DNA from: an uncultured Bacteroidales bacterium
GTDB taxonomy: Bacteria > Bacteroidota > Bacteroidia > Bacteroidales > P3
DNA length: 42,157 bases
Assembly (NCBI GenBank): GCA_900319865.1
Contig: ONQD01000019.1
Coordinates: forward strand, 1 to 42,157
Direction: 5' to 3'
Shown: positions 1 to 42,157 of the stretch, one piece after another
Layout: each line of letters starts with the position of its first letter
How positions within the stretch are numbered: the first letter of the stretch is position 1
Position numbers and translations under genes: made by a program
The notes under the pieces: generated by a model
Seen by the model: only the letters and a program-made list of their open reading frames with translations
What the model was told of the DNA's origin: nothing
Databases searched by the model: none

Positions 1-166
1 TCTGCTTGCCATCCTGATAGCTTCTCCATAAAGTATCGCGTTTTAGGCCAAGGCTGTTTCGGAACTGGTATCCACATCCCTTGCATAAATAGGTCTGGAC
101 TCCCCTCCGTTTACCGTTTTTTACAGTGTGCGTGCCTCCGCACACTGGACATTTCGACTTGTACAT
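1..166 (-). CDS. Transposase N-terminal fragment, zinc-ribbon type (cut by window edge)
   Basis: The first 55 codons of a minus-strand gene are visible from the ATG at 166; the rest lies outside the window. The peptide has two CxxC pairs, CPVC at residues 6-9 and CKGC at about 29-32, forming a small zinc ribbon, followed by GYQFRN and a stretch ending [10 protein letters not shown]. This arrangement matches the N-terminus of insertion-sequence transposases annotated in Bacteroidales as the IS256-family Zn-binding variant; IS1595- or IS1-like ribbons are the alternative. The catalytic DDE region is not visible, so family and intactness cannot be settled. A TAnnTTTG element lies about 35 bp upstream of the start. 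Confidence 0.75.
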
Positions 167-199
167 TTTCTACCTTTTTTTGAGTACTTTGAATCCTCG

Positions 200-207
200 C
201 AAAGGTA
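200..207 (-). promoter_or_regulatory. Putative -7 element of the transposase gene
   Basis: Read on the minus strand this is TACCTTTG, matching the Bacteroidetes primary sigma -7 consensus TAnnTTTG. The start would fall near 194, leaving a leader of about 28 nt before the ATG at 166. No convincing -33 TTTG is present. Confidence 0.45.
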
Positions 208-229
208 GTGTATTCTTACAAATCAGAAT

Positions 230-355
230 ATTTTATCCTGCAATTTGACCTATTGGCGATTTTTATTTGTTAAAATTTGTCCCAAGCACCTTGATTCACG
301 AAACCGCCAATAAACACTAGCGTTTCGGAAGATTTTATCCTGCAATGTGACCTAT
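230..355. repeat. Pair of 24-bp direct repeats near the IS fragment
   Basis: Two copies of a 24-bp sequence containing TTTATCCTGCAAT lie at 230-253 and 332-355, differing at one base and 102 bp apart. Between them an 8-bp inverted repeat (TATTGGCG at 251-258, CGCCAATA at 305-312) could form a stem. The position just upstream of the transposase start suggests transposase-binding sites or the boundary of the element, but no terminal inverted repeat could be paired because the other IS end is outside the window. Confidence 0.7.
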
Positions 356-563
356 AGACCTTATTGTATTGGTGTCTATCTCATGTATTGCAACAGTCCT
401 TTCTTTCTGTGATGTAGTACTCCTTATCCCCGAATTCATGGCATCGCGGATCCAATGGCAACACTACATAGACATAATAATCCAGACAAGAAAGAAATAC
501 CATCCGCGTCAGTCTTGCACCGATGCGGAGGGTAGGGGAGTATACTCGTCAGCACTATCCCCT

Positions 564-2849
564 CTAATCTATTGTTTTAAGGTATTCCAGTATGGCACTT
601 GCGGCTTTTCTACCGGCACCCATGGCAAGTATCACCGTGGCGGCTCCACTCACTGCGTCTCCTCCGGCAAAAACTCCGGGACGCGAGGTTTGCCCATTTG
701 CGTCAGTCTTCAGTCCGCCCCACTGTTCTGTCTCAAGCCCTGGGGTTGTGGATTTGATAAGTGGATTGGGGCTGGTGCCCAGTGCAACCACCACATTGTC
801 CACCTCCATCTCAAACTCGCTGCCTTCTATCACGCTGAACTTTCTACGTCCCTTCTCATCTAAATCTCCCATTTCCATTCTCACGCAACGCATAGCGCGC
901 ACATTACCGTCCTTGTCGCCGATAAACTCTGTGGGGTTTGTCAGGAACGAGAAAGCTATCCCTTCCTCCTTGGCGTGGTGCACCTCCTCGCGACGGGCGG
1001 GCATATCCATTTCGTCACGGCGGTATATCACCGTCACGTCGCTACCCAGTCGTTTAGCCGTACGGGCAGCATCCATAGCAACGTTGCCGCCACCTATCAC
1101 CGCCACACGTTGGCCCAAATATATCGGAGTGTCATATTCCACTTCGTAGCCGTGCATCAGGTTCGTACGCGTCAGCAGTTCGTTCGCCGACACCACGCCC
1201 ACCAGCGTCTCGCCCGGTATACCCATAAACTTAGGCAGTCCGGCTCCGCTGGCCACATACACGGCTTTATAATGCTCTTTCTCAAACAGCTCGTCAATCG
1301 TTATACTTTTGCCAACAATGATGTTTGTCTTTATCTCAACACCCAAATTGCGCAAATTCTCAATCTCCGGCTCCACCACTTTCCTCTTGGGCAGTCTGAA
1401 TTCGGGTATACCGTACACCAATACTCCTCCCGCATGGTGCAGTGCTTCGAATATCGTCACCCTGCATCCGTTCTTAGCCAAGTCGGCAGCGCAGGTCAGT
1501 CCCGAAGGACCCGAACCAATAATGGCAACCTTCGGCCCGTCCAATTGTTTCGGCTCACTCGGGGTGGCATCCTTTTGCACATTCTCTCTAACATAGTCTG
1601 CCACAAATCGTTCCAGCGCACCAATGGCTATAGGCTCTCCTTTTTTGCCCAATATACAACTGCCTTCGCATTGGTTCTCCTGCGGGCACACACGGCCACA
1701 CACTGCTGGCAGCGTCGAGTCGTTTGTGATAATAGTGTATGCTTTCTCAAACTCCCCTTCGGCAATGGCTGCCACAAAGTCGGGAATCCGAATGCTCACC
1801 GGGCACCGTGTCACACACATCGGTGTCTTGCAGTGAAGGCAGCGGCGTGCCTCTGCCACAGCCTGCTCGGCGGTGAAACCAAACGACACCTCTTCGAAGT
1901 TTTTGGCCCTCACTGCAGGGTCCTGCTCCTGAGGTTTCTGACGGCAAATGGCTTTCTCCACTGCACCGCTCAGGTTGCAGCGGTGTGGTGGCTGTACGTT
2001 TCCGTCACCCTCTACGACAGCAATGCGGTAAATGCGTTCGTCGGGAGTCTTCAGTCGCCGTCCGGCTTCGTCAAAGTCCACCTCATGTCCGTCAAACTCA
2101 GGCCCGTCAACACAGGTGAATTTCACCTTTCCTCCCACCGTTACGCGGCAGGCTCCGCACATGCCCGTGCCGTCCACCATCATGCAGTTCATGCTCACTA
2201 TGGTTTTCAATCCCAGCTCTTTGGTTAGCAGCGAAACGAATTTCATCATCGGCAGTGGCCCGATGGCAATGCAATGGCTATACGCTTTGCCCTCTTCCTC
2301 CACCAAACTCTTTATCTTATTGGTCACCAGTCCCTTTTCCCCATAGCTCCCGTCGTCGGTCATGATAAACAGGTTGTCGCACACTGCTCTCATCTTCTCT
2401 TCAAAGAAAAGCAAATCCTTGTTGCGCGCACCGATAATCACGTCGGTGGGAATGCCCAGGCTGTGTGCCCATTTCACTTGGGGATACACAGGTGCAATGC
2501 CCACACCTCCAGCCACAAAAAGCAGCCGCATGGCAGCCTTCTCCTCGTCGGTGCTGTCTATCAACTCGCTCGGGCGTCCCAGCGGTCCCACTATCGAAAA
2601 CAGACTGTCGCCTTCCTGCAGTTTACTCAATCTCAAGGTGCTGTCGCCAACCACCTGATACACTATATCAATACTTTCTCTTTCATGATGGATGTCGCAA
2701 ATTGTCAACGGCACACGCTCGCCTTTGTCGTGCGGTATCACTATCACAAATTGCCCCGGCTGTCCGCATTTGGCAATCCAGGGAGCGTGTATTTCCATCA
2801 GATAAATCCGGTTGCTGTTCAGCAACTCTTTCTTCAGTATTGTATACAT
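564..2849 (-). CDS. Fused SudB/NfnA-like plus GltD/NfnB-like NAD(P)H oxidoreductase (annotated as DHOD electron-transfer / glutamate synthase small-subunit fusion)
   Basis: A 761-residue flavoprotein joining two subunits that are separate in sulfide dehydrogenase/NfnAB systems. Residues 1-270 are a ferredoxin-NADP reductase-like module: FAD/NAD-binding GPLGRPSE near 88 and GGVGIAP near 114, then four cysteines (222, 231, 234, 246) for a 2Fe-2S cluster. Residues about 310-761 resemble the glutamate synthase small subunit: cysteines 337, 340, 345, 349 and 384, 388, 394, 398 for 4Fe-4S clusters, FAD motif GSGPSG at 445-450, an NADP motif GGGNVAMDAAR, and a terminal GGDA motif. It probably transfers electrons between NAD(P)H and ferredoxin or another acceptor; the true physiological role is not visible here. 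An ATG 24 bp further upstream lies inside the -7 promoter element, so 2849 is preferred as start. Confidence 0.9.
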   Translation of the reverse strand: MYTILKKELLNSNRIYLMEIHAPWIAKCGQPGQFVIVIPHDKGERVPLTICDIHHERESIDIVYQVVGDSTLRLSKLQEGDSLFSIVGPLGRPSELIDSTDEEKAAMRLLFVAGGVGIAPVYPQVKWAHSLGIPTDVIIGARNKDLLFFEEKMRAVCDNLFIMTDDGSYGEKGLVTNKIKSLVEEEGKAYSHCIAIGPLPMMKFVSLLTKELGLKTIVSMNCMMVDGTGMCGACRVTVGGKVKFTCVDGPEFDGHEVDFDEAGRRLKTPDERIYRIAVVEGDGNVQPPHRCNLSGAVEKAICRQKPQEQDPAVRAKNFEEVSFGFTAEQAVAEARRCLHCKTPMCVTRCPVSIRIPDFVAAIAEGEFEKAYTIITNDSTLPAVCGRVCPQENQCEGSCILGKKGEPIAIGALERFVADYVRENVQKDATPSEPKQLDGPKVAIIGSGPSGLTCAADLAKNGCRVTIFEALHHAGGVLVYGIPEFRLPKRKVVEPEIENLRNLGVEIKTNIIVGKSITIDELFEKEHYKAVYVASGAGLPKFMGIPGETLVGVVSANELLTRTNLMHGYEVEYDTPIYLGQRVAVIGGGNVAMDAARTAKRLGSDVTVIYRRDEMDMPARREEVHHAKEEGIAFSFLTNPTEFIGDKDGNVRAMRCVRMEMGDLDEKGRRKFSVIEGSEFEMEVDNVVVALGTSPNPLIKSTTPGLETEQWGGLKTDANGQTSRPGVFAGGDAVSGAATVILAMGAGRKAASAILEYLKTID

Positions 2850-2870
2850 ATTATTCTTTGTTTTAAGGTG

Positions 2871-2878
2871 CAAAGATA
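2871..2878 (-). promoter_or_regulatory. Putative -7 element for the oxidoreductase gene
   Basis: TATCTTTG followed by CA on the minus strand, a full match to TAnnTTTG. It predicts a start near 2865 and a leader of about 16 nt to the ATG at 2849. It excludes the upstream in-frame ATG at 2873, which lies within the element. Confidence 0.65.
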
Positions 2879-3009
2879 CGAATAATAATTTGATTTTCGA
2901 TTTTTTTCTTCTGCTTTAACAATCCCTATTCCCAATCCTGTGGGCAAAACATGCAGTGTAGGTCAGCATCATGGGCATTCTCGCTTGCCCCGCAAAACAG
3001 CAATTCTGC

Positions 3010-5511
3010 CTACTGCGGATCCACGTCGAAATGTATCTGCAACGAGGCCTGGTTCTTGTCGCTCTTCAATTTGTCGGCTATATCCATTATGATGTGTTTG
3101 GCATCGACAATAGGCTCCGACCGTTCAAACCTTAGCAGTATCTTCTTCAGATACAGCCCCCTCACTTTCATCACACTGGGATATTCCGGCCCCATCACTC
3201 TCTGGCCGAACACACTGCGCAACTGTGCGGCATACGCTGCCGCCGTATCGTTCAGATGGTCGCTGTCGCGGTGTTTCAGCGTAATGTCTATGAAGCGGTA
3301 GAATGGTGGGTAACGGAACACTCTCCGGTCGGTAATCTGGCTACTGTACATAGCCTGGTAGTCGTTGTCCATCACGTTACGTATGGCCTGATGGTAAGGG
3401 TTGTATGTCTGTATTATCACCTTGCCGCGGTGCCCGTGGCGGCCCGCGCGTCCGCTCACCTGCGTCATCTGTTGGAATGCGCGCTCAAACGACCTGAAGT
3501 CGGGGAAATATATCAAATTATCCGCACTCACTATGCCCACCACACTCACATGGTCAAAATCCAGTCCCTTGGTCACCATCTGTGTCCCCACCAATATGTC
3601 TATCTTCCGGTCCTGAAAGTCGTTGATTATCTCCACATATCGGTTCTTCTGCATCGTGCTGTCCAAGTCCATACGCGCTATCGATGCTTTCGGGAACAGA
3701 ATACTCAGGTCGTCCTCTATCCGCTCGGTGCCGAACCCCTTCATTGTGAGGTGGTGGCTGTGGCAGGCGGGACACTCTGTCGGCATCGGGATGGAGTAGC
3801 CGCAATAGTGGCAGCGCATACTGTTGGTGGATTTGTGATACACCAGCGACACATCGCAATGCTCGCATTTGGGTGTCCAGTGGCAGTCGTCGCATTCTAT
3901 CCTCAGCGAGAATCCCCGCCGGTTCTGGAACAATATCACTTGCTCGTGGTTATCCAATGCCTCCTGTATGTTCTCTATCAGAAACTGTGATAAATAGGTC
4001 TTGCTCACAGCCGCATTGTCGCCCCGTTCGCGGCGCAGCCGCTTGGCCTCCTCCTTCATGTCGGCACACATCACCTCGGGCAGCAGCAATCCGCCAAAGC
4101 GTTTCTTCATCTCGCACAGGCCGTACTTGCCTTGCGTGGCGTTGTAGTAACTTTCCAGCGACGGTGTGGCCGACCCCAGCAGCGTCCGTGCGCCCCACAG
4201 GTGGGCCAGATATATGGCCGCGTCCCGCCCGTGGTACCGCGGCGACGGGTCGTATTGCTTGTAGCTGTTGTCGTGCTCCTCGTCCACTATCACCAGCCCC
4301 AAGTCCCTGAATGGCAGAAACAAGGCACTTCGGGCACCCAGCAGTATGTCATACCTCTGCTCTCGATTGTCGCTCATAGTACGGTTCCACACTTCAGCCC
4401 GCTGCGAAGCACTGAATCGCGAGTGATACACCCCCACACGGTTCCCGAAATACTTCCGCAGCCTATTGATTATCTGTGCCGTAAGGGCTATCTCCGGCAA
4501 CAGAAAAAGCACCTGTTTCCCCTCCTTCAACGTCTCGTGCATCAATCTGATATACACCTCCGTCTTGCCCGACGACGTCACCCCGTGCAGCAGTGTCACT
4601 GCCTTCTCTGTCTGATGCATATAGTCCACCACCGCCTGCTGTTCATCGTTCAGCTGGATGCTCTCGGCCGACACCAGGCTGTCATACTCCATCAGCCGCG
4701 ACTCTATCCGCTCCTCCTGCAGCAGTACCCCGTTCTTGAGCAATGTCCGCAGCGATGCCGCCGACACCTTTTCGCCCCCGTCGGCCTCCAGCAGCTTCCG
4801 TTTGGCCACCGCCTCTTTCCCCATCTGGCTCAGCTGCATAAAATGCATCAGCGTTTCCAGCTGCTTGTGTGTCGAGCGTTTCTTCTCCAACGTGTCGAAC
4901 AACTCTCGGCAACGCTCCGCATTCTGGTAATCGGGGGCCAGCGTCAAATAAGTCGACGTGCGGGGTGTGAACCGCTGTCGCAACTCTTCATTCATCACTA
5001 TTATCTCCCGCTCCATCATGGTGTTGAGCAGCGGCATCATCTTCTGCAGCCCAATGGCGCGGCTTATGTCCTCCACCGTCATCACCGGGTGATCGGCCAG
5101 CAGCTGCACCACTCGCAGCTCGTTCGCCGTCAAGTTGTTCAACTCCCCGCTATAGTCGGGATGTATCGACACCGACGACTCGCTGGCCAGTTTGAACGCC
5201 GTAGGCAGCGCAACGGCCATCACGTCGCCCACATAACTCATGTAATAATCCGCTATCCATTCCCAGAAACGGAACTGGTGCTCGTCCACAATGGGGTTGA
5301 TGTCAAGTATCGACAACACATACTTCACTGTGTATCGGGGGCATTCCTCATGCACACGCCTCACCACAGCTGAATACAACCGCTTCGGTCCGAACTGCAC
5401 CACTACCCGCTGCCCCGCCTTAATCACATCGTTATACTCCTGTGGCACACGGTAGGTATATGTACCGTGAATATGTAGGGGCAATATGACATCAACAAAA
5501 AATGTATTCAT
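3010..5511 (-). CDS. priA: Primosomal protein N', replication restart helicase PriA
   Basis: An 833-residue superfamily 2 helicase that recognises stalled forks and reloads the replisome. The N-terminal 110 residues match the 3'-end-binding domain. The helicase core has Walker A GVTSSGKT at 310-317 and the DEEH box at 410-413, followed by the aromatic-rich segment (NSYKQYDPSPRYHGRD) characteristic of PriA. Eight cysteines (540, 543, 549, 552, 567, 570, 580, 583) form the two zinc sites inserted in the second RecA lobe. The GTQMVTKGLDF motif and a typical C-terminal domain follow. The length is normal for the family. A -7 element sits only about 10 bp before the ATG, so the mRNA leader should be extremely short. 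Confidence 0.97.
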   Translation of the reverse strand: MNTFFVDVILPLHIHGTYTYRVPQEYNDVIKAGQRVVVQFGPKRLYSAVVRRVHEECPRYTVKYVLSILDINPIVDEHQFRFWEWIADYYMSYVGDVMAVALPTAFKLASESSVSIHPDYSGELNNLTANELRVVQLLADHPVMTVEDISRAIGLQKMMPLLNTMMEREIIVMNEELRQRFTPRTSTYLTLAPDYQNAERCRELFDTLEKKRSTHKQLETLMHFMQLSQMGKEAVAKRKLLEADGGEKVSAASLRTLLKNGVLLQEERIESRLMEYDSLVSAESIQLNDEQQAVVDYMHQTEKAVTLLHGVTSSGKTEVYIRLMHETLKEGKQVLFLLPEIALTAQIINRLRKYFGNRVGVYHSRFSASQRAEVWNRTMSDNREQRYDILLGARSALFLPFRDLGLVIVDEEHDNSYKQYDPSPRYHGRDAAIYLAHLWGARTLLGSATPSLESYYNATQGKYGLCEMKKRFGGLLLPEVMCADMKEEAKRLRRERGDNAAVSKTYLSQFLIENIQEALDNHEQVILFQNRRGFSLRIECDDCHWTPKCEHCDVSLVYHKSTNSMRCHYCGYSIPMPTECPACHSHHLTMKGFGTERIEDDLSILFPKASIARMDLDSTMQKNRYVEIINDFQDRKIDILVGTQMVTKGLDFDHVSVVGIVSADNLIYFPDFRSFERAFQQMTQVSGRAGRHGHRGKVIIQTYNPYHQAIRNVMDNDYQAMYSSQITDRRVFRYPPFYRFIDITLKHRDSDHLNDTAAAYAAQLRSVFGQRVMGPEYPSVMKVRGLYLKKILLRFERSEPIVDAKHIIMDIADKLKSDKNQASLQIHFDVDPQ

Positions 5512-5521
5512 TATCGGTTTG

Positions 5522-5529
5522 CAAAAATA
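5522..5529 (-). promoter_or_regulatory. Putative -7 element for priA
   Basis: TATTTTTG followed by CA on the minus strand, matching TAnnTTTG. The predicted start (about 5515-5518) is only 4-7 nt upstream of the ATG at 5511, so the transcript would be nearly leaderless. Confidence 0.55.
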
Positions 5530-5612
5530 CGAAAAAAAACTTTCTCACGTTATAAAGAAACGAAAAAAAAGTCATCGCTACCCACATTGCACCGATTATC
5601 AACACTTCGCGC

Positions 5613-6752
5613 ATGAAAAGAATAATCCTTGCCGTCACCAACGACGTGGTCACCGACCAGCGTGTCGACCGCACCTGCCGCACCCTCACCCAGGCGGGCT
5701 ACAGCGTCACCCTCATCGGCCGCCGACTGCCCGACAGCCCTTCCCTCACGCCCCGGCCCTACAGCGTATGCCGCATGAGGCTCCTCTTCAAGCGCAATGT
5801 GTGGTTCTATGCCGAATACAATGTGCGCCTCTTCCTCAAACTGCTCTTCGCCCCGGCCGACGCCTTCTGGGCCAACGATACCGACACCCTTCCGGCCTGC
5901 ACACTGGCCGCATTCCTGCGCCGCCGCCGCCTCTGCTTCGATGCCCACGAACTCTTCCCCGACGTGCCCGAACTCATAGAGCGTCCACGGGTGCAGGCCG
6001 TGTGGCGCAAGGTGGAGCGGATATGCCTGCCCCGTGTCGATGCGGCCTTCACCGTCTGCCAAAGCGTGGCCGATGTCTACCACAGCCGCTACGGCATCAA
6101 CATGACCGTGGTCCGCAACCTCCCGCTCTCCGCTGTAGGTTCGCTGAAGGTTCGCTCCACCTTCGCTCCACCATATACAATGCTCTATCAAGGAGCCGTC
6201 AACGTGGGTAGGGGAGTGCGCGAACTCGTCGACGCTATGCAGCACCTGCCCCAATGCCGGCTTGTGGTGGCAGGCGTGGGCGACCTCTACACCTCCCTCC
6301 GCAGCTATGCCTCCACCCTCGACTGGAGCGACCGCATACAGTTTCTCGGCCGTCTCGAGCCCGACTGCCTTCATGCCCTCACCGCCCAAGCCCACCTCGG
6401 CCTTTGCCTGCTCGAAGACCTCGGCCTCAACTACCGCTATTCGCTCCCCAACCGCATAGCCGACTTCGCCCAGGCCGGTGTCCCCATCCTCGCCACCAAC
6501 TTCCCCGAAATAGCCCGCATCCTGTCCCAATACGGCACAGGCGACCTCACCGAACCCTGCCCCGCGCAAAAGGAAGGGGAAGCCTACCGCCTTTACCTCC
6601 TGCGTCTGGCCTCCGACATCAATTCCGCCCTCCAGCGTTGGGGCTCCATCCCGCCCGACACCCGCCAACAAATCTTCTCCACCGCCGCCTCCCAACTCTG
6701 TTGGGACAACGAGCAGCACCTTCTCCTCTCCGCCCTCCGCCCCTTGCTATAA
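5613..6752 (+). CDS. Glycosyltransferase, GT4-like (group 1)
   Basis: A 379-residue GT-B fold glycosyltransferase, divergent from priA. The N-terminal lobe begins with a Rossmann strand (RIILAVTNDVVTDQRV) and SVTLIGR, typical of Bacteroidetes group 1 transferases; the DAHELFPD motif near 110 is also characteristic. The C-terminal donor-binding lobe contains LYQGAVNVGRGV, FLGRLE and a late glutamate region (SLPNRIADFAQAGVPILATN). Acceptor and sugar are not predictable; a role in cell-surface polysaccharide or glycoprotein assembly is the usual one. The gene is visibly richer in C on the coding strand than the genes after it. An 11-bp tandem duplication at 6151-6172 lies inside the coding frame without breaking it. 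Confidence 0.85.
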   Translation: MKRIILAVTNDVVTDQRVDRTCRTLTQAGYSVTLIGRRLPDSPSLTPRPYSVCRMRLLFKRNVWFYAEYNVRLFLKLLFAPADAFWANDTDTLPACTLAAFLRRRRLCFDAHELFPDVPELIERPRVQAVWRKVERICLPRVDAAFTVCQSVADVYHSRYGINMTVVRNLPLSAVGSLKVRSTFAPPYTMLYQGAVNVGRGVRELVDAMQHLPQCRLVVAGVGDLYTSLRSYASTLDWSDRIQFLGRLEPDCLHALTAQAHLGLCLLEDLGLNYRYSLPNRIADFAQAGVPILATNFPEIARILSQYGTGDLTEPCPAQKEGEAYRLYLLRLASDINSALQRWGSIPPDTRQQIFSTAASQLCWDNEQHLLLSALRPLL

Positions 6753-7138
6753 CCCTCCTCGTTTCACCCTCCGTCCATGTCTGTCAGGCGATTTCAAGAA
6801 AACACACATCCGCACCCCATCCCTCACACCATTTATTTGACAAGCCAATCAGTTTAACCAGCAAAAAGCTGTCAAGCGTTTTCAAGAAAACACACACACC
6901 CTCCGTCCCCGCACCAGCTATTTTCCGCCTTCGCTTCCTATTGAGCCGTTGTCTAGCTCTTATTAATCTCTTCTTAACCGCAATGGTGAAAAGAACTTCA
7001 GAAAGTACCAAAGTAGTGCTTGTGGGTTTGCAAAGTTGAGTTGTATGAAGAATGGTTGAAAAGAAAAGGTAAAAAAATAATGGAATGAATAATATTTTAA
7101 CAAATCGGGCGTTATCAGAATAAACAAAAAAGAAATTT
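6753..7138. other. Intergenic region between glycosyltransferase and signal peptidase genes
   Basis: 386 bp without a coding sequence. It holds copy 1 of the dispersed repeat (6836-6967) plus a partial extra copy of one end at 6781-6808. The last 130 bp are AT-rich and should contain the promoter of the signal peptidase gene, but no clear TAnnTTTG box was found there. Confidence 0.6.
6836..6967 (-). repeat. Dispersed intergenic repeat, copy 1
   Basis: The reverse complement of this segment aligns with 26141-26260. The best block, 6836-6888 against 26208-26260, is identical at about 49 of 53 positions by eye, including an unbroken 26-bp run containing GGTTAAACTGATTGG. A second block containing TTAATAAGAGCTA is shared at the other end, with indels between. 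Both copies keep an inverted pair TTGACA...TGTCAA that could form a hairpin. No protein is encoded. The end module recurs at 6781-6808 (about 26 of 28 matching 6869-6896). Confidence 0.8.
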
Positions 7139-8695
7139 ATGCTATACGACATTTTTTTAGCTCTTTATTTTATCGGTTGCCTTGTAGGCTTATGGTTTGT
7201 GTTCAAGAAGATGGGAGTGGCTCCGTGGAAAGCCCTTATTCCAATTTATAATATAGTGGTCTGGATACAGAAGTGCGGAAAAGGGAAGATGTGGTATATC
7301 TATTTCCTCATTCCCGCTATCAATGTGTTTATGTTCCTGCTGCTGGTGGTGGAGACGGCCAAGACGTTCCACAGATACAGTTTTTGGGAGCAGACTTTCG
7401 CAGTGATTTTCCCGTGGATTTACCTGCCGTTCCTGGGGTTGAACAAGATGGAGTATCACGACCCCACTCAGGAGCCACCCCACAAGGTGAGCGAACTGCG
7501 CGACTGGGTGGATGCCATAGTCTTTGCACTGGTTGCGGCAGTGATAATACGCGGCAAGGTGCTGGAATTCTATACCATACCGTCGAGCTCCATGGAAGGG
7601 TCGTTGCTGACGGGCGACTATCTGCTGGTGTCGAAGCTGGCTTACGGACCCCGTGTGGCGATGACGCCGCTTGGTGTGCCGCTGGTGCATAATGTACTGC
7701 CTTTCACCGACGGACAGGTGGAGTCGTATCTTAAATGGCCGAAAATGCCTTACCACCGCTACTGTGGGTTGGGCAAGGTGGAACGCTATGATGCCGTTGT
7801 GTTCAACTACCCTGTGGGCGACACGATGTGTACTGCCTGGAAAAGCAACAAGAGCTATTACGACCTGGTGCGCGAAATGGGCAGGGAGAATGTGCTGAAT
7901 GCCAAAACTATGCAGGTGGGAGACCAGATGGTGGAGAACCATATCCGTGTGCGGCCGGTCGACAAGCGCGAGAATTTCATCAAACGCTGTATCGGTTTGC
8001 CGGGCGAGGATTTGCAAATTATTAACCAGCAAGTATATATTAACGGCCAGCCCATTGACCAGCCGCGTTCGAGCCAGCAGACCTATGCGGTGCGCTTCCA
8101 CGCAGGGTTGAACACACGCAAGATTATGGACGATATGGGGGTGAGCTACGAGGACTACGAGAACGCATTGGCAATGATGATGTATGGTGGAGTGGACGCA
8201 TTCCAGTTGCCGCTATCGGTTGAGAAGGCGAAGGCATTTGCCAGCCGTCCTGATGTGGTGTCGGTGGAGCCGTTGGTGTTTGCCGCCGACAGCAACACGG
8301 AGATGATGGTGTTCCCCTATGCCAAAGGCTATAACTGGACGGTGGACAATTTCGGTCCCATACATATCCCGGCCAAGGGCGAGACACTGAAGCTGACGCT
8401 GGAAAACCTGCCCCTGTACGAACGGATGATTTGTGCGTATGAAGGTAATGAGCTGGAGGTGAAAGGTGGAAAGATATACATCAACGGCACCGAGACCGAC
8501 AGCTATGTGCCCAAGATGGACTACTACTGGATGATGGGCGACAACCGCCACAACTCGGCCGACAGCAGGTTCTGGGGCTTTGTGCCAGAAGACCACATAT
8601 CGGGCAAGGCCAAATGGGTGGTGTTCTCGATGGATAAGGACCACAAGAAACCCCGCTGGAACCGTATATTCATGAACGCCTGCAACTGGAAATAG
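7139..8695 (+). CDS. lepB: Signal peptidase I with N-terminal membrane extension
   Basis: A 518-residue family S26 peptidase that removes signal peptides from exported proteins at the inner membrane. The nucleophile is Ser151 in PSSSME and the general base Lys282 in KRCIGLPGE; the late GDNRHNSADSRFWGFVP box is intact. The protein is much longer than the ~320-residue E. coli enzyme. Residues 1-105 add about three hydrophobic segments (near 3-22, 51-72 and 86-101) with a DUF5684-like look, preceding the usual membrane anchor at 125-138. An insertion of over 100 residues separates the Lys box from the GDNR box. Long forms of this kind are seen in Bacteroidetes. It follows a 386-bp gap and begins a plus-strand run. 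Confidence 0.93.
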   Translation: MLYDIFLALYFIGCLVGLWFVFKKMGVAPWKALIPIYNIVVWIQKCGKGKMWYIYFLIPAINVFMFLLLVVETAKTFHRYSFWEQTFAVIFPWIYLPFLGLNKMEYHDPTQEPPHKVSELRDWVDAIVFALVAAVIIRGKVLEFYTIPSSSMEGSLLTGDYLLVSKLAYGPRVAMTPLGVPLVHNVLPFTDGQVESYLKWPKMPYHRYCGLGKVERYDAVVFNYPVGDTMCTAWKSNKSYYDLVREMGRENVLNAKTMQVGDQMVENHIRVRPVDKRENFIKRCIGLPGEDLQIINQQVYINGQPIDQPRSSQQTYAVRFHAGLNTRKIMDDMGVSYEDYENALAMMMYGGVDAFQLPLSVEKAKAFASRPDVVSVEPLVFAADSNTEMMVFPYAKGYNWTVDNFGPIHIPAKGETLKLTLENLPLYERMICAYEGNELEVKGGKIYINGTETDSYVPKMDYYWMMGDNRHNSADSRFWGFVPEDHISGKAKWVVFSMDKDHKKPRWNRIFMNACNWK

Positions 8696-8883
8696 AAATG
8701 ATAACGAAAGAACCGAGAGAGGTTTTTAAATAAAAATAAAGTCAATATTAATTAACTAAAAAAGGCAACTTGCTGACCATTAGAGGAAAATAGATAAAAA
8801 CGATGATGGGATGCACAAAAAAAATAAAAAAAACATACAATAAATTGCAATTTTTTAAGTTAATAGGATACTGAATAATTAAG

Positions 8884-9345
8884 ATGAAAGCGATAATAAA
8901 CACACCTAAAGGATCGATGACAGCGGAACTGTATGAAAAAGAGGTTCCCAACACAGTTGCAAACTTTGTGAAACTGGCCCAGTCGGGCTTTTATGACGGG
9001 CTGAGATTCCACAGGGTGATACCCGACTTTGTAATACAGGGCGGATGCCCCTACAGCCGTAATATGCGAGACCCGAGAGTGGGCACCGGTGGACCGGGAT
9101 GGCACATAAAATGCGAGACACAGGCAGAAAAGCAATACCACGACCGTGGTGTGCTGTCGATGGCCCATGCCGGGAAAGACACTGGCGGAAGTCAGTTCTT
9201 TATATGCCACAACCGCGAGAACACGCAGCATCTGGACGGAGTGCACACCTGTTTCGGACGAGTGGTGGAGGGATTGGAAGTGATAGACGAAATAAGGGCA
9301 GGTGATTTGATAGAGAGCATTGTGATAGTTCCGGACGAACAATAA
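8884..9345 (+). CDS. Peptidyl-prolyl cis-trans isomerase, cyclophilin type
   Basis: A 153-residue single-domain cyclophilin catalysing proline isomerisation during folding. The signature [13 protein letters not shown] (around residues 41-53), the GGSQFFIC motif and [11 protein letters not shown] are all present, including the catalytic arginine of FHRV. There is no signal peptide, so it should be cytoplasmic. The 188-bp AT-rich gap before it separates it from the signal peptidase gene; the next gene follows after 59 bp. The length is normal for bacterial PpiB-like proteins. Confidence 0.95.
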
Positions 9346-9404
9346 ACGACACGAATAGTTACTTGGAAAGAAATAGTAATAAAAGACAAAAACATTTTTG
9401 ATAT

Positions 9405-10100
9405 ATGAACTTAGGAATTAAATTGCTTGTAGCAGAGGACGACCCCAATCTGGGGACTATATTGAAAGCTTATCTTACACAAAAGGGTTACACAGTATTT
9501 TTGGCTGTTGACGGACAGTCGGCATTGGATTCATATCAGAACGACGATGTGGATGCCTGCATTCTGGACATCATGATGCCAGTGAAGGATGGTTTCACCG
9601 TGGCCAAGGAAATACGCCGCGTGGACAAACGGATACCCATCATTTTCCTGACAGCCAAGAACCTGGAAGCCGACAAGTTGAAAGGCTTTGAAATCGGTGC
9701 GGATGACTATGTGACCAAACCGTTCAGCATGGACGAGCTGTTGGCACGTTTGAATGCCACAATACGCCGCTCGTTCGACGACGGAAAGCCCGACAAGAAT
9801 CTGTTCCACATTGGCGACTTTGTGTTCGATTATGCCCACCAGACCCTTACTTGTGGCGACAATGTGCAGCGCCTGACCATGAAGGAGAGCGAGCTGCTGA
9901 GAATGTTTGCCATGAACTTCAACCAGTTGGTGGACCGTACCAGCACACTGCAAAAGATTTGGAAAGACGACAGCTATTTTGCCGCACGAAGCATGGACGT
10001 GTATATCACCAAGCTGCGCAAATATCTGAAAGTGGACCCGAAAGTGCAGATAGTGAATGTGCATGGAGTGGGATTCCGATTGACAGTAAAGAACGACTAA
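9405..10100 (+). CDS. Response regulator, OmpR/PhoB family (RprY-like)
   Basis: A 231-residue two-component regulator. The receiver domain (1-120) has the acidic pocket EDD at 11-13, phospho-acceptor Asp55 in ILDIMMP, Thr83 and Lys105 in the conserved KPFSMDEL context. The C-terminal winged helix (about 135-230) ends with the typical VHGVGFRL. The receiver resembles Bacteroides RprY, but no sensor kinase gene is adjacent, so the partner must be elsewhere and the regulon is unknown. Its stop codon abuts the start codon of the metallohydrolase gene, implying co-transcription. Confidence 0.93.
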   Translation: MNLGIKLLVAEDDPNLGTILKAYLTQKGYTVFLAVDGQSALDSYQNDDVDACILDIMMPVKDGFTVAKEIRRVDKRIPIIFLTAKNLEADKLKGFEIGADDYVTKPFSMDELLARLNATIRRSFDDGKPDKNLFHIGDFVFDYAHQTLTCGDNVQRLTMKESELLRMFAMNFNQLVDRTSTLQKIWKDDSYFAARSMDVYITKLRKYLKVDPKVQIVNVHGVGFRLTVKND

Positions 10101-10871
10101 ATGAGATTGACTTTTTTAGGAACGGGTACTTCGCAAGGGGTGCCCGTTATAGCATGTGGATGTGCGGTGTGCCAGTCGCAGGACAAACGTGACAGGCATT
10201 TGCGTACGTCGGCACTGGTAGAGACCGATGAAGGGAAAAATATACTGATAGACATAGGGCCGGACTTCAGGGAGCAGATGCTGCGCGAGAAAGTGAGCCA
10301 CCTGGACAGCATATTGATTACACATGCACACCGGGATCACGTCGGGGGATTGGACGACATAAGGTCGTTCAACTATGTGCAGCACTGCAAGATGGAGATA
10401 TTTTGCAACCATGAGGCACGCACAGCCATAGAGCGGGACTATCATTATATTTTCGCCTACCATGAGTTTCCCGGACTGCCAGAGGCCAACCTGCACGAGG
10501 TGAGCGGAGACGAACCGTTTGAGGCGGCAGGGGTAGAGGTGATGCCGGTGAAAGCGATGCATAAGGATTTGCCGATATTGGGCTACCGCATCGGGAAACT
10601 TGGATACATCACCGATGCCAACCATATAGAACCTCGAGAACTGGATAAGTTGAGGGGAGTGGATGTGCTTGTGATCAACGCTTTGCGGAAGACAAAACAT
10701 TTCTCCCACTTCTGTTTGGAAGAGGCGTTGGAGGTGATAAAAGAAGTGAAGCCGAATAGGGCATATATCACCCATGTGAGTCATGAAATGGGACTGTATG
10801 CCGAAGTGAATGGAGAATTGCCGGAAGGAGTGCAGATAGCCTGCGACGGAGAAAAAGTGACAATTCAATAA
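10101..10871 (+). CDS. MBL-fold metallohydrolase, PhnP-like
   Basis: A 256-residue metallo-beta-lactamase-fold enzyme. The metal site HxHxDH is at residues 75-80 (THAHRDH), with further ligands expected in DANH near 173 and THVSH near 243. The N-terminus carries the GTGTSQGVP motif and three cysteines (19, 21, 24) as in PhnP, where they bind a structural zinc. PhnP hydrolyses 5-phosphoribosyl 1,2-cyclic phosphate, but no phn genes are nearby, so the substrate here is open; a cyclic phosphodiester is a reasonable guess. It begins directly after the response regulator stop codon, with no gap. Confidence 0.85.
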   Translation: MRLTFLGTGTSQGVPVIACGCAVCQSQDKRDRHLRTSALVETDEGKNILIDIGPDFREQMLREKVSHLDSILITHAHRDHVGGLDDIRSFNYVQHCKMEIFCNHEARTAIERDYHYIFAYHEFPGLPEANLHEVSGDEPFEAAGVEVMPVKAMHKDLPILGYRIGKLGYITDANHIEPRELDKLRGVDVLVINALRKTKHFSHFCLEEALEVIKEVKPNRAYITHVSHEMGLYAEVNGELPEGVQIACDGEKVTIQ

Positions 10872-10887
10872 AAAGAAGAAGAGAAAG

Positions 10888-11988
10888 ATGCACTTGCATA
10901 TTGTATCGTTCAACGTTCCGTGGCCAGCCGATTATGGCGGAGTGATAGATGTGTATTACCGCATCAAAGCACTGTGGGCCAGTGGTGTGAAGATTCATCT
11001 TCACTGCTACACCTATGGGCGAGGGAAAGCGGAAGAGTTGGAAAGAATATGTGAGGAAGTGTGTTATTATGAGCGTGCAACAGGAATGAAAAGCCAGTTG
11101 TCGAGGAAGCCCTATATAGTCCGGTCACGACAGTCGGAGGCCTTGATAGAACGGCTCAAACAGGACGATTATCCAATACTGCTGGAAGGACTGCACAACG
11201 GATATGTGCTGGAACGGCTGAAAGGCAGCGGCCGCCGGATAATGGTTCGTGCCCACAACGTGGAACATGAATACTATCAAGAACTTGCCCAGGCAGAGAA
11301 GAGCGCCTGGAAACGGTGGTTCTTCAATATGGAATCCCGGAAGTTGAGACGCTACGAACCTGTGTTGAAGGAGGCTACGGCGGTGTTGGCAATATCGGAA
11401 AAAGATGCTTCACATTTCAAAGAGATAGGGTGCAAGGACGTGAGGGTTGTGCCGCCATCGCACGGACACAGCCAAGTAACGTCGCTGCTGGGCAGGGGAG
11501 AGTATGTGCTGTATCACGGAAACCTCTCTGTGCCAGAGAACGAGGCGGCGGCGTTGTACTTACTGAAAGAGGTGTTCAATGATAGTCCTTACAGACTGAC
11601 AATTGCGGGCCGCAATCCGAGCGAGGAGCTTCGGAGAGAGATTGAGAAAAATACGAATGTGACACTTGTGGCAAATCCTGACGACGACACAATGCACAAA
11701 CTGTTGCAGAATGCACATGTGAACCTGCTGGTTACCGGACAGGCGACGGGAGTGAAGTTGAAGCTGATGAACGCACTGTATGAGGGGCGGCATTGCTTGG
11801 TGAACAGCAATATGGTGGCAGGAACAGGGCTGGAAAGAGCCTGTACTGTGGCAAATACGGCAGAAGAACTGCGGGAAGCACTGGACAGGCTGGTGAGGCT
11901 GGAGTTTGACGAAGTGGAGCGCAACCGACGGATAGATGTGTTGAAAACAGCAGACATACAGAAAGAATTAGAAAAAATAATTATGTAA
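10888..11988 (+). CDS. Glycosyltransferase, GT4-like
   Basis: A 366-residue GT-B glycosyltransferase starting 16 bp after the metallohydrolase. Visible features are the N-terminal PADYGG motif (nucleotide-sugar transferases of this group often have a G-G loop here), RAHNVEHEYY around 121-130, LAISEKD, YHGNLSVPEN in the second lobe and a C-terminal GVKLKLMNALYEGRHCLV segment in the place of the donor-binding E-x7-E region. No membrane segment is seen. Donor and acceptor cannot be inferred. A strong promoter box follows immediately after its stop codon. Confidence 0.82.
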   Translation: MHLHIVSFNVPWPADYGGVIDVYYRIKALWASGVKIHLHCYTYGRGKAEELERICEEVCYYERATGMKSQLSRKPYIVRSRQSEALIERLKQDDYPILLEGLHNGYVLERLKGSGRRIMVRAHNVEHEYYQELAQAEKSAWKRWFFNMESRKLRRYEPVLKEATAVLAISEKDASHFKEIGCKDVRVVPPSHGHSQVTSLLGRGEYVLYHGNLSVPENEAAALYLLKEVFNDSPYRLTIAGRNPSEELRREIEKNTNVTLVANPDDDTMHKLLQNAHVNLLVTGQATGVKLKLMNALYEGRHCLVNSNMVAGTGLERACTVANTAEELREALDRLVRLEFDEVERNRRIDVLKTADIQKELEKIIM

Positions 11989-12004
11989 AATGCGTAATAT
12001 TTCA

Positions 12005-12012
12005 TATCTTTG
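12005..12012 (+). promoter_or_regulatory. Putative -7 element for the DUF4199 / GT2 operon
   Basis: TATCTTTG followed by CA, a full consensus match, 17 bp before the ATG at 12029. TTATG at 11981-11985 is at about the right distance for a weak -33 element. Confidence 0.6.
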
Positions 12013-12028
12013 CATTTTATAATAAAGT

Positions 12029-12613
12029 ATGGCGAGATTTTTTAGGAGATATAAATCAACCATTTATGGCAACTACCGGAAGGCATATTGTGTCGACGGT
12101 GTGTTGACAGGCGTTTGCATGTCGGCATTGATGGCTATTAGGGATTTGATTGCGACGAAGCCCATGGCCTCACCCGAGAACTATGTGACCGAAATCATAT
12201 TGGCGGTTGGCATACTTTGGTCGACCTATCAATACCGCAAGCAGTTGCCCGAAGGTAAGGTGACATTCAAAGAATTGATGCTGCTGGGATTGGGGATAGG
12301 CGTGGTGAGTGCATTGGTGTATGGGCTGTGGGTATGGCTGAACTGCGGTGTGCTGAGCCCGGAGCGTGTGCAATACTACAACGAGCAGCGCATGGCAGTG
12401 ATGAATGCACCCGAACAGAGTGCCGAAGCGGCCATTGCCATAGAGAAAGTGAAAGTATATACGGCTGGCGACTGGGCCTTTATAGGAGGATTCCGGTCGG
12501 CAGTGATGAGTATTATTATAGCGTTCTTTGCCGCACTGATATTCCGAACCGAGAAAGGGACTGTGGTGACCAAGGAACAGAAAACAGAAAATTCAAAACA
12601 AACTCAAAAATAA
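12029..12613 (+). CDS. DUF4199 family membrane protein
   Basis: A 194-residue integral membrane protein of unknown function. Four hydrophobic segments can be seen, near residues 27-42, 52-68, 86-105 and 148-170, with a soluble loop between the third and fourth and a basic, polar tail. The layout and the immediately following GT2 gene (12-bp gap) match the usual Bacteroidetes DUF4199 context, where it may assist a membrane glycosyltransferase. Function is inferred from neighbourhood only. Confidence 0.8.
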   Translation: MARFFRRYKSTIYGNYRKAYCVDGVLTGVCMSALMAIRDLIATKPMASPENYVTEIILAVGILWSTYQYRKQLPEGKVTFKELMLLGLGIGVVSALVYGLWVWLNCGVLSPERVQYYNEQRMAVMNAPEQSAEAAIAIEKVKVYTAGDWAFIGGFRSAVMSIIIAFFAALIFRTEKGTVVTKEQKTENSKQTQK

Positions 12614-12625
12614 CAAAACAACATA

Positions 12626-13582
12626 ATGGATATATCGATTATTGTACCGCTGTTTAACGAAGACGAATCGCTGCCGCATCTGGCAGAATGGATAGACCGT
12701 GTGATGGAGGAACATCACTTTGACTATGAGGTAATCATGGTAGACGACGGGAGCAAGGACCGCTCCTGGCAAGTGATAGAGGGTCTGCACGAGAAGAATC
12801 CCCGCTACAAGGGGGTGAAATTCCGTCGCAACTACGGTAAATCGGCAGCACTGAATGTGGGATTTGGCAGAGCCAGCGGTGATGTGGTCATCACGATGGA
12901 TGCCGACCTGCAGGACAGCCCCGACGAAGTGCCCGAGCTTTACAGAATGATAAAGGAAGAAGGCTATGATTTGGTGAGCGGATGGAAAAAGAAACGCTAT
13001 GACTCGAAGCTGGCCAAAAACATACCCTCAAAGTTCTTTAACTGGACTACGCGCAAGATGAGCGGAATAAAGCTGCATGATTTCAACTGTGGCTTGAAGG
13101 CTTACAGGTACGATGTGGTGAAAAGTATAGAGGTGTATGGAGAAATGCACAGATATATACCTGTGATAGCCAAGTGGGCCGGTTTCGGCAATATAGGTGA
13201 GAAGGTGGTTCAGCACCGCAAACGTGAATTCGGTGTGACCAAATTCGGATTGAACCGCTTTGTGAACGGCTATCTGGACCTGATGAGTATCATGTTCATG
13301 TCGAAATTCGGCAAACAGCCCATGCACTTTTTCGGACTGATAGGGAGTATGGCCTTTTTGCTGGGATTTATTGCATTTGTGGTGGTGTGTGTGATGCGGC
13401 TTTGCGGACATATCTCGCTGACCAACAGCGTATGGTTCTATGTGTCGATGCTGTTCATACTGATGGGCACCATGCTGTTTCTGGCAGGATTCCTGGGCGA
13501 ACTGATATGCCGTAATTCGACCACACGCAACCAATATCTGATAGAGAAAGACATGGTGTGCGACTTGACAATCGAGAAATAA
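12626..13582 (+). CDS. Glycosyltransferase family 2, polyprenyl-phosphate type
   Basis: A 318-residue GT-A enzyme resembling dolichol-phosphate-mannose synthase and bactoprenol glucosyltransferases (GtrB/ArnC-like). The nucleotide-sugar site is seen as VDDGSKDRS (39-47) and the DXD-type motif as MDADLQD (91-97). Two C-terminal membrane helices near 232-254 and 267-290 anchor it. Such enzymes load a sugar onto a lipid carrier on the cytoplasmic face for later flipping and transfer. It lies 12 bp downstream of the DUF4199 gene and shares its promoter. Confidence 0.9.
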   Translation: MDISIIVPLFNEDESLPHLAEWIDRVMEEHHFDYEVIMVDDGSKDRSWQVIEGLHEKNPRYKGVKFRRNYGKSAALNVGFGRASGDVVITMDADLQDSPDEVPELYRMIKEEGYDLVSGWKKKRYDSKLAKNIPSKFFNWTTRKMSGIKLHDFNCGLKAYRYDVVKSIEVYGEMHRYIPVIAKWAGFGNIGEKVVQHRKREFGVTKFGLNRFVNGYLDLMSIMFMSKFGKQPMHFFGLIGSMAFLLGFIAFVVVCVMRLCGHISLTNSVWFYVSMLFILMGTMLFLAGFLGELICRNSTTRNQYLIEKDMVCDLTIEK

Positions 13583-13617
13583 TAAAAAGACAACAACTAA
13601 TAAAGACTGAATAGATT

Positions 13618-14718
13618 ATGTCCCTTCAATGCGGAATAGTAGGACTGCCCAATGTGGGCAAATCAACATTGTTCAACTGCCTGAGTAACGCAAAAGCACA
13701 GGCGGCCAATTTCCCTTTCTGCACGATAGAACCCAATGTGGGAGTGATAACAGTGCCGGACGAGAGGCTGGCCAAACTGGTAGAAATGGAGCGGCCGGCC
13801 AGCGTGGTGCCTGCCACGGTGGAAATAGTGGATATTGCCGGACTGGTGAAAGGAGCTTCGAAAGGAGAGGGTTTGGGCAATAAGTTTCTGGGCGATATAC
13901 GTACCACTGACGCTATAATCCATGTGTTGCGTTGTTTTGACGACGACAATGTGACCCATGTGGACGGAAGTGTGGACCCCATACGCGACAAGCAGACCAT
14001 CGATTTGGAGCTGCAGTTTAAGGACTTGGAGACAATAGAAAACCGTTATGACAAAGAGGTGAAGAAAGCCAAGGCCGGCGGCGATGCCAAAGCCAAGAAA
14101 CTGGTGGAGGTTATGGACCTGTACAGAAACGCCCTGCTGTCGGGACATAGTGCACGCACTGTGGAACTTGACGAGGGACAACAGGAGGCGGCCAAAGACT
14201 TGATGCTGCTCACCGCGAAACCGATACTGTATGTCTGCAATGTGGACGAAGCATCGGTGGTTTCGGGCAACAAATATGTGGATGCTGTACGCGAAGCGGT
14301 GAAAGACGAGAATGCCGAAGTGCTGGTGATAGGTGCAGGCATAGAAGCCGATATAGCTGAACTGGAGACATACGAAGAGAAGCAGATGTTTCTGGAAGAC
14401 TTGGGGCTGAAAGAGTCGGGGGTGAACCGGTTGATTAAAGCCGCCTACAAATTGTTGAACTTGCAAACATTCCTCACGGCAGGACCCAAAGAATGCCGTG
14501 CATGGACATTTAAGAAAGGAATGAAAGCACCTCAGACTGCGGGAATTATTCATAGCGATTTCGAGAGAGGCTTTATCCGCGCCGAGGTGATAAAATATGA
14601 AGATTATGTGGCATTGGGCAGTGAAGCCAAATGCCGCGAAGCAGGAAAAATAGCCATTGAGGGTAAGGACTATGTGGTGCAGGATGGAGACATCATGCAC
14701 TTCCGTTTCAACGTGTGA
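13618..14718 (+). CDS. ychF: Redox-regulated ATPase YchF (Obg family)
   Basis: A 366-residue P-loop protein of the YchF/OLA1 subfamily, which prefers ATP over GTP and binds ribosomes. The G1 motif GLPNVGKST is at 9-17, followed by FPFCTIEPNVGVI (typical YchF switch I) and the DIAGLVKGASKGEGLGN segment. A helical insertion (about 130-200) and the C-terminal TGS-like domain, beginning around LLNLQTFLTAGPKE, complete the family architecture. Its length is standard. It sits 35 bp after the GT2 gene and 25 bp before the PorW-like gene. Confidence 0.97.
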   Translation: MSLQCGIVGLPNVGKSTLFNCLSNAKAQAANFPFCTIEPNVGVITVPDERLAKLVEMERPASVVPATVEIVDIAGLVKGASKGEGLGNKFLGDIRTTDAIIHVLRCFDDDNVTHVDGSVDPIRDKQTIDLELQFKDLETIENRYDKEVKKAKAGGDAKAKKLVEVMDLYRNALLSGHSARTVELDEGQQEAAKDLMLLTAKPILYVCNVDEASVVSGNKYVDAVREAVKDENAEVLVIGAGIEADIAELETYEEKQMFLEDLGLKESGVNRLIKAAYKLLNLQTFLTAGPKECRAWTFKKGMKAPQTAGIIHSDFERGFIRAEVIKYEDYVALGSEAKCREAGKIAIEGKDYVVQDGDIMHFRFNV

Positions 14719-14743
14719 TATAACATAAAACCCGAAATAAACT

Positions 14744-17500
14744 ATGCGGAAGAGACTGAATAGAATCATGGTGGCGGTGGCTGCTGTCGGACTGACGGCA
14801 GCGGTGTGCTCGTGTTCGACACAAAAAGCCACATGGTCGAATATTCAGTATCATAACCTGACCACCCACTACAATATTTGGTGGAACGGGAACGAGAGTT
14901 TGAAAAAGGGGGTGGAAGAGATAGAAACACGCTGCAAGGACGACTACACAAGGATGATACCTGTGGTGAAGCTGGGCACAAAAGAAGAAGTGATGCCCAT
15001 CTATCCTAATTTCGACAGGGCAGTAGAGAAGAGCCTGAAAGGAATAAAGAAACACAGTATCTTTGTGAACGGACAAGAGCATGTGCCATATATAGCCAAA
15101 TGTTACATGATGACGGCCTATGCCACATTCTATAAACATGACTATGTGACCGCGGCGAGTACCTGTCAGATGCTTGCATCGCAATATGCAGGGACAGAGA
15201 TAGGGGATGAGGCATCGGTGCTTATGGCACGCTGTTCGACTATGGACCAGCGGTATCAGGATGCCGAGAGTGCGCTGGACGAACTGATGACAGCTGCAGG
15301 AAAGGATAATTTCGCCGAAAGCCAGAAACTGAACCTGTATGTAGCAATGGCGGAATGCACCCTGTATCAGGAGAAATACAAGAAATGTGTGCAGTTTCTT
15401 AAGATGGCACTAGAACAAGGCCCATCAAGAAGGCAGAAAGCCCGTATCTATTTCCTCCTGGGACAAATATACCAGGATCAAGAGAAAAGACCGACGGCCT
15501 CGAAGTACTATGAGAAAGTGCTGAAATGCGGTCCCTCGTACGAAATGGAGTTCAATGCACGGTTGAACCTGGCTTCGTGTGCCGACCTTCAGCACACAGA
15601 CCGGAAAGCTTTGGAAAGGTTGTTGGACCGCATGTTGAAAGACAAGAAAAACGAGGAGTTTTTAGACCAGATATATTACGCCAAAGGCGAAATGTATATG
15701 GGAATGCGTGAGATTAAGAAGGCGTGTGAGGAGTTCAAGACCTCGTCGGCTGTATCGAAAAACAATCCTGCACAGAAAGCCCGTTCGGCAATACGGCTGG
15801 GGGGGATACTTTACGACAAGTTTCAGGACTATGACCACGCGCAACTGTATTACGATACAGCGATGTCGATAATAAAACCAGACTATCCCCATTACAGCAA
15901 TATTAAATCGCGCTACGACCTGCTGACCTCGCTGGTGGCATATACGAGGGTGATATCTCACAACGACAGCCTGATAGCAGTGGCCAACATGCCAGAAAAA
16001 GAGCGGCTAGAGCTGATAAACAAAAAGATTGAAGAATTGAAGGAAGCCGAGCAGGCTGCCAAAGAGCGTGAGATGCTGGAACAACTGGCAAGTGACAGCA
16101 AGGCACAGATGAACTCACTGCAGGGCGACTGGTACTTTTACAACAGCAACACTGTGCAGAAGGGAAAAGAGACCTTTAAACAGCGGTGGGGAATGAGGAC
16201 ATTGGAGGACTATTGGTTTCTGTCGAAAAAAGGTTTGATGGGAATGAATATGCTGGCGCAAGACATTTCATCCGACAATCAGACCGATGAAGACGGGGAC
16301 GGGGAAGACGACACTGTGGCCGACAGCACACAGGCCAAAGGCAAAGAGCTGAAAGGTGACCCCAAAGACCCACATAATGTTGCCTACTATCTGAAGTCAC
16401 TGCCTAAGAGTAAGGAAGAGCTGGACTCGATGCAGCGAGAAACCTCGATGTGCCTGTTGAATGCAGGGTATATATATTACGACGGAATAAGAAATATAGA
16501 CAAGGCATTGGAATGCTATCTGCGGCTGACGAATGAATATACAGGCAATGCGGAAATAGTGCAGGCATTTTACATGCTGTACAAAATATACGACAAACAG
16601 GGCAATACTCCGAGCTCCAACTACTACCGGGACATGGTGCTGATGGGATTCCCCGACAGCGACTTCTCCAATCTGATACTCGACGAGGATTACTACAAAG
16701 AGATTATCCGGCGCGGACAATTGGTGAAAGAGGATTACAACGAGGTATATACCCTGTACCGGAAGCATAAATACAACGAAGTGCTGAGAGCGGTGGACAA
16801 TGCCTCACAGCTGTATGAAGGCGACCCGATGCTTGGAAAATTCCACTATTGGGAAGGGTTGGCCTATGCCAAAATGGACAATAAGGCAGCAGCCATAAAA
16901 ACATTTACCTCCATTGTCGAGAGTTATCCTTCAAGCGATAGTATAGTGCCTTTGGCTCAAAACCAGTTGGACTACCTACTGGGTGAAGGAGGAAAGTATG
17001 TGGCTTCGAGTGGTGCAGACGAAGAAATAGTGGATGGGGAGAAGGCAGAAAAGAATAAAACCACCACGAATAAAACCGACAACAGAATGGCAGAAACGAG
17101 TCAGGATGAAGAGCTTCCACCTGAAGCTCAGCTGTTCAGATATAAAGAGCAACTGCCACACTTTGTTATCATACTGGTGAAAGAGAAAAAGATTAGAGCC
17201 ACCCAGTTACAGTCGAAAATTGGCGATTTTGTAAGGACATATTATGCCAACATGCCATACAAGGCAAGTCCGCTGTTGTTCAACGATTCCACACAAATGG
17301 TAACCATTACAGGCTTTAATAATGCCAACGAGGCAAAGGACTTTTGCAGACATGTGCAATTGAACGATGGTCCGATGGTTGAATACAACAAGGAAGATTA
17401 TATGGTGTTCGCCATATCGAAACAGAACTACGCTACCTTCTACAACCGCAAAAAGGTGGATGCATATAAATTGTTTTACGAAAAATATTACGGAAAATGA
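14744..17500 (+). CDS. TPR lipoprotein, PorW/SprE-like (type IX secretion)
   Basis: A 918-residue lipoprotein: signal peptide 1-23 with lipobox VCSC (lipidated Cys24), then an all-helical repeat protein. The segment right after the cysteine, with YHNLTTHYNIWWNGNESLKKG split around residues 36-57, closely matches the N-terminus of PorW/SprE, a periplasmic lipoprotein of the type IX secretion and gliding machinery. TPR-like helices span about 95-420; a charged, low-complexity segment (about 505-530) and a K/E/T-rich linker (about 765-790) separate later domains. The last ~120 residues form a separate mixed alpha/beta domain. The stop overlaps the bactofilin start by 4 bp. No other T9SS gene is visible here. 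Confidence 0.82.
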   Translation: MRKRLNRIMVAVAAVGLTAAVCSCSTQKATWSNIQYHNLTTHYNIWWNGNESLKKGVEEIETRCKDDYTRMIPVVKLGTKEEVMPIYPNFDRAVEKSLKGIKKHSIFVNGQEHVPYIAKCYMMTAYATFYKHDYVTAASTCQMLASQYAGTEIGDEASVLMARCSTMDQRYQDAESALDELMTAAGKDNFAESQKLNLYVAMAECTLYQEKYKKCVQFLKMALEQGPSRRQKARIYFLLGQIYQDQEKRPTASKYYEKVLKCGPSYEMEFNARLNLASCADLQHTDRKALERLLDRMLKDKKNEEFLDQIYYAKGEMYMGMREIKKACEEFKTSSAVSKNNPAQKARSAIRLGGILYDKFQDYDHAQLYYDTAMSIIKPDYPHYSNIKSRYDLLTSLVAYTRVISHNDSLIAVANMPEKERLELINKKIEELKEAEQAAKEREMLEQLASDSKAQMNSLQGDWYFYNSNTVQKGKETFKQRWGMRTLEDYWFLSKKGLMGMNMLAQDISSDNQTDEDGDGEDDTVADSTQAKGKELKGDPKDPHNVAYYLKSLPKSKEELDSMQRETSMCLLNAGYIYYDGIRNIDKALECYLRLTNEYTGNAEIVQAFYMLYKIYDKQGNTPSSNYYRDMVLMGFPDSDFSNLILDEDYYKEIIRRGQLVKEDYNEVYTLYRKHKYNEVLRAVDNASQLYEGDPMLGKFHYWEGLAYAKMDNKAAAIKTFTSIVESYPSSDSIVPLAQNQLDYLLGEGGKYVASSGADEEIVDGEKAEKNKTTTNKTDNRMAETSQDEELPPEAQLFRYKEQLPHFVIILVKEKKIRATQLQSKIGDFVRTYYANMPYKASPLLFNDSTQMVTITGFNNANEAKDFCRHVQLNDGPMVEYNKEDYMVFAISKQNYATFYNRKKVDAYKLFYEKYYGK

Positions 17501-17841
17501 ACGAGACAAGCAATGGGCTAATAAACACCATCACTGTAGGCACATCAATAAAAGGAGACATCCAGGCCAACGGCGATTTCAGAATGGACGGCAGTTTGGA
17601 AGGGAATATTACCCTGACGGGCAAACTGGTGGTAGGAGAGCATGGCCACATTGTGGGTAATGTGGTGTGCCAAAATGCCAACGTGATAGGCATAATAGAC
17701 GGGAACCTCTCGGTGAAAGAATTTCTCACACTATATGCTTCGTCGAGAGTGAAAGGGGATATTGTGGCCAATAAGTTGGCGATTGAGCCAGGTGCCTATT
17801 TTACGGGTAGCTGCCACATGCTAGACGAGCTATCGGATTGA
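17497..17841 (+). CDS. Bactofilin (polymer-forming cytoskeletal protein)
   Basis: A 114-residue bactofilin: short hydrophobic repeats with regularly spaced glycines (GDIQANGDFRMDGSLEGNI, then KLVVGEHGHIVGNV) form the right-handed beta-helix that polymerises without nucleotide. The N-terminal tail is short and polar, the C-terminal tail only a few residues. Bactofilins act as scaffolds for cell-shape or envelope machines. The ATG overlaps the stop of the PorW/SprE-like gene (ATGA), so translation of the two is likely coupled. Confidence 0.93.
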   Translation: MNETSNGLINTITVGTSIKGDIQANGDFRMDGSLEGNITLTGKLVVGEHGHIVGNVVCQNANVIGIIDGNLSVKEFLTLYASSRVKGDIVANKLAIEPGAYFTGSCHMLDELSD

Positions 17842-17858
17842 CCTAATACCTAAAGGAG

Positions 17859-19268
17859 ATGGAGGTAATACGCAAGCTATTTGAACAATGGAGCGGGGTA
17901 TCCTGCACTGAGATACTATCTTTGGGTGCCAATGGTAGCAATCGCCGCTATTGGCGAGTGATAGGGGATGGGTGTAGCTGTATTGCGGCAGAAAACAACG
18001 ATGTGCGGGAGAATGAAGCCTTCATTTACTACAGTAGTGCTTTGCGGGAACAGGGAATACGTGTGCCCGAAGTGTATGCCGTGAGTGAAGACAGATGTCA
18101 TTATCTGCAGCAAGACCTTGGCGATATAACGCTGTACAGTATTCTTTTCGACAAGAGAAGGAACGGAGGTGGATTTGACAACGAGATGGTGGAATTGTAC
18201 AAGAGGGTGCTGGACGACTTGACAGAAATACAATTGGCGGGACGTGGTCTGGATTACAGTAAAGCCTATCCGCGAAGCGATTTTGACGCACAGTCGATAC
18301 AATGGGATCTCAACTACTTCAAATACTATTTTCTAAAACTAAAATACATCCCCTTTGACGAGCAATTGCTGGAACAGGACTATCAAACACTGATACAATA
18401 TCTTTTAGACACTGACTGTGGGTATTTCATGTATCGTGACTTCCAGTCGCGAAATATCATGTTGAAAGATGGAGAGTTATATTATATAGACTTCCAAGGG
18501 GGTAGGAGAGGGGCAGCCCAATATGACGTGGCATCTCTACTTTTCAGTGCTAAAAGTGACATACCGGATGCTATCCGCACCGAACTGCTAAACTATTATG
18601 TCAATTGTTTGAGCAGTCGTGTGGCAATAGACAAAGAGGACTTTAAGCAACATTACTATGGATATGTGCTTATCCGCATCATGCAAGCCATGGGAGCATA
18701 CGGGTATCGGGGGTACTTCGAAAAGAAAGACTACTTTATTGAAAGTATTCCACTGGCTATCCGGAACCTGCGCAGCGTGATTGAGAAAATAGATTTACCC
18801 ATAGAGATTCCCCACCTGAAAGGCGTTTGGAAAACCATTGTGGCAATGGAGGAAGGTTGTTCAGAACAGCAAATCAATACTGGACTGACAGTGACGGTGA
18901 ACAGCTTTTCGTACAAAAAAGGACTGCCGCAAGACCCGTCTGGAAATGGAGGAGGATATATGTTTGACTGTCGGGCACTGCCGAATCCTGGGCGTTATCC
19001 TGAATATCGTTGTTACACTGGGAAGGACCAGCCGGTAATAGATTTCCTTCAAGGAGATCCTAAAGTAGAGCGTTTTCTTGAAGCGGCAGAAATGTTGGTT
19101 GGCGACTCAATTACGAAATATTTGGAACGAAAGTTCACTAGTTTGAGTGTCAGTTTTGGCTGCACAGGTGGCCAACACAGGTCAGTTTTTTGTGCTGAAC
19201 GGATGGCTAAGTGGATTGCGGAAAATTTTCAATGCCATGTAGTTATAAATCATCGTGAGCAACAATAA
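17859..19268 (+). CDS. APH-family sugar kinase fused to a RapZ C-terminal domain
   Basis: A 469-residue two-domain protein. Residues 1-330 have the aminoglycoside-phosphotransferase/AmgK fold: a phosphate-binding loop SLGANGSNRRYW (21-32), the catalytic segment YRDFQSRNIML (192-202, Asp194 and Asn199) and metal-binding DFQGG with Asp211. AmgK phosphorylates N-acetylmuramate/N-acetylglucosamine at C1 in cell-wall recycling. Residues 342-469 match the C-terminal domain of RapZ, including VNSFSYKKGLP, FDCRALPNP (369-377) and GCTGGQHRSV (434-443); in E. coli this domain binds glucosamine-6-phosphate. The RapZ N-terminal P-loop domain is absent, replaced by the kinase. It lies 17 bp after bactofilin. 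Sugar specificity is inferred; no MurU-like nucleotidyltransferase is adjacent. Confidence 0.88.
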   Translation: MEVIRKLFEQWSGVSCTEILSLGANGSNRRYWRVIGDGCSCIAAENNDVRENEAFIYYSSALREQGIRVPEVYAVSEDRCHYLQQDLGDITLYSILFDKRRNGGGFDNEMVELYKRVLDDLTEIQLAGRGLDYSKAYPRSDFDAQSIQWDLNYFKYYFLKLKYIPFDEQLLEQDYQTLIQYLLDTDCGYFMYRDFQSRNIMLKDGELYYIDFQGGRRGAAQYDVASLLFSAKSDIPDAIRTELLNYYVNCLSSRVAIDKEDFKQHYYGYVLIRIMQAMGAYGYRGYFEKKDYFIESIPLAIRNLRSVIEKIDLPIEIPHLKGVWKTIVAMEEGCSEQQINTGLTVTVNSFSYKKGLPQDPSGNGGGYMFDCRALPNPGRYPEYRCYTGKDQPVIDFLQGDPKVERFLEAAEMLVGDSITKYLERKFTSLSVSFGCTGGQHRSVFCAERMAKWIAENFQCHVVINHREQQ

Positions 19269-19311
19269 AAAAAACTTTTCACTTTTTTTTCTCCACTTCT
19301 TACTTTTTTCG

Positions 19312-19319
19312 TATCTTTG
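19312..19319 (+). promoter_or_regulatory. Putative -7 element for the 19366 gene cluster
   Basis: TATCTTTG followed by CA, full match to TAnnTTTG, preceded by a T-rich tract and 46 bp before the ATG at 19366. It probably drives at least the next one or two genes. Confidence 0.6.
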
Positions 19320-19365
19320 CAAACTGATTTACAAGTTATAGAAAAACAAAAAATAGTTATATAAC

Positions 19366-20031
19366 ATGAAAAACAAAACATTAATCCAGATCCTGTTAGG
19401 CATTGTGATTGTAGGCCTTGCCGTATGGCTGTATCTCAGCATTATGGAACCTGTTAAATTCGACAATGAGTACACGAAACGTCGTGATGCATGTGCCGAA
19501 AAACTGAAAGCAATACGTACACTCGAAGAAGCGTATAAGAACACTTATGGTCACTACACTGGCAGTTTTGACACTCTGTTTAACAGACTGATCAATGAGG
19601 ATAGTTTGAGTGTGGTGAACAAAAACATCAACTATGATAAGATTCCCGAAGGCGTCGACATCAATGAGATGACCGAAGCTGAGCAGATAAAGGCCGGTTA
19701 TGTAAGCCGAGTGACGGAATACGTCAATCCTATTGAGAATCTCCGTAAAAACAAGAAATTCAATCTTACCAACGAACAGATTCAAAACCTTCGCTATATT
19801 CCTTATCCCCGCGATGTGCAGAAAGAATTCCAACTCCAGGCTGGATATATAGAGAAGAGCGGTTATCAGATGCCCGTGTTTGAGTGCCTTGTAATGATGG
19901 AAGACCTTCTCGCCGACCTCGACCATCAGTTGGTAGTGAACAAGATTGCCGAGCTGAATCAAAATCAACGTTTCCCCGGTTGGAAAGTTGGAGACATGAC
20001 TCAGGCCATCACTGACGGTAACTTTGAATAA
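19366..20031 (+). CDS. Membrane-anchored protein of unknown function
   Basis: A 221-residue protein with one N-terminal hydrophobic segment (about residues 6-26) and a hydrophilic remainder that should face the periplasm. After the anchor comes a charged helical stretch (EYTKRRDACAEKLKAIRTLEEAYKN, residues 35-59, quoted here only as its position and character: Lys/Arg/Glu-rich), resembling the start of pilin-like or coiled regions. No catalytic motif is visible. I do not recognise a named family, though proteins of this size and layout are common in Bacteroidales. It has its own promoter and precedes DUF3822 by 66 bp. Confidence 0.75.
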   Translation: MKNKTLIQILLGIVIVGLAVWLYLSIMEPVKFDNEYTKRRDACAEKLKAIRTLEEAYKNTYGHYTGSFDTLFNRLINEDSLSVVNKNINYDKIPEGVDINEMTEAEQIKAGYVSRVTEYVNPIENLRKNKKFNLTNEQIQNLRYIPYPRDVQKEFQLQAGYIEKSGYQMPVFECLVMMEDLLADLDHQLVVNKIAELNQNQRFPGWKVGDMTQAITDGNFE

Positions 20032-20097
20032 TTGGTGGAAACCGTCATGTCAGAGTCCATTCCAATCGGTCTCCATGCGGTTAAATAAAGATTAGAA

Positions 20098-20925
20098 ATG
20101 TCGAACCAGGTCACAACTTTTATCACTACAGATAAGAAGGTGGCTTATAACGAAACAAGATTATCCATTTGCCTACGGGCAGATGGATTTTCTTTTTCAG
20201 TGGCCACCATGGAAAGTGAGTTGCTAACGGTGGGTGATGTGCTTTTTGACGAGGTGTCGAAAAACAATCCCGTGAAAGCGGTGAAAGAGATGTTGGCGGA
20301 ATGGAATATTTCCACTTTCGGACACAAACAGATGCGACTAATAGTAGAGTCGAATCAGTTTGCATGGATTCCCGAGCATCTCTACAACAGTGAACAGGAT
20401 CGGCAGTACTTGGCTTTGGTCTCCGCTCCATCATTCGAAGGATTAGGCATTTACCATATAAAAGTACCAATTATTAATTCATACTTGGTTTTCTCTGCCC
20501 CGTACAATATTGTAACCTCATTCAAAGTCGGAATGCCTGGAATAGACGTGTATTGTCAACATGCATTGTTGGTGAACGAGATGTTGATGAGTCGAAGCAC
20601 TCAGCATCCTGTGATGTTGATGAATATTCGAGACAGGGTAGGGGACTATGTGGCTTTCTACAACGGCCAACTACTTTTAAGCAACAGTTTCTCCGGTGAA
20701 AACGAAGAGGAATTATTATACCATGGCATAGATCTCATGAAACAACTTCATCTTGAAACTCCCGATATGGAGCTGACAATGTGCGGAAATGTCAATAGAG
20801 ACATATATGCCCTTTTCCAACGGTTTTTCCCCAATGTGACCTTATATAATGGAATACCTTTTGATTATCAAAACCCTGCATTCCACAATCTTCACACATA
20901 CAAATACCCACTAATACTCTCATAA
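20098..20925 (+). CDS. DUF3822 family protein
   Basis: A 275-residue soluble protein. The N-terminal half with LSICLRADGFSFSV and the later FYNGQLLLSNSF, and above all its position immediately upstream of rsmD, fit the Bacteroidetes DUF3822 family. The fold is expected to be actin/ASKHA-like in two halves, but no ATP-binding motif can be pointed to. Function is unknown. It is 37 bp from rsmD in the same orientation. Confidence 0.8.
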   Translation: MSNQVTTFITTDKKVAYNETRLSICLRADGFSFSVATMESELLTVGDVLFDEVSKNNPVKAVKEMLAEWNISTFGHKQMRLIVESNQFAWIPEHLYNSEQDRQYLALVSAPSFEGLGIYHIKVPIINSYLVFSAPYNIVTSFKVGMPGIDVYCQHALLVNEMLMSRSTQHPVMLMNIRDRVGDYVAFYNGQLLLSNSFSGENEEELLYHGIDLMKQLHLETPDMELTMCGNVNRDIYALFQRFFPNVTLYNGIPFDYQNPAFHNLHTYKYPLILS

Positions 20926-20962
20926 ACACAGAGATGATATAACACAACTAAAGTCTAACATT

Positions 20963-21514
20963 ATGCGTATTATTGCTGGTTCATTGAAAGGTCGCCGACT
21001 CAATCCGCCTACCACTTTGCCCGTCCGCCCCACAACAGACATGGCACGTGAGAGCCTATTCAACATTTTGAATAACTATGTAGACTATGAAGACTGCACC
21101 GTGTTAGATCTTTTTGCCGGCACGGGTGCTGTTTCTATGGAATTCGTGTCGAGAGGCGTGAAAGAAGTGACAAGTATCGACATTAACAATCTGTGCACCG
21201 ATTTCATTAAATCTGCGGCACAACAATTTGGCGTAAAAAACCTCCATGTAGTCCGCACCGATGTATTTGACTTGATTAAAAGAGCATATAAGAAATTTGA
21301 CATCATCTTTGCCGATCCTCCTTATGCACTGGAGAATCTTGACCAGTTACCTGACCTCATCTTCAACCACAACTTGCTGACTGAAGATGGCATCTTTATT
21401 TTAGAACATCCCCGTGAATATCAGTTCGAAAACCATCCTCATTTTTGGCAGCATCGCAACTACGGCAAAGTGAATTTCACTTTTTTTGCCAACCAATTAT
21501 CCCCTGAGGAGTAA
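20963..21514 (+). CDS. rsmD: 16S rRNA (guanine(966)-N(2))-methyltransferase RsmD
   Basis: A 183-residue SAM-dependent methyltransferase modifying G966 of 16S rRNA. The start MRIIAGSLKGRRL is typical, followed by RPTTDMARESLFNIL, the SAM-binding motif LDLFAGTGAVSMEFVSRG (about 48-65) and the catalytic FADPPYAL motif near 114-121 (DPPY corresponds to the N6/N2-methyltransferase NPPY motif). The size is normal. Confidence 0.95.
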   Translation: MRIIAGSLKGRRLNPPTTLPVRPTTDMARESLFNILNNYVDYEDCTVLDLFAGTGAVSMEFVSRGVKEVTSIDINNLCTDFIKSAAQQFGVKNLHVVRTDVFDLIKRAYKKFDIIFADPPYALENLDQLPDLIFNHNLLTEDGIFILEHPREYQFENHPHFWQHRNYGKVNFTFFANQLSPEE

Positions 21515-21555
21515 AACCTTATTCTTGAAAATCAATAATAAAATACAATAATACT

Positions 21556-22503
21556 ATGAAAGCAGTTGTTAAAACCCAGTTTTCTTTCCCCAAACAGAAA
21601 AGTCTTTACGTAGGCAAAGTGCGTGACGTTTATAACATTGACGACAAATATATGGCCATGGTAGTGAGCGACCGCATCAGTGCTTTTGATGTGGTGCTCC
21701 CAAAAGGTATTCCTTATAAAGGGCAGGTATTGAACCAGATTGCCGCAAAGTTTCTGGATGCCACAGCCGACATCGTTCCAAACTGGAAGATGGCCACCCC
21801 CGATCCCATGGTGACTGTAGGATTGAAATGTGAAGGATTCCGTGTGGAGATGATTGTTCGTGGCTATCTTGCCGGCAGTGCCTGGAGAGAATACAAGGCC
21901 GGTGCCCGTACCCTTTGCGGTGTTCAACTACCCGAAGGCATGAAAGAGAATCAGAAATTCCCTTCTCCTATTGTAACTCCTACCACCAAAGCCGACGAAG
22001 GTCATGATGAAAACATCTCTCGTGAAGAAATCATCCGTACAGGCCTTGTATCCAAAGAGGACTACGATCAGTTGGAGAAATATGCTTTGGCTCTTTTCCA
22101 GCGTGGAACCGAGATGGCCGCTCAAAAAGGCCTGATTTTGGTGGACACCAAATATGAGTTCGGCAAACGTGACGGGAAAATATATCTTATTGACGAAATC
22201 CATACCCCCGACAGCAGCCGCTATTTCTATGCAGATGGATACGAAGAACGCCTTGCCAAGGGAGAGCATCAGCGTCAACTGTCCAAGGAATTTGTGCGTG
22301 AGTGGCTGATGGATAATGGTTTCCAAGGCAAAGAGGGACAAAAAGTCCCCGAAATGACCGATGAGATTGTCAACAGTATCACTGACCGTTACATTGAGTT
22401 GTACGAGCACATCACCGGCGAGAAATTCCAAAAGGCTGAAGAATGTGTGGATGTTACTGCCCGCATTGAAAAAAATGTGACTGAGTATTTGAATACTCTC
22501 TAA
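21556..22503 (+). CDS. purC: Phosphoribosylaminoimidazole-succinocarboxamide synthase
   Basis: A 315-residue SAICAR synthetase, the step of purine biosynthesis that condenses CAIR with aspartate using ATP. Visible signatures are [10 protein letters not shown] near 17-26, [12 protein letters not shown], the [16 protein letters not shown] stretch near 98-113, and LVDTKYEFG with [13 protein letters not shown]. The length is that of the longer (~310 residue) Bacteroidetes/yeast-like form. It is not grouped with other pur genes here; a CYTH gene follows after 18 bp. Confidence 0.97.
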
Positions 22504-22521
22504 TTTTACCTCCCTTTCCTT

Positions 22522-23007
22522 ATGGAAATAGAACGTAAATACCTTGTCAAAACACTGCCTGACAATCTTGAGCAATATCCCCACTATGAGATAGAACAGG
22601 CATATTTATGCACATCACCCACCTTGCGCATCCGCAGGATGGGTGATGAGTATATTCTCACAGTCAAGGAGCGTATCATCACCGAATCCAAGGCAATCCA
22701 CAATCGCGAAGAGGAGTTCTCTCTCTCGCCCGATAGCTACAAACGACTCCTTGCTAAGTGTGACAGCGGCCACATCGCTAAAACACGTTACAAGATTGAC
22801 CTCTACCGCCAAACCGGCAATGCTATCTATCAAGGCTTGATTGCCGAACTTGATATATTTCATGGTAAACATGAGGGACTTCTTCTTGTAGAAGTGGAAT
22901 TCCTCTACACCGATACTGCAAACTCCTTTATCCCACCCGATTGGTTTGGAGAAGATGTGTCAGCCGATCCTATGTATAGAAACAGTTTTCTTGCCTCAAT
23001 GGCGTAA
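22522..23007 (+). CDS. CYTH domain protein (triphosphate tunnel metalloenzyme)
   Basis: A 161-residue protein of the CYTH/TTM superfamily. The signature ExExK appears as EIERK at residues 2-6; further acidic/basic residues line the tunnel (TLRIRRMG, YILTVKE, AELDIFHG, LVEVEFL). Single-domain bacterial members usually hydrolyse inorganic triphosphate or other organic triphosphates; class IV adenylate cyclase activity is less likely for this subgroup. Standard length. Located 18 bp downstream of purC. Confidence 0.9.
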   Translation: MEIERKYLVKTLPDNLEQYPHYEIEQAYLCTSPTLRIRRMGDEYILTVKERIITESKAIHNREEEFSLSPDSYKRLLAKCDSGHIAKTRYKIDLYRQTGNAIYQGLIAELDIFHGKHEGLLLVEVEFLYTDTANSFIPPDWFGEDVSADPMYRNSFLASMA

Positions 23008-23022
23008 TATTATTACTTGCAA

Positions 23023-24633
23023 TTGAAAAAGATACCGCATACCTTTACCATTGTCTTTGCCCTCATTGTCATTGCCGCAGTTTGCACATGGTTCATTCCA
23101 GCAGGCGAATTCGTACGAGAGAGCATCACTATTCACAATGCCGACGGTTCTGTATCAACCCGTGAGGTGGTACAAAACAATTCATTCCATTATGTGGACA
23201 AGAACCCTCAGACCTGGCAGGTGTTTTCTGCATTGTTCGATGGATTTGTGGATAAGGCCGACATTATTATCTTCATTTTAATGGTAGGCGGTGCATTCTG
23301 GATTCTTAACAACAGCCATGCAATCGACGTAGGGGTGATGTCCTTCCTGCGCAAAGTATTGAAACTAAACAGATACAAGCTATTCCGCAAATTGGGTGTT
23401 GAAAACATCATCATCTCTCTTATTATGTTGATGTTCAGCCTCTTTGGAGCCGTATTCGGCATGAGCGAGGAGACCATAGCGTTTGTCATTATCTTTGTTC
23501 CGCTGGCCATTTCCATGGGATATGACTCCATAGTTGGTGTATGCATGTGTTATGTTGCTGCCCATGTGGGATTTGCCGGCGCCATGCTCAATCCATTCAC
23601 CATCGGCATTGCTCAAGGTATTGCCGAGTTGCCCATTTTTTCCGGTCTCGAATATCGTTTTCTCTGCTGGATTGTGCTCACCGCCATCGGCATCGCTTTT
23701 GTGTTGTGGTATGCCAATCGCGTAAAAAAACACCCCGAGAAGTCGCCCATGTATAAACTGGACGACTATTGGCGTCAACGTGCCCGCGAACAAGAACAAA
23801 ATCCTATAGAATATCACTCCCCGAAGTCGGGCTGGGTAATGTATGCCATCCTTTCTATAGTGATGATTGTCTGCGCAATCCTTCAACCGTCCACTGTCGT
23901 TGAGATTGGTGGGGGAGAGGTAACCCTTCCAATTCTGCCAATCCTTGCGGCTCTGTTTGTTATCTCAGGCTTTTTCATGCTGCGCAAGTCGGTACATTTC
24001 TTCATCCTTGACATTCTGCTTTTCACCATTTGTTTTCTGGTGGTTGGCGTACTGGGCTATGGTTGGTATGTTAAAGAGATATCCGCACTCTTCCTGGCTA
24101 TGGGCATTTGCAGCGGCATTGCCGATAGACAGTCGGCAGACAATATCGCCAAACTATTCCTGGCTGGTTGCAAGGACATTCTCTCTGCCGCACTTGTTGT
24201 GGGACTTGCCAGCGGAATAATCTTTATCCTTCGCGACGGCCATGTTATCGACACAATCCTTTATGCTCTTTCCTGTTCTTTGGCCGAGACGGGACAAGTG
24301 TCGTCGGTGGGTGTGATGTATGCTTTCCAGACAGCCCTCAACCTTATCATGCCAAGCGGGTCGGCCAAGGCAGCTTTGACCATGCCGATTATGTCTCAAT
24401 TTGCCGACCTCATCGGTGTAAGCCGACAAGCCACCGTGCTCGCATTCCAATTCGGCGACGGATTCACAAATATGATTACCCCCACCAGCGGAGTACTCAT
24501 AGCTTGTATCGGTGTCGCCAAAATCCCTTATGCCACTTGGGTTAAATGGATATGGAAATTTATTCTTTTCCTTATCATTATTGGTTTCTTGCTCATTTTA
24601 CCCACATTGTTTATCCCGTTCCCTGGTTTTTAA
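23023..24633 (+). CDS. YfcC/DcuC-type anaerobic carrier (amino acid or dicarboxylate)
   Basis: A ~536-residue membrane transporter with about a dozen hydrophobic segments. It opens with KKIPHTFTIVFALIVIAAV and GEF, the hallmark start of YfcC-family carriers, and has the conserved interior segments FGMSEETIAF and GFTNMITPTSGVL. The family imports or exchanges amino acids, peptides or C4-dicarboxylates; the substrate is undetermined. No ATG is available at the N-terminus: TTG at 23023 gives a start M-KKIPHT that fits the family best, while TTG at 23017 would add two residues. It lies 15 bp after the CYTH gene and 12 bp before the M28 gene. Confidence 0.85.
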   Translation: MKKIPHTFTIVFALIVIAAVCTWFIPAGEFVRESITIHNADGSVSTREVVQNNSFHYVDKNPQTWQVFSALFDGFVDKADIIIFILMVGGAFWILNNSHAIDVGVMSFLRKVLKLNRYKLFRKLGVENIIISLIMLMFSLFGAVFGMSEETIAFVIIFVPLAISMGYDSIVGVCMCYVAAHVGFAGAMLNPFTIGIAQGIAELPIFSGLEYRFLCWIVLTAIGIAFVLWYANRVKKHPEKSPMYKLDDYWRQRAREQEQNPIEYHSPKSGWVMYAILSIVMIVCAILQPSTVVEIGGGEVTLPILPILAALFVISGFFMLRKSVHFFILDILLFTICFLVVGVLGYGWYVKEISALFLAMGICSGIADRQSADNIAKLFLAGCKDILSAALVVGLASGIIFILRDGHVIDTILYALSCSLAETGQVSSVGVMYAFQTALNLIMPSGSAKAALTMPIMSQFADLIGVSRQATVLAFQFGDGFTNMITPTSGVLIACIGVAKIPYATWVKWIWKFILFLIIIGFLLILPTLFIPFPGF

Positions 24634-24645
24634 TAAATCGCTATT

Positions 24646-25785
24646 ATGAAAAGAATACTATTTTTCGCCTTACTCTTTCTTCTTTCCTGCAACCTTCAGG
24701 CGCAGGATTCCGCCTATGCTCGCAAAATAATCCGTACACTCTCGTCGGCAAAGATGCAGGGCCGTGGAACAAGCTACAAAGGCGATTCCATTGCCGCACA
24801 ATATCTTGCAGGAGAAATGCAACGCCTTGGCGTTCTCCCTCTTCAAGTCAATTATATGCAGCACTTCACATATAACTGCTACAGCCACGAGGGGCCGATA
24901 TCTCTGAGAGTCAACGGAACAGAACTGATGCCTTACACCCAATTCCGCATATACCCGTCATCCCGCTATGCAACCCCAAACAACCTTGAGAAGGCTTTAC
25001 ACAAGAAACAACTCAAAGACGGCACATGGCTTATCGGTGTTGAGAAGCTAGACACCTATGGCCCTATATTAAACACCGATCCGGCTAATCCAATTTGTAT
25101 TGAAGTATTAGATTCACTTTTGCCGAAACGTATTAAGAAAGTTGTAGCAGACATCCCGGTTAATTATCACCACGGCTATAAAACTCAGAACGTTGTAGGC
25201 TATGTACGCGGAGTAGTGGATACCATGATTGTCTTCACTGCCCACTATGATCATTGTGGAACCATGGGCGACGGAATAATATTTCCCGGCGCACACGATA
25301 ACGCAAGCGGAGTGGCTGCTGTGATGGACTTGGCACGCATGGCCACTCAGCAACGTCCATATTACACAATGGTATTCATGCTTTTGTCGGGCGAGGAATC
25401 AGGACTGTTGGGTTCACACTATGCAGTCGAGAATCCGCTAATTGATTTCAAAAAAGTAAAACTTCTCTGCAATATTGATCTTTTCTGCGGTGGAGACGAT
25501 GGTATTATGGTATTCAATGCTAAAAGCGATAACACAAAGCCATTCTTCGATAAAATCAAACATCTGAATGATGAACTCCATGTGGCCCGCGAAGTTCGTC
25601 CACGCGACAATTCAGCAAACAGCGACCATTATTGGTTCTCGTTAGTTTGCCCGTCAATATACATTCTCACGATGGGAAAACCATACGGTGGCTACCATGA
25701 TCCGTACGATACCTGCCAAGAGTGCGGCCTCGGTCACTATGTCGATTACATGAGCATAATCAAGCAACTGGCTTACCTGGAATAG
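24646..25785 (+). CDS. M28 family zinc aminopeptidase, exported
   Basis: A 379-residue co-catalytic zinc peptidase. The metal ligands and base are all visible: His200 in AHYDH, Asp218 in HDNASG, Glu250/Glu251 in GEESG, Asp278 in NIDL and His351 in YHDPYD. The N-terminus is a signal peptide; LLSC at 12-15 could be a lipobox, while cleavage after LQA near residue 19 is the alternative. It should act in the periplasm or at the surface, trimming peptides or processing N-terminal Gln/Glu residues. The adjacent YfcC-type carrier, 12 bp upstream, would be a natural importer for products. Confidence 0.93.
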   Translation: MKRILFFALLFLLSCNLQAQDSAYARKIIRTLSSAKMQGRGTSYKGDSIAAQYLAGEMQRLGVLPLQVNYMQHFTYNCYSHEGPISLRVNGTELMPYTQFRIYPSSRYATPNNLEKALHKKQLKDGTWLIGVEKLDTYGPILNTDPANPICIEVLDSLLPKRIKKVVADIPVNYHHGYKTQNVVGYVRGVVDTMIVFTAHYDHCGTMGDGIIFPGAHDNASGVAAVMDLARMATQQRPYYTMVFMLLSGEESGLLGSHYAVENPLIDFKKVKLLCNIDLFCGGDDGIMVFNAKSDNTKPFFDKIKHLNDELHVAREVRPRDNSANSDHYWFSLVCPSIYILTMGKPYGGYHDPYDTCQECGLGHYVDYMSIIKQLAYLE

Positions 25786-25825
25786 CAGTATTTGCCTTCC
25801 TAGAATAGCAGTGTTTTTCCATTCT
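25779..25825 (+). repeat. Imperfect 24-bp tandem duplication over the M28 stop codon
   Basis: Two units of about 24 bp, each starting with (G/A)GAATAGCAGT, lie head to tail; the first contains the TAG stop of the M28 gene and the second lies just beyond it. The second unit has several substitutions, so the duplication is not recent. Confidence 0.55.
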
Positions 25826-26342
25826 TTAAATCTCATCACAAAGTAGTGGTGCAATTCCTTACTTTACATAACGTAAATACTCGTAAATTCGAATTCCCTA
25901 AATTCCGAAGTATTTTATTGTAGCCATCACAACAATATGAACACTAACAAAGGATGTTAAAATTCAAGTAATTACAACATATTATTATGTAGAATGATTA
26001 TATGCAAATAAAAAAAATGAATAGTAAAGAATCGTAGATGATTCGTGGATGATTCTATTCTGGTATGTTCAATCTTATTTACAGCTTTCTTCGCTTATAA
26101 GCATATAAAATTTCCTTGGCAACATTTTAGTAACCTCGAAGGTTAATAAGAGCTAAATATGTGCTTATTAAAGGCTTAAGAGTTAGCGAAAGTGGAATGG
26201 TTGTGTATTCCTGAAATCGCTTGACAGATTATTGCTGGTTAAACTGATTGGCTTGTCAAAGACAGGTCATGAATTTGAAATTGATGGGAAAGATAATGAA
26301 ACAAGGTTGGGATAGTAAGTGAGTGATGGATAGAACAATAAC
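25786..26342. other. Long AT-rich intergenic region between M28 and TPR genes
   Basis: About 560 bp between two converging genes with no coding sequence. It contains the tail of a 24-bp tandem duplication, a group of GATGATTC repeats near 26025-26056, a 10-bp palindrome GCTTATAAGC at 26093-26102 and copy 2 of the dispersed repeat (26141-26260). Confidence 0.6.
26141..26260 (+). repeat. Dispersed intergenic repeat, copy 2
   Basis: Homologous to the reverse complement of 6836-6967. The right part (26208-26260) matches copy 1 at about 49 of 53 positions. The left part forms a perfect 8-bp inverted repeat, TTAATAAG at 26143-26150 and CTTATTAA at 26164-26171; a second inverted pair, TTGACA and TGTCAA, spans 26221-26258. 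Two hairpins and no ORF suggest either a small structured RNA or a miniature non-coding mobile element. Confidence 0.8.
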
Positions 26343-26372
26343 AAAAAAAGCCGTCGAGATGACGGCTTTTTT
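26343..26372 (-). terminator. Rho-independent terminator of the gyrA-TPR operon
   Basis: GCCGTC and GACGGC arms with a 5-nt loop, flanked by A and T runs on both sides; on the minus strand the stem is followed by seven T residues. It lies 20 bp beyond the stop of the TPR gene. The symmetry means it could also stop transcription coming from the left. Confidence 0.85.
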
Positions 26373-26391
26373 ATTGGTATACATTTTTGGA

Positions 26392-27621
26392 TTATTGTTT
26401 TGCAGCTTTCTCAAGAGCCTCGATACGAGCTTTGATGGGTTTCAGTTCGTCGTACATTTCCAAACGGGCATATACTGTGTTCAGAGCGTGGAGGCACTGA
26501 TGGAGATTGGAACGGTTCTGGGCTTGGCCATCGGCATCCATTGCATCGATAAAGGCAATGGCGTTGGTGAAGTAAGGAATTGACTGACGGAAAAATTCTT
26601 TACTCTCGTTGAGAAGATTGTCGTACAAACCCGACTCGTCGGTTGGAGGAACGTTGTTGGCCTCGTCCAATTTGTCAACAGCACGGTTGTAGAGCATTTT
26701 GCCTAAACCATAGTTTGCCAGGAACTGATTGGGCAGTGTGGTGAGTGAAGCTTTGTATTGGTTCTCTGCATTTGCGAAGTCTTTCACATTCTCGTAAGCA
26801 GCACCGGCAGCGGCTTGCAGTTGTGCATGAATCTGGGGTTTGTCTACAGTTTTCTCCAATGCCTTCTGGATTTCAGCGTTACCTTCGTTGATATTGCCTT
26901 TAAGCAGATAGGCCTCGGCCATCATCATGTTGGCGTTGAAATCGCTGGGGCAGAACTTAACATAATTCTGGGCAACTTTCAGAGCCTCGTTGGTGTCACC
27001 ACTTTGTTTGTACATTCTGAACAAGGTGGAATAAACCAAGTTCTCTTTGGTGCGGGTTCTCACCAGAGGTTTGAAGTATTTCAGAATTGCCTCGTTATTG
27101 TGGGCGTTCATTGCAGCTTTACCAGCCAGCAAATAGGATTCGGCGGCGTATTCTTTCTTTCCGCATTCGTTGAAAATTCTGACAGATTCCTCGCACATAG
27201 CCATGCTTTCGTCCCAGTTTTGAGCCTGGAATGCATTGATGGCCTTTTTGTAGTATTCGTTACCAACATAGCTGAGGATTGTGTTGTTGCCTTCTGCATA
27301 CTCTTTTTCGGTGTCGAGTTCCTTGCAACGGAGAGCAGCGTTTTTGCATTTTTCCAACCAGTCAGCGTCCAAATTCTTATATTTTGATTTGGGTTTCTCG
27401 GTTTCACCGCCGATAAGGCTGTAAATCAAACCAGCATAATACCATGTTTTGGCATCGTTCTTTGTTTGTTCATGTTCACAAGCGGGGTCAATCAGTTTCT
27501 TAGCTTTGTCAAGGTAGCCGCGGTTCTGAGCTTCACGAGCGCTTGTAACGTTCAGGGACTGTGCACTGGCTGAATAGCACATGACCACAAAAGCCAGCAG
27601 GATTAAAGCGATTTTCTTCAT
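26392..27621 (-). CDS. Exported tetratricopeptide-repeat protein downstream of gyrA
   Basis: A 409-residue secreted helical-repeat protein. A cleavable signal peptide ends at about SASAQ (residue 21). The remainder reads as consecutive TPR-like helix pairs, including AFQAQNWDESMAMCEES, FKPLVRTRTKENLVYS, ALKVAQNYVKFCPSDFNANMMMAEAYLL (positions about 230-260) and NQFLANYGLGKMLYNRAV. No catalytic motif is present. The same gene order, gyrA then a TPR protein, is common in Bacteroidales. No promoter box is seen in the 77-bp gap after gyrA, so co-transcription is likely; a strong terminator follows. Confidence 0.88.
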   Translation of the reverse strand: MKKIALILLAFVVMCYSASAQSLNVTSAREAQNRGYLDKAKKLIDPACEHEQTKNDAKTWYYAGLIYSLIGGETEKPKSKYKNLDADWLEKCKNAALRCKELDTEKEYAEGNNTILSYVGNEYYKKAINAFQAQNWDESMAMCEESVRIFNECGKKEYAAESYLLAGKAAMNAHNNEAILKYFKPLVRTRTKENLVYSTLFRMYKQSGDTNEALKVAQNYVKFCPSDFNANMMMAEAYLLKGNINEGNAEIQKALEKTVDKPQIHAQLQAAAGAAYENVKDFANAENQYKASLTTLPNQFLANYGLGKMLYNRAVDKLDEANNVPPTDESGLYDNLLNESKEFFRQSIPYFTNAIAFIDAMDADGQAQNRSNLHQCLHALNTVYARLEMYDELKPIKARIEALEKAAKQ

Positions 27622-27698
27622 TGTGATAAATGATTTTAATGTTGATTTGCTAATTAGTATTCTTAATTGTTAAATAATTGCATCTTCCTTCTTTGTTT

Positions 27699-30260
27699 TT
27701 ACTCTTGAGGGGTTTCGGGGTTGTTTTCCGGAACTTCATTCTCCCCTATTTCGCCCTCAGGTAGTTCGTTGGTGTTATCAACTGTTTCCTCTTCGTTCTC
27801 GGTGGGCACTTTGGTGATGGATGCTATGTAATCCTTTCCTCTCAAATTGATGAGTTTCACGCCCTGTGTGTTGCGGCCCAACACCCGCAGTTCGCTGACT
27901 TTCATGCGGATGGTGATGCCTGAACGGTTGATAATCATAAGGTCTTCCTCGTTGCTGACATTGGTCAGGGCGACGATGCCGCCGGTCTTGTCGGTCACCT
28001 TCATTGTGGTGACGCCTTTGCCTCCGCGGTGTGTCGGGCGGTAACCCTGATTCTTATCGGGGTCGTATTTCAGCTGGGATTTCTTGCCAAAGCCGTTTTC
28101 GCTGACTACAAGGATGTCCTCGTTTTCGTTGTTGGTGCATATCATGCTGATGACTGCATCGTCCTCGCCGTCGAGAGTGATACCCTTAACGCCCGAGGCG
28201 CCACGTCCCATTTCGCGGAACTCATCTTCGGTGCAGCGCACCACCTTGCCGTTCTTGGAGGCAATGAGGAGCTCGCTGTTGCCGTCGGTGAGGCATGCGG
28301 TGACTAGCTCGTCTCCTTCGCGGATGCCCACGGCTATGATGCCGTTAGTGCGCGGACGCGAATATGCTTCGAGCGAAGTCTTCTTGACGATACCTTTCTT
28401 TGTGCACATCACAATGAAATGGTTTTTGAGATATTCCTCGTCGGTTAGAGATTCCACATTGACATAGGCTTTCACCTTATCAGTCGGATCGATGTTTATC
28501 ATGTTCAGGATAGGACGGCCTTTGGAGTTTTTCTCACCCTCAGGCACTTCGAAGGCGCGCATCCAGTAACAGCGACCTTTCTCTGTAAAGAAAAGCAGGT
28601 GATTGTGGTTGGTGCACATAAAAATGTGTTCCACAAAGTCCTCACTTCGCACAGAACTGCCCTTCGAACCCACACCGCCACGGGTCTGGGCGCGGTATTC
28701 GTTCAGAAGGGTACGTTTCACATAACCCATATGCGAGATGGTGATGACCACCTCATCGTTGGGTATAGTATCCTCGATTTTGAAATTGGATGCTTCGTAC
28801 TTTATTGCTGTACGACGGTCATCGCCATATTTCTCTCTGATTTCGGTCAGCTCGTCTTTGATTACGCCCATGAGAACGTTCCGGTCGCCTAAAATTTCTT
28901 TGCAACGGGCAATAAAACGAAGTTTTTCGTCATATTCATCTTGCAGTTTCTGACGCTCCATGCCGGTGAGCTGACGCAGACGCATCTCGACGATGGCTTG
29001 TGCCTGCAATTCGCTGAAACCCCATCTGTCCATCAGTCCCTGACGGGCCTCGTCCACGGTCTTGGATTTCTTGATTAGCTGAATAATATCGTCGATAATG
29101 TCAATGGCTTTCAGGAATCCTTCCAGTAGGTGGGCTCTTCTCTCGGCCTCGGCCATATCGAACTTGGTGCGGCGGGTCACCACATCTTCTCTGTGCATCA
29201 CGAAGTTCTCAATCAGATCCTTCAAGTTCAGCAACATAGGCCGTCCATGAACCAAAGCGATGTTGTTTACCGCGAACGAGCTCTGCAATTCACTCAGCTG
29301 GAATAGTTTGTTCAATATCACATTGGGCACTACATCGTGGCGCAGCATATACACCACGCGGGTACCTTCTTTGTCCGACTCATCGCGTATGTCGGTGATG
29401 CCGACAATCTTGCCGTCTTTCACCAATTGGGCCTGACGCTTAATCATCTCGCTTTTGTTCACCCCGTAAGGGATGGAGTGTGCAACAATGATGTTTCTGC
29501 CTTTGTTGTCAACATCTATCGAGGTGTCGGCTCTCAGCACCACGCTGCCTCGGCCTGTGGTATATGCGTCACGCACGCCGTTGTATCCGTAAATGATGCC
29601 GCCACCCGGGAAATCGGGGGCTTTAACATATTGCATCAGCTCCTCAACGGTGATATTGCTGTTTTCGATATAGGCGATACAGCCGTCAAGCACTTCACGC
29701 AGATTGTGCGTGGGCATGTTTGTGGCCATACCCACCGCAATACCATTCGAGCCATTCACCAACAGGTTGGGCACCCTGGCGGGCAACACAGTGGGCTCTT
29801 CGCGCTCGTTGGTGTAGGTTGGCATCATGTCCACTGTATCCTTTTTAATATCAGCCATCATCTCGTTGGCAATCTGCTCCATGCGGCACTCGGTGTAACG
29901 CATGGCAGCAGGGCTGTCGCCATCAATGCTACCAAAGTTTCCCTGACCGTCCACCATCGGGTATCTCATATTCCAGGGCTGGGCCATACGGACCATGGCA
30001 AAATAGACCGACGAGTCGCCGTGAGGGTGATACTGACCCAAAACTTCACCCACCACAGTGGCCGATTTGCGGTAGGCTGTATTGTAGAACATGCCCATGT
30101 CGTTCATTGCAAAAAGAATTCTCCGCTGCACAGGTTTCAAACCATCTCTGACATCAGGCAACGCACGCGATACGATTACAGACATTGCATAGTCAATATA
30201 AGCGCTTTTCATAGTAGTTTCGATATCTACGCGCGTTATTTTCTCGTTTTCAGAAATCAT
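27699..30260 (-). CDS. gyrA: DNA gyrase subunit A
   Basis: An 853-residue type II topoisomerase subunit that breaks and rejoins DNA to introduce negative supercoils with GyrB. The catalytic tyrosine is Tyr122 in AMRYTE, with the same numbering as E. coli. The quinolone-determining segment reads [10 protein letters not shown]: Ser83 is retained but the position of E. coli Asp87 is Phe87. The C-terminal wrapping domain has the GyrA-box core HRGGKG, preceded by Thr rather than Gln. An acidic, low-complexity tail of about 35 residues follows (E/N/P-rich). A TAnnTTTG promoter lies 65-72 bp upstream. Confidence 0.98.
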
Positions 30261-30324
30261 TTCTATTTATTTATTCTATTGAATTACAAATATAAAATAC
30301 TTTATTCCTTTTACTTTTAAAATA

Positions 30325-30332
30325 CAAAGATA
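30325..30332 (-). promoter_or_regulatory. Putative -7 element for gyrA
   Basis: TATCTTTG on the minus strand, full match to TAnnTTTG. The predicted leader is about 55-60 nt and AT-rich. It lies back to back with the clpC promoter in the shared 272-bp divergent region. Confidence 0.6.
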
Positions 30333-30507
30333 CACTTTTTTTTTCACATACTGCCTTATTGAAGACATTATTTATTAACAATTTCAAATACCTTCTCCCC
30401 TACCCTTTCGACCCTGATTACGTTTATCCTACATACCATTCAGGCAACAAACATTATATTGTTGAAAATTATTTTCAGCCAATGCTCGTCATTCTCATAT
30501 TTTGTAG

Positions 30508-30515
30508 TACTTTTG
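30508..30515 (+). promoter_or_regulatory. Putative -7 element for clpC
   Basis: TACTTTTG followed by CA, 17 bp before the ATG at 30533. It supports the start used here, since any longer N-terminus would begin upstream of the transcription start. No CtsR-like or other heat-shock operator was recognised. Confidence 0.6.
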
Positions 30516-30532
30516 CACATTATTTATACTCT

Positions 30533-33169
30533 ATGGAACCCAAACTTACAGAACATGCAAAGCTCTCCATCGCCAATAGCCGCGATGAGGCTATCCGTTT
30601 GAAAAACGGAGCTATAGGTGTGGAACACCTTTTCTTGGGCATCCTTCGCATCAACGATTGCTCGGCTGTCCAAATGCTACAGCAGATGAATGTCGATTTG
30701 CAAAATGTACGCAGCCGCATCGAGGCTTCCATCAGCCAGCTCGACAGCGAAGTGCGTTTCACTCCCGATAGCGAAATACCCATGCTGCGTCAGTCCGAGA
30801 AAGTGCTGCGACTCAGTTACCTCGAAAGTGTCCGTCTCAAAAACAAGGAAATCCATACCACCCATCTCCTGCTGGCCATCATTCAGGAGGCCGAGAATAT
30901 TGTGGCACAGGTTCTTCAGCAATATGATGTCAATCATGATGCCTGCATCAAATATCTCATGAAAAACGGCAATGTTTCGCCCGATGCCACTTCCAACTTC
31001 TCATCTCCCCTACCCGATTTCCGTGCCCAAACCAGCGAGGACGACAATGATGACCCCTATGCCGACCCCGACAACGATTTCTCTTCCCGACCCTACGGCA
31101 ACCCTTCGGCTGCATCGTCCACGCCCCGTTCCGAAAACAAAACCCCGGCTCTCGAAAACTTTGGCCGCGACCTCACCCAAATGGCTCAGGAAGGCAAACT
31201 CGACCCCATTGTGGGGCGTGAGCGCGAACTGGAGCGCATCGCTCAAATTCTCTCCCGTCGCAAGAAGAACAACCCCATACTCATCGGTGAACCCGGTGTG
31301 GGCAAAAGTGCCATTGCCGAGGGTCTTGCCCTCCGCATCATCGAGGGGCGTGTCCCCCGCACCCTTTTCGATAAGCGTGTCATCTCGCTCGACCTTGCCT
31401 CCCTTGTGGCCGGTACAAAATACCGTGGCCAGTTCGAAGAGCGCATGAAAGCCATACTCAACGAGTTGGAAAAGAATCCCGATATCATCCTTTTTATCGA
31501 TGAAATTCACACCATTGTGGGTGCCGGTAGTGCCAGCGGGTCGCTCGATGCTTCCAACATGTTCAAACCAGCCCTTGCGCGTGGCGAAATCCAGTGCATC
31601 GGCACAACTACTCTCGACGAGTACCGTCAGTACATCGAAAAAGACGGTGCCCTTGAACGCCGCTTCCAGAAAGTACTTGTCGAGGCCACCACACCCGACG
31701 AAACACTTGTAATACTGCGCAAAATCAAGTCAAAATACGAGGACCACCACTTGGTGCAATATACCGACGATGCCCTCAAAGCCTGCATCTCACTCACCGA
31801 GCGCTATGTCAGCGACCGCGTACTCCCCGACAAGGCCATTGATGCCCTGGACGAAGCGGGTGCCCGTGTACGTCTGGCTCATGTCGAGGTACCAGCCGAC
31901 ATCATTGCCCTCGAAGAGGAAATAGCCCGTGTAGAGAAACTTAAACGTGAAGTCCTCGCACAAAAGAGCTATAACGAAGCCGCCGAATACCGCGACCAAG
32001 CCCGACAGCTCCAAGAAAAACTCGCTTACCGCAAACATGAGTGGGAGGAACAAGACCGAGACAAACGCGTACAGGTCACCGACCAGGATGTGGCCGAAGT
32101 GGTTGCCATGATGACCGGCGTACCGGTGCAACGCATTGCCCAAAACGAAGGCTCCCGGCTCCTGCAGATGGAAAACGAGTTGAAAGGTGCTGTTGTTGGG
32201 CAGGATGCGGCTGTAAGCCAAATTGCAAAAGCTATCCGCCGTAACCGCGCCGGACTGAAAGACCCCAACCGGCCCATCGGCTCATTCATCTTTGTGGGTC
32301 CTACCGGTGTGGGCAAAACATATCTAACCAAGGTGTTGGCCAAATACCTTTTCGAGAGCGAAGCCAACATGATTCGTATAGATATGAGCGAGTATATGGA
32401 GAAATTCGCCGTATCCCGCCTCATCGGTGCACCTCCGGGATATGTGGGTTACGAGGAGGGTGGTCAGCTTACCGAAAAAGTACGCCGCAAACCCTACTCT
32501 ATCATTCTTCTCGACGAGATAGAAAAAGCACATCCCGATGTGTTTAATGTCCTGCTGCAAGTACTCGACGACGGTCTCCTCACCGATGGTTTGGGTCGTA
32601 AAGTCGACTTCAAAAATACCATCATCATCATGACTTCCAACATCGGTTCCCGTCAGCTTAAAGACTTTGGTACCGGTGTCGGCTTCAACACCTCCGCCCG
32701 CGAAGCCGAACGGGCTTCACTCGAGCGCTCGGTTATCGACAAGGAGATGAAGAAGAAATTCGCCCCCGAGTTCCTAAACCGCATTGACGACATCGTCTTT
32801 TTCAATAGTCTTCAACGCGGTGACATACATAAGATTATCGACATAGAGCTAAAGGGGTTGTTCAATAGAGTCAAGGCCATGGGCTACAATATTGACATTG
32901 ACGATAAAGCCAAGGATTTCATCCTCCTCAAAGGCTGGGACGAGCAGTATGGTGCCCGCCCACTGAAACGTGCCATTCAGCAGTATATCGAGGACGATTT
33001 GGCCGACGAGATAATCAAAGCCGACCTCCTCCCGGGCGATACCATCCATATCACCGCCCTCGACGCCGACGACAAGACTGAAAGCCTCACCTTCACCATC
33101 GAAAAAGGCGACACCAGCCATCAGTTTGATGCCGCCCTCAGCGAAGCCTCGCAAGTCGAAACAGTGTAA
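30533..33169 (+). CDS. clpC: ATP-dependent Clp protease ATP-binding subunit ClpC
   Basis: An 878-residue Hsp100 unfoldase that feeds substrates to ClpP. The N-terminal repeat domain covers 1-148. A Ser/Asp/Pro-rich linker of about 55 residues (150-205) precedes the first AAA+ domain with Walker A GEPGVGKS at 252-259. The middle domain includes a UVR-like coiled segment ([17 protein letters not shown], around 460-490). The second AAA+ domain has Walker A GPTGVGKT at 589-596 and the ClpP-docking tripeptide VGF at 716-718. The frame is open further upstream to a TTG at 30359, but the [13 protein letters not shown] is the family start and follows the promoter. Confidence 0.96.
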
Positions 33170-33196
33170 AAATTGGTGTTTTAATATCTTAGAGTT

Positions 33197-33240
33197 AGAG
33201 CCACGAATTATGAGATTCATTCGTGGCTCTTTATTTTATT
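33197..33240 (+). terminator. Rho-independent terminator of clpC
   Basis: A perfect 11-bp stem, GAGCCACGAAT at 33198-33208 paired with its complement at 33219-33229, with a 10-nt loop and a T-rich tail (TTTATTTTATT). It lies 28 bp past the clpC stop codon. Confidence 0.9.
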
Positions 33241-33715
33241 ACTTATCCTGTCCTTCCTCAGTTGCGGCAGATTTGCAATCTGACGCAAAATATTATCAGG
33301 ATTTGCAATCCGGAGTACAATAATCTTATCTAAATAAGCTAAATAAATATGTATTACATTAACCTTTACTACTTTGACAGTTGTCGAGTGGGCTGATGTC
33401 TTTTCACGACAATATATAACACATTTTCATAGATACACTACGATATTGCCTGGATAACGAGTGCCTGCAAAAATATGCTCGAGTAATGATGAGTGACTCC
33501 CGTCCTTGTTGGACGTTGTCTTCATAAATTTTTGAATGATGAAATCAAAAATTGATTATTAATCCTAAATAATAAGTTTCGGATTGCACATCCGAAACAA
33601 CGAACACCGTCTGGAACATCTGCCGCGACGGGATTATAATGTGCCGTAATAAGAATGTTCCTCCTATCTTTTACTCAAAGAAGAAAGTTTTTTTCGTCAT
33701 GTAAAAAAAAATGTG
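33241..33715. other. Intergenic region with REP-like palindromes
   Basis: About 475 bp without a credible gene between the clpC terminator and the promoter at 33716. Its outer part is occupied by the palindrome-bearing segment 33262-33626; between the palindromes it is AT-rich and shows no ORF of note. Confidence 0.6.
33262..33626. repeat. REP-like hairpins framed by a 9-bp inverted repeat
   Basis: The segment begins with GCGGCAGAT (33264-33272) and ends with its exact complement ATCTGCCGC (33618-33626). Inside are three palindromes with a TGC-containing loop: 33262-33288 (12-bp arms, one mismatch), 33299-33311 (GGATT-TGC-AATCC) and 33576-33598 (GTTTCGGAT-TGCAC-ATCCGAAAC). The common loop and related arms suggest one palindrome family, similar to REP sequences mobilised by tyrosine transposases, or the remains of a miniature element. 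No transposase is encoded here. Confidence 0.7.
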
Positions 33716-33723
33716 TATTTTTG
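33716..33723 (+). promoter_or_regulatory. Putative -7 element upstream of the small ORFs
   Basis: TATTTTTG followed by CA, matching TAnnTTTG. It is the only promoter-like box before the small ORFs and the protease gene and could drive all of them. Confidence 0.5.
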
Positions 33724-33817
33724 CATCCGATTTCGAAAGAGAAATCACGAAGCGTTATGCCTCAACTTGCAGTTGAAAACCTGAGAATCTTTCAAATGTT
33801 ACGCAAGGGAGAGTATA

Positions 33818-34042
33818 ATGGTTTCGCGCGTTATGCGTGGACTGTTTGCTATTTCTCGTAACAAGGTATTTTCTCAGGACCCTCAACTGAAGGAGTGGTA
33901 TATCAGTGCCACGCTTCTTTTTGTTGTTGGCCTCTATTGGTACTGGAGAAGCACAAAAGATAGTTTTTATGTCAAAGAACGAGTTGATTCAGACAGCAAA
34001 AGAAATTATTTCTCGAGTATACCCACAGAATATGGGCTATAG
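33818..34042 (+). CDS. Possible small single-span membrane protein
   Basis: A 74-codon frame with an ATG start, a basic N-terminus and one clear hydrophobic segment (WYISATLLFVVGLYWYW, residues about 27-43) followed by a charged tail. It overlaps the start of the 33969 ORF in another frame, and a 34-codon frame from ATG 33757 overlaps its beginning. It may be a real small protein, a decayed gene, or chance. No family is recognised. Confidence 0.25.
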   Translation: MVSRVMRGLFAISRNKVFSQDPQLKEWYISATLLFVVGLYWYWRSTKDSFYVKERVDSDSKRNYFSSIPTEYGL

Positions 34043-34247
34043 TACATTCGTGGATGTAGTAAGTGAATCTGATGAGAAACTATTATCAGAATGGACTCAT
34101 CAACTTTATTTATATTTGCTAAATATAAAAAATCAAAAAGTCACATCCGCCATAGAGTCATTATTTCCTATTCAGAATGGCAACAGGATACGAAAAGCCC
34201 ATCTACAGGCAATTATTGATATTTTACTTGCAAGTAATGAAGATTAA
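33969..34247 (+). CDS. Small hypothetical protein
   Basis: A 92-residue frame beginning MSKNELIQTAKEI, predicted largely helical and amphipathic, with no signal peptide, cysteine motif or recognised domain. The same frame is open to a GTG at 33906, which would add 21 mostly hydrophobic residues. Composition (AT-rich, Ile/Asn/Lys-rich) matches the following protease gene, which starts 64 bp downstream, so the two were probably acquired together and may be co-transcribed. Coding status rests on composition and length alone. Confidence 0.5.
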   Translation: MSKNELIQTAKEIISRVYPQNMGYSTFVDVVSESDEKLLSEWTHQLYLYLLNIKNQKVTSAIESLFPIQNGNRIRKAHLQAIIDILLASNED

Positions 34248-34310
34248 ATAACTAATTCAATGGCTCATACTTATATAAAAAATATTCTATCTCAACTAAT
34301 AAAAAATAAA

Positions 34311-35462
34311 ATGAACAAATATAAACTTTTTATTCTTCTTTTATTTATACCAATAATCTCTACTGCTCAGATTACCCGATCGACATACAGATCTGGAAAC
34401 GAAATATATCATGTCCCAAATTATTCAGAACAACAAGCTCGATTTTATTTAGATAATGCAAAAGAATTGGATCCTGTTGAAGGGATATGGATTAGTGGGG
34501 AAGATAAATATTCTATCGAAAAAGATTTTGATGGATTTTCAAGAAAATCAGATTATTATAGAGCAGTTCTCTTACATTCAAGCCAATCTAATCTTTCAAA
34601 GAATAATGATATTCGCTTTTTCCTTAAGAAAGGAACAAGTACAAACATTTATGAAACAACATATTATAGCTGCAGCAATTTAAACTTTAGCTCTAATGGT
34701 TTCACTTATGAAATTATACCCACAATGACTATTTCATTACTCAACGGTCCAACCCTAACAATAAAATTTTCGGACAACGAAGAATATACATTTTACAAAG
34801 TATACTCTCCTCAAAATGTCCAACCAAAAGAGGATAAAAAGAGTATGTGGACAGGTACGTGTTTTGCAATTGACAAAAAACATATTGTTACAAATTATCA
34901 TGTTATTCAAGATGCCAAACTCATTAATGTTAAAGGTATGTATGACATTTCTAATAATGGCCATTCAGCTGAAGTTGTGGCATCTGACAAGGTGAATGAT
35001 ATAGCGATATTAAAAATAACCGATAACCAATTTCCTGGTTTTGGAAACATTCCATACTGCGTTAGTAGCAGAATGGCAGATGTTGGTGAAGACATATTTG
35101 TATTAGGGTATCCATTGACACAAACGATGGGAAACGAAATAAAACTGACTAATGGAATAATAAGTTCTAGAACTGGATTCCAAGGTGACATAGCAAACTA
35201 TCAGATGTCAGCACCCATTCAACCTGGTAATAGTGGAGGCCCGATGTTTGATAACAAAGGAGATGTAATTGGTATCGTTTGTGCTCATCATGCTGGAGCT
35301 GAGAATGCTGGTTACGCCATTAAAATCTCATATTTGAAATTGCTTATAGAAAGTACTGGACTAAACATTGCCCTTCCCAGTAAAAATACCATTTCTTCGC
35401 TTTCTCTTCCTGAAAAGGTAAAACGTCTGAGGGACTTTGTCTTATATATCGAGTGTAGGTAA
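34311..35462 (+). CDS. Exported trypsin-like serine protease (S1/DegP-like fold)
   Basis: A 383-residue protein with a signal peptide (1-20, ending STAQ). Residues 21-170 form a unique N-terminal region; 175-350 carry the protease with catalytic His197 (TNYHVI), Asp230 (NDIAIL) and Ser308 (PGNSGGP). No PDZ domain follows, unlike DegP/HtrA. The frame is open to an ATG at 34260, but that would put 17 residues before the signal peptide, so 34311 is preferred. The gene is markedly AT-rich and uses A/T-ending codons more than its neighbours, suggesting horizontal origin. It could be a standalone secreted protease or part of a defence/interaction cassette; no partner is visible. Confidence 0.88.
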   Translation: MNKYKLFILLLFIPIISTAQITRSTYRSGNEIYHVPNYSEQQARFYLDNAKELDPVEGIWISGEDKYSIEKDFDGFSRKSDYYRAVLLHSSQSNLSKNNDIRFFLKKGTSTNIYETTYYSCSNLNFSSNGFTYEIIPTMTISLLNGPTLTIKFSDNEEYTFYKVYSPQNVQPKEDKKSMWTGTCFAIDKKHIVTNYHVIQDAKLINVKGMYDISNNGHSAEVVASDKVNDIAILKITDNQFPGFGNIPYCVSSRMADVGEDIFVLGYPLTQTMGNEIKLTNGIISSRTGFQGDIANYQMSAPIQPGNSGGPMFDNKGDVIGIVCAHHAGAENAGYAIKISYLKLLIESTGLNIALPSKNTISSLSLPEKVKRLRDFVLYIECR

Positions 35463-35699
35463 AACAATTAACAATACGTTAGTTCAGGATAACATCAACG
35501 TGGTGTAAACAACTTATTGCTTGATTGTCTGATTGCTTGATTGTTTGAGTTTATTGACCGCGTCAGCGACTCAAGCATTTAAACAATCAAGCATTCAAGC
35601 ATTCTTTCAAGCATTTTCTTTTAGTTTTACCTTTAATCCGACACAACGAGAAAATGGCTGGCGCATCACACGTCAACCATTTTTTTCAATTTTCATTTT
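35463..35699. other. Gap between protease and outer-membrane barrel genes, with iterated TTGCTTGATTG motifs
   Basis: 237 bp between converging genes. A 16-bp unit is tandemly repeated at 35517-35532 and 35533-35548 (one mismatch). GCTTGATTGTTT at 35535-35546 is exactly complementary to 35581-35592, and TCAAGCATT recurs at about 35571, 35595 and 35607. The whole can fold into a long imperfect hairpin and may act as a terminator for converging transcription, although the T tract is poor. Confidence 0.55.
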
Positions 35700-37919
35700 T
35701 CAATTTTCACTTTTCAAGCGGGCCTTGCTCTCGAGTTCCATCTTGCCGAGGCGCACGGTGACGCCGAAGGTGATGTAGCGCGAGCTATAGCGGGTGGTAT
35801 TGCTGCTGGAGATGTAGGGGTTGGTGTTGGCCGAGGAACTCGAATAGGTGTTGAAGACATCCTTGACGTTGAGGTAGAGCGATATGTGACGGTCGAGCAG
35901 GTCGGCACTCACGCCGAGGTCGGTGGTGAAGAAGGGGTCGTAGCTGCTGAGGAAGGCGATTTGCCGGGTGGTGTAGTTGACATTGCCAAACACTTGCAGC
36001 ACGTTCCATAACTTGCCCCACGCGTTGAGTCGCAGGTTGCCCGCCCATAGGTTGTCATCCACCCATTCGCCAGGGCGGAACTGGCTGTGGTAGCCCATGT
36101 GTACGGCGCGGGCTGAGAGACGCAGGTTGAACATGGCGGTGGGGCGATAAGTGAGATTTAGGTCGGCACCTGCGTTGTGGCTGCTGCCGATGTTGTAGGG
36201 CTGGCTGAAAGAGACCTCGCGACCGTAAACGGGGTGGTACGCCACATCGACAAGAGCGCCCGGCTCGTCGGTGTTTGCCTTGTAGTAGAGGTCTATCCCT
36301 ACCGAGCCGAAGCCCTCGAAGAACTTGTTCCAACCCCCTTCGAGGTTGTGAGTGTGGCTGGGAAGCAGGTCGGGGTTTCCGATTTCGTAGCTCTCGTTGT
36401 TGAAAATGATGAATCGCGTGAGGTTGGGAGCCGAAGGCGTGGTGGTGCGAAGGGTGTAGCTGAGCGTGAAATTGTGCATCGAAGGGGTGTGGTAAGAGAG
36501 ATGGACGGAGGGTGTGGGGACGAGGTAGTTTTCGTGCGACACCTCAGTGGTATAGCCTGTGTAGGTGGCGGTTCCGGTGCTTTGTTCCAGTCTCAAGCCC
36601 ACCTTGGCGGCGAAATTGCCAAAGTTGCGTTTGAGGGTAAGGTATCCGCCAAACTCCTCATGGCGGTACGACTTGGTGTAGCTCTGCAGCGTGTCACGAC
36701 GGTTGCCGGGCAGTGTGTCGCGGGTGTAGGTGCGTAGGCTTGGGGTGTGGTAGTCGCCGGTTAGGCCCGCCTCCAGCTCCCAATGCTCGGCAAAGGGCAG
36801 CGAGTAGCCCACCTCGGCAGAGAGACCCACGCCGCCCCTGTTAATACCTAAATGGCGCACGGTGTAGTCAAGGGCTGGTTGGCTGAGGTATTGGCGTTGC
36901 TCGGTACCGTCGGAAGTGTAGTTGAATCCATTGGCAGCGGTGCGTATCCACAGCATCTGCCCCTTGTCGTCGAGACGATGGGAGAAATGCAACCCGCCAT
37001 AATAACCCACCTGGGGTATGGATGATGTGCTGGTGGAGCGATAGCTGTAGTCGCCCGGATTGTAGATGAGTTCGTGCCATTGTATGTCGGCGGACGACTC
37101 GCCACGGTACCACGACGGGTATGCCCCGCCCCAGAAACTGAGGGAGCGCATGGTGTCGAAATCGTAGTTGCCGCTCAGGTAGAAATAGCTGCCATGCCTC
37201 CAGTTGTCGCTATGGGCTGTGTAGGACTTGATGGTGGAGGTGTCGCCTTGCGGAGTGAGCAGGGCGGAACGGCCCGACTGGTCACTCCACGTGTGGCTGT
37301 AGTCGTATTCGGCATAGAGGTTGATGGAGAACTTCTTGTTGCTATAGACATACGAGAGCCATGGCGACACCTGTGGGCGATGGTTTCCCGTGGCTCCGAT
37401 GCTGATGAACTCGTTACGCAGAATCTTCTTGGATGTGATGATATTGACCACGGGTCCGCTGCCGCCGTAGCGGGCAGAGGGGTTGGTGATGACCTCGATT
37501 CGGGCTATGCTGTTGGCTGGGAGGGTCTTGATGTATTGGCGCAGATTCTCGCCACTGAGGTTAGATGGGCGGTCGTTGATCCACACCTCCACGCTTTGTG
37601 AGCCCCGCAGGGTGATGTTGCCTTCGGCATCAACCTCCACGCCCGGAGCATTCTGGAGGGCATCGCTGGCGGTGCCGGTCTGCACACTGGGGTCGTCGGA
37701 AGTGTTGTAGATGTGTTTCTCGCCGTCGACGGCATAGAGTGGTCGGTCGGTGGTGATCTTCACCTCTTCAAGAGCCTTGACCGAAGGCGAGAGGTAGAAA
37801 CTGGTGTCTGAAATGGTGGCAGTGGTGTCCTGCGAAACCCTTACGGTGTCGTTGACCTGGGCGTAGCTTACGCCTGCTACTGTCATCAGTGACAGCAGCA
37901 ACATGATTTGCTTTGTCAT
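35700..37919 (-). CDS. Outer-membrane beta-barrel protein, TonB-dependent-receptor-like (OMP_b-brl_3 type)
   Basis: A 739-residue outer-membrane protein. A signal peptide ends near YAQ (21). A plug-like domain spans about 45-165, with DALQNAPGVEVDAEGNI, the INDRPSNLSG segment and ARIEVITNPSARY leading into the barrel, which shows alternating aromatic/polar strands to the end. The usual N-terminal CarboxypepD_reg-like domain is missing: the plug starts soon after the signal peptide, with EEVKIT in the place of EVVV. No SusD-like partner is adjacent. It is the last gene of the BlaI-M56 operon (12-bp gap from the lipoprotein gene), so its synthesis is probably induced by that sensor. Ligand unknown. 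Confidence 0.88.
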   Translation of the reverse strand: MTKQIMLLLSLMTVAGVSYAQVNDTVRVSQDTTATISDTSFYLSPSVKALEEVKITTDRPLYAVDGEKHIYNTSDDPSVQTGTASDALQNAPGVEVDAEGNITLRGSQSVEVWINDRPSNLSGENLRQYIKTLPANSIARIEVITNPSARYGGSGPVVNIITSKKILRNEFISIGATGNHRPQVSPWLSYVYSNKKFSINLYAEYDYSHTWSDQSGRSALLTPQGDTSTIKSYTAHSDNWRHGSYFYLSGNYDFDTMRSLSFWGGAYPSWYRGESSADIQWHELIYNPGDYSYRSTSTSSIPQVGYYGGLHFSHRLDDKGQMLWIRTAANGFNYTSDGTEQRQYLSQPALDYTVRHLGINRGGVGLSAEVGYSLPFAEHWELEAGLTGDYHTPSLRTYTRDTLPGNRRDTLQSYTKSYRHEEFGGYLTLKRNFGNFAAKVGLRLEQSTGTATYTGYTTEVSHENYLVPTPSVHLSYHTPSMHNFTLSYTLRTTTPSAPNLTRFIIFNNESYEIGNPDLLPSHTHNLEGGWNKFFEGFGSVGIDLYYKANTDEPGALVDVAYHPVYGREVSFSQPYNIGSSHNAGADLNLTYRPTAMFNLRLSARAVHMGYHSQFRPGEWVDDNLWAGNLRLNAWGKLWNVLQVFGNVNYTTRQIAFLSSYDPFFTTDLGVSADLLDRHISLYLNVKDVFNTYSSSSANTNPYISSSNTTRYSSRYITFGVTVRLGKMELESKARLKSEN

Positions 37920-37931
37920 AATATTATTGGG

Positions 37932-38648
37932 TTATCTTATTGTTATAAAGGTATCTGGAATATAAAAACAATGGGTGTCGAGCGTGTATACGCTGCGAGG
38001 TGAATAATACCGGTCTGTGGTATCGCCCTCCCTGTTCTTCTGGACAATGCAATCGAGAGCGATGCGGCCATGTCGGTCGGCGATGAACAGCTGCGGTGAG
38101 CCTTCGTACTGGCAGCGGAAGGGATGGTCGGCGTGGAACATGTGGTTGGCCCAGGGGGTGAACACCCCGGAGTCGGTGTGCTCCCAAGCGGGGTTGTAGT
38201 GCATGTAAACGTCCTTCATGTCATAACCCAAAGAGGGGAGCAGGTCGCGGTAACGCTTGGCAAAATGGACGATGTTGCCGAGGGTATCTTCCACCAGGTT
38301 GCCTACGGAATCGGGGATTAGGCGGTGAAGCCAGTTGAAACCCGCCACAAGATAGAACCGCCACTGGGTGGTGTCACGGTTGGCGTACATCGCGGCCAGC
38401 TCGTTGCGGAGGTGTTCGAGGCAGGGCTTGCAAAGGATGTCGAAGAAATAGACCACCTTGTAATGTGTTGTGTCGCTCTTGACAAGACGGGTAATCTCGT
38501 CGGTGGTGAGCATGGAGGGTTCCACGGCCTTGACCTGTTCAAAGGTTAGCACAGGTTTGTCCTGCTCCTCGGCTGGGTGACTGTTGCACCCGGTGAGTGC
38601 GAGTGCAACGGTTGCCAGCAGTGTGATATGTCTTAATGCTTTTGCCAT
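37932..38648 (-). CDS. Thioredoxin-like lipoprotein
   Basis: A 238-residue lipoprotein: signal peptide with lipobox LTGC, lipidated Cys21. After a short linker, YKVVYFFDILCKPCLEHL carries a CxxC pair (Cys73, Cys76) at the end of a beta strand, as in thioredoxin-fold proteins; the motif CKPC is unusual but redox-competent in principle. The later GSPQLFIADRHGRI resembles the cis-Pro/beta3-beta4 region of TlpA-like proteins. It lies 5 bp downstream of the M56 gene and 12 bp upstream of the barrel gene, all in one operon. Redox activity is inferred. Confidence 0.78.
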   Translation of the reverse strand: MAKALRHITLLATVALALTGCNSHPAEEQDKPVLTFEQVKAVEPSMLTTDEITRLVKSDTTHYKVVYFFDILCKPCLEHLRNELAAMYANRDTTQWRFYLVAGFNWLHRLIPDSVGNLVEDTLGNIVHFAKRYRDLLPSLGYDMKDVYMHYNPAWEHTDSGVFTPWANHMFHADHPFRCQYEGSPQLFIADRHGRIALDCIVQKNREGDTTDRYYSPRSVYTLDTHCFYIPDTFITIR

Positions 38649-38653
38649 AGCTT

Positions 38654-40357
38654 TTAGTGTTCAATCTGTTGGGCTAATGAGTCGGCGTAGTGTTTGTTGA
38701 TGGCCTTCAGTGTCACTTCCAGAATGAAGCGGTCGCCCTCCATAAGAGGATTAAAACGACTGGTGGTGTCGTAGAGTTGGCGGGCGTTGGGGTTGATGGT
38801 GTTGTTATCAAAATGCCACCCTTTGTAGAACTCCCTTTCGGTCTCACCCGACTGGGTTTTGTACTCGTGTACGGCTGTGAAGTCGGAGACAGTGGTCGAG
38901 CCCAGCAGACGATTCTTGTTGCTCCAATCGACGGGACACTCTGAACCGTAGGAGACCGTCACTTGGGGATAGATGGTGTCGGTCACAGTGCGTATGTTAA
39001 ACTCAATTATCTCGTCACCCACTTTTTTTGAGTTGGAAACTGTGACGGTGTCAATGCGGTAGCGATACGTGGGCAGACCTTTGAGTGCCTTGACTATCCC
39101 TTCGATCGGGTCGGCGTTGACAAAGCGTAGCTTGATGCTGTCGCCGTCGCAATGGAGGGTTTCGAGCGTCATGTCGAGCCATGGATTGCCTGTGCTGTCA
39201 AAAAGATGGAGGCCGTCGTCGTCAATCGTGTAGGAAAAGAGTTGCGCGTTTCCTGCTGTGTCGCGGGAAAGGATGTGCAACCGTCCGTCGCGGTGGAAGC
39301 AAAACAGACGGCTTTCAAGTCCCATGAACTTATTGCATTGGAGGGTGGGTTCAGCAGGGTTGTCCGACTTGAGTTCGATGGAACTTACTTCGTAAAAGCC
39401 ATTCAACGTTTGGCGAGAGACACATCCCGCCAGCAGCACCATGAACGCGATGGGCAGCACGATGAGCGGCAGTAGCCCTCCGTGGCGGGAGCGGCGCAGT
39501 GCCATCATGGCGATGCGTTTCTTCACCAACGAGTAGTCGAAAGTGTTGCCTATGGCACTATACGGTTTGCCGCTCACCTGATGGTAGAACAACTCGGCAT
39601 AGGCGGCTCCGCTATCGGTTGCCAGCATTGCGTTGTCGGCCTGGTATTCATGCACACGCTTCAATTCACGCTGGTAGAGATAAACAAACGGGTTGAACCA
39701 TAGGACAACTTTGACCGCCTCACACAACAGGAGGTCGAAGGTATGGCGTAGGCGCACATGTACCATTTCGTGTCCGATAAGCTGCTGCATCTCGGTTGGG
39801 TTGAATCCGTTGCGGCCTAAGATGATATGCTTGCCAAAGGAGTAGGCTGGAGTGTCGTCATTCAGTACGCTGACCTTGACACCGTCCTGCATCTTGTATG
39901 GCAGTCGGCCAAGGCGGCGTTGTAATCTTGCCAGTCTTAGGGTCAGGAGTATCATCGTGACAGCAACACCTACCCAATAGATAATGGGCAGAATGTCCAT
40001 CACTTTGTCGAGGATATTCGGGGTGGTCTCTCCTTCAGACAGGATGATTCGTCTCATTTCGTTATTATCTTGAGTAAGCTTGATTTCCGACACGCCACTT
40101 TTAGTATTGGAATAAGTCATAGCCATGCCGTCAGGCGTGGTGTTGTAGGCCAACTGAGCCGTTTCTGCGGCATCGTTGCCGTCATAGTTGGCCTGACGTA
40201 ATAGGGGCAAATGGATAAGGGGAAGCAGCAGAGACAGCAATAGGGTACCCAGCAAATAGTAGCGCACCATGGAGAAACGGGTTTCGCGCCGCATCAGCAG
40301 CCAGTAGGAGCCGAAGAAAAGCACAGTGCCAATGGTGGCAAGGAGGAGGTATTTCAT
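38654..40357 (-). CDS. M56 family membrane metalloprotease (BlaR1/MecR1-like sensor)
   Basis: A 567-residue signal-transducing protease. Membrane segments lie near 3-20, 33-52, 121-142 and 294-311; the zinc site is HEMVH at 196-200 with Glu237 (HEYQAD) as a likely third ligand, on the cytoplasmic side as in BlaR1. Residues 312-567 form the extracytoplasmic sensor. It lacks any penicillin-binding-protein motif (no SxxK/SxN/KTG triad) and instead begins with an all-beta, lipocalin-like pattern (NGFYEVSSIELKSD, then FCFHRDGRLHIL). The ATG overlaps the BlaI stop by 4 bp. The inferred role is ligand-triggered cleavage of the adjacent repressor; the ligand is not a beta-lactam on this evidence. Confidence 0.9.
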   Translation of the reverse strand: MKYLLLATIGTVLFFGSYWLLMRRETRFSMVRYYLLGTLLLSLLLPLIHLPLLRQANYDGNDAAETAQLAYNTTPDGMAMTYSNTKSGVSEIKLTQDNNEMRRIILSEGETTPNILDKVMDILPIIYWVGVAVTMILLTLRLARLQRRLGRLPYKMQDGVKVSVLNDDTPAYSFGKHIILGRNGFNPTEMQQLIGHEMVHVRLRHTFDLLLCEAVKVVLWFNPFVYLYQRELKRVHEYQADNAMLATDSGAAYAELFYHQVSGKPYSAIGNTFDYSLVKKRIAMMALRRSRHGGLLPLIVLPIAFMVLLAGCVSRQTLNGFYEVSSIELKSDNPAEPTLQCNKFMGLESRLFCFHRDGRLHILSRDTAGNAQLFSYTIDDDGLHLFDSTGNPWLDMTLETLHCDGDSIKLRFVNADPIEGIVKALKGLPTYRYRIDTVTVSNSKKVGDEIIEFNIRTVTDTIYPQVTVSYGSECPVDWSNKNRLLGSTTVSDFTAVHEYKTQSGETEREFYKGWHFDNNTINPNARQLYDTTSRFNPLMEGDRFILEVTLKAINKHYADSLAQQIEH

Positions 40358-40758
40358 TGCTGGTCCTCCTTACCTTTGCGCTTTTCTTCAATGATGCGGC
40401 TCAAAGCCTCCAGTTCCTCATTAGTCACCTCTCCCCCATCGAGGAAGAAGGATACTAACGAGGTGTAGGATGAGGAAAAGTAGTTCTTCATCAGCGTGCC
40501 CAGCATCCGTCCCTTGTATGCCTCGCGACTGACGAGGGGATAATACTGATTGTTGCCGTTAAAGTCCTTGTGTGCCACAAAACCCTTCTGCTCGAGGATG
40601 CGGATTTCGGTGAGCACGGTGCGGTATGCGGGCTTGGGTTCTTCGACGGCGGCAGCGATGTCGCCTGCAAAGCCTTTGCCTACTTGCCACACGGCTTGCA
40701 TCACTTGCTCCTCGGCCTTGGTGAGCGTTGTGGTGGGTTCTTGTTTCTTTCTTGCCAT
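40354..40758 (-). CDS. BlaI/MecI/CopY family repressor
   Basis: A 134-residue winged-helix repressor. The DNA-binding domain covers about 8-80 (TLTKAEEQVMQAVWQ, then AYRTVLTEIRILEQKGFV). The C-terminal dimerisation helix region contains SLVSFFLDGGEV at 100-111, which aligns with the segment of staphylococcal BlaI that is cut by BlaR1 (between Asn101 and Phe102 there, Ser103-Phe104 here). The frame is open upstream to 40821, but MARKKQ at 40758 is the family start and the upstream sequence is operator-rich. It overlaps the M56 gene by 4 bp and heads a four-gene operon. Confidence 0.93.
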   Translation of the reverse strand: MARKKQEPTTTLTKAEEQVMQAVWQVGKGFAGDIAAAVEEPKPAYRTVLTEIRILEQKGFVAHKDFNGNNQYYPLVSREAYKGRMLGTLMKNYFSSSYTSLVSFFLDGGEVTNEELEALSRIIEEKRKGKEDQQ

Positions 40759-40785
40759 AGATGTTAGATTTTGAATTAAACCTAT

Positions 40786-40801
40786 GATTAAATATTTAAT
40801 C
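40786..40801. promoter_or_regulatory. Perfect 16-bp palindrome in the blaI leader
   Basis: GATTAAATATTTAATC is self-complementary over its full length and lies 28-43 bp upstream of the blaI start codon, inside the predicted leader. It could be a third regulator site or chance in AT-rich DNA. Confidence 0.4.
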
Positions 40802-40818
40802 ACCATCAAAACGCCAAA

Positions 40819-40835
40819 CACAAAATATTATTGTG
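40819..40835. promoter_or_regulatory. Putative BlaI operator 1, CACAA-N7-TTGTG
   Basis: Inverted repeat with CACAA and TTGTG arms and a 7-bp spacer; the arms extend to 7 bp (AACACAA/TTGTGTT, 40817-40837). It has the same architecture as the site at 40873, with centres 54 bp apart. BlaI/MecI operators elsewhere are dyads with ACA...TGT cores, consistent with this. Confidence 0.6.
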
Positions 40836-40872
40836 TTAATATGATTATTTTTTTAATCCAATAGACAAAAAT

Positions 40873-40889
40873 CACAATAACATATTGTG
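40873..40889. promoter_or_regulatory. Putative BlaI operator 2, CACAA-N7-TTGTG, over the transcription start
   Basis: Second CACAA-N7-TTGTG dyad. It begins 3 bp downstream of the -7 box of the blaI promoter and therefore covers the predicted transcription start, the classic position for repression by occlusion. Confidence 0.65.
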
Positions 40890-40892
40890 CAA

Positions 40893-40900
40893 CAAAAGTA
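40893..40900 (-). promoter_or_regulatory. Putative -7 element for the BlaI-M56 operon
   Basis: TACTTTTG on the minus strand, matching TAnnTTTG. The start is predicted near 40887, giving a leader of about 130 nt that contains operator 1 and the 16-bp palindrome. Confidence 0.6.
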
Positions 40901-40910
40901 TAATATGCAA

Positions 40911-40955
40911 AAAAAAATGAAATCCGCGGCAAAAATATTATCATTTTGCCGCGGA
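40911..40955 (-). terminator. Rho-independent terminator after the broken lipoprotein gene
   Basis: A perfect 12-bp stem, TCCGCGGCAAAA at 40923-40934 with its complement at 40944-40955 and a 9-nt loop; on the minus strand it is followed after five bases by a run of nine T. It separates the lipoprotein gene from the BlaI operon promoter. Confidence 0.85.
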
Positions 40956-40973
40956 AATAGGTGTGTATTTGCG

Positions 40974-41780
40974 TCAAAGAAGGTGGAATGAGGTTTGCAT
41001 TATGGGGACTGTCGGGCCAGTATGGGAGAGCCCATAGGTTTTCTTTAGGTCGTCCTCGCGATGGAAGGTCGTCCTCGCGATGGAATTGCAGTGAGCCGCC
41101 GATGGTGTCTGTGGTGCCGTAGATAAGCGTGCTGTAGTCAAGAGTAATGAGGTCGGTAGTGGGGTCGTAGGTGAAGGGGTGTTGCATGCCGTTAATACGG
41201 ATGGAGCCAGAGTGTGTCGTGCTGTCGTATTGCCAGAGGAAAGAGGTGCCTTCACAGGTGCTTCCCGCACAATAGTTAATCTGACCACCCCAACCATACT
41301 CCCAGAAGTCTAACCCCCATTCCACAGGCATCAATGTGTCGCCTACGGTCAGTTGCTGTTCTGCTTCCCATGATGTTCTGACAGGAAAGACATATTGCTC
41401 CTTACCTTCAGGGTATAGAACTGTATAGCCACCAAGGGTTACATTGCCGTCGCCTACAAACATATTCGTTGAGATGGTGTGTGTGGTGGAGTCGTAAGTA
41501 AACAGGGAAGAGTCACCCATGTTTTCACTACCGTAGGATTGGCGGCGATGACAATATCTAAATGAAGTGTGCCAGTGCTGTCGGTGAGGAAGTCGATACT
41601 CCACATGAGGGTAGCGGGATAGCCTTGATAGTTGTCATCGTAGCTTCCCTCCCATGAGGTTCCAGCCAATGAGACGGTTGGTGCAGTGTCGGTTTGGGGC
41701 TGCGGTTCGGGTGCGGGCTCTTTTTTACAGGCAGCGAAGAGCAAGAAGGCCGCCATCGTGATGAATGCAATTTTTTTCAT
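40974..41780 (-). pseudogene. Lipoprotein gene disrupted by two frameshifts
   Basis: The gene starts at 41780 with a signal peptide and lipobox LFAAC (Cys18), followed by a Pro/Glu/Gln-rich linker and a beta-rich domain (LAGTSWEGSYDD, TLMWSIDFLTDSTGTL). Around 41527-41545 the sensible reading moves to another frame (continuing MGDSSLFTYDSTTH); one extra A in the AAAA run there would restore V-V-K-N-M-G-D-S-S. Near 41047-41084 a 19-bp tandem duplication shifts the frame again; removing one unit gives REDDLKKTYGLSHTGP and a stop at 40974. The intact protein would be about 260 residues, resembling small Bacteroidales lipocalin-like lipoproteins. Either a true pseudogene or, for the A run, a sequencing error. 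Confidence 0.78.
41047..41084. repeat. 19-bp perfect tandem duplication inside the lipoprotein gene
   Basis: Units 41047-41065 and 41066-41084 are identical. Because 19 is not a multiple of three, the duplication changes the reading frame and replaces the last ~25 residues with an extension running through the downstream terminator and into the blaI promoter. Confidence 0.95.
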
Positions 41781-42157
41781 TGTTGTGTGTTTATTGGTAT
41801 GACATGATTAAGTATCTGTTCTTTTTCGGCAGGGGTCGTGTAGAAGAATAGCCAGAGCGTGAGTGCATCGCTGTCGTTGTGGATGATGTAGCCGCTATGG
41901 CCATTGTCGACGGTGGTGTTCATCAGTTGTTTGTTCCATGCAGGGATGGCGGTGTCTGGAATGCCAGCCGAGTCAACCAATACGCCGTGCTCATAGTGGA
42001 GACGTTTGGATACAGAATAGCATGTGTCGATTCGTATGGAAATGGGACGGCTGTTGGGAGTAGGACTCTGTCCAGTCAGGCTGTCAAAAATGTGAGTTAC
42101 CGCTTCGCGAATGGTGCTGTTTGAAATATGAGACACCGCTTCTCTAATGACACTGTC
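41777..42157 (-). CDS. Unrecognised protein, 3' part only (5' end outside window)
   Basis: The last 126 codons of a minus-strand gene; the frame stays open to the window edge, so an apparent GTG start at 42136 need not be real. The visible N-terminal part has two consecutive 12-residue units, SVIREAVSHISN and STIREAVTHIFD, a helical heptad-like repeat that probably continues upstream. The rest (ISIRIDTCYSVSKRLHYEHG, then HSGYIIHNDSDALTLWLFFYTT) looks like a small mixed alpha/beta domain. The stop overlaps the start of the lipoprotein gene by 4 bp (ATGA), so the two were translationally coupled. No family recognised. Confidence 0.7.
   Translation of the reverse strand, partial: DSVIREAVSHISNSTIREAVTHIFDSLTGQSPTPNSRPISIRIDTCYSVSKRLHYEHGVLVDSAGIPDTAIPAWNKQLMNTTVDNGHSGYIIHNDSDALTLWLFFYTTPAEKEQILNHVIPINTQQ

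Follow-up and report, generated by a model that had tools for sequence, protein, structure and literature searches.

The window analysed here (the whole stretch of 42,157 nucleotides) encodes what we propose, at a probability of roughly 50% for the whole explanation, to be a self-contained BlaI/M56 signalling cassette that is mobile between species, carries a lipid-anchored sensor and drives an outer-membrane barrel. BlaR1-type receptors are, to our knowledge, known mostly from beta-lactam resistance; the same repressor-protease core here precedes a barrel of the nutrient-receptor type, pairs with two sensor domains, and seems to travel between species together with its operators. The lipobox at the end of the last M56 helix, the operator pair, the exchange of sensor domains and the signs of horizontal movement were all absent from the initial annotation of this DNA.

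Gene organization and the BlaI-operator module

Four genes follow one another on the minus strand: a BlaI/MecI-type repressor of 134 aa (40354..40758), an M56 (BlaR1-like) membrane zinc protease of 567 aa with a C-terminal domain (38654..40357), a thioredoxin-like CKPC lipoprotein of 238 aa (37932..38648), and a plugged, TonB-dependent-type outer-membrane barrel of 739 aa (35700..37919). Recomputing the coordinates gave the arrangement and spacings that had first been described, with a 4-bp overlap between BlaI and M56, a gap of 5 bp from M56 to the lipoprotein and one of 12 bp from the lipoprotein to the barrel. The genes, their order, the operator boxes, the conserved lipobox, the two sensor types and the conserved barrel are directly visible in the sequence. 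The host bacterium is a relative of rumen microbes, and a plasmid search over the first 20 kb of the window returned no match.

The repressor belongs to the BlaI/MecI family (PF03965, 93.5 bits against a Pfam cut-off of 22.6) and aligns with MecI (1sd6, E 3.5e-9), while its neighbour is an M56 peptidase (PF05569, 46.3 bits against a Pfam cut-off of 31) in which the HExxH motif is present. Across residues 171-303, the protease aligns with S. aureus BlaR1 (8exp), with HEMVH matched to HEYAH and Thr272-Phe273 occupying the position of the autocleavage bond Ser283-Phe284. The BlaR1/BlaI and MecR1/MecI systems of S. aureus share with the cassette the repressor family, an adjacent HExxH M56 protease, a long C-terminal domain and a Phe at the autocleavage position, as well as, according to excerpts of PMC9834060, a signal-peptidase junction past the last helix. 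The cassette differs from them in its operator boxes, of consensus GATTA-N6-TAATC.

Two such boxes precede the repressor on the minus strand, box 1 (GATTAAAAAAATAATC; 40843..40858) and, 57 bp from it, box 2 (GATTAAATATTTAATC; 40786..40801), both recovered in a genome scan for GATTAWWWWWWTAATC, of which box 1 is one of three sites in the 2.9-Mb genome. Because box 2 falls between the GTG at 40821, where the mechanical BlaI reading frame begins, and the ATG at 40758, the ATG is the likelier start. Two boxes lie upstream of BlaI in 26/26 cassettes, two of these failing the strict test, and paired boxes at less than 200 bp occur in 24 of the 26; the pair of genome G348 lies farther upstream, and in G467 one box contains a 7-base gap while the other has CG at its centre. 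A stricter operator pattern was present in 17/17 cassette genomes versus 3/42 others. Paired boxes in this position are compatible with one regulated transcript, and it is through these two predicted boxes that BlaI very probably represses the operon. A paired operator this rare would provide a clean reporter for ligand finding.

A cleavage segment had initially been assigned to Ser103-Phe104 of the repressor. Among the 31 genus repressors printed, Ser103 occurs in all 31 and residue 104 is Phe in 28 and Tyr in three; HMMER, however, places the MecI bond Asn101-Phe102 on Phe104-Phe105, so that the bond cut may be either of the two. Residue 105 is Phe in type A/B cassettes and Leu in five of the TonB_C type. 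With good confidence, M56 is predicted to inactivate BlaI.

A candidate lipobox at the end of the last M56 helix

In place of the SpsB site of S. aureus BlaR1 and MecR1, the last transmembrane helix of the window M56 protein ends in a lipobox, L308-L-A-G-C312 (VLLAGC; 39422..39436, minus strand). The helix-end Cys is found in 46/47 genus M56 proteins and the strict lipobox in 44/47, counts in which many proteins are close relatives and not independent; outside the genus the figures are 8/37 and 3/37, and in a phylum sample 14/30 (wide window) and 5/30. All 21 M56 proteins listed for the barrel-coupled clade have the strict lipobox, with G or A preceding the Cys, the barrel itself being seen for 20 of them and G321 being interrupted by a contig end. 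By sequence alone, the layout RRSRHGG-LLPLIVLPIAFMVLL-AGC is signal-like, comprising a basic n-region, a hydrophobic stretch and the lipobox Cys. Lipoboxes are usually N-terminal, and this one is internal, in a stretch that begins near residue 295 of 567.

From the helix-end lipobox, and from the cut that the signal peptidase SpsB makes at the equivalent helix/sensor junction of S. aureus BlaR1 (excerpts of PMC9834060), we infer a lipidated sensor, and lipidation of Cys312 is slightly favoured. A competing account, which we regard as a serious contender at somewhat less than even odds, keeps the same cassette and output and leaves Cys312 unlipidated, used for helix packing or another modification, with the sensor tethered by the last helix and signalling through the chain. 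This is how BlaR1 has been proposed to act, its sensor staying attached and ligand binding making the junction better protected from signal peptidase (excerpts of PMC9834060). Such an account agrees with the absence of the helix-end Cys from 29/37 M56 proteins outside the genus and from 16/30 in the phylum sample, so that many M56 proteins outside the genus must function without it, and with the poor lipobox FANC of some genus paralogues, whose Asn before the Cys recurs in 1/72 loosely filtered lipoprotein-like N-termini. It sits less well with the residue preceding the Cys, which is G, N, S or A in 54/54 Cys-bearing rows, and with the retention of the Cys whether the C-terminal part is of type A, type B or TonB_C. 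Moreover, the next commonest Cys column in the 170-residue aligned M56 stretch reaches 16/84 rows versus 46, which makes a conserved disulphide within that stretch unlikely.

Two sensor types without a conserved penicillin-binding motif set

The sensor-type domain of the window protein, designated type A, spans residues 313-567 (38657..39421, minus strand) and occurs in 19/119 genus genomes. A free-standing type A domain was ruled out, as 19/19 matches lie inside M56 frames, of which three are cut or carry a frame break. Relatives carry a second type, B, with no similarity to type A detectable by hhalign with shallow profiles. Type B matches Lipocalin_4 in 6/7 (best E 2e-4), while type A has weak matches to DUF5640 and DUF5004, that to DUF5640 being below its cut-off in the window's domain, and no Pfam family above cut-off for its first member. 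The AlphaFold model of the window's sensor domain had a pLDDT of 38.7, too low to use, and profile searches of both types against the PDB returned one chance-level match only. The lipocalin-like look initially ascribed to the window's domain gains no firm footing from these matches or this model.

The genuine BlaI and M56 families, and the alignment of the protease part with BlaR1, would also suit an ordinary beta-lactam-type BlaR1/BlaI pair lying by chance upstream of an unrelated barrel operon. Against this stands the lack of penicillin-binding motifs, already claimed at the outset and borne out by 15 aligned C-terminal domains with no conserved SxxK / SxN / KTG set: the motifs occur together in three domains if order is disregarded and in one if it is required, any SxxK column is shared by six at most, and a KTG-type motif is missing from the window's domain. 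In this respect the sensor differs from those of S. aureus BlaR1 and MecR1, and the beta-lactam receptor reading was ruled out for lack of a conserved set in these 15 domains. Furthermore, Pfam and PDB sequence searches gave no PBP match for the sensor domain, NCBIfam blaR1_generic scored 24.5 bits against a cut-off of 400, and the barrel follows M56 in 23/25 assessable type A/B cassettes despite their differing sensors. Such a beta-lactam-type pair appears very improbable.

The barrel and its redox neighbours

The barrel matches TonB-dependent-receptor profiles (PF14905, 178.3 bits against 27; PF00593, 65.6 against 27; Plug PF07715, 38.8 against 23.9) and, with plug and barrel both above cut-off, resembles PF14905 (OMP_b-brl_3) receptors. 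It differs from these in sitting in a BlaI/M56 cassette and in being shorter at its N-terminus, where the two same-genome paralogues read, of 799 and 816 aa, have an extra stretch. Read by eye, EEVKIT precedes the plug as a candidate TonB box. Among the matches listed for a 59-genome genus sample, 14 barrels at least 55% identical to it all lie beside BlaI-M56; G331 has a fifteenth as a fragment at the edge of a contig from which M56 is absent.

The genus-wide conserved unit is BlaI-M56-barrel, an order that holds far beyond close relatives, and the barrel-less cassettes of G344 and G314 branch outside the barrel-coupled clade. The initial annotation had proposed that the barrel and the redox lipoprotein together form the output, to be looked for as the same two downstream genes in related loci. 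Within the genus, the barrel half of this proposal stands, whereas the lipoprotein is variable and not a fixed part. The main output of the cassette is probably the barrel, often accompanied by a redox lipoprotein, in place of the beta-lactamase or PBP2a of the S. aureus systems.

The lipoprotein, which bears the lipobox LTGC, lies between M56 and the barrel in the window's genome and six close relatives, and a homologue is found 3' of the barrel in three other genomes; elsewhere other redox genes or none were seen. Of the 23 barrel cassettes, 18 have a neighbouring gene belonging to one of three redox kinds, and none of the three was seen at the other five. The lipobox Cys and the CxxC are kept in 9/9 aligned members, while the CxxC segment is gone from the in-slot copy of G351, a sequence outside the alignment. 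The lipoprotein matched no Pfam family, thioredoxin included, and the family profile gave a weak match in the PDB to the thioredoxin-like 2m72 (E 1.1) and, by hhalign, one to an AhpC/TSA-domain protein (E 0.036, probability 1.4%). By eye, an SPFH-like gene lies near three of four lipoprotein paralogues.

Movement of the cassette and related pairs

Five species carry copies of the window cassette at 89-92.5% identity, against 79-85% for their gyrA-like gene, and by this comparison the cassette has probably moved between species. The apparent transferred unit, the four genes with both operators (35686..40933, no strand assigned), corresponds to a blastn match to locus L005 of G315 at 91.2%, the gyrA-like gene being 82% identical in that genome.

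One further GATTAWWWWWWTAATC site in the window's genome, on contig C19, was ruled out as marking a second target gene, as it sits where two genes converge, and the sequence on either side is collinear with G429:C73, in which those same flanks enclose a whole cassette. On the strength of the collinear flanks and the box, this site may be read as what remains of a cassette since lost; aligned directly, the putative scar scored 48, no better than shuffled sequence (best of 100 shuffles, 48). Such signs of movement, loss and sensor change could also be expected of a surface-switching cassette, its barrel being a phage, bacteriocin or immunity target that sensor and repressor keep off unless needed, which would account for the exchange, loss and sensor replacement. 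None of the four proteins, though, has a phage or defence match above cut-off in Pfam or NCBIfam, and we consider this explanation quite improbable.

The genus also holds BlaI-M56 pairs of the same repressor and protease families with a TonB_C-like end (a sequence pattern, not a Pfam match), such as a second pair on contig C75 of the same genome. These carry the helix-end Cys in 16/17 M56 proteins, as in the window, but lack the GATTA operator pair in all six loci with 200 bp examined, and in those read the barrel's place is taken by a leucine-rich lipoprotein, or there is no neighbour on the same strand.

Proposed mechanism

Repression, cleavage, lipidation and topology are steps that we infer for the cassette. 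BlaI dimers on two operators flanking the promoter would keep the operon low. M56 would act as an inner-membrane zinc protease with a cytoplasmic active site and its C-terminal domain outside, such that a signal on this domain would free the protease to cut BlaI near Ser103/Phe104-Phe105, and derepression would yield more of the TonB-dependent-type barrel, usually together with the redox lipoprotein. The last M56 helix may double as a lipoprotein signal peptide, with Cys312 lipidated and signal peptidase II cutting before it, and the sensor domain would become a lipid-anchored partner separate from the protease chain. If so, the picture of signalling along one continuous chain fails for this group. 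As a tentative first guess, and a rather doubtful one, the ligand might be a redox-active or metal-containing compound imported through the barrel.

The signal peptidase II cut might even be the signalling event itself, with M56 monitoring whether a lipid has been added to its sensor half and the half then cut off and taken away, although we hold this to be improbable. The cassette would then monitor how lipoproteins mature or are transported, or detect a ligand shielding the lipobox as beta-lactams are proposed to protect the BlaR1 SpsB site (excerpts of PMC9834060), and would respond by producing an outer-membrane receptor. Were this true, it could represent a widespread, undescribed receptor type, as the helix-end Cys recurs in the phylum.

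Among the literature matches listed, no report of internal-helix lipobox processing in M56 proteins was found, nor, in the excerpts they offered, anything on Bacteroidota BlaI-M56 systems like this cassette; those of PMC12204202 and PMC12578637 held nothing relevant to it. As a lead towards haem, a table in a hemin study lists, among genes whose expression and methylation changed, a P. gingivalis BlaI-family gene adjoining an M56 gene (excerpts of PMC10470040).

Cassette organization and conservation

The four genes all lie on the minus strand, in the order BlaI (40354-40758), M56 protease (38654-40357), CKPC lipoprotein (37932-38648) and outer-membrane barrel (35700-37919), with BlaI and M56 overlapping by 4 bp, M56 separated from the lipoprotein by 5 bp and the lipoprotein from the barrel by 12 bp, in agreement with the initial annotation of the operon. 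BlaI and M56 exceed their Pfam cut-offs, as do the plug and PF00593/PF14905 domains of the barrel. A Pfam search of the CKPC lipoprotein gave no thioredoxin match, and we term it thioredoxin-like because of its CxxC motif and surroundings. The search detected two M56 proteins in this genome, the second on contig C75 (L109), where a BlaI-M56 pair with a TonB_C-like end, read from sequence, is followed 3 bp downstream by a 425-aa leucine-rich lipoprotein. Upstream of the cassette, a lipoprotein-like gene (40828-41780) is broken into two overlapping frames of 108 and 258 aa by a frameshift or assembly error; its counterpart in locus L003 of the relative G451 is a single 281-aa frame.

The near relatives located by name are metagenome-derived genomes under the label Bacteroidales or Bacteroidetes, and the titles of two mention rumen or reticulum. 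M56 matches occur in 176 of 295 genomes of the order and in 36 of 59 genus genomes; the order-level matches listed, apart from the window's own protein, all stop by query residue 358, and it is therefore the protease part that matches. Cassettes were examined in 26 genomes, 19 carrying the window's C-terminal sensor-type domain (type A) and seven an alternative one (type B). The earlier reading, a sensing system with a barrel and a redox lipoprotein as output, mostly holds, but the redox gene proves optional. The barrel comes directly after M56 or one gene later in 23 of 25 cassettes, being absent from those of G344 and G314 (G321 was excluded, its cassette being cut by a contig end). New here are the M56 lipobox, the operator pair, the probable sensor exchange and the suggested transfer described below, none of which is described among the open-licence literature matches listed.

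A thioredoxin-like gene occupies the M56-barrel interval in seven cassettes (the window's genome and six relatives) and lies 3' of the barrel in three (G312, G429, G383). G351 (L007) has a lipoprotein without the CxxC segment in the usual slot (7710-8396) and a second copy with CxxC after the barrel (10572-11369). An AhpC/TSA-domain protein replaces the gene in G341, G322 and G324 (Pfam on one), while a flavin-reductase-type lipoprotein, assigned by Pfam on one protein, stands 3' of the barrel in G342, G405 and G433 and upstream of BlaI in G319 and G304. Of these three kinds of redox neighbour, five of the 23 barrel cassettes show none (G348, G428, G467, G306, G340). At E <1e-40, the lipoprotein family has 15 strong matches across 118 genus genomes, and 11 of these lie inside cassettes. 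A CKPC paralogue of the window's genome (L236 4286-5029, contig C50) lies outside any cassette and adjoins a gene that reads by eye as SPFH-like. In loci L090 and L093, a secreted-looking protein of ~530 aa with CWCGPC lies on the same strand downstream of the post-barrel lipoprotein.

A barrel subfamily and a probable sensor exchange

Among the matches listed from 59 genus genomes, all 14 barrels at least 55% identical to the window's adjoin BlaI-M56; a 91% identical fragment in G331 lies at the end of a contig lacking M56. The remaining listed barrels are at most 46% identical, including two in the window's genome (799 and 816 aa) with an additional N-terminal stretch. In a tree of 32 M56 proteins, built on the protease part only and carrying the program's long-branch warning, the 20 barrel-coupled proteins group together in one fork, with support of 91/87, under the program's starred level, type B is a single nested group within it (100/100), and the TonB_C type, G434 included, falls outside (85/74). 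Comparison of the two sensor types by hhalign with shallow profiles found no similarity, and type B shows a weak Lipocalin_4 match in six of seven proteins. On the simplest interpretation, one sensor domain was swapped for another while repressor, protease and barrel were retained. An AlphaFold model of the window's type A domain, from a six-sequence alignment, contains many strands at a pLDDT of 38.7, below use for fold search.

Paired operators

The pattern GATTAWWWWWWTAATC occurs at three sites in the 2.9-Mb genome, two of which stand before BlaI, 57 bp apart. Requiring a match at 9 or more of the 10 core letters within 200 bp upstream, two boxes spaced by 53-60 bp were found in 24 of 26 cassettes, compared with at most 0.03 sites per locus in shuffled sequence. 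In G348 the pair lies farther upstream, and in G467, by eye, one box has a 7-base gap and the other a central CG. No box was found in the six TonB_C-type loci with 200 bp examined, nor in the 63 bp available for G434, of the same type. Across the genus, 17/17 cassette genomes contain the pattern when a leading G is required, versus 3/42 others (G297, G300, G339). The third site of the window's genome (L131 7816-7832; C19:12815-12831) has flanks collinear with contig C73 of G429, which bears a cassette there, and is probably a scar left by a deleted cassette; alignment of the short scar sequence itself did not rise above chance.

Probable movement between species

Nucleotide identity of the cassette to G451, G469, G315, G311 and G351 is 92.5, 91.7, 91.2, 88.9 and 89.2%, against 85, 82, 82, 79 and 80% for the gene at 27699-30260, which we take to be gyrA from a sequence motif. 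The adjoining clpC-like gene is 77% identical to that of G451, one or two genes representing the backbone in this comparison. The G315 match spans 35686-40933, that is, the four genes and both operators and nothing more. Because cassette identity exceeds that of the gyrA-like gene in five relatives and the G315 match comprises the cassette alone, these sequences suggest recent exchange between species. In the more distant G341 and G312, cassette pieces are 66-76% identical and the gyrA-like gene 78-79%. Some 2.5 kb (33171-35691), holding a trypsin-like protease (34260-35462), separates the clpC-like gene from the barrel in the window; the gap is <200 bp in L003.

A lipobox at the M56-sensor junction

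The last membrane helix of the window's M56 reads RRSRHGG-LLPLIVLPIAFMVLL-AGC-VSRQT. From 135 M56 hits, 89 distinct proteins with HExxH were kept, and 84 after dropping five without the anchor motif. The helix-end Cys is present in 46 of 47 genus proteins, a sample whose members are not independent (strict lipobox, 44/47), and in 8 of 37 outside the genus (strict, 3/37); in 54/54 proteins with this Cys, it follows G, N, S or A. Within the barrel-coupled clade the lipobox is strict in all 21 proteins listed, and its Cys is preceded by G or A. Some genus proteins have FANC, unlike usual lipoboxes: of 72 lipoprotein-like N-termini that passed a loose filter, one has Asn before the Cys. Among 30 phylum-level proteins, which are best family matches and so not a random draw, Cys falls in a wide window in 14 and in a strict box in 5.

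In Staphylococcus aureus BlaR1, as PMC9834060 describes, signal peptidase SpsB cleaves the junction between last helix and sensor, and ligand is thought to shield this site. In the genus M56 proteins the equivalent junction appears instead to be cut by signal peptidase II. The BlaR1 core, as described in PMC7593790 and PMC9834060, runs from signal to a protease that inactivates BlaI. By analogy, a signal would lead M56 to inactivate BlaI, freeing the operon through its paired operators, and the likely output would be the barrel, plus a redox lipoprotein in most relatives. M56 Thr272-Phe273 aligns to the BlaR1 autocleavage bond. Distant relatives in the phylum, at loci L208, L212, L216, L221, L222, L224, L227 and L231, also end this M56 helix in a lipobox-like Cys, five of the eight being strict.
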